NCBI GenBank assembly: GCA_030425045.1
Contig: JAUHVL010000001.1
Location: 1-64,000, forward strand
Direction: 5' to 3'
Source of the DNA: a bacterium
GTDB lineage: Bacteria > Bdellovibrionota > Bacteriovoracia > Bacteriovoracales > Bacteriovoracaceae
Length of the DNA stretch: 64,000 nt
A program made the translations under genes and the position numbers. Below, in pieces: positions 1 to 64,000 of the stretch. Under the pieces are notes generated by a model. That model was not told the DNA's origin. It was given only the letters and a program-made list of their open reading frames with translations, and ran no database searches. Within the stretch, counting starts at the first letter, position 1. Each line of letters starts with the position of its first letter.

Positions 1-664
1 GTTCGCCCCAGTTAGTATCAAATAAAAATTGATTCAAGACGCCACCTAACATAGGACCTCTCCAAATCACTGGCTCACCCTCATCAATGAATAAACCAAA
101 ACTAATAAATTTAAGGCCGTTAATTTCGATGGGAAGTATTTTATTATTATCATCTGCTATTGGCTTTTGCTTTGTGGCACCCAGTAAATGTGGAATTGAA
201 GGGCCATAAATATCGGCATCAATAACACCAACTTTATAGCCAGCATTCTTAAGTGATACAGCTAAGTTTGTCGTTACTGTAGATTTACCAACCCCACCCT
301 TACAAGATGAAATTGCTATTATATTTTTGATACTTGGTACTCTTTTTTTAGGACCAATTTGGCCATGACCCGTTTTTAGTGGAGCAGGCTTCGACTGAGG
401 TTGCTCTTTAGTCTGTGGCTGATTACTTGCTTCTTGAGAATAAGGTTTAACAACAATATTTTCCTCACTCCAATCACTTTCAAGTTTAGAGATAATTTGA
501 TCTTCGAGATTTCTTTTTTGTGCAGAATTCATTCCCTCAGATAAATATGATATTTTTAATTTACCAGATTCCTCTTGAATTGATTTCCACCTTTTCTCTT
601 CCAGCAAAGTTTTTCCACTATTAGGATTTACAATATCTGACAATTTTTCTCTAACTTGTTCCAT
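1..664 (-). CDS. mrp: Mrp/ApbC-type Fe-S cluster carrier ATPase (3' part cut off by window edge)
   Basis: Cytosolic P-loop ATPase of the Mrp/ApbC/NBP35 family, which carries [4Fe-4S] clusters to apo-proteins. Only the first 221 codons are inside the window. Seen: a short alpha/beta N-terminal region (about residues 1-70) in the position of the usual MIP18/DUF59 domain, a Pro/Gln/Lys-rich linker (about 75-105), then the deviant Walker A motif CKGGVGKST and the following TNLAVSLKNAGYKVG and DADIYGPS segments typical of Mrp. The ATG at 664 opens the frame. It is divergent from the HAMP gene, with 188 bp between them that must hold both promoters. Family call is firm; the missing C-terminus means the cluster-binding CxxC could not be checked. 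Confidence 0.9.
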   Translation of the reverse strand, partial: MEQVREKLSDIVNPNSGKTLLEEKRWKSIQEESGKLKISYLSEGMNSAQKRNLEDQIISKLESDWSEENIVVKPYSQEASNQPQTKEQPQSKPAPLKTGHGQIGPKKRVPSIKNIIAISSCKGGVGKSTVTTNLAVSLKNAGYKVGVIDADIYGPSIPHLLGATKQKPIADDNNKILPIEINGLKFISFGLFIDEGEPVIWRGPMLGGVLNQFLFDTNWGE

Positions 665-852
665 TAGTTCCTCACGGGTAAAAATTCATAACATTTTCTA
701 CCTAGAATATTCAGCCGTTGCAACAATTACTGAAGTCTTAGACTCGGTGTTTCAAGGGAAAAAATTTGTTACCACTTTTCCAAAACTAGCACATTTCTCC
801 AAAAGCGTTTACTATAGATAAGTACTTATTAATTTAATGGCAAAGGCTTAAA

Positions 853-1422
853 TTGGCGTTCCACAAGAGAAGCATCTATTTAATTAACCCTAGATTTCAA
901 ATTAGATTCTGCTTATTTGTCGCACTCATTGTCTTTGTTTCTAGTATTATTTACCCCTTCACCATATATGAAGTCATTGATAGTTTTATCGAGTATTTAT
1001 CAGCAAGTTCGCCAAATGCAATTCCTCAAATTAAGGAAAATCGCCAAAAATTAATCGTTATATTGAGCCTATGGCAATTGGGCTTTACCGCTCTTATCTT
1101 TGTCATCTGTATCTTTATAAGTCACAAAATAGCTGGGCCTATTTATAAGATAAAGAAACATCTTGCCTCAATGAGAGAAGGTTTATCTCATGGTAAACTT
1201 TACTTAAGAAAAGGGGATTATTTTCACGAACTTGCAGATGAAATGAATGAGACTTTTAGCTATCTTGAAGAAAGACAAAAAAAGGACCTAGTCTTTTTGA
1301 ATGAAGTTAATGAGTACATCAAAAATCTAAAAATGATTGTTCCTGAAAATAAACAAAGTGTTCTTGAAGAAATATCTAAGCGTTTATCAGAAATGCAAGA
1401 TCGTTCAAACGTAGAAAATTAA
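853..1422 (+). CDS. Two-TM membrane protein with HAMP-like domain
   Basis: Inner-membrane protein of 189 residues. Hydrophobic helices at about residues 17-36 and 66-90 bracket a short periplasmic loop; the second runs straight into a HAMP-like segment (about 91-142) with the typical AGPIYKIKKHL start and a DYFHELADEMN second helix. A short coiled-coil tail follows. There is no kinase, cyclase or methyl-accepting domain, so it is a HAMP-only protein that may act through a partner. Start is TTG at 853, with an AAGG-type ribosome site just upstream; the nearby ATG at 837 hits a stop after four codons. The Slt gene follows after 33 bp, so both are probably one transcript. Function unknown. Confidence 0.75.
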   Translation: MAFHKRSIYLINPRFQIRFCLFVALIVFVSSIIYPFTIYEVIDSFIEYLSASSPNAIPQIKENRQKLIVILSLWQLGFTALIFVICIFISHKIAGPIYKIKKHLASMREGLSHGKLYLRKGDYFHELADEMNETFSYLEERQKKDLVFLNEVNEYIKNLKMIVPENKQSVLEEISKRLSEMQDRSNVEN

Positions 1423-1455
1423 AAACTCCCTTTTTTAAATGACAGGAGGTCATTT

Positions 1456-3429
1456 TTGAATAGCAAGGGATTGTTATCTATTTCGATAATTATTTTAGCA
1501 CTCTCTAATGCTTTTGCTTATTCTGTAAACAAGCCTCTTACAAAATCAATTGAAGATTATACAAATAATGCCAATAATAATGACCTTCGAGCGGCGAAGA
1601 CAATCGCAGAAATTCATAAAAAGCTTCGATCTAAAAGGGAAACTATAAGGATAAACCTTAGTCCTATAAAAAAATCAAAGCTCTTCAACTCCTATTACGA
1701 TATTGCAAAAAAAGTCCTCTCTAAAGATTTTTGCAGTATTAAAAAGAATGATCTCAAAACAGACCATATTTCAGAAATCTTAGTCAACACGGCCAACAAA
1801 AAATGTTTTAGAGAGTTTATTAAAAAAGTAGAAGATAACAAAAATTTAACACTCAATGACTTAACGTACATAAAGGAGAACTTCCACTCTCTTTTGAAAA
1901 AACCATTTGATGAAACCCTTGCAAATATTGCCAAATCATCAGACACAGAAACCTCAAGACAATTAAAACAACTTGTTAAGCAAAAATATATACGAAGAGA
2001 AATTAAACCCTCCTCGCACTTTATCAATATTTTAGAAATTGATACTGAGCTGACGAGCTTGCTACAGGAAATTAAATATTATTCAAAAATCGACAAACAA
2101 TACATCTATACTGAATTAAACAAACTTTTCAAGCTTGTTAAAAACAGTATTAAAAGTAATGAAACCGAAGATGCTAGAGTTTATTTATCAGAACTTGTTG
2201 AATTTCATTCTAAAAATAAAAAAATAATAAAAGATTATAACTTTGACAAAAAACTTCACCTTATTGCGAGGCTCACCCTCAAAACCCCAGACCTTCAACT
2301 TCAAAAAGATGTTTTTAACTTTTCTAAGAAACTGAAAGAAGAGGACAGCTTTAATGAAACAATCTTCCAAATAATTTTTAACTTCATTAATCAGGAAGAA
2401 CCCTATTTAGCGATAAAATTTATCGCAGATAAAAAACTTCTCTCAAAAGTAGAAAACTTAAGCTCCAAAAATAGATACTGGATCGCTAGGGCTTTTGAAA
2501 TGAATCGTGAAATCACTCAAGCTAAAGAGCTCTACGTTAAACAAATTGAACTATTACCTTTTTCTTTTTATTCTATTTTATCACTTGAAAGACTTAAGAT
2601 ACTTAACCCAAGTTATGACACTCGCTTTCTCGTTAAACAAAGTTACAAGAAGAATCAATTCACTCCTAGCATCAAGGGCGATTTAGAAATTAAAAAAATG
2701 GATGCTTGGCTTAAGACTGGTGAGTATCGTTTTTTCAATGCACAAAGACGGAGCTTTATAAATCAATGTCCAACTATTTTAGAAAATAATCGAGAAGAAG
2801 ATTTGAATTGCCATCAAGTTCTTGTAAAACTTTTTTCCAAAAATGATCATTTCATCGAAAGTTTTAAACTTGCTTATCGTTTTATGAGTAATGGGTCACT
2901 TGAATTAGACGATACTCTCCTCGAAACATTATTTCCTATAAGATATCAATCCCTCATTAGCAAAAGTGGTATCAGTGATAAGATTATTCTTTCATTAATC
3001 CGACAAGAGTCTGGCTTTAATCGTTTTGCAAGGTCAACTGCTGGCGCAAGGGGCCTTATGCAACTGATGCCTGCTACTGCAAAAATTTTCAAAAGAAATG
3101 TAACAAAAAGAAAACTCTATAACCCTAATTTAAATATAAAAATTGGAAGTCGTTATCTGAAGTATCTACTTAAAAAGTACGATGGAAATCTGACTTATGT
3201 TTTTGCTGCCTATAATGCAGGAGAAGGAAATTTAAAACGCTGGATTAGAGATGGTCGCTTTAAAGGAACATCGTTAGATAATATTGAACAAATTCCATTT
3301 CACGAAACACGTATGTATGTAAAACTACTTTACCGAAATATGTTTTTTTACAATATTTTGACCGCGCAAAGAAAAGTTAGCTCAATTAATTCAGAAAATA
3401 GCTTATTAAATTACCAACTTAAACGTTGA
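1456..3429 (+). CDS. slt: Soluble-type lytic transglycosylase (Slt family)
   Basis: Periplasmic murein lytic transglycosylase that cleaves the MurNAc-GlcNAc bond with formation of 1,6-anhydroMurNAc. A signal peptide (residues 1-21, ending NAFA) is followed by a long Lys-rich helical region resembling the Slt70 superhelix, then the catalytic SLT domain at about 505-640. Motifs seen: RQESGF with catalytic Glu518, GLMQLMPATA, and AAYNAGEGN. Start is TTG at 1456, fixed by a strong AGGAGGT five bases upstream. The 3' end overlaps the convergent ychF by 11 bp, so no terminator fits between them. Length 657 is close to Slt70. In a predator such an enzyme could serve self or prey wall turnover; that part is inference. 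Confidence 0.93.
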   Translation: MNSKGLLSISIIILALSNAFAYSVNKPLTKSIEDYTNNANNNDLRAAKTIAEIHKKLRSKRETIRINLSPIKKSKLFNSYYDIAKKVLSKDFCSIKKNDLKTDHISEILVNTANKKCFREFIKKVEDNKNLTLNDLTYIKENFHSLLKKPFDETLANIAKSSDTETSRQLKQLVKQKYIRREIKPSSHFINILEIDTELTSLLQEIKYYSKIDKQYIYTELNKLFKLVKNSIKSNETEDARVYLSELVEFHSKNKKIIKDYNFDKKLHLIARLTLKTPDLQLQKDVFNFSKKLKEEDSFNETIFQIIFNFINQEEPYLAIKFIADKKLLSKVENLSSKNRYWIARAFEMNREITQAKELYVKQIELLPFSFYSILSLERLKILNPSYDTRFLVKQSYKKNQFTPSIKGDLEIKKMDAWLKTGEYRFFNAQRRSFINQCPTILENNREEDLNCHQVLVKLFSKNDHFIESFKLAYRFMSNGSLELDDTLLETLFPIRYQSLISKSGISDKIILSLIRQESGFNRFARSTAGARGLMQLMPATAKIFKRNVTKRKLYNPNLNIKIGSRYLKYLLKKYDGNLTYVFAAYNAGEGNLKRWIRDGRFKGTSLDNIEQIPFHETRMYVKLLYRNMFFYNILTAQRKVSSINSENSLLNYQLKR

Positions 3430-4528
3430 ATCTAAAGTGAATAACGTCACCATCCTCAACGACGTATTCCTTACCTTCAATTCTAAACTTACCAGCTTCT
3501 TTAACTTTTTGCTCACTACCAAGCTCAAAGAGATCATTGCAATGATAAACTTCAGCTTTAATAAAGCCTCTTTCAAAGTCGGTATGAATAATACCTGCTG
3601 CCTGAGGTGCCTTATATCCATCGTGAAAAGTCCAAGCGCGAACCTCCTTTTCCCCTGCCGTAAAATAAGTTTTTAACCCAAGCATTTCATAAGCTTGAAC
3701 TGTCAACTTATCAAGGCCCGTCTCAGTCAATCCTGCCGCTTCTAAAAAGTCTGCTTTATCTTCGTCCGTTTCTAAAGCTGAAATTTCAGACTCTAACTTC
3801 CCACAAATTTTTAATACGGAAGCACCTGATTCTTTTGCATATGTTTTTACTTTTTCAACAAACTCGTTGTCTTCCTCAATGCCTGACTCATCAATATTGC
3901 ATAGGTAAAGAACAGGCTTAAGTGTGATAAGGTTTAACTCTTTTATCAATTCTAAATCTTCTTCCTCTAGGTCAATTTTTGAAGCCATGATATCAGCCTC
4001 TAAAGACGCCTTAACTTTCTCGAGGACAGGCTGGGCCATTTTAGCTCTAGAAGAGATTTCTTTATTTTGACTTTTCATAGACTTAGGTAAACCTTGAATT
4101 TTCCTATCGACAACTTCGAGGTCAGCTAAGATCAGTTCAAGGTTAATTGTTTGAATATCATCAACAGGATCTACTTTACCATGAACATGCACAACTTCAC
4201 TGTCGTCAAAGCATCTCACAACATGAACAATTGCGTTCACTGCTCTAATATGTCCCAAGAATTGATTACCCAGACCTTCCCCTTTAGATGCACCTTTTAC
4301 CAATCCGGCGATATCTACAAATTCAACAATTGTAGGAACCGTTCTCTGGGGGGTGATGAGTTCTGTAATTTTATCCAACCGACTATCTTTAACTTGTACA
4401 ATCCCCACATTTGGCTCAATCGTACAAAAAGGATAGTTCGCCGCTTCCGCAGGAGCTGAAGTTAGTGCTTGAAAAATAGTAGACTTTCCAACATTTGGTA
4501 ATCCGACAATTCCACAATTTAGACCCAT
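3419..4528 (-). CDS. ychF: YchF/Obg-like P-loop ATPase
   Basis: Conserved cytosolic TRAFAC-class NTPase that binds ribosomes and is tied to stress and redox responses. Seen: G1 GLPNVGKST near the N-terminus, DIAGLVKGASKGEGLG (G3), and LCNIDES in the G4 place. The family is known for having NxxE there instead of NKxD and for preferring ATP. A C-terminal TGS-like domain ends in GDVIHFRFNV. Length 369 is standard. Eight bases separate it from pth upstream, forming prs-pth-ychF, an order common in bacteria. Confidence 0.97.
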   Translation of the reverse strand: MGLNCGIVGLPNVGKSTIFQALTSAPAEAANYPFCTIEPNVGIVQVKDSRLDKITELITPQRTVPTIVEFVDIAGLVKGASKGEGLGNQFLGHIRAVNAIVHVVRCFDDSEVVHVHGKVDPVDDIQTINLELILADLEVVDRKIQGLPKSMKSQNKEISSRAKMAQPVLEKVKASLEADIMASKIDLEEEDLELIKELNLITLKPVLYLCNIDESGIEEDNEFVEKVKTYAKESGASVLKICGKLESEISALETDEDKADFLEAAGLTETGLDKLTVQAYEMLGLKTYFTAGEKEVRAWTFHDGYKAPQAAGIIHTDFERGFIKAEVYHCNDLFELGSEQKVKEAGKFRIEGKEYVVEDGDVIHFRFNV

Positions 4529-4536
4529 AAAAACCT

Positions 4537-5100
4537 CTAATTATTTATTTTTGCTTTTTTATATTTTCTCATACTCGACTCTAAACCTTTTTCTAAAAAG
4601 TATTCCAAAGCCTCGCTCGATAATTTCATATAGTCTTCAAAACGAATCAACTCTTCTTCACTGAATCTCGATAAAACATAATTTGATACATCACCATACT
4701 TAGGTCGCCCTATACCAAGTCTCATTCTAATAAAGTTCCTCGTTCCCATCTTCTCCGCTATGGATTTTAATCCATTATGACCAGCTAAACCTCCATCCTT
4801 TTTAAACATAATCGTTCCAAAGGGTAGATCCAGCTCATCGTGAATGACGACTATATTTTCTACATCTATTTTAAAAAACTTACTACATGGCTGAACACTT
4901 TCCCCACTTAAATTCATATAAGTATGGGGCATGAGATAAAGATTATCTCGAAATTGTGCATAAACACCTTTAAATTTTTCTTTCCATCTTAGCTCATTAG
5001 AAAATGACAGATTCTCAAGTAACATCCACGCAATATTGTGTCTTGTCTTGGCATATTCACTACCAGGGTTTCCAAGACCAACTATGAGATAGTTCGACAT
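4537..5100 (-). CDS. pth: Peptidyl-tRNA hydrolase
   Basis: Releases peptides from peptidyl-tRNAs dropped by the ribosome, recycling tRNA in the cytosol. Motifs seen: GLGNPGSEYAKTRHN with the catalytic His in TRHN, MNLSGESV, HDELDLPFG, GLAGHNGLKS, and RLGIGRP. Length 187 is normal. It starts three bases after the prs stop, so translation is likely coupled. In many bacteria a ribosomal protein L25/Ctc gene lies between prs and pth; it is missing here. Confidence 0.97.
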   Translation of the reverse strand: MSNYLIVGLGNPGSEYAKTRHNIAWMLLENLSFSNELRWKEKFKGVYAQFRDNLYLMPHTYMNLSGESVQPCSKFFKIDVENIVVIHDELDLPFGTIMFKKDGGLAGHNGLKSIAEKMGTRNFIRMRLGIGRPKYGDVSNYVLSRFSEEELIRFEDYMKLSSEALEYFLEKGLESSMRKYKKAKINN

Positions 5101-5103
5101 AGT

Positions 5104-6048
5104 TTAAACAAAAAGAGAGCTCACAGAATCATTATTAAAAGTTCTGTGAATAGCTTTAGATAGGAGATCGGCGACTGTTAAAACTTTGATTTTCTTAATT
5201 TCTTTTCCACCCTCTCTCAATGGAATAGTATCCGTAACAATGACACCGTCGAGTTCATCAGATTCTTGGATACGTGAAAGAGCTGGACCTGAAAAAACGG
5301 GGTGAGTTGAACATGCATAAACTTTAGTTGCTCCGTTTTCCTTTAGAGCGCGACAAGCTTCAATGAGTGTTCCTCCAGTATCGATCATATCATCGATAAT
5401 GACACATTCTTTTCCCTGAACATCACCAACAATATTCATCGCTTTAGCAATATTTTTACCGGTTCTTCTTTTATCGATCATAGCGATGTCGGTACCCATC
5501 TTTTTTGCAAAATGACGAACACGTTCAACACCACCAGCATCTGGTGAAACACAAATAGTATTTTCAGTTAGGATTTCTTCTTTCAAATATTTTAGCAGAA
5601 CAGGACTGGCATAAATATTATCAAATGGAATATCAAAGAATCCCTGAATCTGACCGGCATGCAAGTCCATTGTAATAACTCTAGTTGCTCCTGCCACTGT
5701 TAAGAGGTCAGCAACCAGCTTCGCTGAAATTGGTGTACGAGGACTAACCTTTCTATCCTGTCTTGAGTAACCATAATGAGGAATGACGGCCGTAATAGAA
5801 TTCGCTGAAGCCCTCTTAAGAGCATCAGTCATAATCAGTAACTCCATCAGATTATCATTCACCGGCATTGAAGTTGATTGAATGACAAAAACATCTGCCC
5901 CTCTGACGTTTTTTTCCATTTCACAAAAAATTTCGCCGTTGGAAAACCTAACAAGCTGAGGATCAACAAGAGAAACGTCTAAATAATCTGAAATTCTTTT
6001 GGCCAGATCACGGTTTGAGTTACCACTTACGAGTACAATTCTTTTCAT
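5104..6048 (-). CDS. prs: Ribose-phosphate pyrophosphokinase
   Basis: Makes PRPP from ribose 5-phosphate and ATP, feeding purine, pyrimidine, NAD, His and Trp synthesis. Seen: RFSNGEIFCE, the FVIQSTSMPVNDNLMEL segment, the YGYSRQDRK ATP-flap motif, and the PRPP loop CVIIDDMIDTGGT. Length 314 is standard for class I enzymes. First gene of the prs-pth-ychF unit; tRNA-Gln lies immediately upstream on the same strand, so readthrough from the tRNA promoter is possible. Confidence 0.98.
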   Translation of the reverse strand: MKRIVLVSGNSNRDLAKRISDYLDVSLVDPQLVRFSNGEIFCEMEKNVRGADVFVIQSTSMPVNDNLMELLIMTDALKRASANSITAVIPHYGYSRQDRKVSPRTPISAKLVADLLTVAGATRVITMDLHAGQIQGFFDIPFDNIYASPVLLKYLKEEILTENTICVSPDAGGVERVRHFAKKMGTDIAMIDKRRTGKNIAKAMNIVGDVQGKECVIIDDMIDTGGTLIEACRALKENGATKVYACSTHPVFSGPALSRIQESDELDGVIVTDTIPLREGGKEIKKIKVLTVADLLSKAIHRTFNNDSVSSLFV

Positions 6049-6068
6049 GATAATGTCCGGTTAGAAGG

Positions 6069-6144
6069 TGGCAGGGGTGGCAGGACTCGAACCTGCGAAT
6101 GGCAGAATCAAAATCTGCTGACTTAGCCACTTGTCGACACCCCT
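6069..6144 (-). tRNA. tRNA-Gln(UUG)
   Basis: A complete 76-nt cloverleaf on the minus strand. The acceptor stem is AGGGGTG paired with CACCCCT (7 bp). The D stem is GAC/GTC. The anticodon stem GCAGA/TCTGC holds the loop TTTTGAT, giving anticodon TTG for Gln CAA/CAG. The T arm contains GGTTCGAGTCC. The discriminator is G, as expected for tRNA-Gln, and CCA is encoded. It lies between the PBP gene and prs, all on the minus strand. Confidence 0.96.
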
Positions 6145-6157
6145 ACTGTATGTACGC

Positions 6158-6186
6158 ACTATACAAAAAGAGTCTACTGGTGACAA
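6158..6186 (-). promoter_or_regulatory. Sigma70-type promoter for tRNA-Gln
   Basis: On the minus strand, TTGTCA (6186-6181) and TATAGT (6163-6158) are separated by exactly 17 bp. Predicted start is about 7 bases before the mature tRNA 5' end. The -35 box lies three bases past the stop of the upstream PBP gene, so the tRNA need not depend on readthrough. Call rests on sequence match only. Confidence 0.65.
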
Positions 6187-6188
6187 GC

Positions 6189-8063
6189 CTAGAGTGAAGC
6201 CTCTGAAAATTGACACGACATATCACCAAAACGTTTTCCTCTATCGGTTACGAAGTCTTGATAGAGTAAAAATGCAGAGCTACTCCCGTAAACTCGTAAA
6301 TCTTTAGTATTTTTTACCCCTTCAAAGCCAACCCACAAAATAATCAATTCCGTTCCATCGAACCCCACAAACCAATTATCATAGCCATTATTCGTAGTTC
6401 CCGTTTTTCCAAAGAATTTCATATTCTCCAGGTCTTTAGATACAACTTTTCTTATTGTCGTATTTTTGGGATCAGAAAGCTTTTCAATAACCCAGTTATC
6501 TTCTTTTCCATTGATACAATTATCGATAAAGAATTTTTTATAAACGCTGTAAAGCTCTTCAATCGTTAGCTCAACTGCACCCAGAAGTTGTGCTGGATAT
6601 TCTGCTAATGGTTTTTTTATTCCACTGATATAACTCTCTAACTGTTCTTCAACTTTTTCAAAACCAATATTTTGTGCAAGTCTTAGATTCGGTCGATTTA
6701 AAGATTTAATCAAAGCCTCTTCGACTGGAATTAATTCTTCTAAATCTTTAACCGCTTCACGTGGCTGCCAAGTCCCAGATTTCAAATTAAAAGTAAGAGG
6801 AGCTGTTTCAACCATATCATCTTTGCTCACTCCTTCTTTACGATAGATATTATAAAGAATCGGTTTTATCGTACTACCAATTTGATGAATTTCTTTTGAT
6901 AGTCCTGCAACTTTTGATCTTTCATATTTACTGTAAAAGCCACTAACTTCATCCTTTTCAATATTTCCAATCATAAATTTAATAGCAAAATCTTTATTCC
7001 CAACTTTCTCTTTTATTCTCTCAAGTAATTTTTGAGAAGAGTAAATCATAGAGTACTTTTCAAAATCACTTTTCTTAAAAGTCTCTTTCCTCATTCTCCA
7101 AAAAGCCTTATAGGAGTGCCCTTGTTTTAACAGGTCTAATTTTTTACTCCAGGCCTCCCACTCAACATCACCCCATGATTTATCATTTTTAGAAAACATA
7201 TCGAGATCTTGAAGTTTTTTAAAAACAATATCTGCTCTTTTCCTTAAACGCTCTTGATGCCTTAAGGGACTATAATAATAAGGCCCCTTTAACATACTAA
7301 TGATAATTGCCGCTTCGTAAGGTTCAACCTCCGTCATTTTTTTATTAAAATACATTAAAACAGCAGCATGAATTCCCTTAATCTTTATTCCTTGAAGCGC
7401 GCCCCATTCGATTTCATTAAAATAAATTTCTAGAATTTCTTCTTTTGAAAATTTGTTCTCAAAATACATACTCAAAATCATTTCTTTAAACTTTCGAATA
7501 AATTTTTTGTCATTCGTAAGATAAAGGTTTTTGATCAATTGTTGAGTTAACGTAGAACCTCCCTGTTCCAACTTCATTTTTTTAATATCTGTGACAAGGG
7601 CCCTTAATATTGACTTAGGATCAACACCCATATGTGAGACAAATCTATTGTCCTCTACACCAATTAACCCCTTCCAAAAAACCGAAGGAATTTCTTCAAA
7701 GCTCAACATATTCTGTAGACAATAAATTTTTGTGCAGTGATTCCACACTGAAGACGGAAGCTCGATTGTTTTAAGAAAATATAACCTATTTTTTTCTAGC
7801 TCCACCTCATTCTTTTCTAAAGCTTGGCTTAGCCACTTTTCAAAAGTCGGCCCTTTAGCAAAATTAAAAAATGTTTTTAACGTATCTTTTTTAATATAAC
7901 TCTCTGCTTCAATCACTCCAGCAGGCCCAGAGTACTTTTCAGCGCTATCAAACAAGTTTTTATCAATAGGTATAGTCGTGACGACCCATGCCACATACAT
8001 TGCGAAGGTGAAGATCAAAAGAAATATGGCAAGAGCGATAAATTTAAAATAAACCTTTTTCAC
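6189..8063 (-). CDS. Bifunctional class A penicillin-binding protein
   Basis: Inner-membrane enzyme that polymerises glycan strands and cross-links peptides. One N-terminal membrane anchor (about residues 7-27). Glycosyltransferase 51 domain at about 115-290 with the catalytic motif EDNRFVSHMG (Glu137), QGGSTLTQQL and the RKFKEM segment. Transpeptidase domain at about 370-610 with STIK (Ser397, Lys400), SLN (454-456) and KTGT (553-556), so all active-site motifs are present. At 624 residues it is short for the class; the LKSGTWQPR segment recalls PBP1b. Start is GTG at 8063, with no strong ribosome site nearby. Monocistronic by spacing. Confidence 0.93.
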   Translation of the reverse strand: MKKVYFKFIALAIFLLIFTFAMYVAWVVTTIPIDKNLFDSAEKYSGPAGVIEAESYIKKDTLKTFFNFAKGPTFEKWLSQALEKNEVELEKNRLYFLKTIELPSSVWNHCTKIYCLQNMLSFEEIPSVFWKGLIGVEDNRFVSHMGVDPKSILRALVTDIKKMKLEQGGSTLTQQLIKNLYLTNDKKFIRKFKEMILSMYFENKFSKEEILEIYFNEIEWGALQGIKIKGIHAAVLMYFNKKMTEVEPYEAAIIISMLKGPYYYSPLRHQERLRKRADIVFKKLQDLDMFSKNDKSWGDVEWEAWSKKLDLLKQGHSYKAFWRMRKETFKKSDFEKYSMIYSSQKLLERIKEKVGNKDFAIKFMIGNIEKDEVSGFYSKYERSKVAGLSKEIHQIGSTIKPILYNIYRKEGVSKDDMVETAPLTFNLKSGTWQPREAVKDLEELIPVEEALIKSLNRPNLRLAQNIGFEKVEEQLESYISGIKKPLAEYPAQLLGAVELTIEELYSVYKKFFIDNCINGKEDNWVIEKLSDPKNTTIRKVVSKDLENMKFFGKTGTTNNGYDNWFVGFDGTELIILWVGFEGVKNTKDLRVYGSSSAFLLYQDFVTDRGKRFGDMSCQFSEASL

Positions 8064-8186
8064 TTTTTTATTTTAACCCCCATGGCAAAATAACGTAAGA
8101 GATCATATTAAGTATATGCTTAGAAATGGACATATTTTTGCATGATTGTATAGAATGCCCATTAGTTCTATATAATCGGAGTTTTA

Positions 8187-9683
8187 GTGAAAGTTGTTCT
8201 CTTATTTTTTCTCGTCTTTATTTTATCAAATAATTCACATGCCCTACCCATCGACTGGCATGGTGTACTTGGATTTGATACCACTTCAATTGATAGCTAC
8301 CGAAGATTAGATAAAAAGAGTGACGACTCAAATTTTATGAACGCCAATAATGGAGGAACTCAAGAACTTCCCCTTGGCGGTAGTGGTGGAAAAGACAGTG
8401 CGAACTGGCAAAGTTATGTCTTTAGAATTGAACCACATATCATCATAAATGATTCTGCAACCATTAAGTCTGAATGGACAACTGGATATGGAAGAGGTGG
8501 TCGACTAGGAGATGCAACGGCTCAATCTAATGAACCTGGTTTTGGAAACGCACTTTATCCATATGCTTTTAACGACGGTAGCGATGCTATTGTTTTAAAT
8601 AAGCTTTATGCCGAACTTTACTCTGATACAGCTACATATGTACTCGGTCGTCATAGTGCTCACTATGGCCTAGGTGTTGTTTACAATTCAGGTGAAGATG
8701 CTTGGGATCGTTTTTCCTTTGTTAGAGATGGGATCACTGCAAAAATTAAATTATCAAATTTTAATATTGAGCCATTTTGGGCAAGAGTTAATTCAAAAGG
8801 CAGTTTAACAAAAGCGACAAGAGTTAAAGAAATTGGTGTTTCACTTGTTTACGATAGCATTGAAAGAGATATGTCTTTCGGTCTTCTTTATGCCAAAAAG
8901 AAAAGTTCTGCTGCAAACAATGAATATCAACAAAATATTTCTGGAACTTTTGTTAATCCAGACACGGGAACTTACACTGGATCTTCATTAGGAAAAACTG
9001 ATGTAAAAATTATCGACGTCTTTTTCAAAAAATCTTTTGGAATGCTAGACTTTGGAATCGAAGTTCCAATTTTAAGTGGTACTGTTGGTTCTGTTTTTGG
9101 AACAGATACGAAATATAAAGCAAAAGCCATTATTGCTGAATCAAAAATTAAAGCTTCAAATAGCTGGACCTTTGGTATCAATGCCGGACAGGTTTCTGGA
9201 GACGATGGAAATAGTACAAGCTTCGATGCCATGTATTTAAATCCCAATTATCAGATTGCTAATTTATTATTTAGATATAATTTACGTGCGGTCTCTAGTC
9301 AGGATGGTACGACCTCTTCAAACGTTTACGATAGTCATATTCACAATACTATGTATGCTAAAGCATTTGCTTCTTACACACTTGAAAAATGGCAATGGGA
9401 TCTTGGGGTTATTTGGGCAAAAGCCGATCAAACAGCACAGCTAGGTAAAACATCTTATAACCATACGACGAATAAAACTTTTACGGCCAATGCTAACCAA
9501 GAAGATGATTTAGGAACTGAAATTGATCTTAATTTCAAATATCTTTGGAATAGTGAAATCAGCGTTGGTGGTGGTGTTGGTTACCTTTTCACTGGTGATT
9601 ATTATGGATTTAATAATACATCCTCACCAAACAAAGTTAAAAATAGTTACGTATTACAATTAAATACTGCTATCCATTTTTAA
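8187..9683 (+). CDS. Putative outer-membrane beta-barrel protein (porin-like)
   Basis: Signal peptide at about residues 1-19 (ends SHA, before LPIDWHGVLGF). The mature part is rich in alternating hydrophobic/polar strands with Gly, Ser, Thr and aromatic girdle residues, and the chain ends in Phe (LNTAIHF), a typical outer-membrane assembly signal. This suggests a barrel of perhaps 16-18 strands, but no named family is recognised. Start is GTG at 8187, supported by GGAG six bases upstream. It stands alone between the PBP gene and the convergent repeat lipoprotein. Substrate unknown. Confidence 0.7.
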   Translation: MKVVLLFFLVFILSNNSHALPIDWHGVLGFDTTSIDSYRRLDKKSDDSNFMNANNGGTQELPLGGSGGKDSANWQSYVFRIEPHIIINDSATIKSEWTTGYGRGGRLGDATAQSNEPGFGNALYPYAFNDGSDAIVLNKLYAELYSDTATYVLGRHSAHYGLGVVYNSGEDAWDRFSFVRDGITAKIKLSNFNIEPFWARVNSKGSLTKATRVKEIGVSLVYDSIERDMSFGLLYAKKKSSAANNEYQQNISGTFVNPDTGTYTGSSLGKTDVKIIDVFFKKSFGMLDFGIEVPILSGTVGSVFGTDTKYKAKAIIAESKIKASNSWTFGINAGQVSGDDGNSTSFDAMYLNPNYQIANLLFRYNLRAVSSQDGTTSSNVYDSHIHNTMYAKAFASYTLEKWQWDLGVIWAKADQTAQLGKTSYNHTTNKTFTANANQEDDLGTEIDLNFKYLWNSEISVGGGVGYLFTGDYYGFNNTSSPNKVKNSYVLQLNTAIHF

Positions 9684-9860
9684 TTATCGCATTATCATAA
9701 AGACTGTAATTAATTTTGTGTTTTAAACATAAAGAGTTATTGAATGATTCCCGGTACGAAATATAGATAGCTTACTATAGAAAGCTCTCTTTTTAACAAG
9801 GATTCTATAGTCGTATAATTAAAGCGATTTAAGAAAGAGATCATTCATGATGAGAATGTT

Positions 9861-11666
9861 TTAAGGAAGTGGTATCCTTGATATGATTGATCCTCGATTT
9901 AGCTTATGTGGAATTATTAGCCCATCGGCTGACCTCAGAGATTCAAGATTGATACTTCCACCAATACTTTCGGGTAATTTCAATCCATCGGCGGATGTCA
10001 AAGAGTTAAGGAAGAGATCTCCACCAATACTTTCGGGTAATTTCAATCCATCGGCTGATGTCAAAGAGCGAAGGTAGAGATCTCCCCCAATACTTTCGGG
10101 TAATTTCAATCCATCGGCTGATGTCAAAGAGCTAAGATCGAGATATCCTCCAATACTTTCGGGTAATTTCAATCCATCGGCTGATGTCAAAGAGCCAAGG
10201 AAGATATCTCCCCCAATACTTTCGGGCAATTTCAATCCTTCAGTCGATGCTAGGAAGTCAAGGTTGAGATTTCCCTCCAATTGATTTATACCCTCTAATA
10301 CTTTATTAATATCTTCTATCTTGTTTCTTGCAATTATTATTTGTTCTATTCTTGGATCTCTCTGATAACCAAATCCTTCTATTTTTTCATCTATTTCATA
10401 GAGAAAGCGCAGGTCTTCTTTTTTTAACTCATCTCCATTTTTATTTCTTCTTTCAATCTCAGTTAATCGTCTCATGTCTGAAGATCGCTTATTATAACGC
10501 TCTCCCTCGCTCCCAAATTCTCTTAGTTTATTCTCTAAGATATTTGTTCCTGCTATAAATTCATCGACATTTTGATTTTTAGCTATGCCGCGAACTTCGG
10601 CAATTTGACGATCTTGCATTCGAATGGCAAGTCTAGGATTACTCATATCTCCCGCTTTATCTTTACTATAATAGACGTAAAAATCTCCCGCTTGCAGTTG
10701 GCTTTTGGCAGTAGAATGACCTGCAGTACACCAGCCAGTATTTTTTCCCCTTAGGGATTCAACCAACTCATCAGCTGATGAACCTTTATTATATTTAATC
10801 CAAACTCCTTCTGTTTCGCTTAAAAGACTTGCTCCTTCACTCTCTTTTAAAAGTTTTAGTTGTCTGCCATACAGTCTTCCAAAACTAGCACCTGATTCGA
10901 CAAGATTTCTAAAAACCTGATCAGTAAGATCATCTAGGGAATCGCCATTGATCTTTCTAACAAGAACATCCACCACTTCTGCAAACGCCTCATGATTAAG
11001 CTCTGTATAAGGAGCAACCGTAGATGCCGTTCGAGTTGTAAACTTTCCCGTCTCTCCATTAAACGTTCCAAGTTTTAACATCCCCTCAAATGCCCAGTAC
11101 CTAACCCAAACAGGATATTGATCGGCATCACTTGATAATAAATAATCCATCCAAACATCAAGAGATTGTCTTTGATCTGCTCTGATAGTTTCAATAGCTT
11201 CTGCTCTCATCGCATCAGTGATTGTTACATCCCCATGACCTTGCTCTCGCATGATTCTTCTTTGAGCATCAAAATAACTTTCCGGGACATCTTCTCTTCT
11301 AATGATATTATCATGTAGATAAAATCTTTTAATCAAGTCAATATCGCGATTACGAACAGCTTTATCTGAATTATTTAAACTTTCTTCTAGTCTTGATAAC
11401 CAATAAGCAATTCTATGCTCTGGAGTTCTTAATCCAGAAATACCGTGAGACACCTCAACAACAGCCCTGGATTGATGTAGATTTGCATTCGTTCCTCTTA
11501 AAAAGCGAGCGGGAGCGAGTAGCGCTTTTAATGATTCATGACAATTAGTCGCCACCTCACTGGCAATTGAACGCCTATTAGATTCTGATGTTCTTTTAAA
11601 AAAAGCACAGGAGGTCAGATTGATTAAAATCCAATAAAATAAAATCCTTCGAAAATCGAAAATCAT
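9861..11666 (-). CDS. Lipoprotein with GWCTAG-containing domain and leucine-rich tandem repeats
   Basis: Signal peptide with a lipobox (LTSC, Cys20) implies a lipid-anchored envelope protein. The middle is helical and charged. Around residues 305-370 is a compact region with NTGWCTAG, then DFYVYYSKD and EVRGIAKNQN; I do not recognise it as a named family. Residues 471-575 are five 21-residue repeats of the type SLTSADGLKLPESIGGDL, followed by a degraded sixth, expected to form a leucine-rich-repeat-like solenoid. The repeats are nearly identical at DNA level too, suggesting recent duplication or conversion. It lies 83 bp downstream of the Met-rich secreted protein on the same strand. Binding or prey-surface roles are speculation. 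Confidence 0.75.
   Translation of the reverse strand: MIFDFRRILFYWILINLTSCAFFKRTSESNRRSIASEVATNCHESLKALLAPARFLRGTNANLHQSRAVVEVSHGISGLRTPEHRIAYWLSRLEESLNNSDKAVRNRDIDLIKRFYLHDNIIRREDVPESYFDAQRRIMREQGHGDVTITDAMRAEAIETIRADQRQSLDVWMDYLLSSDADQYPVWVRYWAFEGMLKLGTFNGETGKFTTRTASTVAPYTELNHEAFAEVVDVLVRKINGDSLDDLTDQVFRNLVESGASFGRLYGRQLKLLKESEGASLLSETEGVWIKYNKGSSADELVESLRGKNTGWCTAGHSTAKSQLQAGDFYVYYSKDKAGDMSNPRLAIRMQDRQIAEVRGIAKNQNVDEFIAGTNILENKLREFGSEGERYNKRSSDMRRLTEIERRNKNGDELKKEDLRFLYEIDEKIEGFGYQRDPRIEQIIIARNKIEDINKVLEGINQLEGNLNLDFLASTEGLKLPESIGGDIFLGSLTSADGLKLPESIGGYLDLSSLTSADGLKLPESIGGDLYLRSLTSADGLKLPESIGGDLFLNSLTSADGLKLPESIGGSINLESLRSADGLIIPHKLNRGSIISRIPLP
9942..10256 (-). repeat. Five 63-bp in-frame tandem repeats
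   Basis: Five adjacent 63-bp units encode the 21-residue leucine-rich repeats of the surrounding lipoprotein gene. The core of each unit (plus strand TACTTTCGGGTAATTTCAAT) is almost unchanged, while the last four codons vary between units. A degenerate sixth unit continues toward the gene's 3' end. Equal length and high identity suggest slippage or recombination can change the copy number. Confidence 0.95.
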
Positions 11667-11749
11667 TCATTTACCTATAGTCTACAAATTCCTATCGCCA
11701 AAATTATTGAGGCATCTAGTATCTTTCAATAAAAGCAAAGTAATCTGCA

Positions 11750-13834
11750 CTACCTCATCATATAAGGATTTTGCTGCATAAACATCGGTGACATATACAT
11801 CTGTTGCTGCATCATTGGATTCATCATTTGTCCCTGCATCATCATCGGGTTCATCTGACCTTGCATCATCATAGGATTGAACTGCTGTAACTGCTGTTGC
11901 TGCTGTCTAAATGAATAATAATCTTCAATTGGACTTCCATCTTCTAATGTCGGAAGTTCTGATGCCGTCGTTCTTCTTTGACCACTTGTTAGTGATACGA
12001 GACCGAAACCATCTTCTTCGTCATCTCCACCTGCAGCACCACTGGCGACTCTTTCTCTGTAGTATTCATTATAGACATCTCTCAATGTATCAAACTCACC
12101 TCTTGCCGCTTTTAATCTTAATAGTTGTGCTTCTCTTTGATTCATAAATCTTTGCATTCTAGCTTGTTGTCTTTGTTGCCACTGCTGACATCCATAAGAG
12201 TTTCTAACCATACCAATCATATTTCGACCGCAGTTTTGTTGATAACCTTGCCTTTCACTTTGCTGAAACTCCATAAAGCCGCGATTAATTTCAGTTTCAA
12301 TTTCTCTCACGGTGGCACCGGCATTATCAACAACACCAACATCACCTGTGTATGCTCTATACTGAAGTCTCCAAGGGTTCAAACTCTCTCTTTCAAACCT
12401 TGCAATCACCTGATCCACTTTATCATTGATATCGTTTTCAAGTGCATCTTCTCCATTAGGATTATTTCTGTATCTCGCTCTTCTTTCATTAAGTGCAATT
12501 CGAGCTGCTTCATAGTGAGACGTAGCCTCAGCTCCTTCACGAATAAGGTCTGTGAAAAGTTCTGCAGACTCTGAGTCTAAATTATTTCTTAAAGCTGTAT
12601 GAACATGACTATGCTCTCCACCAGCGATTCTTCCAAATCTTTCAAGAACATCCATTGAAGGCCTAACATTGTTCTCGTACTGATCTCGAGTCTGACCTCT
12701 CCTAGTTAGAATATTATTTCTAATATTTCTTTTAGCTGGCTCTAAAACCAATCGATCTAAATTTTCAACTTCAGCTAAATATTCATCGACAAGACTTTTA
12801 ACTTCATCACTATCTAAATTACTATTTCCAAGCTCTCTATTTATTTCTTCTAAAGTTGCATAGATATCATTCGCTCTTTGCTCAGTTAATTGATTAGTAA
12901 TTGCATTCATCTGACCTAGGAGACCTTGAAAATTACCATCATTACTTAACTCCGCCTGTGCTCTCATCATGGCTTCGATATCACCACGCTTACAAGCTTC
13001 GCGGTAACGATCTACAATTTTATCTTTATCACTTGTCCAGAGTCTATAAGGATTATCACCAGCAAAATTCTCATAGCTATAACATTGCATATCAGGCACT
13101 GGAGAAATGTTTTCTGCATCGACGACGTCATCTCCATCTGAGATATAGTCTGTTTCTTTACTTGAAGCAAAATAGAGGTTCACACTTTCTTCTCCATTTC
13201 CCCTATCAACTGTGAATGTATTAAAAGTTGTACTTCTCGAGTAGTAATTACTATTTTGAGAAGCCCTGTTGTGATCTATCGTATTATTACTTACTAAGTT
13301 TTTCGACTTCAAACATAATTCATGCTTTAAATCATGATTTGTATTATTCCACGCTTCAGTTAAAGTTCTTTCTCCAGCATCATTAGTCGAAACGTACTGA
13401 CTTAAATTTTCATCATTGGCCATATACTCAAGAAGACCTTCATCTTCACTAAACTTATATTTATTTTTAAATGATAAAAAATAATTATTACCGGTCTTAT
13501 TCATTTCATATTCAAAGTCTGTACAGGCGCTAACGTACCTGTTCATTTCAACTCTATAGTTACCCGTACCTCTAATTTTTTTAATTTCTAATTTTTCATC
13601 ATCAGGAATATTTTGATCAACTAGTGTTTTAAGAAACCTATAAGAAACAGAGTAACCATTATCTTCTGTCTCTTGTTGGGCACAGTCTATACTTCCTCCG
13701 GTTTGAGTATCCTCAATACCTGTAACTTCGGGAGAGCCACTTCTTCTTGAACCAGAATTATCAAGCCCACCACCATTAAGTGCGGCATGTGCAGTTAAGC
13801 TAATGGTCCATCCAATCAATACTAGTAGTTTCAT
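11750..13834 (-). CDS. Large secreted protein with Met/Gln-rich tail
   Basis: Signal peptide (about residues 1-17, ending AHA). The mature chain is highly charged, rich in Asn, Glu and Arg, and mostly predicted helical with coiled-coil-like stretches (about 270-590). The last 55 residues turn into a Met/Gln/Pro tail built from repeats such as NPMMMQGQM and MQQQM. No known domain is recognised. Cys residues occur mainly as isolated pairs, which suits an exported, disulfide-stabilised protein. The repeat lipoprotein follows 83 bp downstream, possibly as one unit. The tail could bind Cu(I) or be a low-complexity linker; neither is shown by sequence. Confidence 0.65.
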   Translation of the reverse strand: MKLLVLIGWTISLTAHAALNGGGLDNSGSRRSGSPEVTGIEDTQTGGSIDCAQQETEDNGYSVSYRFLKTLVDQNIPDDEKLEIKKIRGTGNYRVEMNRYVSACTDFEYEMNKTGNNYFLSFKNKYKFSEDEGLLEYMANDENLSQYVSTNDAGERTLTEAWNNTNHDLKHELCLKSKNLVSNNTIDHNRASQNSNYYSRSTTFNTFTVDRGNGEESVNLYFASSKETDYISDGDDVVDAENISPVPDMQCYSYENFAGDNPYRLWTSDKDKIVDRYREACKRGDIEAMMRAQAELSNDGNFQGLLGQMNAITNQLTEQRANDIYATLEEINRELGNSNLDSDEVKSLVDEYLAEVENLDRLVLEPAKRNIRNNILTRRGQTRDQYENNVRPSMDVLERFGRIAGGEHSHVHTALRNNLDSESAELFTDLIREGAEATSHYEAARIALNERRARYRNNPNGEDALENDINDKVDQVIARFERESLNPWRLQYRAYTGDVGVVDNAGATVREIETEINRGFMEFQQSERQGYQQNCGRNMIGMVRNSYGCQQWQQRQQARMQRFMNQREAQLLRLKAARGEFDTLRDVYNEYYRERVASGAAGGDDEEDGFGLVSLTSGQRRTTASELPTLEDGSPIEDYYSFRQQQQQLQQFNPMMMQGQMNPMMMQGQMMNPMMQQQMYMSPMFMQQNPYMMR

Positions 13835-13920
13835 AATTAAACCCTGATCTGATAATTTTCCTCATACACTTCTCGGAAAATTGAAGAAAATCCTTAAGAT
13901 TTGATAACTACTTGTAATTA

Positions 13921-15903
13921 TTAATTTAAATGATAGGGATCAATGTCCACCTTTATAGTGGTTCCTGATGAAGGTTTGAAGCTATCTTCAAAGGATGAAA
14001 CTAAATTATGTAGAGTATTAATTTCATTAGAGTTTAGTAAAATACAGAAAGTATACTTATTTGCTCTTTTTTCTATTAAGGCAGGCCTTGGCCCCAAAAT
14101 ATCGACTTTATTATTGTGATCCACATCTTTCGCAATTTTCTTAAGTAAATCTACTGCAATATTTGAATCTGAAATAAGCCTTTCTTGAAATCTTGAAACA
14201 AGATAAATCATGATCAACCTTGAATAAGGTGGAAAAGAGCACAACTTTCTCATTTCAATTTCATACTTAAAAAAAGAATCATAATCATGTTCTTTGGCCA
14301 AATCGAATATTTTATTTTCAGGTGATTTTGTCTGAACGATGACCTTTCCTTCACCGGAAAATCTTCCCGCACGACCGGCAACCTGAATGAGTAATTGATA
14401 TGCTCTCTCTGTAGATCTGAAGTCAGGGAAGTTAAGCATGGAATCTATTCCCAAAACTAAAACAGTATTTACTTTTTTAAAGTTATGCCCTTTGGAAAGC
14501 ATTTGAGTGCCAACAAGAATATCTATTTTGCCCGCATGAAAGTCATCTAATCTCTCATTCAGTTTTGTAAAGGTTGTAATCTCATCACGATCAAATCTCT
14601 CAATAGTTTTTCCAGGAAACCTTGAGGATAAAACCTCTTTAATCTTTTCTGTACCGTAACCAATATTTATTAAATTCATGTTTCCACAATCAGGACACTC
14701 TTCTGGTATCGGTAATTGAAAATCACAAGTTTGACAGCTTAGAACATTTTTCTTTTTAAAATAACGTAGAGGGATTGAACAATTTAAACAAAAGAATTGA
14801 TGTGAACATGCACGACATTGTAAATAGTTTGAATAGCCCAAGCGATTAAGTAAAATGAGAACCTGTTCATTTTTTTCTAAACTTTCTTCAATGAGATTAA
14901 TCGACCTACTTACCAAAGGCCAAGATGTTTTATCTTCATTTTTTTCAAGTTCTGATACGATCTCAATTTGCGGTAAGGCTTTATCTGCAAAACGTGTTTC
15001 AAGTTTATGAACACTATCAACTTGTTCGTATTTGTGTAAGGTTTCAATCATTGGTGTAGCAGAGCCAAGAACGACTGGAATATTTTTGTTTTGTGAAATT
15101 TTGACTGCTAAATCACGAGCATTATAACAGCATCTATCCTCTTGCTTAAAAGAACCATCGTGCTCTTCATCAACTATAATTATTCCCAATTTCTTTATAG
15201 GAAGAAAAATACCACTTCTTACGGCAAGGATTACTTTTGGTGAATCATCTTCAGTTAAAAGTTTCCATAAACCAAATTTATCTGAGTTACTTAAGGATGA
15301 ATTATAACAATACAAGGGGTACTCTATATGTGACGTTAAGTAGTCAATAAACTGATTTGTTAAATTAATTTCTGGTAAAACAAATAAAGCGGACATTCCT
15401 TTTTTTAACGTTTCATTTATTAATTTAGTATAAATAGTTGTTTTACCGCTTCCTGTAACGCCATAAATAAGTGATCTTGATGCATCCTTTTTATTAACAA
15501 TTGAATTATATATTTCTAATTGTTTATCACTTAAACCAATTTCTGAAGTTTCGTTTTTTGAATATGCTTTTAAAGGCCTTGGTTTTTTTAACTCTTTTGG
15601 AAGAATATCGAAAATGAGCATTCCCAAGGGGTAATGATAATAATGAGATACCCATTTCAAAAAATCTAAGTACTCATCATCTAACCTTAAAAAGTCTTTT
15701 TTTTCACCCAAGTTTTTTAGATTTTCTAAATTAACACCATCTTCTTCAGCATCTACACTCAATATACAACCCTGTGCCTGTCTTTTCCCTAATGGTAATG
15801 ACCAGAGATCTCCAGGCTTTGGGTTTTGAGAATCTTCATATTTATATGTAAGAACTGATTTATTAAATGGAGTGTTTACAGCAACGATGCAAGTATTTTT
15901 CAT
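13921..15903 (-). CDS. priA: Primosomal replication protein PriA (helicase)
   Basis: Superfamily 2 3'-to-5' DNA helicase that restarts collapsed replication forks. Seen: Walker A GVTGSGKTTIY, DEEHD motif II, a zinc-binding insert with paired cysteines (CRACSHQFFCLNC and CQTC...CPDCG), and helicase motifs V/VI including QVAGRAGR. The N-terminal DNA-binding domain is shorter than in Escherichia coli; length about 660 versus 732. The ATG at 15903 is preferred over a TTG one codon earlier because it overlaps the upstream stop as TGATG, typical of coupled translation. Last gene of galU-unknown-priA. Confidence 0.95.
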   Translation of the reverse strand: MKNTCIVAVNTPFNKSVLTYKYEDSQNPKPGDLWSLPLGKRQAQGCILSVDAEEDGVNLENLKNLGEKKDFLRLDDEYLDFLKWVSHYYHYPLGMLIFDILPKELKKPRPLKAYSKNETSEIGLSDKQLEIYNSIVNKKDASRSLIYGVTGSGKTTIYTKLINETLKKGMSALFVLPEINLTNQFIDYLTSHIEYPLYCYNSSLSNSDKFGLWKLLTEDDSPKVILAVRSGIFLPIKKLGIIIVDEEHDGSFKQEDRCCYNARDLAVKISQNKNIPVVLGSATPMIETLHKYEQVDSVHKLETRFADKALPQIEIVSELEKNEDKTSWPLVSRSINLIEESLEKNEQVLILLNRLGYSNYLQCRACSHQFFCLNCSIPLRYFKKKNVLSCQTCDFQLPIPEECPDCGNMNLINIGYGTEKIKEVLSSRFPGKTIERFDRDEITTFTKLNERLDDFHAGKIDILVGTQMLSKGHNFKKVNTVLVLGIDSMLNFPDFRSTERAYQLLIQVAGRAGRFSGEGKVIVQTKSPENKIFDLAKEHDYDSFFKYEIEMRKLCSFPPYSRLIMIYLVSRFQERLISDSNIAVDLLKKIAKDVDHNNKVDILGPRPALIEKRANKYTFCILLNSNEINTLHNLVSSFEDSFKPSSGTTIKVDIDPYHLN

Positions 15904-16844
15904 CAAAAAACTACAGCAAACTCTACTTCTCTATTTTCTTCTTGCTTTTTCTTAAGCTCACTATATCTTTTGTATAGATCTTTTCTATTGTAATTTTTAA
16001 AATGTCTTAATTGATTCACATGAACCTCAAGACCTCTTGATTCATTAACTTTAAGATTAATCGTTTTTGGTAAAGTATGTAGCCCATTAAAAAGAATATA
16101 GTCGTTAAAATTTAACATGACTGTTTTTTCATCTTGGCTATAAACAACTTCTTCAAGTTTATGTGAGTTAACATCAAACTTAGCATTAAAATTACTCAAA
16201 TTTACATCCCAAAGAAACTGCTTATTTCTTCTGATAAGGCTAACTGCATTTTTATTAACAAATAAACTCTTTGAAAGTGTCTCTCGATATTTCTTCATTT
16301 GCTCTTCTTCAATTTCAAGATCTTTCATTTCTTTTTTAACAACAAGTTTCTTTTTGTAGTCAGCCAAGATTGCAACTTTTTCTTTATCCATCGCTTGTTT
16401 GTTATCGATATATTCAGGATCTGTTTCTTTTAAAAAATCAGAAATATACACAGACTCATTTCTTGCTAATGAAAGAAGTAATGAAAGAAAAATTCTTTTT
16501 TCTTCCTCTGGAACACTTTTTAAGTACTTTCCTACTCTCGATATATATTTAAGTGATATCCGCTTGCCTCTTTTATTATTTTCATAAAGAAAGACTTCTT
16601 GAATTAAATTTATGTCCCGATTTTTTTCTTTAGACGTAGTTACCTTTACATAAACTTTTTCTATTTTTCCTTCAGGTAACACCTCATTTTCTTCGAGTTC
16701 CAACTCAGCAATATATGAAAACTGGACGCCCTCAGCTGCTATATCGTTATTACCAGCTCCCCTAAAAAGACCTTCGACAGAGGGAATCGCTGCATTGGCG
16801 GCCCAAAAAGTAGTATAAATAATTAAAGATACTAAATATTTCAT
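15903..16844 (-). CDS. Exported protein of unknown function
   Basis: Signal peptide at about residues 1-18 (ends ANA, before AIPSVEGLFRG). The mature part is basic and Lys/Glu-rich, with a coiled-coil-like segment near 165-200 (KKEMKDLEIEEEQMKKY) and beta-like flanks. No family recognised. Its ATG overlaps the galU stop by four bases (ATGA) and its stop overlaps priA, so all three should be cotranscribed and translationally coupled. That is an odd mix of sugar-nucleotide synthesis, an envelope protein and a replication helicase. Confidence 0.7.
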   Translation of the reverse strand: MKYLVSLIIYTTFWAANAAIPSVEGLFRGAGNNDIAAEGVQFSYIAELELEENEVLPEGKIEKVYVKVTTSKEKNRDINLIQEVFLYENNKRGKRISLKYISRVGKYLKSVPEEEKRIFLSLLLSLARNESVYISDFLKETDPEYIDNKQAMDKEKVAILADYKKKLVVKKEMKDLEIEEEQMKKYRETLSKSLFVNKNAVSLIRRNKQFLWDVNLSNFNAKFDVNSHKLEEVVYSQDEKTVMLNFNDYILFNGLHTLPKTINLKVNESRGLEVHVNQLRHFKNYNRKDLYKRYSELKKKQEENREVEFAVVF

Positions 16845-17713
16845 TTACCGACTTCCTTAAGAATCTTTTTCATCACTTCTTTTGTTTCTTCATTTTTTAA
16901 TGCGAAATCGACTGTTGCTTTCAAGTATCCTTCAATTGTACCCGTATCATATCGATCACCTTCAAAAATATGAGCATAAACATTATCTTCCTTTGCTAGC
17001 ATATTTATAGCATCAGTAAGTTGATATTCACCGCCAACTCCTCTTGGTATTTCTTTTAAACATTTAAAAATTTCTGGTGTCAGAATATATCTTCCCGGTG
17101 TAGCGAGATTTGTTGGCGCATCTTCAGGAGCTGGTTTTTCTACCATAGAATTCATTTTGAATGATGAAGGATATTCATCTACTTTTACCCCATCAACAAT
17201 TCCGTATTTATTAGTCAGGTTTTTGTCAATTTCCATGACGCCAATTACAGATTTATTATTAAAAGCCGCTGAAGCCTTCGCCAATTGAGATGAAACGGGG
17301 TTATCACCAACAACAATGTCATCTCCTAAAATAACGGCAAAGTTCTCATTTCCAATAGCAGATTCAGCACACGCAATTGCATGTCCTAATCCCAGCTGCT
17401 CTTTTTGCCTGACTGAAATAACTTCAATCTTAGTTCCTATCTCATAAACCTTTTGAGCGAGCTCTTCTTTACCATTTTTATTAAGATACTGTTCAAGCTC
17501 GAGGTTCCGATCAAAATAATCAAGTATTGATTCCTTGCCTGTTGAAATAACAAATACAATCTCATTCATACCTGACAAAACTGCTTCTTCAACAACATAG
17601 TCGACCATAGGTCTTTTGAGTATTGGTAACATTTCTTTTGGAACTTGTTTTGTTGCCGGTAAGAATCGGGTTCCTTTTCCAGCTACGGGGATGACGGCTT
17701 TCGTAATTTTCAT
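16841..17713 (-). CDS. galU: UTP-glucose-1-phosphate uridylyltransferase
   Basis: Cytosolic nucleotidyltransferase making UDP-glucose for envelope polysaccharides. Seen: AVIPVAGKGTRFLPATKQVPKE substrate loop at the N-terminus, LGLGHAIACAE, ILGDDIV metal-binding segment, VEKP, and the C-terminal GDRYDTGTIEGYLKA. Length 290 is standard. First gene of a three-gene overlapping unit. Only 15 bp separate its ATG from the divergent barrel-protein ATG at 17729. Confidence 0.97.
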   Translation of the reverse strand: MKITKAVIPVAGKGTRFLPATKQVPKEMLPILKRPMVDYVVEEAVLSGMNEIVFVISTGKESILDYFDRNLELEQYLNKNGKEELAQKVYEIGTKIEVISVRQKEQLGLGHAIACAESAIGNENFAVILGDDIVVGDNPVSSQLAKASAAFNNKSVIGVMEIDKNLTNKYGIVDGVKVDEYPSSFKMNSMVEKPAPEDAPTNLATPGRYILTPEIFKCLKEIPRGVGGEYQLTDAINMLAKEDNVYAHIFEGDRYDTGTIEGYLKATVDFALKNEETKEVMKKILKEVGK

Positions 17714-17728
17714 TATAATTTTCCAGTA

Positions 17729-18679
17729 ATGAAGTTTCTTAACAATATAGCTGGTAATATGATTAAAACAAAGATTTTATGCAACATTTGCACTGCTTCA
17801 ATTCTCACACTCTTAAGCTTTTCTAGTTTAGCAATAAACAGAATGCCCGATTTTCAAACGACACGTTTAAAATCTACTGGTGGTGCCGGCGTGGGCTCCT
17901 TATTAGTTGATGAGGCAACCGCTCTAAACCCAGCTCCCCTTGCCTTTTTCGGCTTGGGCTCATTTTATTTACAAAAAATGTTCACCAAATCAACCTATTC
18001 AGATTCTAACACTTCTCCCAATGGGCCAGGTGAAAAAGAGTCAGATATGACTTCAATAATTGCGACGGATACGAAAGGAAGAGTAAAAGGATCACTTAGA
18101 TATTTAGATCAAGATTATTTATATAATAGTCGTAAGCAATACGCACTTTCGATGGCCCATATGGCGGGAAAAAGTTCTTCTTTCGGTATTACTTACAAGA
18201 TGACAAAAGATGAAATCTCTAACGATGGAATCAATTTCCAAAAAGAGAAATATAACCAAACTACTTTTGGTGCATCTCATGTCCTTAATAATAACTTTTC
18301 GTTTGGGATTATCTTTGTAGACCCTTTTAAAGTTAAAGCTGAGCAGACAAGAGGTATTGCTGGAATTCAGTATGTTTATCAAGACTTTTTAAGTTTCATG
18401 CTTGATGGTGGAGCAGACTATAATAAAAAACTTAGCGAGACTGTTCTTTGGAAAACAGCAATGCAAATTAAATTCTATGATGATTTCTATATTCGTGCCG
18501 GTATCTATGACGACAGAGGCTTAATGGAAAAAGGTAGTGGCGCAGGTATTGGTTGGTTACAACCGAAGCTAAACATCGAGTTAGCTTTAGTTAATAGAAG
18601 ACTTTTACAAAGTGAAAAGCTAAACCAACTCTCTGAAGATATTAAAGAAACATCCTTCAGCCTTGGCTACAGGTTCTAA
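17729..18679 (+). CDS. Putative outer-membrane/exported beta-rich protein
   Basis: Contains a signal peptide, but starting from the first ATG adds ten residues before it; an in-frame ATG at 17759 gives a more ordinary signal peptide (MIKTKILC... ending SSLA). Neither start has a clear ribosome site. The mature part begins with a TGGAGVGSLLVDEATALNPAP segment, a pattern seen at the start of some FadL-like or PorV-like barrels, and ends in SLGYRF with terminal Phe as expected for a barrel. The CFI-box gene follows after four bases. Function unknown. Confidence 0.65.
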   Translation: MKFLNNIAGNMIKTKILCNICTASILTLLSFSSLAINRMPDFQTTRLKSTGGAGVGSLLVDEATALNPAPLAFFGLGSFYLQKMFTKSTYSDSNTSPNGPGEKESDMTSIIATDTKGRVKGSLRYLDQDYLYNSRKQYALSMAHMAGKSSSFGITYKMTKDEISNDGINFQKEKYNQTTFGASHVLNNNFSFGIIFVDPFKVKAEQTRGIAGIQYVYQDFLSFMLDGGADYNKKLSETVLWKTAMQIKFYDDFYIRAGIYDDRGLMEKGSGAGIGWLQPKLNIELALVNRRLLQSEKLNQLSEDIKETSFSLGYRF

Positions 18680-18683
18680 ATAA

Positions 18684-19388
18684 ATGTCTAAAAATGATAC
18701 AACTGAAAATATACGACCAGAAGCTATCCCTAAAGGTTATCGAGATCGACTAAAAATTCTTCGAAAAGGACAAGAGTTTTATCAACAAGATGATATCCCA
18801 AAGGCCGTAGATTATTATACTCAATATCTCATGGCACTTGCTCAGTTTCATAAAGTTGAAGAACCAAAACTCTCACCAAAGTTTTTTGACAAGGAAAAAG
18901 AATTAGCTGAATTACTTTTAATTAGTCACGTGTATTGGGACTTAGCGAAAGCTTATGATCGAAGTCCGAACTTACATAATGAATCGGTACGTTGTCTTGA
19001 TCAATTCGTTAAATTTACAACTGGTTATAAGTATCAATACGTAAATGCTAGAATGTTAAGAAATTATATTCGAAAAAGGATGGCCCATAATAGTAAAGCT
19101 TTCAAACAAGCCTATGAAAGAATTCAAGTAGAATCGAAGGGATGTTTTATTGCTAGTGATATTTATGGCTTTCAACATGCCAACACAAAAGAACTTAGAG
19201 ATATAAAATTAAGAATTGTTCAAACTAATTCAGGTAGAAAGCTAACAGAGTTCTACTATCAAACAATTTGTCCTATTTACTTTAATCTTTTTGAATTAAG
19301 CCCATCTGCTCATCATTATATGATTAAAAAACCTTTAAGTTATCTTTTATCGACTTCTCTTTTTCTCAAAAAGGCTCTTAAAAAGTGA
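18684..19388 (+). CDS. CFI-box-type C-terminal domain protein
   Basis: The N-terminal 150 residues are helical and TPR-like (LKILRKGQEFYQQDD, AVDYYTQYLMAL). From Cys154 on, the sequence matches the CFI-box C-terminal domain pattern: CFIAS..YG, then ELRDIKLRIVQTN, GR, and FYYQTICP...SPSAHHY. The normal form is CFIATAAYG; here it is CFIASDIYG. No signal peptide or full TM helix is obvious, so location is unclear. It overlaps the next permease gene by four bases (GTGA), which ties it to an envelope operon. Domain recognition is from the motif only. Confidence 0.65.
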   Translation: MSKNDTTENIRPEAIPKGYRDRLKILRKGQEFYQQDDIPKAVDYYTQYLMALAQFHKVEEPKLSPKFFDKEKELAELLLISHVYWDLAKAYDRSPNLHNESVRCLDQFVKFTTGYKYQYVNARMLRNYIRKRMAHNSKAFKQAYERIQVESKGCFIASDIYGFQHANTKELRDIKLRIVQTNSGRKLTEFYYQTICPIYFNLFELSPSAHHYMIKKPLSYLLSTSLFLKKALKK

Positions 19389-20494
19389 ATGTCGTACGAC
19401 AGCTAATTTTAAAAGAGTGGTTTAAGTTCTTTTCAGCTTCAGTCTTTGTTCTTTTTCTTCTTTTATCAGCTGCTAATCTTATATCAGGATTCTTAAGACG
19501 AAACGTTACCCCCCTAGAGGTAATTTTAAATCATCTTATCGAAACACCAACTCATATGAAGTTAATTTTTCCAGTATCCTGCTTGGTGGCCTCGCTTTTT
19601 GCTATTAATAAGCTAAAGCAACGTAATGAACTCACAGCTATCTTTTCTGGTGGATATAGTCGTAAAAAGTTTATCTTCTGTATTTTCACAGCCGCTCTAT
19701 CTGTAGGTGTCTTTCAATTTGTAATCTCTGCTTTTTTAGAACCTTATACTAAGTCAAGACGCCATGACATTATCCAAGATAGTGAAGCAAAGTTTCGTAA
19801 TTTAAAAAGTAAAGGCTTGAGATCAAGCACGATTGGAAGTGGAAAGATTTGGTACAAGAGTAATAATTATTTTTTCTCTTTTTCCAAATACGATCGAATA
19901 GAAGAAAAACTCATTGATCTCAGTATTTTTTATTACAATAATACCAATCAACTTTCTAAAGTCCTTTACTCTGAATATGCTTCATTTAATCGAGATCGCA
20001 ATAAGTGGATAATACCCAAAGCCGACATAATCGATAGTCTAGACACCAAGAGTTTTGCCGAAGAAAAACAACTTGTAGATGTTGAACTCGACATCAAAGA
20101 GAGACCTAACGAATTTAATCAAATCGAAGCTGATATTACGACTCTCAGTGTTTTAAAATTATCAAATTACATTAATAAGTTGGCAAAAAAAGGCATCAAT
20201 GTGAATGAATATATGGTTCTTCTGCTTGATAAATTTTCCACGGCCATCATATGCGTCCTCTTTGGACTTGTTGCTACAATTTCATCTTTCAACTCAAACA
20301 AACGTAATAGTTCTATGGGTAAAACAATTTTTGCAATCTTTATCTTTATTATCGTCTATTGGCTGGTAAATAGTTATTTTCTTGAATTAGGAAAAAACTC
20401 GAAGTTAAACCCCTACGTAGCTTGTTTTGCTGTGCCTTTAGCATTTTTCATTTTCTTAGCTACCTTTTTCTACCATCACCGAAAATTGAGATGA
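19385..20494 (+). CDS. LptF/LptG-like (YjgP/YjgQ family) permease
   Basis: Inner-membrane protein with about six helices: one near residues 15-34, two in 55-115, a periplasmic beta-rich domain at about 120-270, and three helices at about 280-360. The order fits the LptF/LptG permease half of the lipopolysaccharide export ABC transporter. The LKQRNELTAIFSGGYSRKKF loop matches the cytoplasmic coupling region of that family. It could be LptF or LptG; the sequence alone does not settle this, and no second permease or LptB is in the window. GTG start at 19385 overlaps the previous stop. Confidence 0.8.
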   Translation: MNVVRQLILKEWFKFFSASVFVLFLLLSAANLISGFLRRNVTPLEVILNHLIETPTHMKLIFPVSCLVASLFAINKLKQRNELTAIFSGGYSRKKFIFCIFTAALSVGVFQFVISAFLEPYTKSRRHDIIQDSEAKFRNLKSKGLRSSTIGSGKIWYKSNNYFFSFSKYDRIEEKLIDLSIFYYNNTNQLSKVLYSEYASFNRDRNKWIIPKADIIDSLDTKSFAEEKQLVDVELDIKERPNEFNQIEADITTLSVLKLSNYINKLAKKGINVNEYMVLLLDKFSTAIICVLFGLVATISSFNSNKRNSSMGKTIFAIFIFIIVYWLVNSYFLELGKNSKLNPYVACFAVPLAFFIFLATFFYHHRKLR

Positions 20495-22095
20495 TAAAAG
20501 AAATATTAATCAAAAATAAAAACTATATTTTTCTCTTTATTTTTTTATGTCTTTCACTTTACGACATTGGTAACCTAGATGCACTTAGACAGGGTACGGA
20601 AGGGTTCTATCTTCTCATTTCAAATGAAATGTATAATGACGGATATTTTTTAACGCCAAGATTGGTTGGGGGCAATCACTGGAGTAAGCCCCCCTTTCAC
20701 TTTTGGCTTCCTATGCCTTTTCAGGCATTACTTCAGGGTAGTTATCTTACAAGCGCGAGGCTCTCCATACTCTTTTTTACTTTTATTTCGGTTTTTTTTA
20801 TTTCTAAATGGAACGAAGTTCTGACCAAAAAAAGTTCGTTTGCGTTATTTTTCTTTTTCACAAGTTCTTTTTGTATCTTGAAGTATTCACGAATTTATAT
20901 GATGGAAAGCCCCTTTTCATTGTTAATTTTCATTTCCCTACTTTCTTTTTATTTATCTTCAAAATTTCAAAGCTATAAATATTTATTTATATCAATTTTC
21001 GCTACAGCTTTTGCTGTGCTTGTAAAAGGACCTGTTTCTTTTGCTATAACCGGTGCTGTACTTGGCTTATATTTTTTCTATGAGAAATTTATTGATAAAA
21101 ACCTTGATGTGCGTTTTGGGCTCAACCGATTAGCTCTTTGGTTTTTCATCTCACTGTTTCTAGCTTCACTCTGGTTTTTTTATTGCTACTACACCTATGG
21201 AAACGAATTTTATGAATATTTCTTCCTGAGAGAGAACCTTGGCAAATTTTCATCTAAAAGTTACCCGATCTCCTCTGTTATTAATGGTCTTTTAATTTAC
21301 TCTTTTCCTCTTATTATTTTTCTTCCACGATCATTTAAACTTTTCTTAAAGAAAAAAGACTCTCTCGGATTTTTTCTCATTTTTTCTTTTTGTGTTTCTT
21401 TTTTCATCTGGTTTATTCCAAACCAAAAAAGTCATCACTATGCTGTCCCCTCAACAATTCCATTAATTCTATTCATTTTTAATTATTTTCAATTCGAGAA
21501 AGTTTATAAAATTGAACGAAGAATAATAAACTTTTTTTCAATTATTATTTCTGTCCTTCTTTTTTTAGTCGGTCTAATAAGTATAAATTTAGATATTCCT
21601 TTTTTTGATACGCCTTCTGTTTTTACAATATTATCAATCTTAGCCGTTATTACTCTTTTTCTTATTTTAAATCTTATCTCTAGTAATAAATTGTTTTATT
21701 TTTTCAATTTATCCATATTTTATTCTTTAATTTGGTTATTCTTTCTCCCTATTTTTCTTCTTCCCACCGTTCCCTCCAAAGTTATCGATTTAACGGCTTC
21801 ATCAAATGTCTCCGTTGTCTTTAGGAAACCTTATTTTATCCAAGAGGGTTTAAATAAAAAAATTGAAATATTTGGTCACGATACAATCATGCAAAAAATT
21901 CGAAACTCAAATGATATGTATATAGTACCGCTTGATGTATTTCACTCTCAAAACCTAAGCTCAGTAACTGAAATTATTTTCCAATGGCCTCTTTGGAAAC
22001 GAGGTCTAAAACCAAATCAAGTCATCGGCGCACTTAAAACCGATAAAACCCATAATCTCGTCGAATATTTGGTCTTATTAAAGAAGCAACAATAG
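20491..22095 (+). CDS. GT39/ArnT-like membrane glycosyltransferase
   Basis: GT-C fold enzyme with about a dozen predicted TM helices. The first periplasmic loop has RQGTEGFYLLISNEM followed by GGNHWSKPPFHFWL, matching the acidic catalytic loop and KPP motif of PMT/ArnT transferases, which move sugars from polyprenyl carriers onto lipid A or proteins. The frame is open further upstream, but the ATG at 20491 overlaps the permease stop as ATGA and gives a natural N-terminus; the earlier start would overlap by 73 bp. Its place after an Lpt-like permease hints at lipopolysaccharide modification. Sugar and acceptor unknown. Confidence 0.8.
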   Translation: MIKEILIKNKNYIFLFIFLCLSLYDIGNLDALRQGTEGFYLLISNEMYNDGYFLTPRLVGGNHWSKPPFHFWLPMPFQALLQGSYLTSARLSILFFTFISVFFISKWNEVLTKKSSFALFFFFTSSFCILKYSRIYMMESPFSLLIFISLLSFYLSSKFQSYKYLFISIFATAFAVLVKGPVSFAITGAVLGLYFFYEKFIDKNLDVRFGLNRLALWFFISLFLASLWFFYCYYTYGNEFYEYFFLRENLGKFSSKSYPISSVINGLLIYSFPLIIFLPRSFKLFLKKKDSLGFFLIFSFCVSFFIWFIPNQKSHHYAVPSTIPLILFIFNYFQFEKVYKIERRIINFFSIIISVLLFLVGLISINLDIPFFDTPSVFTILSILAVITLFLILNLISSNKLFYFFNLSIFYSLIWLFFLPIFLLPTVPSKVIDLTASSNVSVVFRKPYFIQEGLNKKIEIFGHDTIMQKIRNSNDMYIVPLDVFHSQNLSSVTEIIFQWPLWKRGLKPNQVIGALKTDKTHNLVEYLVLLKKQQ

Positions 22096-22128
22096 ACTAA
22101 CGCTGCGCAGCTGTGCTATATCATCTCC

Positions 22129-22713
22129 ATGGATTTGAACTATATAGATGAAGGGAAGATTCTAAAGATTTTCACTTATCCTTCACCAATACTAAAAAAG
22201 ATTGCAACTAACGTAGAGGTTTTTGACGATGAGCTAAAAGAGCTGTGTCGCAACATGCTCACAACAATGTACGATGCTCCAGGAATCGGATTGGCAGCAC
22301 CTCAAGTTGGTATCAGTAAAAGAATATTTGTCATGGACGTTGAGTTCGACCGAAAAGAAGTTACAGCAGCTGATGGTCAAACAAAATACGAAATTGTAGA
22401 TCGAAAGCCTCTCATTTTTATTAATCCTGTTATCAAAAATAAAGAAGGCCAATTTAAATACGAAGAAGGCTGCTTAAGTTTACCAGGAATTTACGACGAA
22501 GTTACGAGAGCAAAAAAAATTACACTAGAATATCAAGACCTCGAAGGAAATAAAAAAGAAATTGAAGCCGAGGACCTTTTTGCTGTTTGTATACAACATG
22601 AAAATGATCACCTAGATGGCGTTGTTTTCATTGAAAGACTAAGCATGCTTAAAAAGAATTTTTTTCATAAAAAACTCGTTAAGCGAAAAAAAATGTATAG
22701 CGATAGTCCTTAG
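22129..22713 (+). CDS. def: Peptide deformylase
   Basis: Metalloenzyme that removes the N-formyl group from new proteins. All three family motifs are seen: GIGLAAPQVG, EGCLSLPG (metal Cys) and QHENDHLDG (two metal His and catalytic Glu). Length 194 is slightly longer than the usual 170, with a basic tail (KKLVKRKKMYSDSP). It is followed by fmt, the standard pairing that controls formylation and deformylation of N-terminal Met. Confidence 0.97.
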   Translation: MDLNYIDEGKILKIFTYPSPILKKIATNVEVFDDELKELCRNMLTTMYDAPGIGLAAPQVGISKRIFVMDVEFDRKEVTAADGQTKYEIVDRKPLIFINPVIKNKEGQFKYEEGCLSLPGIYDEVTRAKKITLEYQDLEGNKKEIEAEDLFAVCIQHENDHLDGVVFIERLSMLKKNFFHKKLVKRKKMYSDSP

Positions 22714-22744
22714 TTAAAATCGAAACTTTAGAGTGGGAATAAAG

Positions 22745-23689
22745 ATGCAAGATAAACTCAAAGTAGTTTTTTTCGGAACACCTGAATTCTCAGTTCCTTC
22801 ACTTGATGTTTTATATAATTCTGAAAACATTGATCTGATAAAAGTTGTTACCATGCCTGATCGACCTGCAGGTCGAGGTAAGAAGCTGCAAAGCCCTCCG
22901 GTAGCGCTATATGCAAAAGAAAATAATATTCCACTCCATCAAACAAGCAATATAAATAACGACCTTGATCTTTTAAATGAAATTGCAAACGCAGATTTTT
23001 TTCTTGTTATAGCTTTTGCACAATTTTTAAATGATAAAGTTCTCAATATTCCTAAACTTGGCTGTTTTAATATCCATACATCATTACTTCCTAAATACAG
23101 AGGAGCCGCTCCTATTCAATACGCTCTTCTCAATGGAGATAGCGTAACAGGTGTGACGATTCAAAAAATGGTTAAGAAAATGGATGCTGGAGATATCGCC
23201 TACAGTAAAGAAGTTGATATTTCTGATGACGATACATCAGATACTTTATTTAAAAAGTTAGAAAAAGAAGCCGCTATCTCTCTTTGTGAATTTATTCCAC
23301 TCCTTCGCGATAATAAAATTACATATAAAAAACAAGATGAAAGTTTAGTTTCATTTGCGCCAACGATAAAAAAACTTGATGGCAAAATTGACTTTCATAA
23401 CGAAAGTGCAGTTGCAATAACGAACAAGTTTAAAGCTTATTACCCATGGCCTGGAGTTTTCTTTTATCTCAACAATGTTAGGGTAAAAGTTCACGAAATA
23501 ACTAATTCAAAAATTAAACTTAATCCCGGCGAAGTTCATACAGATATGGGAGAAATAAATATAGGCTGCAAAGAAGGGTCTCTTCACTTCAAGCGCGTTC
23601 AAGTTGACGGGAAAAAACCATGTACAGACACCGACTTACTTCGTGGTTTAAAAAATAAATACTCTAGTTTTGAGGTAACTAATGAATAA
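22745..23689 (+). CDS. fmt: Methionyl-tRNA formyltransferase
   Basis: Adds formyl from 10-formyl-THF to Met-tRNAi. Seen: VVFFGTPEFSVPSLD at the N-terminus, PDRPAGRGK, the catalytic region NIHTSLLPKYRGAAPIQYAL with Asn/His, and a C-terminal domain with YYPWPGVF. ATG at 22745 is chosen over a GTG four codons earlier because the core fold begins right after it. It overlaps rpe by eight bases. Confidence 0.97.
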   Translation: MQDKLKVVFFGTPEFSVPSLDVLYNSENIDLIKVVTMPDRPAGRGKKLQSPPVALYAKENNIPLHQTSNINNDLDLLNEIANADFFLVIAFAQFLNDKVLNIPKLGCFNIHTSLLPKYRGAAPIQYALLNGDSVTGVTIQKMVKKMDAGDIAYSKEVDISDDDTSDTLFKKLEKEAAISLCEFIPLLRDNKITYKKQDESLVSFAPTIKKLDGKIDFHNESAVAITNKFKAYYPWPGVFFYLNNVRVKVHEITNSKIKLNPGEVHTDMGEINIGCKEGSLHFKRVQVDGKKPCTDTDLLRGLKNKYSSFEVTNE

Positions 23690-24335
23690 TATCGTATCAC
23701 CTAGTTTACTTTCTTGTGACTTCACTAATATTGAGAATGAACTTAATGCTTTTAAAGACCAAAAAGATCTTTGGCTCCATCTCGATATTATGGACGGTCA
23801 CTTTGTCCCTAATATGACCTTTGGTAACCCCATTATAAAACAAATCAGTGAGAAAACATCAATTCCTCTCGATGCCCACTTTATGGTAACAAACCCTGAG
23901 TTTTATGCTGATAGCCTAAGTGGAATTCCTCTAGAAAATTTCACTTTCCATCTTGAGGCAACCAATAATCCTTTAGAGCTTATCAAGAAAATCAAAGCAC
24001 ACTTTAAAAGCGCAGGTGTTTCAATAAAACCCAACACTCCTTTTTCAGCCATACCAGACGATGTTAAAAACGAAATGAATCTTTTATTAATCATGTCTGT
24101 TGAACCTGGCTTTGGAGGTCAAAATTTTATAGAGTCTACTTTTGATAAAATTAAAGAAGCTGATCAATATCGAAAAAACAATAATCTAAATTTTCAGATT
24201 CAAATTGATGGTGGAGTCGGTGAAAATAATGCCACAGCTCTTCGAGAAGCTGGAGCTGATAATTTAGTTGCGGGAAGTTTTGTTTTTAAGGGTGGACCTG
24301 AAAACTACAACGCCAATATTAAAAAGTTGAGATAA
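23682..24335 (+). CDS. rpe: Ribulose-phosphate 3-epimerase
   Basis: Interconverts ribulose 5-phosphate and xylulose 5-phosphate in the pentose phosphate pathway. TIM-barrel signatures are all present: SPSLLSCDF, HLDIMDGHFVPNMTFG, DAHFMV, MSVEPGFGGQ and QIDGGV. Length 217 is standard. Its stop is two bases before the hutH ATG, so the translation genes, rpe and the hut genes form one long plus-strand run. Confidence 0.97.
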   Translation: MNNIVSPSLLSCDFTNIENELNAFKDQKDLWLHLDIMDGHFVPNMTFGNPIIKQISEKTSIPLDAHFMVTNPEFYADSLSGIPLENFTFHLEATNNPLELIKKIKAHFKSAGVSIKPNTPFSAIPDDVKNEMNLLLIMSVEPGFGGQNFIESTFDKIKEADQYRKNNNLNFQIQIDGGVGENNATALREAGADNLVAGSFVFKGGPENYNANIKKLR

Positions 24336-24337
24336 AA

Positions 24338-25867
24338 ATGGAAAAAGTAATCATTAACGGAAAAGACCTCGATATAAATAGTATTTACCATGTTGCTTAC
24401 AACAATGCGAAAGTAGAGCTTTGTAGTGAATCTCTTAAAAAAGTGGAAGCATCACGAGAGTATATTTTTAAAATTGTTAAAAGCGAAGTACCAACTTACG
24501 GAATCAACACAGGCTTTGGTGCACTTTCAAATAAATTCATCGACAAAGAAGACTTAGCTCAACTTCAAATAAATCTCATTCGCTCTCACTGTACTGGTGT
24601 TGGACGATACTTCGACAGAGAAACAACAAGGGCCATAATGCTTCTTAGAGCTAACTGTTTGAGCAGTGGTTTTTCTGGTGTAAATCCAAATGCTATCCAA
24701 TTACTTTTAGATTTCTTAAATCATAACGTTACACCTCTAGTTCCCCGAAAGGGATCTGTTGGTGCTTCTGGTGACCTGGCTCCCCTATCACATATTGCTT
24801 TAACTTTAATTGGCGAAGGAAAAGTTATTGTTGATGGTACAGTCATGGAAGCTTCTTCAGCTTTAGAAAAAATAGGAAAAAAACCTCTCCAACTTGGTCC
24901 TAAAGATGGATTAGCCTTAATTAATGGCACAGCCGTGATGACGGCCATGGCTTCACTAGCAATATATGAAAGTCAAAAGCTCATGAAGATGGCCGATATT
25001 ATTTCATGTACAACTCTTGATGGGATTAAAGGAAGTTCAAAACCTTTCAATAAATTAATTTCAACATTAAAGCCACATGAAGGACAAATAGCATGTGCTA
25101 ATAATGTTAATTTACTTTTAGAAGGATCTGAAATACTTGTTTCTCATGATGATTGTGGCAAAGTTCAAGATCCTTATAGTTTAAGATGTATTCCTCAAGT
25201 TCATGGAGCTTGTAGGCAAACCGTTCGACATGCCAAAGAAGTATGTGACACAGAAATTAATGCTGTAACAGACAACCCACTTGTATTTCTAGATGAACAA
25301 GTTGTTGTATCTGGAGGAAACTTTCACGGACAAGCCATTGCCTTTGCAATGGATTATCTCGCAATGGGAATTAGTGAAATTGGGAATATGTCAGAAAGAA
25401 GAATCGAAAAAATGATGAACCCGACCTTTTCTGATTTACCAGCCTTCTTGGTTGAAAACTCAGGTCTTAACAGTGGTCTTATGATAGCTCATGTTACAGC
25501 TGCTGCACTTGCTTCAGAAAATAAAGGTCTATGTCATCCAGCAAGTACTGATAGTATTCCTACAAGTACAGACAAAGAAGATCATGTTTCAATGGGTGTT
25601 ACAGCTGGAAGAAAACTATTAGAAGTAACTAAAAACGTACAGACTATTTTAGCAATAGAACTTTTATGTGCAACACAGGCTTTTGAATTTCAAAGACCAT
25701 TGAAATCTTCTCCGGCCATCGAAGCTGTTTATGATCTAGTTCGAAAACTTGTCCCCCCAATCAAAGAAGATCGTGTATTTCACGATGATATTTTAAACGT
25801 TCAAAATTTAATTAAAAAAGGTAAAGTCTTAAAAGTCGTAGAAGACATTATAGGAGAATTACAATGA
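24338..25867 (+). CDS. hutH: Histidine ammonia-lyase
   Basis: First step of histidine breakdown: histidine to urocanate plus ammonia. The Ala-Ser-Gly triad that self-cyclises into the MIO cofactor is at residues 143-145 within [14 protein letters not shown]. Also seen: YGINTGFG near the N-terminus and VTDNPLVF. Length 509 is standard. It overlaps hutU by four bases (ATGA). Confidence 0.98.
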
Positions 25868-27519
25868 ATCAAATTCCTCTTCCTCCAACTGGTTCTGAGC
25901 TTAACTGTAAAGGCTGGCATCAAGAAGCCGCTTTAAGATGTTTACTCAATAATTTACACCCCGATGTTGCTGAAGATAGAGATAGCCTCATTGTATATGG
26001 AGGCAATGGTCAGGCTGCTCGTAACCACAAGGCTTTGGCGGATATTATTCACACTTTAAAAACGATGGAGAATGATGAAACGCTTCTCGTACAATCAGGA
26101 AAACCTGTAGCCGTTTTTCCATCGCACCCACACGCACCAAGAGTAATAATTGCAAACTCTAACCTTGTTCCGGAGTGGGCCAACTGGGATCATTTTAATA
26201 AATTAAAAGATGAAGGCTTAATGATGTATGGCCAAATGACCGCTGGTAGTTGGATTTATATTGGCAGCCAAGGAATACTTCAAGGAACTTACGAAACATT
26301 TATGGCAGCAGCAGAAAAACATTATGGACCCGGCTCCGACCTTAAAGGAAAACTCGTCCTTACTGGTGGCTGTGGCGGTATGGGTGGTGCTCAACCACTT
26401 GCTGTCAAAATGGCGGAAGGTGTCTGTCTTATTTGTGACGTAGAAAAAGCTAGAATTGATAAAAGACTGAAGACAAAATACCTCGATGTGCTAGCAAATA
26501 GTTATGACGAAGCAATTGAACTCGCACTTAAGTCAAAAAAAGATGAAGTTGCTATTTCAATTGGTGTCGTTGGTGAAGCTTCTGATTTCTTTCAATATGT
26601 TTTAGATAAAGGAATTGTACCTGATCTTGTGACTGACCAAACCTCAGCTCACGATCCACTCAATGGATATGTTCCAGGACATATGACTTTTGATGAAGCT
26701 ATGGACTTGAGATCCAAAAATCCAAGTAAATATACAGAAGAGTCTTATCATACAATGCATCGCCATGTGAGTGCGATGATTGAGTTTCAAAAGAAAGGCT
26801 CACACGTTTTTGACTATGGAAACAACTTAAGACAGGGTGCAAAGATTGATGGCCTTGAAAACGCTTTTGATTTTCCAGGCTTTGTTCCCGCTTATATAAG
26901 ACCATTATTTTGTAAAGGTTCTGGACCTTTTAGATGGGTTGCACTAAGTGGTGATCCTGAAGATATCTATACAACTGACCAAGCTTTAATGGAGCTTTTC
27001 CCAGATAATCACAAATTGAAAAAATGGCTAACAAAAGCGAAAGATATGATTTCTTTTCAAGGTCTGCCTTCTCGTATTTGTTGGCTTTCTTATGGAGAGA
27101 GAGAACAAGCTGGCTTGCTTTTTAATAAGCTTGTTAGAGAAAAGAAAGTTAAAGCCCCTATTATTATTGGACGCGACCATCTTGACTGTGGTTCAGTTGC
27201 TTCACCGAATAGAGAAACGGAAGCTATGAAAGATGGAACAGACGCTGTTTCAGATTGGCCTATTTTAAATCTTATGATCAACTCAATTAATGGAGCAAGT
27301 TGGACATCATTTCATCATGGAGGTGGTGTAGGTATGGGTTATTCTCAACATTCTGGTATGGTTATTCTCGCAGATGGAACTGAAGATATGGATGCAAGAT
27401 TATCAAGAGTTCTTAACAGTGATCCTGGTATGGGAATAGTTCGCCATGCAGATGCCGGCTATGAGTCTGCAATTGATGTTGCAAGAAATACAAACAAAAT
27501 TAAATTTCCTTCTCTATAG
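25864..27519 (+). CDS. hutU: Urocanate hydratase
   Basis: Second step of the Hut pathway, converting urocanate to imidazolonepropionate with bound NAD+. Seen: [11 protein letters not shown] at the N-terminus, [14 protein letters not shown], the NAD loop [11 protein letters not shown], and the conserved Cys-containing [16 protein letters not shown] region followed by [14 protein letters not shown]. Length 551 is normal. Confidence 0.98.
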
Positions 27520-27526
27520 GTAATCT

Positions 27527-28747
27527 ATGCAAGTCTACAAAGGAATCAAAGAACTGATCACATTAAAAGAAGCCTATCAAAAAGATGGAAGAAAATTAAC
27601 TCCATCAGATCTAGGTAAAATTAAAAAAGCCGCACTCGTTTTTGATCAAGATTCCATTTTGTGGGTAGGAAAAGAAAAAAGCCTTCCCGATATTTATAAA
27701 AGTGCTAAATCCAAAGATCTCTCAGGATATTGTGTTACGCCCGAGTTGGTTGACTCTCATACTCATATTGCCTTTGGTGGTAATCGCTCCCATGAATATG
27801 CGATGAGATTAAATGGAGCTGATTATCAGGAAATAGCAAACTCCGGTGGTGGAATTCTTGAGACGATGAGAGGAACTCGTCAGCTAACACAAGAAGAACT
27901 TTTAGAACTCTCTATTGAACGATGTGAGAGACTCTACTCTTATGGTGTTGGAACAATTGAAGTGAAAAGTGGATACGGTCTAACTTTTGATCATGAATAT
28001 AAATTAAGTAGTGTTATTGATGAACTCAAAAATAAGCTATCACCTAAGATTCAAATTATCAGAACATTTATGGCCGCCCATGCAGTACCAAAAGAGTTCA
28101 CTCAAAGTAAAAACTATCTTCAGGATGCTGTTATACCCTTAATGAAAAAACTCGCTTCTGAAAATAAAATTGATCAAGTGGATATTTTCCATGAAAAAGG
28201 ATATTTTTCATTTGAAGATACGGAAGCTCTTTTTGATGAGGCAAAAAACCTAAACCTTCCTGTGAAAATTCATGCTGACGAATTTAATGATAACAAAGGT
28301 GCTGTCCTTGCAACGAAGTATAATGCTCTTAGTGCTGATCATTTATTAATGACGGGAGCCGATGGTATCAAAGCACTTGCAGAATCAAACACAGTTGCAA
28401 ACTTTCTCCCTGGCACAGGTCTTTTTCTTGGAAAACCATTAGCTAATGCTAGGAAGTTTTTAGATTCAGGTGTAAAAGTAGGTTTAGCATCTGACTACAA
28501 TCCTGGTTCTTGTCACTGTGATAATCTGCTTTTGATATCATCAATCGCCGCTCCACTACTAAAACTCAATCAAGCTGAAGTCTGGTCTAGTATAACATTA
28601 AATGCCTCTCATGCACTCGGACTAAAAAACCAAGGGGCACTTATTGAAGGCCTCAAACCTCGATTCTCATTTTTCAAAACTAATTCAATAGATGAGATAA
28701 CTTATTCTTGGGGTCGAAATTTTGCTGAAATTGCTTCTAACTTTTAA
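27527..28747 (+). CDS. hutI: Imidazolonepropionase
   Basis: Third Hut step, ring opening to N-formimino-glutamate; an amidohydrolase-fold metalloenzyme. Seen: DSHTHIAFGGNR metal motif, YGVGTIEVKSGYG, HADEF, SADHL and SDYNPGSC. Length 406 is standard. The last Hut step (HutG, or HutF plus a deformylase) is not in the window. The 3' end overlaps the convergent thioredoxin gene by 11 bp. Confidence 0.97.
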   Translation: MQVYKGIKELITLKEAYQKDGRKLTPSDLGKIKKAALVFDQDSILWVGKEKSLPDIYKSAKSKDLSGYCVTPELVDSHTHIAFGGNRSHEYAMRLNGADYQEIANSGGGILETMRGTRQLTQEELLELSIERCERLYSYGVGTIEVKSGYGLTFDHEYKLSSVIDELKNKLSPKIQIIRTFMAAHAVPKEFTQSKNYLQDAVIPLMKKLASENKIDQVDIFHEKGYFSFEDTEALFDEAKNLNLPVKIHADEFNDNKGAVLATKYNALSADHLLMTGADGIKALAESNTVANFLPGTGLFLGKPLANARKFLDSGVKVGLASDYNPGSCHCDNLLLISSIAAPLLKLNQAEVWSSITLNASHALGLKNQGALIEGLKPRFSFFKTNSIDEITYSWGRNFAEIASNF

Positions 28748-29291
28748 TTAGAGAATTTATTTTTTGAAGAAATTCACCAGAGACGAAATCGACTGCTTCC
28801 ATGCTTATTTGTACTACTTTTCCTTTACTAAAAACAATCGTCACGGGAATAGCTTCAATTAAAAAACTCTTAACATGATCACCTTTATAATCTCTTACAA
28901 CAGGAAAATTAGTATTAAATTTTTTCATTAACTTTTTTACTTCTTTAAAATCATCTTTTTCATCTGTATTAATTGTAAGGATTAAGAGATCTTCTTTAGA
29001 ATATTTTTTCCTTAGCTCTACCATAGATGGCAACTCTTCCAAACACGGCAGACACCAGCTGGCCCAGAAATTAATTATAACGACCTTGTGCTTTTTATTT
29101 AAATCCTTAAAAACAACACCTTCGAGGTCGGTAAAAGAGGATTTCTTTAGTACATCTTCGTAATGCATATTTTGCTTTTTTTGTTGCTCAGAAGGCTTCG
29201 CTGTTGAATCGGCTCCATTAAAAATTACCTGACCGATAAGATAAGTTAAGAGGGCAAATGTAAATAAAGTAGCGGGGATATATTTCTTCAT
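28737..29291 (-). CDS. TlpA/ResA-like membrane-anchored thioredoxin
   Basis: Thiol-disulfide oxidoreductase facing the periplasm. An uncleaved-looking signal anchor (about residues 4-24) precedes a thioredoxin fold with the redox motif WCLPC inside NFWASWCLPCLEELPSM, and the cis-Pro segment EAIPVTIVF. Such proteins reduce apocytochrome c or other envelope thiols. No cytochrome maturation genes are next to it, so its partner is unknown. Convergent with hutI. Confidence 0.88.
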   Translation of the reverse strand: MKKYIPATLFTFALLTYLIGQVIFNGADSTAKPSEQQKKQNMHYEDVLKKSSFTDLEGVVFKDLNKKHKVVIINFWASWCLPCLEELPSMVELRKKYSKEDLLILTINTDEKDDFKEVKKLMKKFNTNFPVVRDYKGDHVKSFLIEAIPVTIVFSKGKVVQISMEAVDFVSGEFLQKINSLIKS

Positions 29292-29362
29292 TGCTTAGGA
29301 TCCTCCGAGATCCTAAAATTATATTATAACAGGACAAATTTATAACACAACACAAGAAAAAT

Positions 29363-29542
29363 ATGACGGCTCTAAGCAACAAAAAAGGTCAAACATTTAT
29401 CGAATTCATTCTTTTACTTCTCGTCATGATTAGTATGTCACTTGGGTTGATCTCAGGATTTAACAGAGCACTTGGTGAACGTTGGGTCGCTATGGTAAAA
29501 GTTATATCTAATCCTACAGTAACAGAAATTGAACTAAGGTAA
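29363..29542 (+). CDS. Short pilin/TadE-like peptide
   Basis: A 59-codon ORF (MTALSNKKGQTFIEF...TEIELR) just ahead of glpK. It has a short basic leader ending KKG, then QTFIEF and a run of 15 hydrophobic residues. The Gly followed by a Glu at +5 before a hydrophobic helix is the hallmark of type IV pilin and TadE-like prepilin cleavage sites. TadE-like pseudopilins are usually longer, so it may be a minor Flp-type pilin or a remnant. The stop lies five bases before the glpK ATG. No other pilus genes are nearby. Confidence 0.55.
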   Translation: MTALSNKKGQTFIEFILLLLVMISMSLGLISGFNRALGERWVAMVKVISNPTVTEIELR

Positions 29543-29547
29543 AAAGA

Positions 29548-31011
29548 ATGTACATTTTAGCTATTGATCAAGGGACAACAGGTACCACAGCAGCTCTTAT
29601 TGATGCCAACACTTTCAAATTTGTTAATAAGGTTAATAAAGAGTTTCCCCAACATTATCCAAAACCGAGTTGGGTTGAACATGACCTTAATGATATTTGG
29701 AATACTGTAGAGACTACAATTACGGAACTTATTAAGAAATCAAACATCAACACATCTGATATAAAAGCAATCGGTATTACGAATCAAAGAGAAACTACCT
29801 GTGCAATCGATACTGACGGAAACCCAGTTCACAAAGCTATTGTATGGCAAGACAGAAGAACTTCTAGCTTTTGTGAAGAGCTCATTTCTAATGGTCATAA
29901 ATCTTCTATTCAAAACAAAACAGGATTACCTATTGATGCTTATTTTTCTGCTACGAAAATGAGATGGCTTAATAAAGAGCTTAACGATCCTACTGTTAGA
30001 TTTTGTACAATTGATACGTTTCTTTTAAACAAGTTAACAAATAATAATTCTTTTTATACTGAGCCTTCAAATGCATCTAGAACGATGCTTTATAATATTC
30101 ATACAGCTAATTGGGATAATGAATTATGTGATCTTTTTAATGTAAATCAAAATCAACTACCACTGGTAAAAAATAGCTTTGATCAGTTTGGAAAAACTAA
30201 CCGCTTATCATTTTTACCAGATGGTATTCCCATAACAGGAATCCTCGGTGATCAACAGTCAGCTCTTTTTGGTCAAGCTGGATACAATAAAGGCGACTTA
30301 AAGTGTACCTATGGAACAGGTGCATTTATGCTGTTAAATACTGGCTCAGAAGCTGTTTCTAGTAAAAATGGCTTATTAACAACAGTCGCTTATGGTGAAA
30401 ATGGAAAACTTCAATATGCGCTTGAGGGAAGTACATATATCGCCGGAGCCGCAGTTCAATGGCTTAGAGATAACTTAAATCTTTTTGAAAATGCACCAGA
30501 AATTGAGAACCTTGCCAACCAAGTTTCAAATCTCGAAGAAATGGAACATGTCCTATTCTTACCGTTTTTTACAGGAATTGGATCACCCCATTGGAAATCA
30601 GATGCCAAAGCTGCCATTATTGGACTAACAAGAGATACAAATAAAAGCCATTTATCTAGAGCCTGTTTAGAAGGAATCGCTTTTTCTATTAACGATCTTG
30701 TCAGCGCTTTTGAAAACGATAGTGGAGAAAAAATTCAGGAACTAAAAGTCGACGGTGGTGCTGTTGCAAATAACCTCCTTATGAATATGCAATCATCACT
30801 TTCGAAACTCGAAATTATTCGACCAGAAGTTATCGAGACAACCGCTTATGGAGCTGCTCTAGCTGCCGCCATTGGAAATGGCCTCATTGAAAAAGAAAAA
30901 ATTGAACATCTTTGGAAAAAAGATCAGTCTTTTACTCCCGATAGTGATTTGAGTCATTATTTCGAATCTAAGAATAATTATTGGAAAAATTCAATCGAGA
31001 AATTATTTTAA
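29548..31011 (+). CDS. glpK: Glycerol kinase
   Basis: Phosphorylates glycerol to glycerol 3-phosphate in the cytosol. Seen: AIDQGTTGTTAALID phosphate-binding start, the GITNQRETT segment with VWQDRRT, GDQQSALFGQ, KCTYGTGAFMLLNTG and the C-terminal DGGAVANNLLMNMQ adenosine motif. Length 487 is standard. A glycerol facilitator (glpF) and glycerol-3-phosphate dehydrogenase (glpD) are not in the window. AAGG nine bases upstream of the ATG can serve as the ribosome site. Confidence 0.97.
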   Translation: MYILAIDQGTTGTTAALIDANTFKFVNKVNKEFPQHYPKPSWVEHDLNDIWNTVETTITELIKKSNINTSDIKAIGITNQRETTCAIDTDGNPVHKAIVWQDRRTSSFCEELISNGHKSSIQNKTGLPIDAYFSATKMRWLNKELNDPTVRFCTIDTFLLNKLTNNNSFYTEPSNASRTMLYNIHTANWDNELCDLFNVNQNQLPLVKNSFDQFGKTNRLSFLPDGIPITGILGDQQSALFGQAGYNKGDLKCTYGTGAFMLLNTGSEAVSSKNGLLTTVAYGENGKLQYALEGSTYIAGAAVQWLRDNLNLFENAPEIENLANQVSNLEEMEHVLFLPFFTGIGSPHWKSDAKAAIIGLTRDTNKSHLSRACLEGIAFSINDLVSAFENDSGEKIQELKVDGGAVANNLLMNMQSSLSKLEIIRPEVIETTAYGAALAAAIGNGLIEKEKIEHLWKKDQSFTPDSDLSHYFESKNNYWKNSIEKLF

Positions 31012-31150
31012 TCGCTTTAGGACAACCTTTACTGTTTTTCTAGAAACAAAGTCCATCGTGTAGATTGAACAAAAGACCATGACCCCTATATGCATACCCA
31101 TGCTTACAATGGAGCATTTTGTCTATCAACAATACCGCCTGAAGTAGAGA

Positions 31151-31180
31151 CCCAAGCTTTATCAATCGATAGAGCTTGGG
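31151..31180. other. Perfect 13-bp hairpin between convergent genes
   Basis: Arms CCCAAGCTTTATC and GATAGAGCTTGGG (one G:T wobble in RNA form) close a four-base loop AATC. It lies in the 233-bp gap between glpK and the convergent MORN-like gene. Neither side carries a T-run, so it is not a standard rho-independent terminator, though it may still end transcripts or cap an RNA 3' end. The rest of the gap shows no supportable gene. Confidence 0.6.
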
Positions 31181-31244
31181 GTGGAAAAGTTGACTAGAGA
31201 TCGATAAAGTTGTGTTAAAAGGAATTAACATTAATTATTTTTTC

Positions 31245-33371
31245 TTACATTAGATTTGGATAAAAATTTTCATGAGAACCAACACAGTCAATAACTTTGC
31301 CATTTTTATCAAAACCAATTTGATTGTTTGAATTATTTTGGCCACATACAATAGTATTCCCATTTCTATCCTCTAACTCTACGATACCACTGATATATGC
31401 CTTCATAATACTTCCTGTAGGATAAAATAGAAAATACTTATAAGGTATACTTTTTAACTTTTTTCCTTGAACATTAAATTCCACAATGTTTTTAGAATAC
31501 AAACTAAAGATTTCACCATTCTGATGAAAAGATATATTGTTACAACTAACAACGTTGAATAAATCATTACCACAATCAGTAGAGTTCGGGACATTAATTT
31601 TCATTCCACTTACATCTAACCACAGGTCATGGTTGGGTGATACAGGAGCCTGAGAAACTAAACCATTAGGATACACATGTATCATTGCATCATATGTATA
31701 ATCTCCAAAGTAAATATTTTGTCCTTTATAATCAACAAAGAATGACTCTTGTTCTAATAACGTTACGTTATATAAATAAGTTCTCTCAAAGTCGAATTCT
31801 GTTAAATTAATTGACTGGTTACCAATAGAAAAAAGCTGGGGGTAAACAAGTCTAGCCTTTATAATATTTCCATTTTCATCTACAGATATACTAGTACCTT
31901 CTTCATGACTATCACTCTTTTCTGATGCTTTAATTCTAAACCAACCAGCTTGCCCTAACACTTTAGCATCAAAATCATGAAGTGCTATAATACTGCTAAA
32001 AGTCCTTTCATCCTTATGCATACTAAATGTTGAATCACCTGAGATTAGAACTTTTTTGTTATTGAGGCTTATTGAGAAATTTGGGTTGCCATTCATTTTA
32101 CCGTGACGTACAAGTCCACTTTTAAAAAAGTAAACTCCCCATCGGTCAGAGTTTTTACCTCTAAACAACAAACTCCCATAAGACGTATTAAGTTCAACAC
32201 GCTCATATTGAAAGTTTTGCATATACTTTAACTCTCCACTTTCATAAAGTTCTATTTCATCCTTTCCATTCACTTTTCTACCAGCAATATCAAATTCCAT
32301 ATATTCAGCTAATGAAGTATTTGCAATTTTTCCATTGGAATGTATATACAGCTTGTCTTGGATTATGGCCTTTTTAGAGTTTAACGAAATCTCCACAGGT
32401 CCAACTAATTCACCACCAAGAAGTTTTTTATTAGAATCAAAACGTAAGTAACCAACTATACGATAAATATTATTTTGAAAGTTAAATTCCAATGGATTTT
32501 TTGATATCACGCTGAAAATTTCACCATTTTCATGAAAGTTTACATAAGTTCCTCTTTTTAAAACTATCTTCGAATTATTATAATAAATATAACTATCTTT
32601 ATCTTCGGAAAGATAAGCCGCGGCAATATTACCATTTGAATGATAATGTGTGTTGGTCTCATGGCTACCTTTTTCAGTCGTAAAATGTAACCCTGGATAT
32701 GTACCAGATTCTAAAAAATTAAATTTTTCTAAAAACTTTTCAAGTTTTATTGGTTCAACAGCACTAAATTGATCTGATAACGCCCACCCATTTAAATACC
32801 GTGAAGAAACTGAATTTCTATTGCCATTTTCATAACTATCTCTATAAATAATTTCATGAAGTACTAAGGCAGCCTTGTTTAAATCATCCATTTTGTCCCA
32901 AAGCTTTTTATTTATTATATAACGGGATTGTCCACTAAACTTAGGCTCTCTATGGATAGCTATCTGCTGAACTTCACAACCAATCGGAAAAAAGACATGT
33001 TTGGAATCAGGAATATCAACCAGATTTACAATTTTAAAAGATGTTTCAGAGAAAAAAGAGTCATAGTAATCCTGATATAACATTCCTTTTTGGGGAACCT
33101 TTTGCTTAAAAATATCTATACTCTGTTGAACTTTTTCATTGAAATCTTTTGCATTACCCATCTTAAATGAAAAGCCCCAATTATCTGTTTTTGCTTCATA
33201 GATATCTAACATTTCAACCGTATCAATCTGTCCATCACCATCAAAACAAACAACTGCATCTCCGCCATTACCTGTTTCATGGCCAATTAAAACTGGATTT
33301 AAAGCATCAACTGTATCAACTTGCGAAGCTTGGGTTAAATGAATGACCAAAAGTAAAATAAAATATTTCAT
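31245..33371 (-). CDS. Secreted protein with MORN-like repeats
   Basis: Signal peptide at about residues 1-15, then the segment IGHETGNGGDAVVCFDGDG and VEMLDIYEA, a start I associate with secreted proteins of Bdellovibrio-like bacteria. From about residue 240 to the end it carries many short beta motifs built around xHxNGxI or YxSGxL (HSNGNIAAAY, HENGEIFSV, HQNGEIFSL, YESGELKY), resembling the MORN-variant repeat. Function unknown. The upstream TIGR02147-type regulator overlaps it by four bases, so the regulator and this protein form one transcription unit. Confidence 0.65.
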   Translation of the reverse strand: MKYFILLLVIHLTQASQVDTVDALNPVLIGHETGNGGDAVVCFDGDGQIDTVEMLDIYEAKTDNWGFSFKMGNAKDFNEKVQQSIDIFKQKVPQKGMLYQDYYDSFFSETSFKIVNLVDIPDSKHVFFPIGCEVQQIAIHREPKFSGQSRYIINKKLWDKMDDLNKAALVLHEIIYRDSYENGNRNSVSSRYLNGWALSDQFSAVEPIKLEKFLEKFNFLESGTYPGLHFTTEKGSHETNTHYHSNGNIAAAYLSEDKDSYIYYNNSKIVLKRGTYVNFHENGEIFSVISKNPLEFNFQNNIYRIVGYLRFDSNKKLLGGELVGPVEISLNSKKAIIQDKLYIHSNGKIANTSLAEYMEFDIAGRKVNGKDEIELYESGELKYMQNFQYERVELNTSYGSLLFRGKNSDRWGVYFFKSGLVRHGKMNGNPNFSISLNNKKVLISGDSTFSMHKDERTFSSIIALHDFDAKVLGQAGWFRIKASEKSDSHEEGTSISVDENGNIIKARLVYPQLFSIGNQSINLTEFDFERTYLYNVTLLEQESFFVDYKGQNIYFGDYTYDAMIHVYPNGLVSQAPVSPNHDLWLDVSGMKINVPNSTDCGNDLFNVVSCNNISFHQNGEIFSLYSKNIVEFNVQGKKLKSIPYKYFLFYPTGSIMKAYISGIVELEDRNGNTIVCGQNNSNNQIGFDKNGKVIDCVGSHENFYPNLM

Positions 33372-34108
33372 AATTCCTCCAAATTTTTATTTTCTAAACT
33401 AAGTGGAAAAAGCTGAACTGCAAGCTTATACACCTCACGCTTTTTTCCAGTCTCCAAGACTTTACTTATCTTCTTTTTAAAACTTTTAATAATCCTCTTG
33501 GCCTCAGGAAGCTTATCTGGATCAATGGCCATAGTAATTGTCGAAAAATCTCTTTTTTCCAATGGGTCTCGATAGAGTGATTCCCGAGCTAATTCTAATG
33601 ACTGATCAGTATGATTCTTAACTGCAGAGCTACTAATTTCTCCAGGAACTTTAAACTGTAAACCCGAAGCAATCCATTGTCCGTCTTCTATTTGAACTAG
33701 CATCTCTAATGACCTGAGTTTCTCTACAGCATCAGCTGCTTGCTTCGTCGAAATATTTAACCTTTGAGAAATCCATTTTTTATCGATTGAAAAGTCTTCA
33801 ATTTCTGCCAACGACAAAATGGCAAAGTAATACCAATCTGAAATTACTTGAAAAGCATTGATAGAAAGGCTACGGTCATAGTCTTTACTTTTAATTAACT
33901 GATTAGCAAAATCATCACTATGCCCGAGACCATTGAGGATTTTTAAAGCCATTTTCTCTGTTAAGGGGCGTTTATGATTCATCAACTCAGATAAAGCCGA
34001 AACGGCAATACCTAATCTACTAGCATATGCCCTTAAAGAATAAGATGAGTTTCTCTTCTTAGAATTTCGAAACTCATTAATCATTAAATCAATAATTTCA
34101 TTTTGCAT
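33368..34108 (-). CDS. TIGR02147-family putative transcriptional regulator
   Basis: Residues 20-75 resemble a lambda-repressor-like helix-turn-helix (SLRAYASRLGIAVSALSELMNHKRPLT), and about 85-165 a winged-helix-like middle (WISQRLNISTKQAADAVEKLRSLEML) followed by SLYRDPLEKRDFSTITMAIDP. This layout and these motifs match the TIGR02147 family, common in Bdellovibrionota and Fibrobacteres and typically coupled to exported-protein genes. The ATGA overlap with the MORN-like gene supports coregulation. A 23-bp inverted repeat upstream is a candidate autoregulatory site. Confidence 0.8.
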   Translation of the reverse strand: MQNEIIDLMINEFRNSKKRNSSYSLRAYASRLGIAVSALSELMNHKRPLTEKMALKILNGLGHSDDFANQLIKSKDYDRSLSINAFQVISDWYYFAILSLAEIEDFSIDKKWISQRLNISTKQAADAVEKLRSLEMLVQIEDGQWIASGLQFKVPGEISSSAVKNHTDQSLELARESLYRDPLEKRDFSTITMAIDPDKLPEAKRIIKSFKKKISKVLETGKKREVYKLAVQLFPLSLENKNLEEL

Positions 34109-34127
34109 GCACAGAACTTACAAAAGA

Positions 34128-34158
34128 CTTATAACAATGGCCATTACTTTTAGAACAA
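34128..34158 (-). promoter_or_regulatory. Possible promoter of the TIGR02147 regulator operon
   Basis: On the minus strand TTGTTC (34158-34153) and TATAAG (34133-34128) are 19 bp apart, about 20 bp ahead of the regulator ATG. The spacing is long, so the match is modest. The adjoining inverted repeat begins two bases upstream of the -35 element. Confidence 0.35.
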
Positions 34159-34160
34159 AC

Positions 34161-34183
34161 TGTTCCAAAGCTATTTTGGAACA
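34161..34183. promoter_or_regulatory. Inverted-repeat operator candidate
   Basis: Perfect 9-bp arms TGTTCCAAA and TTTGGAACA with a 5-bp spacer GCTAT, 53 bp upstream of the TIGR02147 regulator start. A further GAACA half-site at 34153-34157 pairs with the TGTTC of the left arm, giving three half-sites in 31 bp. The position just upstream of the -35 box fits an operator, most simply for the adjacent regulator; the binder is inferred. Confidence 0.55.
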
Positions 34184-34329
34184 TGACACTTTGCGCCCAA
34201 AAAGATCTCATATAATTTAATTACATGGCGATAAAATGTACTCAAAGCATAATTCTAAAGGTGTAGCCTAACTATTTAAAATTAAATGAAGAATGAATGA
34301 GTGCTGACTCGAGTACTACTCCATTAGAG

Positions 34330-35613
34330 CTAAATTTCAAGCTCCGCAAGTATTTGTTTAATACCACTCATAAAAACTGGCCTTAATTTAAATTTTTCAA
34401 TCTCTGATGATTTCTCTTTATAGCTTTTTTTCTGTTTAATATTTCCATCCAAACCTAATTCACCAAAATATACTTTTTGAGATGATACATTTTTACTTTT
34501 TAAACTACTTACAAGTGCTAGTGCTATCCCTATATCAGAATCACAATCTTCAATTTTCATATTTCCTGATACAGAAATATAAATATCACAAAAATTAATT
34601 TTAACTTTTAAAAACTTTTCTAAAACAGCTAAGATCATTTGAACTCTGCTTTGAGTTACACCATGACAAACAAAACGAGGGGTACCATTTATGCTATCTT
34701 TTACTAAGGCCTGAATCTCTAAAATATAATTTCTACTTCCACTATTCACACATGTTAGAACTGTACCTGATTGAAATTTATCATTTCTTTTATAATTTTG
34801 GACATATTCTCCCAAACCATGTTCCGTCATCACAAATAACCCAATCTCATTTGCTGAGCCGTATCTATTTTTATTAACTCTTAGTATTTTCTTTGAGCAG
34901 TACTTTTCACCTTCAAAAAACAATACTGTATCAACCATATGCTCTAATACTTTTGGACCAGCTATTCCCCCTTCTTTATTGATATGACCAACGATAATTG
35001 CCGTTTTATTTTTACTCTTTACAAGATTCATCAATTCAAAAGTAACTTCTTTTATCTGGCTTATACTTCCTGCAGATCCTGCCAGCTGCCCTGATACTGT
35101 TGTTTGTATTGAATCTAATATTATAAATTCAGCTTCTGAAGCTTTTATCTCTTCTTTAATTTCATCCCAACACGTTTCGCTAATACAGTAGGTATTATTT
35201 AAATCAACGCATAACCTTTTCGCCCTTTGTGCAACTTGTGACAAGGTTTCTTCACCACTAATGTAAAGGGTTTTTAAATTACTACTTTTTTTCAAGAGAT
35301 CTGCTATTTTTAATAGAAATGTAGACTTACCAATACCGGGTTCACCACTTAATAAAGAAAGGCTTCCTTTTGTTATGCCATTGCCAAAAACTCTATCAAT
35401 TTCATCGACACCTGTTTTATATTTAATATTCTTTTCTAATTTTATATCTTTCAAAGAAATCGCTTTTGTTGCGCGATTTTTAGACTTTATTGTTTTAAGA
35501 GTTTCGACTTCGACAAAGCTATTCCAATCACCACACTTACTACATTTACCCAACCACTTAAACGACTCAAATCCACAGCTTTGACACTGATAAGAAAATT
35601 TTAATTTTGACAA
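34330..35613 (-). CDS. radA: DNA repair/recombination protein RadA (Sms)
   Basis: RecA-like ATPase that promotes branch migration of recombination intermediates. Seen: N-terminal zinc finger CQSCGFESFKWLGKCSKCGDW, Walker A SGEPGIGKST, the RadA-specific KNRYGS motif, and a C-terminal Lon-like domain (DIGIALALVSS). At 427 residues it is slightly shorter than the usual 450-460, mainly at the C-terminus. The start is TTG, with AGGGG five bases upstream. It sits eight bases after the ligA stop. Confidence 0.95.
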   Translation of the reverse strand: MSKLKFSYQCQSCGFESFKWLGKCSKCGDWNSFVEVETLKTIKSKNRATKAISLKDIKLEKNIKYKTGVDEIDRVFGNGITKGSLSLLSGEPGIGKSTFLLKIADLLKKSSNLKTLYISGEETLSQVAQRAKRLCVDLNNTYCISETCWDEIKEEIKASEAEFIILDSIQTTVSGQLAGSAGSISQIKEVTFELMNLVKSKNKTAIIVGHINKEGGIAGPKVLEHMVDTVLFFEGEKYCSKKILRVNKNRYGSANEIGLFVMTEHGLGEYVQNYKRNDKFQSGTVLTCVNSGSRNYILEIQALVKDSINGTPRFVCHGVTQSRVQMILAVLEKFLKVKINFCDIYISVSGNMKIEDCDSDIGIALALVSSLKSKNVSSQKVYFGELGLDGNIKQKKSYKEKSSEIEKFKLRPVFMSGIKQILAELEI

Positions 35614-35621
35614 TTCAACCC

Positions 35622-37508
35622 CTAGATCATTTCAAAGAATTCATCTTCAGTAATGATAGGGATTCCTAAAGTACTTGCTTTTTTGTATTTCGATGATTTA
35701 GCTTCCGTTTCGTTTGTTAATAAATAATCTGTATTTTTTGAAACAGAACTAACCGCCTTACCACCGTTCTCCCTGATCACCATTTCGATATCGGATCTTT
35801 TTCTCGAAAGAGCGCCAGTTATACAAATTGATTTACCATAAATTTCAGAGTTGATATTTTTTTGCTGATCTCTACCTCTTACCTTAATACCAATCTTTAA
35901 CAAATCATTTATAAGCTTCTTTTTTGTTTCAAGAGATTTTACAAATTCACTAGAAGACTTCTCTGCAAAACCCTCCACATCGTGCAATTGCTCTTGTGTT
36001 AGATTTAATATTTTCTCTATCGTGTTAAAACCATGATCAACAATTCTTTCACATTTATTATAAGCTCCTCCTTGAATTCCAAGGGCACTCAAAAAGGTAA
36101 CAATATCCACATCTGTACTATTTTTTATCGTATTTAAAAGTTTATTAGCTAATTTTTCTTTTGTTTTATCGAGGCTCAATAAATCATTAAGTGTTAAAAG
36201 GTATAAATCCTTAATCTCTTTCACTATTCCTTTTTTGATCATTTCATCCAACCGTTTTGAACTCAAATCATCTATACCAATTTTTTGAATATAATTAAGA
36301 ATACTTTCTTTTATCTTTCCAGGACAAACCTCATTAGGACAAAGAATTCTAATATCAACAATATCAACTTTCGTTTCACATACAGGACATTTTTCTGGAT
36401 AACTTGGCTTACTCTTAGCTGGTGTAACTACAGATAAAAATTTAGGAATTACTTCACCTGATCGTATGATCTCAATGACATCTCCCCTTTTTAACTCATG
36501 TTGTTTTACCATGCCGTAATTATGTAACGTTACTCGAGAAATACTTGCTCCACTTAATTCAACGGGCTCTACTTCTGCAACGGGAGTAAGAATTCCATTT
36601 CTACTTATTGACCAAACTATTCTTTCTATTTTTGTTTGTTTCGATTCACCTCTAAATTTAAAGGCCATCCTATAACGAGGATGATGAGCAGTTGCACCTA
36701 ACTCATCGTGAAGTTTTAATTTATTATATGTGAAGACAATTCCATCGATAAGGTAATCCCCTTCTGACATAAAGTTTTTCGTTTCATCTATAATTTCTTG
36801 AACTCCCTTCATCTTTTTATGAAGATTATAGTCGGGAACTTGAAATTTCTCTTTTTCAACCAACTCTAGCTTCTGATACTCAGTTTCAGTATTTAGGCTT
36901 TCAGAAATATAATCAAAGGCCATAAATTTTATATAGCGAGCAAGTTCAATATGATCTTTACGACCAATCAAACCAGCAACAATATTTCTTTGATTCTTAG
37001 GCTTTTCTAATCCAAGATTTTCCATCTCTTCAGAAAGGTTGAAAAAATCCTTTTCATTACAGTAGAGTTCTCCCCTCACTTCAACTTTATTTTTATTAGT
37101 TATCGACATTGGAATATTGCTAACCCACTTAACCTTTTCTGTTATATCTTCTCCTACCGTACCATCGCCTCTTGTTTTCCCAAGAACAAGGTTTCCGTTT
37201 TCATATATTAATGAACAACTCACACCATCTATTTTAAATACAGAAACTATTTCTTCTTCTTTTGCCCAATCAGCTAACTCTTGATACTCATACTTTTTAT
37301 CGAGAGAAAGCATTTTTGTGTCATGCTTAACTTTTTTAAGGTTTGATACAGTTGTACCAACTAATTTTAAAACGGGATTATCGGGGTCAATTTTTTTTAA
37401 ATCTTCTTCGAGCTTGTCATACTCGTGATCGGAAATTTCAGGGTTACCTTGATAATATAAAGCTTTATGATATCTAATTAAAGATTCTAGTTTTTCTATT
37501 GATTTCAT
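35622..37508 (-). CDS. ligA: NAD-dependent DNA ligase
   Basis: Seals nicks using NAD+. Seen: Ia-domain start with YYQGNPEISDHEYD, the adenylation motif KIDG with active Lys92, the OB/zinc region with four Cys (CPVC and CPNEVC), helix-hairpin-helix repeats and a C-terminal BRCT domain (GKSICITGALSRKRSDIE). About 628 residues, shorter than the usual 670. The ATG at 37508 has GAGG seven bases upstream and is preferred over the TTG codon just before it. Confidence 0.96.
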   Translation of the reverse strand: MKSIEKLESLIRYHKALYYQGNPEISDHEYDKLEEDLKKIDPDNPVLKLVGTTVSNLKKVKHDTKMLSLDKKYEYQELADWAKEEEIVSVFKIDGVSCSLIYENGNLVLGKTRGDGTVGEDITEKVKWVSNIPMSITNKNKVEVRGELYCNEKDFFNLSEEMENLGLEKPKNQRNIVAGLIGRKDHIELARYIKFMAFDYISESLNTETEYQKLELVEKEKFQVPDYNLHKKMKGVQEIIDETKNFMSEGDYLIDGIVFTYNKLKLHDELGATAHHPRYRMAFKFRGESKQTKIERIVWSISRNGILTPVAEVEPVELSGASISRVTLHNYGMVKQHELKRGDVIEIIRSGEVIPKFLSVVTPAKSKPSYPEKCPVCETKVDIVDIRILCPNEVCPGKIKESILNYIQKIGIDDLSSKRLDEMIKKGIVKEIKDLYLLTLNDLLSLDKTKEKLANKLLNTIKNSTDVDIVTFLSALGIQGGAYNKCERIVDHGFNTIEKILNLTQEQLHDVEGFAEKSSSEFVKSLETKKKLINDLLKIGIKVRGRDQQKNINSEIYGKSICITGALSRKRSDIEMVIRENGGKAVSSVSKNTDYLLTNETEAKSSKYKKASTLGIPIITEDEFFEMI

Positions 37509-37523
37509 CAAAAATCCTCAGAT

Positions 37524-38984
37524 TTAAAATGTAAAAGTGGTTCCTAGCTTGAAGGTACTAGTTTTTACTTTGATTGTCCTAGATGGATTTAAAAACTTTG
37601 CTTTTGCTGAGTCAATTCCATAACCTAAATCTAATGTCATATTTGGGTTATAGCTATAGCTACCACCGACCAATATTCCATAATTTGACGCGGACTCTGC
37701 ATTTCCATAAATATCGTCCTCTTCAGTAAATTTTGGACTCACAACAAAATTAAACTCTAAAAACGCTCGATAAACTTTTTTAAACGGCATCGATCCCTTA
37801 ACACCTAACATTGGCCCTTTAAAACCAAGCTCCGTGAATCCATCACCGCTTGATTTATCAAGACTATAAACAAAGTTTGAATATCCTAGATATCCATCAA
37901 CTTGAGGCCCATAGAAAAAGCCCATTGGTAAATACTTATAACCAACTTTTGCTTCAAATTTAGATATTGTTGCAGAGTTAGTTTCATTAACAAGAGGTCC
38001 CTCTTCTTTACTCAGTGTTCCAACTCTTCTAGAGATTTTCAATCCGGCCCAGTAGTTTCTCGTGGCCCACACCTGTCCATCTAAATCTACTCCAAAAATT
38101 GTTCCACCAACTTTTCTCAAATTATATATATTAGACGTTGCTGAACCCTTACCTATATTAAACCAAAGAGAAATATTACCAATTTTTCCAAATTCATAAC
38201 CATCCTCTTCTTTAAACTTAGCTTTCTCAACATAGTTTTCTTTATTTTTCTTTTTAAATAAAACCCAGTCTTCTACTTTCAATCTTTTCTTGGTTGCATA
38301 GCTTGTAATTTGTCCTTGAGATTGATTTTTATTACTAAATAAGATTTTACCATTACCTATTTTAATTGTTTCCCAATCTACAACTTCTTTTAAAAGTGGA
38401 TGTTTCTTTTTTCTGTAAGGACGAACAACAAAAACTTCCATTTCTTGAAAAACACCACTATCAGTACCAATATCTATGGTAAACTGATTGCCAAGGACGC
38501 CGATAACTCTTCCATCGTATGGAATAGATTTTTCATAAATATCTAGCCAGTTTTTAATCGTTTGAGATATTAAAAGATAATCATCATTATCTAAGTTAGC
38601 TTCTTCTCTAAAATAAATATCTTCACCGTTATCAGCAATAACGATCATTTTGACATTTATACCTTTTACATGACTCTTAATATCGACTTTGATAAGTGAA
38701 CCTGTTTTAGTTTTTTCACTAACAACCCTGAGGACATTTTTATCACTTAAAACACTATTTAAGCTCTTCTTATAATTAGATAAAATATTAAGGATTTCTG
38801 AATTTGATCGATAATAACACCACTCGCTTCTTTTAAGATAATGTTCAACATCTTCAAAAACCTTAAAAGCAATTCCGTTATCAACACTATCTTCAATAGG
38901 TAACAGAATACAACTTCTCATACTTGGCTTCGCTAAAGCATCAATAGATAGAATGAATAAAAGGATTATAAGACTATGCTTGAT
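37524..38984 (-). CDS. Exported barrel-like protein with probable AUC start
   Basis: Translating from the only conventional start (ATG at 38921) gives no signal peptide. Reading upstream in frame adds a perfect one (IKHSLIILLFILSIDALA before KPSMRSC), but with no ATG, GTG or TTG before the stop at 39000-39002. GGAGG at 38995-38991 is six bases ahead of an ATC codon at 38984, so AUC initiation is the best reading. The C-terminal half looks like beta strands and ends KLGTTFTF, with terminal Phe as in outer-membrane barrels. The HTH gene overlaps its start. Function unknown. Confidence 0.6.
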   Translation of the reverse strand: MKHSLIILLFILSIDALAKPSMRSCILLPIEDSVDNGIAFKVFEDVEHYLKRSEWCYYRSNSEILNILSNYKKSLNSVLSDKNVLRVVSEKTKTGSLIKVDIKSHVKGINVKMIVIADNGEDIYFREEANLDNDDYLLISQTIKNWLDIYEKSIPYDGRVIGVLGNQFTIDIGTDSGVFQEMEVFVVRPYRKKKHPLLKEVVDWETIKIGNGKILFSNKNQSQGQITSYATKKRLKVEDWVLFKKKNKENYVEKAKFKEEDGYEFGKIGNISLWFNIGKGSATSNIYNLRKVGGTIFGVDLDGQVWATRNYWAGLKISRRVGTLSKEEGPLVNETNSATISKFEAKVGYKYLPMGFFYGPQVDGYLGYSNFVYSLDKSSGDGFTELGFKGPMLGVKGSMPFKKVYRAFLEFNFVVSPKFTEEDDIYGNAESASNYGILVGGSYSYNPNMTLDLGYGIDSAKAKFLNPSRTIKVKTSTFKLGTTFTF

Positions 38985-39306
38985 CGCCAGCCTCCAGAAT
39001 TAGTGGTGGTGGCTCATTTTTCTGCTCATATATATTTATAAGCATTTTCAACTCATTAACCTCTTCCATCAATAACCGATTTTTTTGCTCTAATTCTTTA
39101 ATTTTTAATAGATGAGTTAAATTTTCTGATTCTTTTCTTGTTTGATATCTCTCTAAATTTCCTTCGTTAACATAAATATAGTATTTACCGTTTTCAAATT
39201 TAGATTTAACTTGAGACGCTTTGATATATCTTCTTATAGTAGATATAGAAATACCTCTATAATCGGAATATTCATTTATGGATAACCAGATTCCTTCATT
39301 TGCCAT
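38974..39306 (-). CDS. Small HTH (MerR/excisionase-like) DNA-binding protein with coiled coil
   Basis: Residues about 5-55 from the ATG form a winged HTH like that of excisionase/MerR proteins (WLSINEYSDYRGISISTIRRYIKA, then KYYIYVNEGNLERY). The rest is a coiled coil (LKIKELEQKNRLLMEEVNEL) likely for dimerisation. ATG at 39306 is chosen over a GTG five codons earlier because a plausible promoter would place the transcript start on that ATG; no ribosome site is seen for either. It overlaps the barrel gene, which it may regulate. Confidence 0.7.
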   Translation of the reverse strand: MANEGIWLSINEYSDYRGISISTIRRYIKASQVKSKFENGKYYIYVNEGNLERYQTRKESENLTHLLKIKELEQKNRLLMEEVNELKMLINIYEQKNEPPPLILEAGDQA

Positions 39307-39312
39307 AGATAA

Positions 39313-39342
39313 AGTGTACACGTTTTACTATTTTTTAATCAA
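39313..39342 (-). promoter_or_regulatory. Promoter candidate giving a leaderless mRNA
   Basis: TTGATT (39342-39337) and TACACT (39318-39313) are 18 bp apart on the minus strand. The -10 box ends six bases before the HTH gene ATG, so the predicted start falls on or next to the A of ATG, which lacks a ribosome site. Each hexamer matches four of six consensus bases. Confidence 0.4.
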
Positions 39343-39425
39343 GTCAGTTATTTGCAAACTTATGCTCTTTTTAATTTCAACACAACCATTTAGAATAATA
39401 GAAAAACTTTTAGGAAATAAAACAA

Positions 39426-40592
39426 ATTAACTCAAGTATTGAACAATTTAAAAATAAAAAAACAGCGCTAGTTCTTTCTGGTGGTGTCGTCAAAGCAGCC
39501 GCATGGCACGTGGGAGTAGGTCTTGCCTTAGAAGAACTTGGTTTTCAAATGAAAACTAATGAATCCCCTGAAAGCGATTTTGATATTTCTACTTATGTTG
39601 GCTCAAGTGCAGGATCTTTAATTTGTCTATATTATGCTTCTGGAATTAAGCCAATTGATTTAGTAAATGCTTACATACGTCCTAAGCGGGCTACGATAAA
39701 GCCAATTACGTATAAAAATATCCTTAGCTTAAAACGGCATTACAATCTCAAGCAAAAAAATGATTACTATCAGCCCTTTAACGAATTTCCTGTCTTTCTT
39801 AAAACTCTACTTATCCCTTTTCTAAAAATATCAGGCTTATTTACAACAAAGGGAATTTATAATTACCTCGAAAATACTTTAAAACTCGATCCTGATTTTA
39901 ATAATTACAAAGCTGATTTATTTATCGTAGCAACTCAGCTAGATCACAGTAGAAAAGTTATCTTTAGTAAATACAAGTTTCCAAGCCCATACCACGACCC
40001 TACAGCAGTATATTACACCGACACCTCTGTCTTATCTGCCGTGTCCGCGTCAATGAGTGTACCTCCATTTTATTCACCTTACCCTATAGATAATCCTATA
40101 ACGAAGAAAAAAGAGTATTATATAGACGGTGAAATTAGAGAAACACTCAGTAATCACGTTGCTGTCGATAACAAAGCAAAAGTAGTTATAAGTAGCTGGA
40201 CTCATACACCTTATCACTTCCATGACGAAATTGGCTCCTTAACAAATTATGGGCTTCCTGCAATTTGCACACAAGCGATATATTTAATGATTCAAAAGAA
40301 AATCGTTTCTAGTAGAGCGAGAAATGCTAGAGCACACGATATTATTAATACAGTAAATGATTATATGAAAACTCATAAGTTTGATAATAAACATAGGCTT
40401 AAGCTTTTAAATATTTTAGAAAGAAAGTTGGACTTTAATTCTGATGTTGAGTTTATCGATATTTGTCCAAAACATGAAAACTATGAATTGTTTTTCAAAA
40501 GTCCTTTTTCACTCAATCCAAACACGATGGCCACTATCGTTAAGCTGGGACACAAAAGAACCCATGAAGTTTTTAAAGAACTAAATTCATGA
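39426..40592 (+). CDS. Patatin-like phospholipase with probable AUU start
   Basis: Serine lipid acyl hydrolase. The first conventional start in frame is GTG at 39510, but that would cut off the glycine-rich oxyanion motif LSGGVVKAAAWHVG, which lies just upstream and is open back to a stop at 39411. No ATG, GTG or TTG exists there. ATT at 39426 has AGGA ten bases upstream and gives a sensible N-terminus. The GSSAG nucleophile Ser61 and the DGE catalytic Asp234 are present, so the enzyme should be active. It overlaps the transglycosylase gene by four bases. Confidence 0.75.
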   Translation: MNSSIEQFKNKKTALVLSGGVVKAAAWHVGVGLALEELGFQMKTNESPESDFDISTYVGSSAGSLICLYYASGIKPIDLVNAYIRPKRATIKPITYKNILSLKRHYNLKQKNDYYQPFNEFPVFLKTLLIPFLKISGLFTTKGIYNYLENTLKLDPDFNNYKADLFIVATQLDHSRKVIFSKYKFPSPYHDPTAVYYTDTSVLSAVSASMSVPPFYSPYPIDNPITKKKEYYIDGEIRETLSNHVAVDNKAKVVISSWTHTPYHFHDEIGSLTNYGLPAICTQAIYLMIQKKIVSSRARNARAHDIINTVNDYMKTHKFDNKHRLKLLNILERKLDFNSDVEFIDICPKHENYELFFKSPFSLNPNTMATIVKLGHKRTHEVFKELNS

Positions 40593-41950
40593 TCCTATTT
40601 CTCTTATCAATACTTTTTTTTCAAATTCATGCCATTGATTTAAATAATTATCGACAAGATGATATTACCTCCATTAAACAGATCAAAATTTCTAATAAAA
40701 AATTTGATATTAAACCAATCATAAATAACGAGCATCTTATCTTTTTACAAGATAAACAAAATCGTGTTAACGATGACTTTTTTATCGATCCTTTAATTAT
40801 TGATAGAGTTATTTTTTGGTATACGATTTATACTCAGTACACAAGCAACCACAGTGTTTTTCATGACAAAAAAAACTTAGCCATAGTTTATGATTATTTA
40901 GATTTTACCAATTTAGACCGACAGACAAATAACTATCATTTAAAATTTTCTCTTCAACATAAAGCTGTAGCCAAAAGAGTTAAATCTTTTAGAAAAAAGC
41001 TTAAAGCATTAGGAGAAAAAAACCTTAACGATAATGTTTCTCAATCTATTCTTTCCGCTCTTAAAAGAGCTAATGTCGACATTCCAACATTAAGTTGGAA
41101 AAGAAAACAGTTTTTTAATAATCTTAGTAAAAACCTAAGAGCTCAAACAGGGCAAAAGGACAAAATAAAAAAAGGCCTCAACAAACTTGAAATCTATCAC
41201 ACAACAATTGAATCTTATTTTGAAGAATTTAAAATGCCTATTGAGCTTTTAGCTGTTCCTTTTCTAGAATCAAGTTTTAATATTTATGCACGCTCTAAAG
41301 TGAATGCTGTTGGTGCTTGGCAGTTCATGCCCAGAATTGGTAAGCATTTTATGCGCACAGATCGATATAGAGATCATCGAAAAAGTGCTCTCATTTCGAG
41401 CGTCTCTGCTCTTCACCTGTTAGCACAAAATAAAAAAATCTTAAAAAGGTGGGACTTAGCAGTATCTGCTTATAATAATGGAACCGGTTTACTACTAAGA
41501 GGCATTAGAAAACTAAAGAAAAAAGGAATTAATAATCCTACTTTAATCGATATTATTAAACATTTTCGAAATAATTCGTTTGGCTTTGCTAGTAGAAATT
41601 TCTATAGCTCTTATTTAGCATTAGTCTATGCTTTAGCTTACAAAGACATTATTTATGATCATGAAATTAAACCATCTAAGTATATCAATTTATATGTCGC
41701 TAAATGTAGGATACAACCAAGGTATTTTTTTAATACTTTAAAAAAACAATCACCTCATATCAAAGAAATGAATAGTCACTTTCCTAAAAAGTACCATCAC
41801 TTACCTTATAAGATAGGTACTATTTTTGCTTCAGATGTAGAGCTCAATGAAGGAAAATATGTAAAAGTATCGGTGAATCAAATGAGAAGGAATTATCCTG
41901 TTAATTGGCGAAAGCGTTTTATCAAAAATCAAAGATGTTCAATCAAATAA
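40589..41950 (+). CDS. MltD-like lytic transglycosylase
   Basis: Periplasmic murein transglycosylase. Short signal peptide (about residues 1-15), a basic helical N-terminal half, and an SLT domain at about 215-350 with PFLESSFN (catalytic Glu227), VGAWQFMPRIG and VSAYNNGTG. Unlike Escherichia coli MltD no LysM repeat is visible, and the start lacks a lipobox. It follows the patatin with an ATGA overlap, so a phospholipase and a wall hydrolase are cotranslated, a pairing suitable for envelope breakdown. Its 3' end overlaps the convergent unknown gene by 22 bp. Confidence 0.88.
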   Translation: MILFLLSILFFQIHAIDLNNYRQDDITSIKQIKISNKKFDIKPIINNEHLIFLQDKQNRVNDDFFIDPLIIDRVIFWYTIYTQYTSNHSVFHDKKNLAIVYDYLDFTNLDRQTNNYHLKFSLQHKAVAKRVKSFRKKLKALGEKNLNDNVSQSILSALKRANVDIPTLSWKRKQFFNNLSKNLRAQTGQKDKIKKGLNKLEIYHTTIESYFEEFKMPIELLAVPFLESSFNIYARSKVNAVGAWQFMPRIGKHFMRTDRYRDHRKSALISSVSALHLLAQNKKILKRWDLAVSAYNNGTGLLLRGIRKLKKKGINNPTLIDIIKHFRNNSFGFASRNFYSSYLALVYALAYKDIIYDHEIKPSKYINLYVAKCRIQPRYFFNTLKKQSPHIKEMNSHFPKKYHHLPYKIGTIFASDVELNEGKYVKVSVNQMRRNYPVNWRKRFIKNQRCSIK

Positions 41951-43980
41951 CTTCCCTCTGAACAAAAAGTTTGAAAGTATTCATTTGTACCGTCTGAGTG
42001 TTCAATTTTTAAACTAATTATCCCAGGCTCCATTCCTACTAAAAACATCTTCTCAGAAGAACCATTGATTTCATCTGTAAAATATCCATCATTCCCTAGG
42101 TATTTTTCTTCATAACTCAAAGGACCATTAACAGCTTCACCATATAGCTGAATATTAGTAATTCCCTTTTTTAAGTTCATTTGAACAAGACATTCACGCT
42201 CAAGTGTAATATCCATCTCATTCATAATTTTCTCAATATAATCAAGAGCAGGCACTTCTAAATCCGTTCTTGATGAATATCCAACTATGACTGGTGATTC
42301 TAAATGGTTGAGCTCTAAATACTTTCGATAACCTGAAAACATAGTATTTCTATTTATTGAAAACTGATTAATCGTGTCTCTTTCTGGAATTTGACCAGTA
42401 TAAAAGTCAATAATTTGATTATTATCTATATCTAGTGGAACATTATTATTGGCCAATGATCCTCTTTCACTAAGTGATACCCTTTCATTTGAGTATTCAT
42501 TAAGTTTTGTAGGCTCATATATCAACTCATCAGGAAGAACAAATGTAGGTTTTTGTAACTCTTGGCCTCCATCGTTTAAGTATTTAACTAAGACAACTCC
42601 AGGATTAACATTTAGAAATAAAGCATATCTAAAGTTTTGATCTAGTCCTGTTTCTTTAAAGTTTTCATCTAGGAATATTCTAGCTTCATAACTCTCATTT
42701 CTATTCTTTGTGACAGTGATTAAATCAACATCAACTATATTTGTTTCTTCGAGATCAACTAATAAATGACCACCGTATCCTTGAATTTCTTTTTCTTCTA
42801 AATAAGAAAAAAATGTTTGCTGATTAAAAAGTGGTACTTCGATTTGTTCATGATTATTCGCCAAAGGTAACTCAACTCTCGTCACTAGCATTCCCTGACT
42901 ATCCACTCGACCTCTAATAACTGAGTAGTCATTTTTTACATTGAAGTCTAAAGCCAGAGAAGAGTCATAACTATCACTCTCTAAAACAAAATTTTGATCA
43001 AAATCAGGAACAAAGTTAAACCGATTAACTGCACTTATATTTTTACTATTTAAATTTACCTCTATTGCTTTTAAAACTGTTGTATTCATTACTGGAGGCA
43101 CTGGGTTTGGCTTTGGTGGTACTGGTTTATTGAGATCTTCATTATTTTCTACAAAATGCTTTTTAATGGCTTCCTTTATAGGAGCACTACTTGCTAGCTT
43201 TACAGAATCTTGAGTAGTCAGCTCTCTTTGAATTACTTTATCGACATTAGCTGTTATGTAATTCTTTTTAGCTAAACTTTCGTCACTACTTAAGATTGGC
43301 TTAACTTCTTTTTCTAGATTTTCATTTATAACTGGTTCTGAGTAGTCATAGAAAACCAACTCATCATTTTTATTTTTTATTGTAGCTGACAACTTTGTAC
43401 TAGTTTTATCAACAATATCTTTTTCCTTCTCATCATTATTTTTCTCATTATCAGCTATCACATTTTCAACGGGGTAATATTGATTTAAGGCCATTAAGTT
43501 TTTTTCAATATTTTTTGAATCTAAAAATGCAACCCAGTTTTCATTCGCAATTTCTACTTTTCCATATTCAATATGATCTACAAGCTCTTTATTACTTATA
43601 AATTTTTTATCTATCTTATAGACCTTATTATTTAAGGAAATTTGAACTTCTTCATTAATGACAGCTTCTTCAAGCTCTATTTGAATATCTTTTTCATGTG
43701 CTTTCGCAAAAATAATATCTTCTTTAGTTTTTGCTCGTTTTTGTTTTTGAATAGATGATTTTTTATTTGTTTTTTTAGCTGCTATTTTATTCTTAAATAC
43801 CTTAGGTTGCTTAAAGCTTATTTTTAGTGATTCTTCTTGGTATTGAAATTTATGAAAATTTACTTTAACTTTAGGTATGTTAACTTGCTGATTTTCAAAG
43901 CTTTTAGATATCTGAATACCGAACACAAGCCCTCCCAGGGCCATAACAATATTCATTAAAATTAATAACTTACTCAGCAT
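41929..43980 (-). CDS. Large unknown envelope protein with N-terminal anchor
   Basis: One hydrophobic segment (about residues 4-23) without a clear cleavage site, so probably a membrane-anchored protein with a large periplasmic part. Residues 30-110 are very basic, 180-290 are acidic and disordered-looking, and a Pro stretch KPVPPKPNPVPPV occurs near 288-300, recalling envelope-spanning linkers. The rest is beta-rich with no known domain. A Lys-rich then Pro-rich N-terminal part is reminiscent of TonB-like spanners, but no TonB C-terminal signature is seen. Function unknown. Confidence 0.6.
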   Translation of the reverse strand: MLSKLLILMNIVMALGGLVFGIQISKSFENQQVNIPKVKVNFHKFQYQEESLKISFKQPKVFKNKIAAKKTNKKSSIQKQKRAKTKEDIIFAKAHEKDIQIELEEAVINEEVQISLNNKVYKIDKKFISNKELVDHIEYGKVEIANENWVAFLDSKNIEKNLMALNQYYPVENVIADNEKNNDEKEKDIVDKTSTKLSATIKNKNDELVFYDYSEPVINENLEKEVKPILSSDESLAKKNYITANVDKVIQRELTTQDSVKLASSAPIKEAIKKHFVENNEDLNKPVPPKPNPVPPVMNTTVLKAIEVNLNSKNISAVNRFNFVPDFDQNFVLESDSYDSSLALDFNVKNDYSVIRGRVDSQGMLVTRVELPLANNHEQIEVPLFNQQTFFSYLEEKEIQGYGGHLLVDLEETNIVDVDLITVTKNRNESYEARIFLDENFKETGLDQNFRYALFLNVNPGVVLVKYLNDGGQELQKPTFVLPDELIYEPTKLNEYSNERVSLSERGSLANNNVPLDIDNNQIIDFYTGQIPERDTINQFSINRNTMFSGYRKYLELNHLESPVIVGYSSRTDLEVPALDYIEKIMNEMDITLERECLVQMNLKKGITNIQLYGEAVNGPLSYEEKYLGNDGYFTDEINGSSEKMFLVGMEPGIISLKIEHSDGTNEYFQTFCSEGSYLIEHL

Positions 43981-44112
43981 TCAACAATCTCTTTTCTTGC
44001 AAGAATAGACTATTTTTCAGTTATTATTTTCTCGCTATTATCTAGCTCACTCAAGGTTGGGCAATTGTTTTTGATTATTCATTTAAAGATTGTGATTAGG
44101 CACAGATTAGAT

Positions 44113-44144
44113 AAAAAAAAGGGCCCATTTTTTGGGCCCTTTTT
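44113..44144 (-). terminator. Rho-independent terminator of the atp operon
   Basis: GGGCCC, a seven-base loop and GGGCCC form a stem that extends with A:T pairs to 11 bp. Read on the minus strand after atpC it ends in a T8 run. A T5 tract on the other side means it could also stop plus-strand transcripts. Confidence 0.93.
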
Positions 44145-44168
44145 GACTAGTCATATACAATTTTAAAT

Positions 44169-44591
44169 CTAGTTTTTAAATTTTTTGGCAATTTGTAGTC
44201 TAAGTTGAGCTCTTTCAATCTTTCGACGATATTTTTCAATCTCATCATCAGATAAACCTTCCTCAGAAGCTAAAATTTCCTGAGCATTTTGTAATGCTTT
44301 CTCTGCTCTTTGCTCATCAATTTCATGTTGCTCTTCACAAGTATTAGAAAGAATATAAACTTTATTATCTAAAACCTTACAAATTCCGTATGTAATAGTG
44401 AAGTGTCTATCAGGATCATCAGCACCACCTAGAACTGATAATTCTCCGGTGCCTAATCTTGTAATCACATGAGTATGATCTGTAAGAACATTAATTTGTC
44501 CTCGAACAGTTGGAATGAGCAGCGACTGACAAGGTAAATCCCTGGCCACAACTCTATTCGGTGTTAAAACATCAACGACAAAATTTCTCAT
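44169..44591 (-). CDS. atpC: ATP synthase epsilon subunit
   Basis: F1 central-stalk subunit that couples rotation and inhibits ATP hydrolysis. N-terminal beta sandwich with VDVLTPNRVVARD and LLIPTVRGQINVLTDH, then a C-terminal helical hairpin (EQRAEKALQNAQEIL...RAQLRLQIAKKF). Length 140 is standard. Last gene of the atp unit, ended by a strong terminator. Confidence 0.96.
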   Translation of the reverse strand: MRNFVVDVLTPNRVVARDLPCQSLLIPTVRGQINVLTDHTHVITRLGTGELSVLGGADDPDRHFTITYGICKVLDNKVYILSNTCEEQHEIDEQRAEKALQNAQEILASEEGLSDDEIEKYRRKIERAQLRLQIAKKFKN

Positions 44592-44614
44592 TCCAAATCC
44601 TTAATCTTTTAAAA

Positions 44615-46030
<1,416 letters not shown>

Positions 46031-46040
46031 TTAACTCCAA

Positions 46041-46910
46041 TTATCCATTGAGAGATTCTGCACCAGATACAACTTCGATTAACTCAGTTGTAATTGCAGC
46101 TTGTCTCAATTTATTCATTTTTAATGTTAGTGTTCTAATCGCATCTTTACAGTTTGAAGCAGCACTATCCATAGCGGCCATTCTAGATCCATGCTCCGCT
46201 GCTACTGCATCTAACAAACACGTATAAAGCGTACTTGTATAAACTTCAGGAATCAGCGTATCTAAAATTTCTTCAGGAGAAGGGTCATACTTAAAGTCAT
46301 ATGGAAACTTCGCCTCAAGTTCTTCTTTTTCTTTAGCATCTAAAGAGATGGGAAGTATTTTTTTAACAGAAGAATCAAAGGAGATTGCAGAATGAAAAAC
46401 GTTATAAGCAACGTATACTTTTCCAATCTCACCAACAGTAAAAAGATCTGCTAATTCTTTACCAACACTTTGAATATCAGCAAAAGTTGGTTCCTGTTTT
46501 TCAAAGGTATAGTACTTACCTTCGTTTACTTCTTTACCAATAACTTCTCTAACTTTTTTACCAACAAAATAGACTTTAATGTCTTCATCTGTTTCTGCTA
46601 AAAAGTTTTTAACTTTTTTAGCTAGCTGAGAGTTATAACCACCACATAGTCCCTTGTTGGCAGAGATAACAACTAGAGCGGCTCTATTGTTATCTTTTTT
46701 CTCTTCGAGGTAACTATGACTGTAGTTATCAACTAAAGCTGAAATGGTTTTAATTGTAGTCTCAAGTTCTTGCGAAAAAGGTCTTGAGCTTACAATCGCC
46801 TGCTGTGCCCTGTTAAGTTTAGCAGCAGAAACCAACTTCATAGCGGACGTGATTTTTAACGTCCCCTTAGTTGATTTAATTTTCTTTTTTAAGTCTTTTA
46901 TATTGGCCAT
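46041..46910 (-). CDS. atpG: ATP synthase gamma subunit
   Basis: Rotor shaft of F1. N-terminal helix IKSTKGTLKITSAMKLVSAAKL and C-terminal helix SRMAAMDSAASNCKDAIRTLTLKMNKLRQAAIT are the conserved coiled-coil parts; the central Rossmann-like domain includes SANKGLCGGYN. Length 289 is standard. Three bases separate it from atpA. Confidence 0.98.
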   Translation of the reverse strand: MANIKDLKKKIKSTKGTLKITSAMKLVSAAKLNRAQQAIVSSRPFSQELETTIKTISALVDNYSHSYLEEKKDNNRAALVVISANKGLCGGYNSQLAKKVKNFLAETDEDIKVYFVGKKVREVIGKEVNEGKYYTFEKQEPTFADIQSVGKELADLFTVGEIGKVYVAYNVFHSAISFDSSVKKILPISLDAKEKEELEAKFPYDFKYDPSPEEILDTLIPEVYTSTLYTCLLDAVAAEHGSRMAAMDSAASNCKDAIRTLTLKMNKLRQAAITTELIEVVSGAESLNG

Positions 46911-46913
46911 TTC

Positions 46914-48425
46914 TTAACCGTAGTTTTTCGTTGATAAAAAGCTTTCAATTGCACTGTTAATCTTTGGTCCGTTTTCATCAGAGATAACTTTTTCATTTCT
47001 AATAGCATTCATAAGCTCAGGATGCTTACCTTTAAAAGTCTCTAACATTTCTGCTTCAGTTTCTCTAATTTTAGAAGTTGGAACATTATCTAGAAAACCT
47101 TTGGTAGCTGCATAAATAACAAGTACCTGATCTTCAACTGGCATTGGAACATATTGATCTTGCTTAAGTAGTTCAACAAGTCTCTCACCACGTGCAAGTT
47201 GAGCCTGAGTAGCAGCATCGAGGTCAGATCCAAATGCAGCAAATGCAGCGAGCTCACGAAATTGAGCGAGGTCTAGTCTTAACGTACCAGCAACCTTTTT
47301 CATCGCTTTAATCTGAGCTGAACCACCAACCCTAGATACCGAAAGACCAACGTTAACGGCTGGACGGATACCAGAGTTAAAAAGGTCAGTCTCAAGGAAG
47401 ATTTGTCCATCAGTAATAGAAATCACGTTAGTTGGAATATAGGCAGAAACGTCACCTTCTTGAGTCTCTATAACCGGAAGAGCAGTAAGTGAACCCGCAC
47501 CTTGTGCGTCTGACATTTTTGCAGCTCTTTCTAGTAGACGTGAGTGTAAATAGAAAACGTCACCAGGGAATGCTTCACGTCCTGGAGGTCTTCTTAGTAG
47601 TAGTGACATTTGTCTATAAGCTTGTGCTTGTTTTGTTAAATCATCATAGATAATAAGAGCGTGCTTACCATTATCTCTGAAATATTCACCCATAGCGCAA
47701 CCAGTATATGGTGCTAAGAATTGAAGTGGTGCTGATTGTGCAGCAGTTGCCGAAACAATTGTTGTATATTCCATTGCACCAGCTTCAAGAAGTTTTTGAT
47801 GAACCTGACGTACAGTAGATTGTTTTTGCCCAATAGCCACATAAATACAGTGAACATCGCCACCTTTTTGATTAATAATCGTATCGATTGCAACAGCAGT
47901 TTTTCCAGTTTTACGGTCACCAATAATAAGCTCACGCTGGCCACGCCCGATTGGAATCATAGAATCGATTGCTTTAAGACCTGTTTGAAGTGGCTCATGA
48001 ACTGATTTTCTTGGAAGAATTCCTGGAGCTTTTACTTCTACACGTGATGTATTGGCAGAACTAATCTCACCCTGTCCATCAATTGCTTCACCAATTGCAT
48101 TAACAACTCTTCCCAAAAGAGCTTCTCCAACTGGGACTTCAACAACTTTTCCTGTTCTTTTAAGAGTCGTACCTTCTTTAATATTGTTATCGTCGGCAAG
48201 AATAGCAACACCAACATTATTAGTTTCTAAGTTAAGAACCATACCTTTAGTACCTGTTTCAAACTCAACAAGTTCTCCGGCCATTGCATTCTTAAGACCA
48301 AAAACTCTGGTAATACCGTCACCAACTGTTAGTACGGTACCAACTTCATCTACTTGAAGTCTCATTTCAAAGTTTTGGATTCTGTCTTTGATAATACTTG
48401 TAATTTCTTCTGGATTTATCGACAT
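46914..48425 (-). CDS. atpA: ATP synthase alpha subunit
   Basis: Non-catalytic nucleotide-binding F1 subunit. Seen: Walker A GDRKTGKT, the [11 protein letters not shown] beta-barrel segment, [26 protein letters not shown], and [26 protein letters not shown]. Length 503 is standard. Confidence 0.99.
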
Positions 48426-48444
48426 AATTTTCCCTTATAACTTC

Positions 48445-48984
48445 CTAAAAGTTTATGATTTCTTCTTTCAGTTTATTTAATTGATTATCTAATGTTGCAT
48501 CTAACTGGTAATCACCAATTTCAACTCTATACCCAGCAGTTACTCTGCTGTCATTTTGATATTCCAAGACAATTTCTTTACCAAGTTGACCCTTGATAAA
48601 ACCAACAAGAAGATTCTCATCTTCTTTTGATAAACTTTCATCAGATCCTCGGACTGTTCCTCTTAAAAATCCTTTTTCATTATCATCAATGACTACTAGA
48701 TCTTTAAAGATTAATGGGAACAACCCAATTCTTTTTTCTGTAAGTAGAAAGTTAATTACATTTTTAGTTAAATCACTAAGTGACAACTTTTCAAGAATGC
48801 TCTTAACAACTTCCATTTTTTCTTCGACAGTAAAAACATCCATAAACATAAGTGTTTCTAGATGATTATTTGAATTAATTGCTTCTTGTAATTTGGTAAA
48901 CTCAGAAACAACATCACAGTTTTTATCTTTCCCTAGCTGAAAAATAGACTTTGCATATGCATAAGAAACAGCGTTATTACTCAT
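48445..48984 (-). CDS. atpH: ATP synthase delta subunit
   Basis: Peripheral-stalk subunit joining F1 to the b subunits (OSCP family). Starts with YAYAKSIFQLGKD, and the C-terminal YRVEIGDYQLDATLDNQLNKLKEE matches the family signature. Length 179 is standard. Nine bases from atpF. Confidence 0.94.
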   Translation of the reverse strand: MSNNAVSYAYAKSIFQLGKDKNCDVVSEFTKLQEAINSNNHLETLMFMDVFTVEEKMEVVKSILEKLSLSDLTKNVINFLLTEKRIGLFPLIFKDLVVIDDNEKGFLRGTVRGSDESLSKEDENLLVGFIKGQLGKEIVLEYQNDSRVTAGYRVEIGDYQLDATLDNQLNKLKEEIINF

Positions 48985-48992
48985 TTTAGATC

Positions 48993-49529
48993 CTAGCTTC
49001 TAACTTTTGCTAAAAGTTTTTGATTAACTTTATTTACATTAGTTGAATTGTTTTTAATCGTATCTTTAACTTGATTGATAATAGAGTCCGCTAGTTGATT
49101 TCTAACCATCATCTCCATTCTCTTTTCTTCATTGGTAAGTCTGTTTTCAACTTCCTTTTGGAGGCGATTTATATAATCTTTATTTTTCTTAACAAGAGTA
49201 TCTTGAAAACGATTAACTTCATTTTCAGCATCTTGAATAATCCTTTTTTCTTCTAGTGGTAAGTCAGCAATTTTCTTTTGATACATCTCTAATTTGATTG
49301 CAGCTTCTTTACTTTTTTTCTCTGATGCTTCGAACTGAAAAGCAACGTCTTTTGAGTTTTGAGTAAACATAGCAGATAGCTTACCTCTCAACATATAGGC
49401 CAATGTTCCAAAGAGTAGAAAAAAGTTAAGAAAAGGCATTTTTAAATCGAGTGGTGAACCTTTCCCACCGCCTGCGGCTAAAATATTTGCTGATAAAAGA
49501 AGAGCAAGTATAAAAAATAATTTTCTCAT
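48993..49529 (-). CDS. atpF: ATP synthase b subunit with signal-peptide-like N-terminus
   Basis: Peripheral-stalk subunit of Fo. A signal peptide-like start (residues 1-18, ending ILAAGG) is followed by a TM segment (PFLNFFLLFGTLAYMLRG) and a long charged coiled coil (KKSKEAAIKLEMYQKKI and onward). An extra N-terminal signal on b is seen in several delta-proteobacteria and Bdellovibrio-like bacteria. Paired with a b' subunit just upstream, so the stalk is likely a b/b' heterodimer. Confidence 0.88.
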   Translation of the reverse strand: MRKLFFILALLLSANILAAGGGKGSPLDLKMPFLNFFLLFGTLAYMLRGKLSAMFTQNSKDVAFQFEASEKKSKEAAIKLEMYQKKIADLPLEEKRIIQDAENEVNRFQDTLVKKNKDYINRLQKEVENRLTNEEKRMEMMVRNQLADSIINQVKDTIKNNSTNVNKVNQKLLAKVRS

Positions 49530-49543
49530 TTCTTTCCTGTAAT

Positions 49544-49987
49544 CTAATTTAAAAATTTGCTTACCAAATCATCAGTAAGGTTTTTTGAAGAGCTTAGAAG
49601 TTCTTTACCTTGAGCTTGAGCTCTATCGATAATTCCAACTTTTTTATCTTCATACTCTTTTAGAATTTGCTCAGTAGTTGCTTTAAGTTTTTCATCTTCA
49701 GAGCTTTTGATTTTTTCTTTTCGTGAAGATGCTTCACTATTGGCACCATCATGAATAACAGCTATTTTTTGATGATATTCTTCAGCCAATGTTTCAGCTT
49801 TAGAAAAAGTATCATTAGCTTCTTCATCTAGCTTAGTTGTTTTAGATTCTCTTAGTTGTAATACAAAAAGAAGCTTATTAAATAAAAGCATCTTTAATAG
49901 TAAAAAAATGACTGTAAAAATAATAAATTGAATGAAGATTGAACTATCTACACCAAGCTGCTGGAAAATTCCGATTAGTTTATCCAC
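49544..49987 (-). CDS. ATP synthase b' subunit
   Basis: Second b-type stalk subunit: one TM helix (IFIQFIIFTVIFLLLKMLLF) followed by an alpha-helical coiled coil with the family-typical LQLRESKTTKLDEEAND segment. GTG at 49987 is chosen because AAGG lies eight bases upstream; a GTG three codons earlier would overlap that site. It is first in the atp unit. The a and c subunits (atpB, atpE) and an i subunit are absent, so Fo is encoded at two loci. Confidence 0.85.
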   Translation of the reverse strand: MDKLIGIFQQLGVDSSIFIQFIIFTVIFLLLKMLLFNKLLFVLQLRESKTTKLDEEANDTFSKAETLAEEYHQKIAVIHDGANSEASSRKEKIKSSEDEKLKATTEQILKEYEDKKVGIIDRAQAQGKELLSSSKNLTDDLVSKFLN

Positions 49988-50024
49988 AAATTGCACCTTA
50001 AAAAATTAGCTGAGAAACGCTTAA

Positions 50025-50053
50025 TAAATAGACTTACGCGGCAGTTTTGTCAA
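50025..50053 (-). promoter_or_regulatory. Possible atp operon promoter
   Basis: A perfect TTGACA (50053-50048) and a weak TATTTA (50030-50025) are 17 bp apart on the minus strand, about 38 bp before the first atp start. The -35 match is ideal but the -10 matches only three bases. Confidence 0.35.
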
Positions 50054-50081
50054 AACTTTTAAGAAATTATTATGAGGCAAA

Positions 50082-50411
50082 TCATTTTTTCATCTTCGTA
50101 GTACCATGGAAAATAACGCCCTCTTCCACAATTAAACTTGGCGTCATAATAGTACCTTCAAATCTAGCAGGTTTAATAATTTCAACTCGACTACTAGCTT
50201 TGATATTACCTTTCACTGTACCCGAAATTAAAATGATATTAGCACTTATATCTGCATTAACCACAGCGGCTTCTGACACAATGATGGTGTTATTCGAAAA
50301 TATACTACCATTAACAGTTCCAGCAATTCTAGCAATTCCATTAAAGGTAAGGTTACCTTCAAATTTACACCCTTCTTCTATAATCGCTGAAATATCTTTT
50401 TGTACTTTCAT
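50082..50411 (-). CDS. Bactofilin
   Basis: Cytoskeletal polymer-forming protein. After a short N-terminus the chain is a right-handed beta-helix of short hydrophobic repeats (EGNLTFNGIARIAGTVNGSIFSN, NADISANIILISGTVKGNI), the bactofilin/DUF583 pattern. At 109 residues it is close to the bare core with little tail. In other bacteria bactofilins organise cell shape, wall synthesis or chromosome-segregation scaffolds; the position next to parB/parA makes the last role attractive but unproven. Confidence 0.9.
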   Translation of the reverse strand: MKVQKDISAIIEEGCKFEGNLTFNGIARIAGTVNGSIFSNNTIIVSEAAVVNADISANIILISGTVKGNIKASSRVEIIKPARFEGTIMTPSLIVEEGVIFHGTTKMKK

Positions 50412-50464
50412 AAAATGATTATCGTTATAAATGATTAATTAATCCATTAATTATTTATGGCTTA

Positions 50465-50480
50465 TGGTTCTATAGGACCA
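50465..50480. repeat. Isolated 16-bp palindrome downstream of parB
   Basis: TGGTTCTATAGGACCA, identical to two copies in the mnmE array and followed by GTTTTTT, in the 97-bp gap between the bactofilin start and the parB stop. It is the only copy seen outside mnmE. It could fold as a six-pair hairpin with a T-run on the plus strand, but no plus-strand gene needs ending there. Confidence 0.75.
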
Positions 50481-50508
50481 GTTTTTTGAGTTTTAATTTA
50501 AATCTAGA

Positions 50509-51405
50509 TTATTTGCCCTGCATTAAATAATCATAAACGCCATTAAACTCTTCTTCATTATTATAATGAATAACGATTTGTCCTGACCCATTCTTTTTAG
50601 ACTTTATTGCAAAGTGGTATCCTGTTTGCTTCATAAGATTATCAGCAAACTGCTCCATATCTTCATTTTGTGACTTTTTTGATTTTTGCTTAACTTTTTC
50701 TTCCTTGAAGCCTTTTTTCATAAGATCTTCAAGCTCTCTAACTGATAAGTTTTCTTTTACCGCTGTTTCTGCAAATTTTAATGCTAAGTCTTTATCTTTT
50801 TCTCCAGAAAGAACTTTTCCATGGCCAAAGCTCAAAAGCTCTTTTTGAAGCATATCAACAACAGTTCTAGGTAATTTTAAAATTCTTAGAAAGTTTGCAA
50901 CTGTCGAACGCTCTTTTCCTAATTGTTTGGCTAATTGTTCTTGAGTTAAATGATACTCATTCATTAATTGAAAATAAGCTATGGCCTCTTCAACACAGTT
51001 CAAATCTGACCTTTGAATATTTTCAATAACGGCCAAAACCATTTTATCTTTATCTGTGGCCCTTTTAATTATTACTGGAACATGAGTTAAACCAGCAAGC
51101 TTAGAGGCTCTTAATCTTCTTTCACCTGCAATTAATTCAAAGCCGTCTTTCGTTTTGGTTACAATTAGTGGTTGTAAAATTCCATTTTCTTTAATTGAAA
51201 GAGAAAGTTCTTGTAGTTCTTTTTCTTTAAAGATTTTTCTTGGTTGGTTTGGATTAGGCTCAATTGAACCAATTGGAACAGAAGAAGGACTTGTTTCAAC
51301 TTCTTTATTATTTTCTTTCTCTGTTAAGTTTGCTTTTAATAATTCATTTGGTGTTTCTTGAATTAATGAAGCTATACCTTTACCTAATGCAATTTTTTTC
51401 GCCAT
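50509..51405 (-). CDS. parB: Chromosome-partitioning protein ParB
   Basis: CTP-dependent sliding clamp that loads at parS and spreads, directing origin segregation. Seen: PSSVPIGSIEPNPNQPRKIF, the GERRLRASKLAG CTP-binding motif, NIQRSDLNCVEEA, and the HTH LTQEQLAKQLGKERSTVANFLR. A Lys-rich linker separates a C-terminal dimerisation domain. Length 298 is normal. Ten bases separate it from parA, and two perfect parS sites are a few kb away. Confidence 0.97.
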   Translation of the reverse strand: MAKKIALGKGIASLIQETPNELLKANLTEKENNKEVETSPSSVPIGSIEPNPNQPRKIFKEKELQELSLSIKENGILQPLIVTKTKDGFELIAGERRLRASKLAGLTHVPVIIKRATDKDKMVLAVIENIQRSDLNCVEEAIAYFQLMNEYHLTQEQLAKQLGKERSTVANFLRILKLPRTVVDMLQKELLSFGHGKVLSGEKDKDLALKFAETAVKENLSVRELEDLMKKGFKEEKVKQKSKKSQNEDMEQFADNLMKQTGYHFAIKSKKNGSGQIVIHYNNEEEFNGVYDYLMQGK

Positions 51406-51415
51406 TACTTTATCC

Positions 51416-52225
51416 TTAGTTCAACATTCCAGGTTGAATTTCTGCTGAGTCATTTTTTTGTCTTTCTCTTAAAACTAATTCTTTAGCTAAGCTTAAATAT
51501 GCTTCACTTCCTTTTGATTCCAAATCGTATAGAATAATTGGCTTACCAAAACTTGGTGCTTCTGAAAGTTTTACATTTCTTGGGATAGTCGTTTCAAATA
51601 CTTTTGTTCCGAAGTGCTCTTTTACCTCTCCACAGACTTGTTTATGCAGACTGGTTCTAGCATCAGACATCGTTAGTAAAATGCCTTCTATATAAAGCTT
51701 AGGATTTAATGAGTTTTGAATAAGCCTAATTGTATTTAATAATTGAGCAAGCCCTTCCATTGCAAAATATTCAGTCTGAAGTGGAATAATAACAGAGTCT
51801 GATGCCGTTAAAGCATTAACAGCAAGAATATTCATACTAGGCAGACAATCAATAATTACATAATCAAAATATTTGCCTACGCTCTCTAAGGCTATTTTTA
51901 ATTTTTGCTCTCTGGCAAATTCCGTAACAAGTTCTATTTCAGCACCTGCGAGATCTTGATCAGCTGGACATATTTTTAAATTTGGTAAATCTGTTTCATA
52001 AATAGCATCTTCTATACCTATTTTTCCGATCATAACCTGATATATATTATTTTCGGCATATGCCCCCTTCTCAAGGCCAACACCAACACTTGCATTACCT
52101 TGTGGATCTAAATCTACCAACAATACTTTTTTCCCTGTAACAGAGAGACAAGCTGCTAAATTTATAGCGGTTGTCGTCTTGCCTACACCGCCTTTTTGAT
52201 TTGAAACAGCAATAATTTTAGTCAT
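51416..52225 (-). CDS. parA: Chromosome-partitioning ATPase ParA/Soj
   Basis: Deviant Walker ATPase that moves ParB-parS complexes over the nucleoid. Seen: NQKGGVGKTTTAINLA, DLDPQGNASVG, DCLPSMNILAVNAL, and IPLQTEYFAMEGLAQL. Length 269 is standard for Soj-type proteins without an N-terminal HTH. The parA ATG starts directly after the rsmG stop with no gap, so the two are cotranslated. Confidence 0.98.
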   Translation of the reverse strand: MTKIIAVSNQKGGVGKTTTAINLAACLSVTGKKVLLVDLDPQGNASVGVGLEKGAYAENNIYQVMIGKIGIEDAIYETDLPNLKICPADQDLAGAEIELVTEFAREQKLKIALESVGKYFDYVIIDCLPSMNILAVNALTASDSVIIPLQTEYFAMEGLAQLLNTIRLIQNSLNPKLYIEGILLTMSDARTSLHKQVCGEVKEHFGTKVFETTIPRNVKLSEAPSFGKPIILYDLESKGSEAYLSLAKELVLRERQKNDSAEIQPGMLN

Positions 52226-52891
52226 TTAACGCTCCGTATCAACAATTATCTCACTTAACTTCTTTAGCTTTTTCTTTTTAAATGAAGCCGATGTTCCACG
52301 TGGAACATTTTTTTCTAAAATAACAATAGTTCTTTTTTCACCATGGGGCAATTCAAAGTATTCTTTTTTTAACATTCGCCAAGACTTATCAAGCTTCATG
52401 CTCTTTTCTTCGTTTTCATAGTCTGGCCCCTTGTAAAATAAGACAGTTACGTCCTCTGTGCAGTTAAGCTGATCTAGGCAAAGTTGAATTGTGCCGACTG
52501 CTTTAAAGGTAATAAAACAAGGGATATCTATTAAGAGCTCTTCACTTCTATAGTGAAAAGTTTTTACGTTGGTAAGGCCCATTATGTCTGAAATCTGCTG
52601 TACTACTTTCGCTTTTTTTCCCCTGGCCTCTAGACCTAAAAAGTTTTTCTCCTCAAATATTTTAGCTAATGGAATAAGTGGAAATCCACCGCCAAATCCA
52701 ATATCTAGACATAAATCATAATCTTCAAAGCGTGACTTTATACTTTCGAAATTTTCAAATGGAAAAACGCTGTCAATAATTTGCTTATGATAAAAGTCAT
52801 TAGCATCAAGAATTCTAGTTAGGTTGATGCCACTAAACTCGTTAGTATATAAGCTTAGTAAATGATCAGAAAATTCTCTTAAATATTGCAT
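52226..52891 (-). CDS. rsmG: 16S rRNA m7G527 methyltransferase RsmG
   Basis: SAM-dependent methylation of G527 of 16S rRNA. Seen: YDLCLDIGFGGGFPLIPLAKIF SAM loop, GLEARGKKAKVV, and TFKAVGTIQLCLDQL. The C-terminal tail contains NVPRGTS, encoded by one of the two parS sites, so a segregation site is built into the coding sequence. The start overlaps the mnmG end by 13 bp. Length 221 is normal. Confidence 0.94.
   Translation of the reverse strand: MQYLREFSDHLLSLYTNEFSGINLTRILDANDFYHKQIIDSVFPFENFESIKSRFEDYDLCLDIGFGGGFPLIPLAKIFEEKNFLGLEARGKKAKVVQQISDIMGLTNVKTFHYRSEELLIDIPCFITFKAVGTIQLCLDQLNCTEDVTVLFYKGPDYENEEKSMKLDKSWRMLKKEYFELPHGEKRTIVILEKNVPRGTSASFKKKKLKKLSEIIVDTER
52292..52307. other. parS site inside rsmG
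   Basis: Perfect 16-bp palindrome TGTTCCACGTGGAACA, the known parS form for ParB. It lies within the rsmG coding sequence, about 0.9 kb from the parB start. Confidence 0.93.
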
Positions 52892-54717
52892 GCTATAAAA
52901 GCCAGAGTTGCTGGTCGTATGCCATTAATATTTTTTAACTCAGAAAATGTTAATGGTTTAATTGAAGAAATTAGTTGTCGGCACTCTGTTGAGATATTAT
53001 GTGAATTAGAAAGTTCTTCCCAATTAATTTTTCTAGAATCTAGTTTTTCAACCTTTGTGTATTCTCTATCACTTCTTGCTATATAACCTTCATATTTTAT
53101 TGTAATAGAAACTTCTTTAATTAAAGCTGGATTGAGTAATAAGCCTACTTTTTCCAGAAAAGAAGATAAGAACTTGTATGGATCAACATGTCCCATTTTA
53201 AGCACTTCTTCTAGAAATATACCTTTGTCATTTCTAGGTATTTTAAACTTATCAAATAAGCTTTTAAATTCACTGTTAAAATTGAGATGTTTAGATTTAA
53301 TGGCTTTCAATAATACATTTTTTTCTAATAAATATTTTTCATAAAATGAGTCTAGTTTTGTTTTTAGGTTCATTTCCGATCTATATTTATACATTCTTGA
53401 AAAATTATTATCTTCTCGTATAAATAATCTATTTTCTGAGCGAGCAGTAAAAAGCCTATAAGGTTCTTCCCTATAGTTTGTCACTAAGTCTTCAATTAAA
53501 ACACCAATATAGCTATCTCTCCTAGAAAAAGTTATTTTATCTCTTCCAAGTAAAGATAAAGAAGAAGAGAGGCCTGCAACGAAGCCTTGTGCAGCAGCTT
53601 CTTCATAGCCAGAAGTTCCGTTTACCTGGCCGGCAAAGTATAATCCAGGAATTGCTTTGTACTCTAATTGCTTATCTAGTTCCCGAGTGTCGACAACATC
53701 ATATTCTACTGCATAACCATAATTAATTATCTCTGAATCTTTTAAAGCAGGAATAGTTTTGAGTATTTTCTCTTGAACAGTCTTGGGTAAACTTGTCGAT
53801 AGTCCGTTTGGATAGACTGTTTCTATATCTAAGCCTTCTTTTTCTATAAAAAGATGATGCTTTTTTCTATCAGGGTATCGAAAAACCTTATCTTCTATAC
53901 TTGGGCAGTATCTAGGTCCAACAGCCATAATCTGCCCATTAAATAAAGGAGAAGAATTTTTACTCGACTCAATTAAATTATGAGTTTCTTCGTTGGTCCA
54001 AGTAATATAGCAGTCGATTTGCTTTAAAAACCTTTTAGACAACTCATGAGAAAAGTGAAAATTAAAAGTATTTGAATCAGAAGGCTGAACCTCCATCATT
54101 TCATAATTTATAGTATTTCTATTAAGCCTAGGTGGAGTACCAGTTTTAAACTTTTTTACGTTTGTTTTAACATTGGAAAATATCTCTTTTGCACCACTAG
54201 AGTTATCAGACTCATATCTTCCACCAGTTCTTACCTCAGATCCAATATGTGTTCTTCCAGATAAAAAGGTACCAGCAGTAACTATCAATTTTTTACATTC
54301 TAAAATCCGGCCAGACTCAAGGCTTAACTCAAAACAGTTTTCTGAAGCAACACCCATAAGCTTGTCACGGATAATTTCAATTCTCGTTTCCGTTGAGATA
54401 ATTTTTTCAGCGAATTCTGTATATCTTTCTTTATCAACTTGCACCCTAGTACTATGAACCGCATAACCCTTGCTCTCATTAAGAGTTCTGTATTGAATGC
54501 CAGCTAAATCAGCAAGTCTTCCCATTAAACCACCGAGAGCATCAAGCTCTTTAACGACCTGTCCTTTACCAACGCCACCAATTGCAGGATTACATGGTGT
54601 AGACGCAAGACCTACTCCGGGAAGTGTGACGATTCCAACATTTAAATTGAATTGGCTTGCAATCCAGGCAGCTTCAACGCCGGCGTGACCACCGCCAATA
54701 ATAAGTATGTCAAACAT
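52879..54717 (-). CDS. mnmG: tRNA uridine 5-carboxymethylaminomethyl-modifying enzyme MnmG (GidA)
   Basis: FAD- and NADH-dependent partner of MnmE for cmnm5U34 in tRNA. Seen: FDILIIGGGHAGVEAAWIA dinucleotide motif, CNPAIGGVGKGQVVKELDALGG, GTPPRLNR, YCPSIEDKV, and GLYFAGQVNGTSGYEEAAAQG. The ATG at 54717 is used because the upstream ATG at 54744 would begin inside a parS site and add nine unrelated residues; GGAG lies four bases upstream of 54717. Confidence 0.97.
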   Translation of the reverse strand: MFDILIIGGGHAGVEAAWIASQFNLNVGIVTLPGVGLASTPCNPAIGGVGKGQVVKELDALGGLMGRLADLAGIQYRTLNESKGYAVHSTRVQVDKERYTEFAEKIISTETRIEIIRDKLMGVASENCFELSLESGRILECKKLIVTAGTFLSGRTHIGSEVRTGGRYESDNSSGAKEIFSNVKTNVKKFKTGTPPRLNRNTINYEMMEVQPSDSNTFNFHFSHELSKRFLKQIDCYITWTNEETHNLIESSKNSSPLFNGQIMAVGPRYCPSIEDKVFRYPDRKKHHLFIEKEGLDIETVYPNGLSTSLPKTVQEKILKTIPALKDSEIINYGYAVEYDVVDTRELDKQLEYKAIPGLYFAGQVNGTSGYEEAAAQGFVAGLSSSLSLLGRDKITFSRRDSYIGVLIEDLVTNYREEPYRLFTARSENRLFIREDNNFSRMYKYRSEMNLKTKLDSFYEKYLLEKNVLLKAIKSKHLNFNSEFKSLFDKFKIPRNDKGIFLEEVLKMGHVDPYKFLSSFLEKVGLLLNPALIKEVSITIKYEGYIARSDREYTKVEKLDSRKINWEELSNSHNISTECRQLISSIKPLTFSELKNINGIRPATLAFIACNI

Positions 54718-54727
54718 AGCTCTCCAA

Positions 54728-54743
54728 TGTTCCACGTGGAACA
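54728..54743. other. parS site between mnmE and mnmG
   Basis: A second perfect copy of TGTTCCACGTGGAACA, in the short gap before the mnmG start. With the copy in rsmG it frames mnmG. Both are within about 6 kb of the dnaA-dnaN origin candidate. Confidence 0.94.
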
Positions 54744-54762
54744 TTATTTACTTTATGTTTTG

Positions 54763-56268
54763 TTATTTTCCAATGCAGAAGTTTGAAAATACATGGTTTA
54801 GTACGTTATCTGGGGTTGTAATACCTAGCAACTCATCAAGAAGGATAGATAACCTATTGAATTCATGTGAAAACAGAGTAATATCATCAAGTAAGTAATT
54901 ATTATTACTTAATTCGCACCACTCGTTGAAAATATTTAAAATCAAGTTTTTCTGACGATCTGAGTTTATACCTACTTCTTTTGAAACTATATTAAACTTT
55001 TGTTCAATAAATCTCTCTATATCATTGAATTTATTGGATTTTATATATGGTTCTATAGAACCACTTTTAACATCTGGTCCGATAGGACCATCAATAATAA
55101 GTAACTTTGGTTCTATAGGACCACTTTTTATAAAATCAATTGGTTCTATAGGACCAGCTTCTTTTGTCCAAACTGGTCCGATAGGACCACTTTTTTCACT
55201 GAAACTAAATGGAGGTATCTTATTGTTTTTACTATAAAATTCTTTAAACTTTTCTAAAAAACTTGGCTGCTGTGCATGTGTAAATATCAATAAATCAACG
55301 TCTGAGACTGCATAAGTTTTCTTATTAAATAAATTGATAACCTGAATTTTAAAAAAAGCATTTTTAACAGCAGTAAAACTTCTTTTTACCCCTTCTTGCT
55401 CAACTTTATCTTTTGATTCTCTTATTCCTGCAGTATCTATTAAACGAAACTGATTATTATTTATAACAATTGATTCAGAAACCAGATCCCTAGTGGTTCC
55501 CTCAATATTTGTAACGATTGATCGATCAAAAGATAAAAAATTATTAAAAAAAGTACTTTTACCAGAGTTAGGTTCACCAATTAAAGCTATCGAAGGATTA
55601 AATAGTGAACCGGTATCAACCTCTGTTCTCTTTTTTAATGAAAACAGCAATCTTTCAAACTGTTGAGTTCGATCTTTTAATAATTGATCAAACTTCTCTT
55701 CCCCAATATCATCTAAAAAATCAATCCCTAGCTCAATCGCCGATCTCAAATTTAGATAACTTTCACGTAATTGACAGTAACTATTGTACAATTCTCCATT
55801 TAAACCAGATAAGCCTTCTGTTAAGGCGTAAGTATTTTTGGCATTTAAAAATTGCTCTAACCCTTCGAGCTGAAATAAATCCATTTTATTATTTTTATAA
55901 GCTCGGTATGAAAACTCACCAGGGAGTGCTAATTGAAAATTATACTGGTTACAAAAATATTTAAGAATTCGATTAATATTGAGCTGATTACCGTGGACAT
56001 GAAGTTCAATCAAATTTTCGCCAGTGTAGCTAGCAGGTGCTCGGAAACTTAATAATAAAACTTCATCAATTATACTCTTAGAAGATTTATCAATAATTTT
56101 ACAAAAATAGGCTTTTCTATCTTCAATTCTATTAAAATCGATACTTAGTGAATCATTGATTAATGAAAGGCTATCTGGAGAAGAGATCCTTAAGATTGCA
56201 ATAGCGGTATTTTCTTTTCTCCCCGTACTACAAGCAATGATTGGCCCTGAATGATCAAAATTTATCAT
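54763..56268 (-). CDS. mnmE: tRNA modification GTPase MnmE (TrmE) with repeat insert and degenerate G domain
   Basis: GTPase partner of MnmG in cmnm5U34 tRNA modification. The N-terminal folate-binding domain (about 5-125), helical part, G1 GEPNSGKST (near residue 230), G2 GTTRD and G3 DTAGIRES are intact, and the C-terminus ends FCIGK with the catalytic Cys. But no NKxD (G4) or SA (G5) motif is visible: their place (about 345-410) holds five GPI[G/E]P-type repeats encoded by 16-bp palindromes. Length 501 versus about 455 usual. Guanine specificity may be lost or supplied differently. The start overlaps the yidC stop by one base. Confidence 0.93.
   Translation of the reverse strand: MINFDHSGPIIACSTGRKENTAIAILRISSPDSLSLINDSLSIDFNRIEDRKAYFCKIIDKSSKSIIDEVLLLSFRAPASYTGENLIELHVHGNQLNINRILKYFCNQYNFQLALPGEFSYRAYKNNKMDLFQLEGLEQFLNAKNTYALTEGLSGLNGELYNSYCQLRESYLNLRSAIELGIDFLDDIGEEKFDQLLKDRTQQFERLLFSLKKRTEVDTGSLFNPSIALIGEPNSGKSTFFNNFLSFDRSIVTNIEGTTRDLVSESIVINNNQFRLIDTAGIRESKDKVEQEGVKRSFTAVKNAFFKIQVINLFNKKTYAVSDVDLLIFTHAQQPSFLEKFKEFYSKNNKIPPFSFSEKSGPIGPVWTKEAGPIEPIDFIKSGPIEPKLLIIDGPIGPDVKSGSIEPYIKSNKFNDIERFIEQKFNIVSKEVGINSDRQKNLILNIFNEWCELSNNNYLLDDITLFSHEFNRLSILLDELLGITTPDNVLNHVFSNFCIGK
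55048..55189. repeat. Array of five in-frame 16-bp palindromes within mnmE
   Basis: Copies begin at 55048 (TGGTTCTATAGAACCA, perfect), 55075 and 55174 (TGGTCCGATAGGACCA), 55108 and 55141 (TGGTTCTATAGGACCA). Steps are 27, 33, 33 and 33 bp, all multiples of three, so each copy is read in the same frame as GPI[G/E]P or GSIEP. Most copies are followed by a short T-run on the plus strand, which also occurs at the isolated 50465 copy, so the unit may be a little longer than 16 bp. Intervening 11-17 bp are unrelated between units. Confidence 0.9.
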
Positions 56269-57752
56269 TAATCTTTTGCAAATTTATAAACAGCAAGCTG
56301 TTGGACGATACCAAAGATTGTTGAAACAAAGATATAGAGGTTAAGACCCGCTGGAAGGTCTTTCATAAAAAATCCCATAATTAGCGGCATAAATAACATT
56401 ATTTTCTGCTGAGTTGGATCGGTAGAAGTACTAGGATTTAGCTTCATCTGGCCCAACATTGAAACACCCATCAATACGGGCAGAACATAGTACGGATCCT
56501 TTGAGCTTAAGTCTGTTATCCAAAAATAAAAAGGAGCATTAACTAACTCAACAGCATTATAAAGAACGCGATAAAGTGCGAAAAAGACCGGCATTTGCAG
56601 TAATAATGGAAAGCAACCACCTAGTGGATTCGCGCCTGCTTTTTTAAAAAGATCCATGGTTTCTTTTTGCTGTCGTGGCAGATCATCTTTAAATTTTTCT
56701 TTTATTTTCGCTAATTCTGGCTGAAGTTTTTGCATTTTCTTCATGCTTTTAAACGACTTAATCTGCAATGGAAATGTAATGAGTTTCACTATTAAAGTTA
56801 AGATTATAATCGCCCAACCATAATTTGGAATATAATTATAAATATATTGAAGTAAACGGAGAATTGGCTCAGCCAGGATACCAAAAAAACCAAAATCAAC
56901 GGAAAGATGTAAATTATCTCCCATGCTCGTTAATAAATCGTAGTTTTTCTTAGTGAAAATATAATAACCCTTCTGTGAAGAAGAAGGCTTTACAGTTTCT
57001 ATATAAAACTTTTCATTATCAACTTGAAACTTTGTTAACTGCTTGGAATCAAAGACGAAATTAAAAATATGGTAGTGGTAATCCAAACCAAACCATTTTG
57101 TGTTCCCATCACCAATTTCTTGATCATCACCTACAGTAAATCTTTCAACCTCAGTCAACTTTACGATGTATTCTTTTAATAAATTACTATCTTCGCTCTT
57201 AGATGAATTAAATATAAAACGGTAACGATACTCCCTACTTGAAGTAAATTTTACATCAAATTTACCAGTCTCACTTAGTGTTCCTATAAATCTTAAATCT
57301 AAATTTTTATCAATACCCTCTACTGAATATGCATTAACTTTGTTTATTTCAAAAAATGGGATTAAGTATCTTCCTTGAGAATCAATCAATTGAAACTGAT
57401 GAGGATTCTTTGCATTGAAAATTTCATTAAAATCAAAAATTGAACTTGTAGATTTACTATCCGAAATACTTAGACTGTTATCTATAACAATTTTGTTATC
57501 ACCGTTTTCCAGTAAGAACGTCATTACCTCTTTTGCTTCTCCTGTATTAGAAATATTCTCAACATCTTTTGAGGTTGTATTTTGAACTTCTTTACTTTCG
57601 ACAACCGTTTCAACTTTCTTAGCCTGAGTAGCAACTGGTGTGGTTGGAGTTTTAATAGGATGTTTAGGTGCAAAAAACGCTTGCCAAGAAACAAGCACAA
57701 GACCTGATAGGACTATCGCAAGAAAAATTCTCTTTTGTTCTGTATCGTTCAT
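56268..57752 (-). CDS. yidC: Membrane protein insertase YidC
   Basis: Inserts membrane proteins with or without SecYEG. N-terminal TM (about 8-26), a Ser/Thr/Lys-rich linker, a large periplasmic beta domain (about 75-270), then the conserved five-helix core with NYGWAIIILTLIVKLITFPL, KMQKLQPELAKIKEKFK and GGCFPLLLQMPVFFALYRVL. Length 494 is typical of Gram-negative YidC. The usual Jag/R3H gene between yidC and mnmE is absent. Confidence 0.97.
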   Translation of the reverse strand: MNDTEQKRIFLAIVLSGLVLVSWQAFFAPKHPIKTPTTPVATQAKKVETVVESKEVQNTTSKDVENISNTGEAKEVMTFLLENGDNKIVIDNSLSISDSKSTSSIFDFNEIFNAKNPHQFQLIDSQGRYLIPFFEINKVNAYSVEGIDKNLDLRFIGTLSETGKFDVKFTSSREYRYRFIFNSSKSEDSNLLKEYIVKLTEVERFTVGDDQEIGDGNTKWFGLDYHYHIFNFVFDSKQLTKFQVDNEKFYIETVKPSSSQKGYYIFTKKNYDLLTSMGDNLHLSVDFGFFGILAEPILRLLQYIYNYIPNYGWAIIILTLIVKLITFPLQIKSFKSMKKMQKLQPELAKIKEKFKDDLPRQQKETMDLFKKAGANPLGGCFPLLLQMPVFFALYRVLYNAVELVNAPFYFWITDLSSKDPYYVLPVLMGVSMLGQMKLNPSTSTDPTQQKIMLFMPLIMGFFMKDLPAGLNLYIFVSTIFGIVQQLAVYKFAKD

Positions 57753-57796
57753 TAACTTTACCTCAATCTAAGAAAGGTTCTTAAATTAATTTCACT

Positions 57797-58021
57797 TCAT
57801 TTTTTCGGGCAAGGATCATAACCGCCTGAATGAAAAGGATTACATTTAATTATTCTGATCGTTGAATACCATATTGCCTTGTAAAAAGGAAAGCGTTGTA
57901 AACAGTCTGCTGCATACTGACTACAAGACGGATGAAAGCGACAATTATTTCCAAGCAAAGGCGATAATAAATATTTATAGAACTTTATGAGCCAAATAAA
58001 TATTTTATTTAACACATGCAT
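57797..58021 (-). CDS. yidD: Membrane protein insertion efficiency factor YidD
   Basis: Small amphipathic protein that aids YidC. Diagnostic motif FYKYLLSPLLGNNCRFHPSCSQYA is intact with two Cys, and the GGYDPCPKK tail fits. 74 residues is standard. It overlaps rnpA by 13 bp, the usual arrangement. Confidence 0.96.
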   Translation of the reverse strand: MHVLNKIFIWLIKFYKYLLSPLLGNNCRFHPSCSQYAADCLQRFPFYKAIWYSTIRIIKCNPFHSGGYDPCPKK

Positions 58022-58350
58022 TCAAAGACTCGATTTAGATCATCATTGATATCAGCAGAAGAGAAATCAGCATTCTTTTTGGCTACGGCCAATAAATCGT
58101 AACCCTTATTTCTCAATCTTGAAGTTCTAAATGCTTCTCTTACCTTTCTTTTAATTTTATTTCTAAAAATAGCATTTCCGTTTTTTTTGGACACAGAAAT
58201 TCCTAATCGACTTGTATTTGAACCTTCGATTAATGTTGGTTTGAAATAAATAACAAAAAGATCGGACGTCTTTCTTTTAGATTTTGATTTTAGGTACTGG
58301 AAATCATGAGGTTTTAATAACCTTGATGATTTTGAAAATGAGAAACTCAT
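58009..58350 (-). CDS. rnpA: Ribonuclease P protein component
   Basis: Protein subunit that helps RNase P bind pre-tRNA leaders. Seen: RLGISVSKKNGNAIFRNKIKRKVREAFR, the conserved RNR-type helix motif (here FRNKIKRKVREAFR). Length 113 is standard. Fourteen bases downstream of rpmH, the universal rpmH-rnpA pair. Confidence 0.96.
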   Translation of the reverse strand: MSFSFSKSSRLLKPHDFQYLKSKSKRKTSDLFVIYFKPTLIEGSNTSRLGISVSKKNGNAIFRNKIKRKVREAFRTSRLRNKGYDLLAVAKKNADFSSADINDDLNRVFECMC

Positions 58351-58364
58351 GAATTACTTAAATA

Positions 58365-58517
58365 TTACTTAGAACCAGTAGATACGGTTAAACTCTTACG
58401 ACCTTTTCTTCTTCTGGCGTTGATAACTTTTTTACCACCAGCAGTAGCCATTCTCTTAAGAAAACCGTGTACACGAAGGCGTTTCTTTCTTCTTGGTTGC
58501 CATGTTCTTTTACTCAT
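58365..58517 (-). CDS. rpmH: 50S ribosomal protein L34
   Basis: A 50-residue basic protein, [20 protein letters not shown] then [20 protein letters not shown], matching L34 throughout, including the TAGG and RRRKGR parts. The C-terminal [10 protein letters not shown] is slightly longer than in many bacteria. AAGGTG lies before the ATG. It is divergent from dnaA with a 206-bp gap. Confidence 0.96.
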
Positions 58518-58723
58518 ATATTACACCTTGTCAAAATCGAAATAAGTAGGTTCTTTTACATTCTTAATAACAGAAGGTCAATTAACCTAGCGGAATGCAC
58601 AAGAAAAATGTAAGAAATCTTAAGGCATACTGACCTATCTCACTATTGCACTATCTTTCAATCTCATGCTACAAATCTCTCCCCTACATAAGACAACAAT
58701 TACTCGATGTGAAAGGACTTTCT

Positions 58724-59989
58724 ATGCCCGGAGATTTTCCGTTTGAACTGTTTCTAAAAGACAACAAAAACAATAATTTAAGTAATATTTTAGGGAATGA
58801 TGAATCTTTAGAAAAAGAAACCGAGAACCAACCAACTCAACTAACTGGTGAAGCTCAAGATGACGATAAAAAACCAAGCTTTAAGCTCGATCTGAACCCT
58901 ACAGCCGAAGATATTAATTCAGCTGTTGAATCTCAATATATTAACCATATAAAAAATCATAATTCTGGACAATTGATCGACCCATCCAAAACTTTTGAAA
59001 GTTTTATTGTCGGTCCATCAAATAATCTGGCCTTTGCCACTGCTTTAGCTGTTTCAGAATCTCCTGGAAAAACAGGCAAATACCCTTGTTTGTATATTTA
59101 TAGTGATTCAGGACTAGGAAAGACTCACTTATTACACAGTGTAGCAAACGGGATTTCTAAAAGATTTCCAGAACTCGTTATTTGTCTTATTTCAGCTAGA
59201 GAATTCATGAAAGAATACATCAACGCTATAAAAGACAAAAAATTGAATGAATTTCAAAAGAAATACTCTGAAACTGTTGATGTTTTAATGATCGACGATA
59301 TTCATGAGCTAAAGAATAAAGCATCAACCCAAGAAGAGTTCTTTCATATTTTTAATGAGCTCCATACAATGGGCAAACAGCTTATCTTTACATCTGATAA
59401 GCCACCAAAGGCCATCACAGGTATTGAAGAAAGAATTATAACAAGACTTCAATGGGGACTTGTTATTGATATTCAAAGACCTGACTTGGAGACAAGAATT
59501 GCTATTCTTAAAAAGAAAGCTTTAGAGCTGGATCTCTATCTTCCAGATGAAGTTCTAAATCAAATCGCCAGTAATATTAAAACTAGTATTCGAGAACTAG
59601 AAGGCTCACTTATTAAACTCAAGGCAACAGCTGACCTCATGAACGTAGAAATTGATTTTGAGACAGCAAAGGACGCTCTAAATCTAATACCCGAAGCATC
59701 TATTAAAAATAATACTATTGAGACTATCGCCAAGACAGTATCAACCTACTATAAAATTCCACTAGCTGACCTAAAATCAAAATCTAGAAATAAAGAAATA
59801 GTGAAAGCTAGACATATTGCTTGGTATTTATCGAAAACTATAATTGAGTCAACATTCAAAGAAATTGCTGCTTTTTATGGCGGAAGAGATCACTCCTCTG
59901 TTATCCATGGTGTTAATAAAATTTCTCAGCAAATGAAAACAGACTCGTTAGTTTCAAAAGATATTATCTATCTAGAGAATAATCTCTAA
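58724..59989 (+). CDS. dnaA: Chromosomal replication initiator DnaA, atypical N-terminus
   Basis: AAA+ origin-opening protein. ATG at 58724 is used, with AAAGGA six bases upstream; an earlier in-frame ATG at 58646 adds 26 residues with no ribosome site. Domain III starts near residue 85 (PSKTFESFIVGPSNNLAFA), Walker B is MIDDIHEL, and domain IV ends with GGRDHSSVIHGVNKI. Odd points: the first 80 residues do not look like DnaA domain I, being short, acidic and low-complexity, and Walker A is SDSGLGKT, with Ser for the first Gly of the usual GGVGLGKT. Total 421 residues. Confidence 0.93.
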   Translation: MPGDFPFELFLKDNKNNNLSNILGNDESLEKETENQPTQLTGEAQDDDKKPSFKLDLNPTAEDINSAVESQYINHIKNHNSGQLIDPSKTFESFIVGPSNNLAFATALAVSESPGKTGKYPCLYIYSDSGLGKTHLLHSVANGISKRFPELVICLISAREFMKEYINAIKDKKLNEFQKKYSETVDVLMIDDIHELKNKASTQEEFFHIFNELHTMGKQLIFTSDKPPKAITGIEERIITRLQWGLVIDIQRPDLETRIAILKKKALELDLYLPDEVLNQIASNIKTSIRELEGSLIKLKATADLMNVEIDFETAKDALNLIPEASIKNNTIETIAKTVSTYYKIPLADLKSKSRNKEIVKARHIAWYLSKTIIESTFKEIAAFYGGRDHSSVIHGVNKISQQMKTDSLVSKDIIYLENNL

Positions 59990-60579
59990 ACTTATCAACA
60001 AAATTCTGAGTCATTTCCACATTGTGAATAAAAAGTTGAAAACTTTTTCAACATGCAATTGTTTATAAAAAAAATGTATAAGACTTTTTATCCTTTTCCC
60101 CCAATGAATAAAGAAAAATTCAACATTAAATAATCAATGAATTCTGATACTTAAGTAATATATAAACAATGTTGATAATTATTTAAATTTATAAACATGA
60201 AATGAATAAGAATTTATCAACATTGTGAAAAAAATGTGAATAAATTTTAAAAAACATGCACTTTTTCAATAAACTAAAAAACAAAATAACTTTATGTGAA
60301 TTAAACTAGGGAAAGGCCGGGGATAAATGAAAAAAATTGGCCTATTAGAAAAAATATACGAATTTAAGCTCAATGCACAATAGGAAATATACACAAGGCC
60401 GTTAATAAAAAAAAACATAACTCTTTGTAATTAGTAAATAAAATAACTTATCAACTTATCCACGGCCTATAATATATAATAAATTATATATATATATAGA
60501 TATAAACATAGAATTCTCGAAGCTTGATTAAGCTTCAAACTAAAGCTAAATATAAAGTTAACAAATAGGAAGTACTTCA
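59990..60579. other. oriC: oriC candidate: 590-bp dnaA-dnaN intergenic region
   Basis: Very AT-rich non-coding region flanked by dnaA and dnaN. DnaA-box-like 9-mers: TTATCAACA at 59992, 60170 (reverse) and 60214; TTATTCACA (reverse) at 60023 and 60235; TTTTTCACA (reverse) at 60224; TTATCCACG at 60456 with TTATCAACT overlapping at 60448. The 60214-60243 group is spaced by about one helical turn. An alternating TA run at 60470-60510 next to the 60448-60464 boxes is the likely unwinding element. Several GGCC islands (60315, 60340, 60397, 60464) stand out in the AT background. Confidence 0.75.
60519..60536. other. Small hairpin upstream of dnaN
   Basis: GAAGCTT, loop GATT, AAGCTTC: a perfect 7-bp stem ending 43 bp before the dnaN ATG. 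The ATG itself is preceded by a short palindrome GAAGTACTTC. No T-run follows, so a role in dnaN mRNA or at the origin edge is possible. Confidence 0.5.
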
Positions 60580-61695
60580 ATGAAGCTTGAAATTGAAATT
60601 AATAAAATTCGTGATGCTGTAACCAAAGTATTGCCAGTTATTGATAAAAGAAATTCAAGACCTATTCTTACTCAAGCGTTGATAAAAGCAAAAAATAATT
60701 CTTTAGAAATTTCAGCTACAGATTTAGAAGTATCAATTAAAGTTATTCTGGACTGTAATGTAACTGAAGAAGGAACCTTTTGTGTAAAGCTTAAAAGCTT
60801 AAGCGATATTTTAAGAGAACTTCCAGAAGGTAATGTTAGTTTTGAAATTAAAAAAGATGAAAATATTCTTCATTTAAAGCAAAAAGAAATTTCTTTTGAT
60901 TTAGTTATTTTTAATTTTGATGATTTTCCACAACTAACGTTTAATAACTCAAAAAATATTTTTTCAATACAGTCTACTCGACTTCAGAAAATTTTAAATA
61001 AAACTTCGTATGCTATTAGTACTGATGAAAATAGGCTTTTCTTAAATGGTTTATTTATTCAAAACATTGATAACATTTTAAGAGCAGTAGCTACAGATGG
61101 TCATAGGTTATCTTTGATTGATACAGAGATGGAAAAGTTAGATGATACTGTTTTAGATAATGGAGTTATTATTCCACGTAAGGGCATTAGTGAGCTTAAA
61201 AAGTTAACTGATTATTCAGATGATACGGAAATCAAATTATCAATAGATGATTCTTTTTTCTATGCTTCAGTAAACGAGAATCATTTTCTATCAGTAAGAT
61301 TAATAGCGAGAGAGTATCCCAAATACCAAGCAGTCATCCCAGCAAAAACAGTAAATAAATTTATTGTTAATAAAAAACAGTTCTCTGATGCTGTTAGAAG
61401 AATAAAGATCATGTCTAACGAAAAATCTAATGGCGTTAGAATTGATTTAAATGACAATGAAATGATTATTAACTCTAATCACCCTACTCTTGGTGAAGCA
61501 AAAGAAAAGATACCAGTTGTCTATACCGGTAAAGAATTAAGTATGGGCTTTAATGCTAGATATTTAATTGAAACTCTTTCAGTTATTGATGAAGAAGACA
61601 TTGTTGTTGAATTTAATAATGAGATTAGTCCAATAATTGTAAAACCAGATTCCACATCGGACTTTTTTGGTATCATTATGCCATTGAAGCTTTAA
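60580..61695 (+). CDS. dnaN: DNA polymerase III sliding clamp beta subunit
   Basis: Ring clamp that tethers replicative polymerase to DNA. Three clamp-fold domains are visible; typical segments include VLPVIDKRNSRPILTQ, ATDGHRLSLID, and the C-terminal MPLKL that lines the binding cleft. Length 371 is standard. AGGA lies nine bases before the ATG. The stop shares one base with recF (TAATG). Confidence 0.98.
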   Translation: MKLEIEINKIRDAVTKVLPVIDKRNSRPILTQALIKAKNNSLEISATDLEVSIKVILDCNVTEEGTFCVKLKSLSDILRELPEGNVSFEIKKDENILHLKQKEISFDLVIFNFDDFPQLTFNNSKNIFSIQSTRLQKILNKTSYAISTDENRLFLNGLFIQNIDNILRAVATDGHRLSLIDTEMEKLDDTVLDNGVIIPRKGISELKKLTDYSDDTEIKLSIDDSFFYASVNENHFLSVRLIAREYPKYQAVIPAKTVNKFIVNKKQFSDAVRRIKIMSNEKSNGVRIDLNDNEMIINSNHPTLGEAKEKIPVVYTGKELSMGFNARYLIETLSVIDEEDIVVEFNNEISPIIVKPDSTSDFFGIIMPLKL

Positions 61696-62792
61696 TGGAT
61701 AATTTTAAAATTTTAAAACTTAAGATTGAAAACTTTCGTAATTTAGAAAATGATATTGTCGAGTTTTCAAAAAATATAAATTGCATTTTTGGTGACAATG
61801 GAAATGGCAAAACAAACTTATTAGAAGCCATTCATTATTTATTTAAGCGAAAATCATTCCGTAAAAATACAAGTTTTCCACAGTTATTAAGTATAGATAG
61901 TGAAAAACCTGAAATAATATTTTCTTCCGTAATTGAAATTAATGGAAATATGGCCCCCCTATCGGGAAAAATTACAGAAAAAAATTCGGATTGGTATTTA
62001 GATTCTCAAAAAACCAAAAGAAAAATCGAAGCCCCTGTTGTCTTTATAAATCCATTTGACTCCTATGAGTTTCATAAAACAGCATCTATGAGAAGAACTT
62101 GGTTTGATAATCAAATAAGTCAGATTGATAAAGAATATAAAAAATATTTATCCAGCTATAATCAAATGCTTCGACAAAGAAATACATTGTTAAAAAAGAA
62201 GCCTAGTCATTACAGAGATCAAATTATAGCAATTGATACGCAGAGAATATCTGTTATTAAAAATATTGTTGAAAAAAGAAATGAGTTTTTAAAGCAATTA
62301 AACCCAATCTGCTCACCAGTCTTTAAAAAAATTTTTTCTGAGGAGCATCAATTAGAAATATTTCTTGATTCAGAATTTAATAATTTAAATGAAGAGAAAA
62401 TTTTAAAAATTATTGGTTCTCAGATCGAAAAAGAAGAAATTTTAGGGTTTACACTGTCCGGTATCCATAAAGATGACTATACGCTTCTTTTTGATGGTAT
62501 AAATTCCTTTGAATATTGTTCTTTAGGCCAACAAAAAATGTCCTATATCAGCCTCTTATTTGCCTATATTGAGCTATTTAGGTATAAATTTGAATCTTTT
62601 CCTATTGTTTTAATAGACGATGTTTCTGGGGAACTTGATGGTAAGCGATGGAGCAATCTTGTTAGTTTCTTAGATAATAGTATGTTTCAGGTTTTTATTA
62701 CGACAGCGAATGAAAACTTTAAAAAAGAATTGGAAAAAATGGCAAATGTGGAAAACATTTTTGTTAACAGTGGATTAATAGAAAAAATATAA
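61695..62792 (+). CDS. recF: DNA replication and repair protein RecF
   Basis: SMC-like ATPase that loads RecA at gaps. Walker A GDNGNGKTNLLEAIHYL, the ABC-signature region EYCSLGQQKM, and Walker B VLIDDVSGELD with the D-loop. Length 365 is standard. The TAATG overlap with dnaN shows coupled translation. Confidence 0.96.
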   Translation: MDNFKILKLKIENFRNLENDIVEFSKNINCIFGDNGNGKTNLLEAIHYLFKRKSFRKNTSFPQLLSIDSEKPEIIFSSVIEINGNMAPLSGKITEKNSDWYLDSQKTKRKIEAPVVFINPFDSYEFHKTASMRRTWFDNQISQIDKEYKKYLSSYNQMLRQRNTLLKKKPSHYRDQIIAIDTQRISVIKNIVEKRNEFLKQLNPICSPVFKKIFSEEHQLEIFLDSEFNNLNEEKILKIIGSQIEKEEILGFTLSGIHKDDYTLLFDGINSFEYCSLGQQKMSYISLLFAYIELFRYKFESFPIVLIDDVSGELDGKRWSNLVSFLDNSMFQVFITTANENFKKELEKMANVENIFVNSGLIEKI

Positions 62793-62802
62793 TGGAGTTC
62801 AT

Positions 62803-64000
62803 TTGGAAGGGCCTACTCAATCAATTTCAAAAGCTAATGAAACGTATACTGCTGATCAAATTAAAGTTCTGGAAGGACTCGAGGCAGTTAGAAAAAGACC
62901 AGGAATGTATATTGGTGATACGGCCAATAGAGGTTTGCACCACTGTGTTTACGAAATAGTCGATAATGCTGTCGATGAAGCATTAGCTGGTTTTTGTGAT
63001 GAGATCAAAGTTGTCATTCATGTTGATAACTCAGTGACGGTTATTGATAACGGACGAGGAATACCTGTTGATATACATCCTGTTGAAAAAATTTCAGCAG
63101 CAGAACTTGTTTATACAAAACTTCACGCTGGTGGAAAATTTAATCAAGAAGGAAGTGCCTACAAAGTTTCTGGTGGTCTACATGGTGTAGGTGCGGCTGT
63201 TGTTAACGCTCTATCAAAATGGGTTAAATTAGAGATTAAAAAGAATGGCCAAGTTCACTCACTTGTTTTTGAAAGAGGTGTCGTTAACGAACAAATTAAA
63301 GTGATTGGTGAATTAGATAATCCTAAAGAAACTGGAACTTCTGTTACATTTAAACCTGATACTGAAATTTTTGAAGTATTCGAATTTAATTATGACACTC
63401 TAGCAAATCGTTTTAGAGAAATGGCATTTTTAAATAAAGGTCTAAAAATCGTTTTAAAAGATGAACGTAAAGAAAAAAGAGAAACGTTTCATTTTGATGG
63501 TGGCTTAGTTGAGTTTGTAGAATATTTAAATAGAGCAAAAAATCCTGTTCATAAAAAACCAATTTCAATTACTCAATCTAGAGAAGATTACGAAGTTGAA
63601 ATAGCTATGCAGTGGACAGATTCATATTCAGAGGTTTTATCAGGATATGCGAACGCAATTTCTACGCCAGGTGGAGGAACTCATATCTCTGGCTTTAAAA
63701 CAGCACTAACGAGAACTTTGAATTCATACGCAAAAGATAATAATTTGTTGAAAGGTTTAAAAAATAATTTAACCGGCGATGATATGAGAGAAGGCTTAAC
63801 AGCCATTATTTCAGTTAAATTACCAGAACTTCAATTCGAAGGACAAACAAAAGATAAACTTGGAAATACAGAAGTTGAAGGTATCGTCAATTCACTGGTT
63901 GGTGATGCATTAAAATCATATTTAGAAGAAAATCCTTCAACCGGTAAAACAATTATCAGAAAATCTGTTGATGCAGCAGCTGCTAGAGAAGCAGCAAGAA
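62803..64000 (+). CDS. gyrB: DNA gyrase subunit B (3' end cut off by window edge)
   Basis: ATPase subunit of gyrase, supplying energy for negative supercoiling. Start is TTG at 62803 with GGAG five bases upstream; it gives MEGPTQSISKANETYTADQI, then the diagnostic GLEAVRKRPGMYIG, EIVDNAVDEALAG, NGRGIPV, and SGGLHGVGAAVVNALS. The first 399 codons are present, covering the GHKL ATPase and part of the transducer domain. Fourth gene of dnaA-dnaN-recF-gyrB. Confidence 0.97.
   Translation, partial: MEGPTQSISKANETYTADQIKVLEGLEAVRKRPGMYIGDTANRGLHHCVYEIVDNAVDEALAGFCDEIKVVIHVDNSVTVIDNGRGIPVDIHPVEKISAAELVYTKLHAGGKFNQEGSAYKVSGGLHGVGAAVVNALSKWVKLEIKKNGQVHSLVFERGVVNEQIKVIGELDNPKETGTSVTFKPDTEIFEVFEFNYDTLANRFREMAFLNKGLKIVLKDERKEKRETFHFDGGLVEFVEYLNRAKNPVHKKPISITQSREDYEVEIAMQWTDSYSEVLSGYANAISTPGGGTHISGFKTALTRTLNSYAKDNNLLKGLKNNLTGDDMREGLTAIISVKLPELQFEGQTKDKLGNTEVEGIVNSLVGDALKSYLEENPSTGKTIIRKSVDAAAAREAAR

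Follow-up and report, generated by a model that had tools for sequence, protein, structure and literature searches.

What has become of the GTPase domain of MnmE at this locus, and what are the repeats that lie within it? The window, a stretch of 64,000 nucleotides from a member of the Bacteriovoracaceae, encodes an MnmE in which palindrome-coded peptide repeats stand close to the place of the G4 and G5 motifs. The original prediction held that both motifs had been lost, that the repeats filled their stretch, and that the enzyme might either be altered or have a lost part replaced by the repeat region. We analysed the protein, aligned to 28 relatives from the class and to two outgroups (31 sequences), and the DNA that encodes it. 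The parts of MnmE relevant here are:

54763..56268, minus strand: mnmE, 501 aa, full length; its AF2 model matches the MnmE structures 9hip, 1xzq and 3gee
55555..55578, minus strand: G1 GEPNSGKS, residues 231-238, intact, from invariant residues in the MnmE alignment
residues 257-261 of MnmE: G2 GTTRD, intact
55426..55437, minus strand: G3 DTAG, residues 278-281, intact, from the MnmE alignment
55399..55401, minus strand: E290, an invariant column among the 31 aligned MnmEs
55270..55281, minus strand: divergent G4 THAQ in place of NKxD, residues 330-333, from the MnmE alignment

The domains of the protein exceeded their Pfam cut-offs (TrmE_N PF10396 with 101.8 bits, GTPase PF01926 with 72.2 bits, helical domain PF12631 with 61 bits), and the top structural matches of its AF2 model were MnmE structures (9hip_A, E=5.5e-28, TM-score 0.72). 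The full-length protein missed the curated NCBIfam equivalog cut-offs (250.6 versus 252.6 for TIGR00450 and 265.5 versus 380 for NF003661). G1, G2 and G3 are intact as predicted, the Cys motif FCIGK (C[IV]GK type) closes the C-terminus at residues 497-501, and the folate, helical and Cys parts persist. We take E290, judged from motif spacing, to be the counterpart of the catalytic Glu282 (E282) of E. coli MnmE. The protein shares TrmE_N, G1-G3, the helical domain, the FCIGK tail and the whole-protein fold with the known MnmE (TrmE) GTPase, but differs in G4 (THAQ here, [TS]HxD in the class), the absence of G5, the inserted repeats and the missed NCBIfam cut-offs.

Neither NKxD nor an SA/SAK motif was found in the window MnmE, which bears out the absence of the canonical motifs. 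The place of G4 is nevertheless identifiable, since THAQ shares its alignment columns with the [TS]HxD of relatives and the NKID/SKSD of the outgroups. It lies about 28 residues upstream of the first repeat, which starts at residue 361; the repeats thus fill the G5 region, but not G4 as had been proposed. The G4 Asn was present in none of the 29 aligned Bacteriovoracia MnmEs, where [TS]-H-x-D is usual: the first letter is T in 21 and S in 8, the second is H in 27 and the fourth is D in 22, with Q, K, E, R or T replacing the Asp in the remaining seven, the window protein among these. One further class fragment (L056) kept NKSD at the G4 place. SAK of G5 was absent throughout the class alignment, including the repeat-poor or repeat-free L018, L064, L065 and L072. 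A resemblance of THAQ to the G4 of the plant Toc33/34 GTPases was considered, but neither a PDB sequence search nor a literature search supported it.

Structure prediction recovered the MnmE fold of the window protein, but pLDDT fell below 50 at residues 316-335, 350-360 and 363-409, so that this model does not resolve G4 and G5. For a repeat-poor relative (L083, mean pLDDT 82), the model placed THKD (residues 333-336) between a strand (329-332) and a helix, which is the normal location of G4, and formed no G5 strand. Repeat-poor and repeat-free members show the same G4 and G5 changes, so the loss of the motifs was not caused by the repeats. The class alignment upheld the missing Asn and the missing G5, but not a loss specific to repeat-bearing proteins, and a replacement of some lost enzyme part by the repeats is not supported. 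At the level of sequence, the class-wide divergence of G4 and G5 is real, and the expectation of an altered enzyme fits the base-recognition part, which appears changed (N lost, K to H and, in this protein, Asp to Gln; no G5). Nucleotide specificity or affinity has probably changed, independently of the repeats, and MnmE may be an active P-loop enzyme with relaxed base recognition. The repeats occupy an already free G5 loop.

We then turned from the peptide to the DNA. Each MnmE repeat is, at the DNA level, a 16-bp palindrome TGGTYCTATAGRACCA, and the sites and their neighbours in the window are:

55174..55189: site TGGTCCGATAGGACCA, read GPIGP in MnmE
55141..55156: site TGGTTCTATAGGACCA, read GPIEP in MnmE
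55108..55123: site TGGTTCTATAGGACCA, read GPIEP in MnmE
55075..55090: site TGGTCCGATAGGACCA, read GPIGP in MnmE
55048..55063: site TGGTTCTATAGAACCA, read GSIEP in MnmE
50465..50480: sixth site, in noncoding DNA that separates the bactofilin gene from the 3' end of parB
50509..51405, minus strand: canonical parB, specificity residues R173/G201 (Caulobacter numbering)
51416..52225, minus strand: canonical parA, from sequence and gene order
52292..52307: canonical parS TGTTCCACGTGGAACA
54728..54743: canonical parS TGTTCCACGTGGAACA
58646..59989, plus strand: dnaA, marker of the oriC region

The palindromic coding of the repeats, part of the original prediction, was confirmed: the window has seven matches where chance would give 0.72. 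A search of the 3.97-Mb genome for a relaxed form, GGTYCNATNGRACC, gave six copies, all of them at 50465-55189 (4.8 kb, beside parB/oriC) and five inside mnmE; a genome-wide mobile palindrome was rejected, as there are only these six copies. Within the window the palindromic sites are 90% alike and the spacers 42%. A degenerate site-like sequence, GGCTCAATTGAACC, lies at 51257-51270 over the conserved IEPNPxQPRK motif of parB and may be due to chance.

Are the repeats conserved as protein or as DNA? We picked the mnmE repeats by peptide alone and compared their codons with the rest of mnmE. The first Gly was GGT in 109 of 109 repeats (36% elsewhere in mnmE) and Ile was ATA in 99 of 103 (24% elsewhere), while the fourth-position Gly was always GGA (54/54) and Ser always TCT (27/27). 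The pattern extends into the flanks, with T as the preceding base in 104 of 109 repeats and A as the 15th base in 98 of 109. Across 41 oriC loci, four of them from named relatives, 34 of the 225 sites are noncoding and 17 lie in frames other than that of GPIGP; each half-site is one of GGTCC, GGTTC and GCCCC, around a centre that is nearly always NATA.

If the GPIGP/GPIEP repeats were a functional element of the protein, standing in for G4/G5 of MnmE, this would account for their position within the G domain and for the frame that they share across nearly all mnmE arrays. But fixed silent positions, and copies that are noncoding, in other frames or in other genes, speak against it, as do a hypervariable copy number (0-17 in one genus), the same G4/G5 in members with few or no repeats, and a repeat region modelled at pLDDT below 50. 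We consider such an element very unlikely. RNA hairpins in the mRNA are no more credible: a perfect copy could fold into a 5-bp stem, and one gene cluster holds most copies, but the commonest coding-strand form, GGTCC..GAACC (41 copies), has a C-A mismatch, the wobble-compatible GGTTC..GGACC is rarer (17), GGGGC forms break the stem, and copies also occur in dnaA on the opposite strand. From these pairing patterns, predicted from sequence, we rejected the hairpin reading.

Of 129 class genomes, 116 contain the strict 16-mer, as does one of 240 other Bdellovibrionota; the reversed control gave none. In 36 genomes, 142 of the 173 strict sites (82%) fell within the 0.52% of the DNA fetched around mnmE, a lower bound for local sites as several contigs end inside this region; the corresponding density is about 220 per Mb around mnmE versus 0.25 per Mb elsewhere. 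In five genomes (G002, G007, G010, G012 and G014) every copy was local. Placement recurs across genera in mnmE, the bactofilin-parB gap, mnmG, parB, rsmG, yidC and dnaA, and the noncoding bactofilin-parB arrays show a spacing of 23-34 bp, much like the coding arrays. In G028, mnmE is without sites and three copies lie just beside mnmG. Some members carry few sites (one or two) or mostly variant sites (G004, G016), and named relatives have the 16-mer as well, including a MAG labelled Bacteriovorax stolpii. Among viral contigs with exact 16-mers, the sole two-copy contig (L260) has both within an ORF other than mnmE that encodes collagen-like GP repeats.

Tandem minisatellites, neutral and without function, could explain the variable copy number and the near-identical units of some species (L003, L012). 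Against them stand conserved palindromes separated by divergent spacers, noncoding copies from the same site family and the confinement to oriC across the whole class, and of the readings considered we give this one the least credence. Since silent positions are fixed, copies occur in noncoding DNA, other frames and other genes, and the sites are confined to oriC, the repeats are constrained as DNA. The GPIGP/GPIEP repeats are best read as coding passengers of a DNA site array, and we are highly confident that an oriC-proximal array of DNA sites is established as far as sequence can establish it.

Three side observations concern these loci. In G028, an ABC transporter cluster, branched-chain amino-acid-like by sequence appearance, lies between mnmG and mnmE (L048, 3300-9700). 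Palindrome copies range from 0 to 17 among the species of genus g15, possibly as a fast-evolving marker. The dnaA/rnpA-yidC segment of G032 (L051) is inverted relative to other members.

Which protein might read the array? The source genome encodes three ParB_N proteins. One of them, ParB2 (292 aa), adjoins a 257-aa ParA2. With E up to 1e-25, ParB2 was detected in 119 class genomes out of 129, against none of 240 other Bdellovibrionota. Of the 73 high-quality class genomes, 72 have it, and the remaining one, G026, has its parA2 truncated by a contig end. The ParB_N domain scored 58.4 bits (cut-off 26.3) and the GERR[FY]RA motif was present in 37 of 37 rows, while Pfam HTH_ParB scored below its cut-off. 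The closest solved structure is Noc (PDB 7ol9); the curated Noc cut-off was missed (TIGR04285, 97.2 versus 315). In ParB2, the four positions that determine ParB/Noc specificity carry K, S/C (rarely G/A), K/R and Y. Residues 173/201 are K/Y in 37 of 37 ParB2 rows versus R/G in 29 of 29 canonical ParB rows of the class, the protein of the source genome being counted twice in each set. R173 and G201 are absolutely conserved in ParB, with R173 facing position 1 of the site and residue 201 facing position 6; in Noc, the specificity residues are QKKR and the NBS is altered at positions 1 and 6 (Jalal et al., PMC7383237).

The half-site TGGTYCTA matches the parS half-site TGTTYCAC at five of eight positions in the same 16-bp register, a likeness expected for about 4% of random half-sites; position 1 is kept and positions 2, 6 and 7 differ. 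The candidate system thus resembles chromosomal ParABS in its 16-bp palindromes clustered near oriC, its ParA-ParB gene pair and a ParB_N with GERRxRA. It differs from ParB-parS in K173/Y201 for R173/G201 and in an operon distant from the candidate sites (in G002, some 380 kb from dnaA along one chromosome), and, on the side of the site, in the three half-site differences, the tight arrays and the presence of canonical ParB-parS in the same genome. With Noc-NBS of Firmicutes it shares a ParB paralogue with a changed site, Noc as the best PDB match and a lysine at 184, but ParB2 has K-S/C-K-Y instead of QKKR, its own ParA2 and sites confined to the oriC region. In B. bacteriovorus, additional parA genes have no second ParB adjoining them (PMC7186360), and there are two parS sites (PMC10547168). 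The ParA2-ParB2 pair is undescribed. Searches of the open literature gave no match for the palindrome sequence and nothing relevant on Bacteriovorax palindromic repeats or on ParB with Bacteriovorax/Halobacteriovorax.

The array might instead be read by another protein, for instance a regulator or a factor of replication or of the nucleoid. Support is strong for the array but indirect for its link to ParB2, and because site and ParB2 share one clade, their co-occurrence is in effect one evolutionary event. Moreover, the palindromic site was not found at the parA2B2 locus in the six genomes examined, though centromeres need not be there. But ParB2 is both universal in the class and confined to it, belongs to the right family and recognises DNA through a surface that is altered yet conserved, and the site resembles parS; we regard a different reader as a serious yet rather unlikely alternative.

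Taken as a whole, our favoured explanation, which we hold to be probable, is that the mnmE repeats are an oriC-proximal DNA site array most likely read by ParB2. The 16-bp palindrome, with GCCCC in variant half-sites, is kept class-wide in one to about a dozen copies along bactofilin-parB-parA-rsmG-mnmG-mnmE-yidC-dnaA, and mnmE hosts most copies, probably as its loop at the G5 place tolerates insertions. ParB2, of the ParB/Noc family and encoded with ParA2 elsewhere on the chromosome, is the most likely reader, with the palindromic site, as TGGTCCTATAGGACCA, as its candidate target. ParB2-CTP may load at these sites and then spread, and, together with ParA2, it may segregate the origin region, position it, serve in a Noc-like manner or take part in replication control; binding, spreading and biological role at the sites are all putative. 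Whether a Bacteriovoracia chromosome carries two ParABS systems, the second with its centromere array in mnmE and tolerated there through lost normal guanine recognition, we judge to be an even bet.

How predatory bacteria segregate their chromosomes while splitting into many daughters simultaneously is a question that the field has yet to answer. If the explanation is true, a second ParABS-like system would operate on one chromosome with its centromere hidden in a housekeeping gene, and the class-wide second ParAB, paired with its matching array at oriC, would constitute a new system for segregation or for positioning the nucleoid. ParB2 would add a third natural specificity to the ParB/Noc family, whose recognition rules are worked out. 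The locus also exemplifies a DNA site array that evolved within a conserved enzyme, in a loop that relaxed G4/G5 motifs had left free, and it warns that the GPIGP 'protein repeats' are DNA signals.

The third ParB_N protein of the source genome (C59) was rejected as reader, as it occurs in only 17 of 59 genomes; this ParB_N-like protein (L164, C59:151773-152687, 305 aa) lies beside an ArgR-like gene. At six parA2B2 loci (L165-L170), ParA2 (72-78%) is more conserved than ParB2 (62-68%), and the pair adjoins cysteine-desulfurase-like and rhodanese-like genes, named from sequence appearance.
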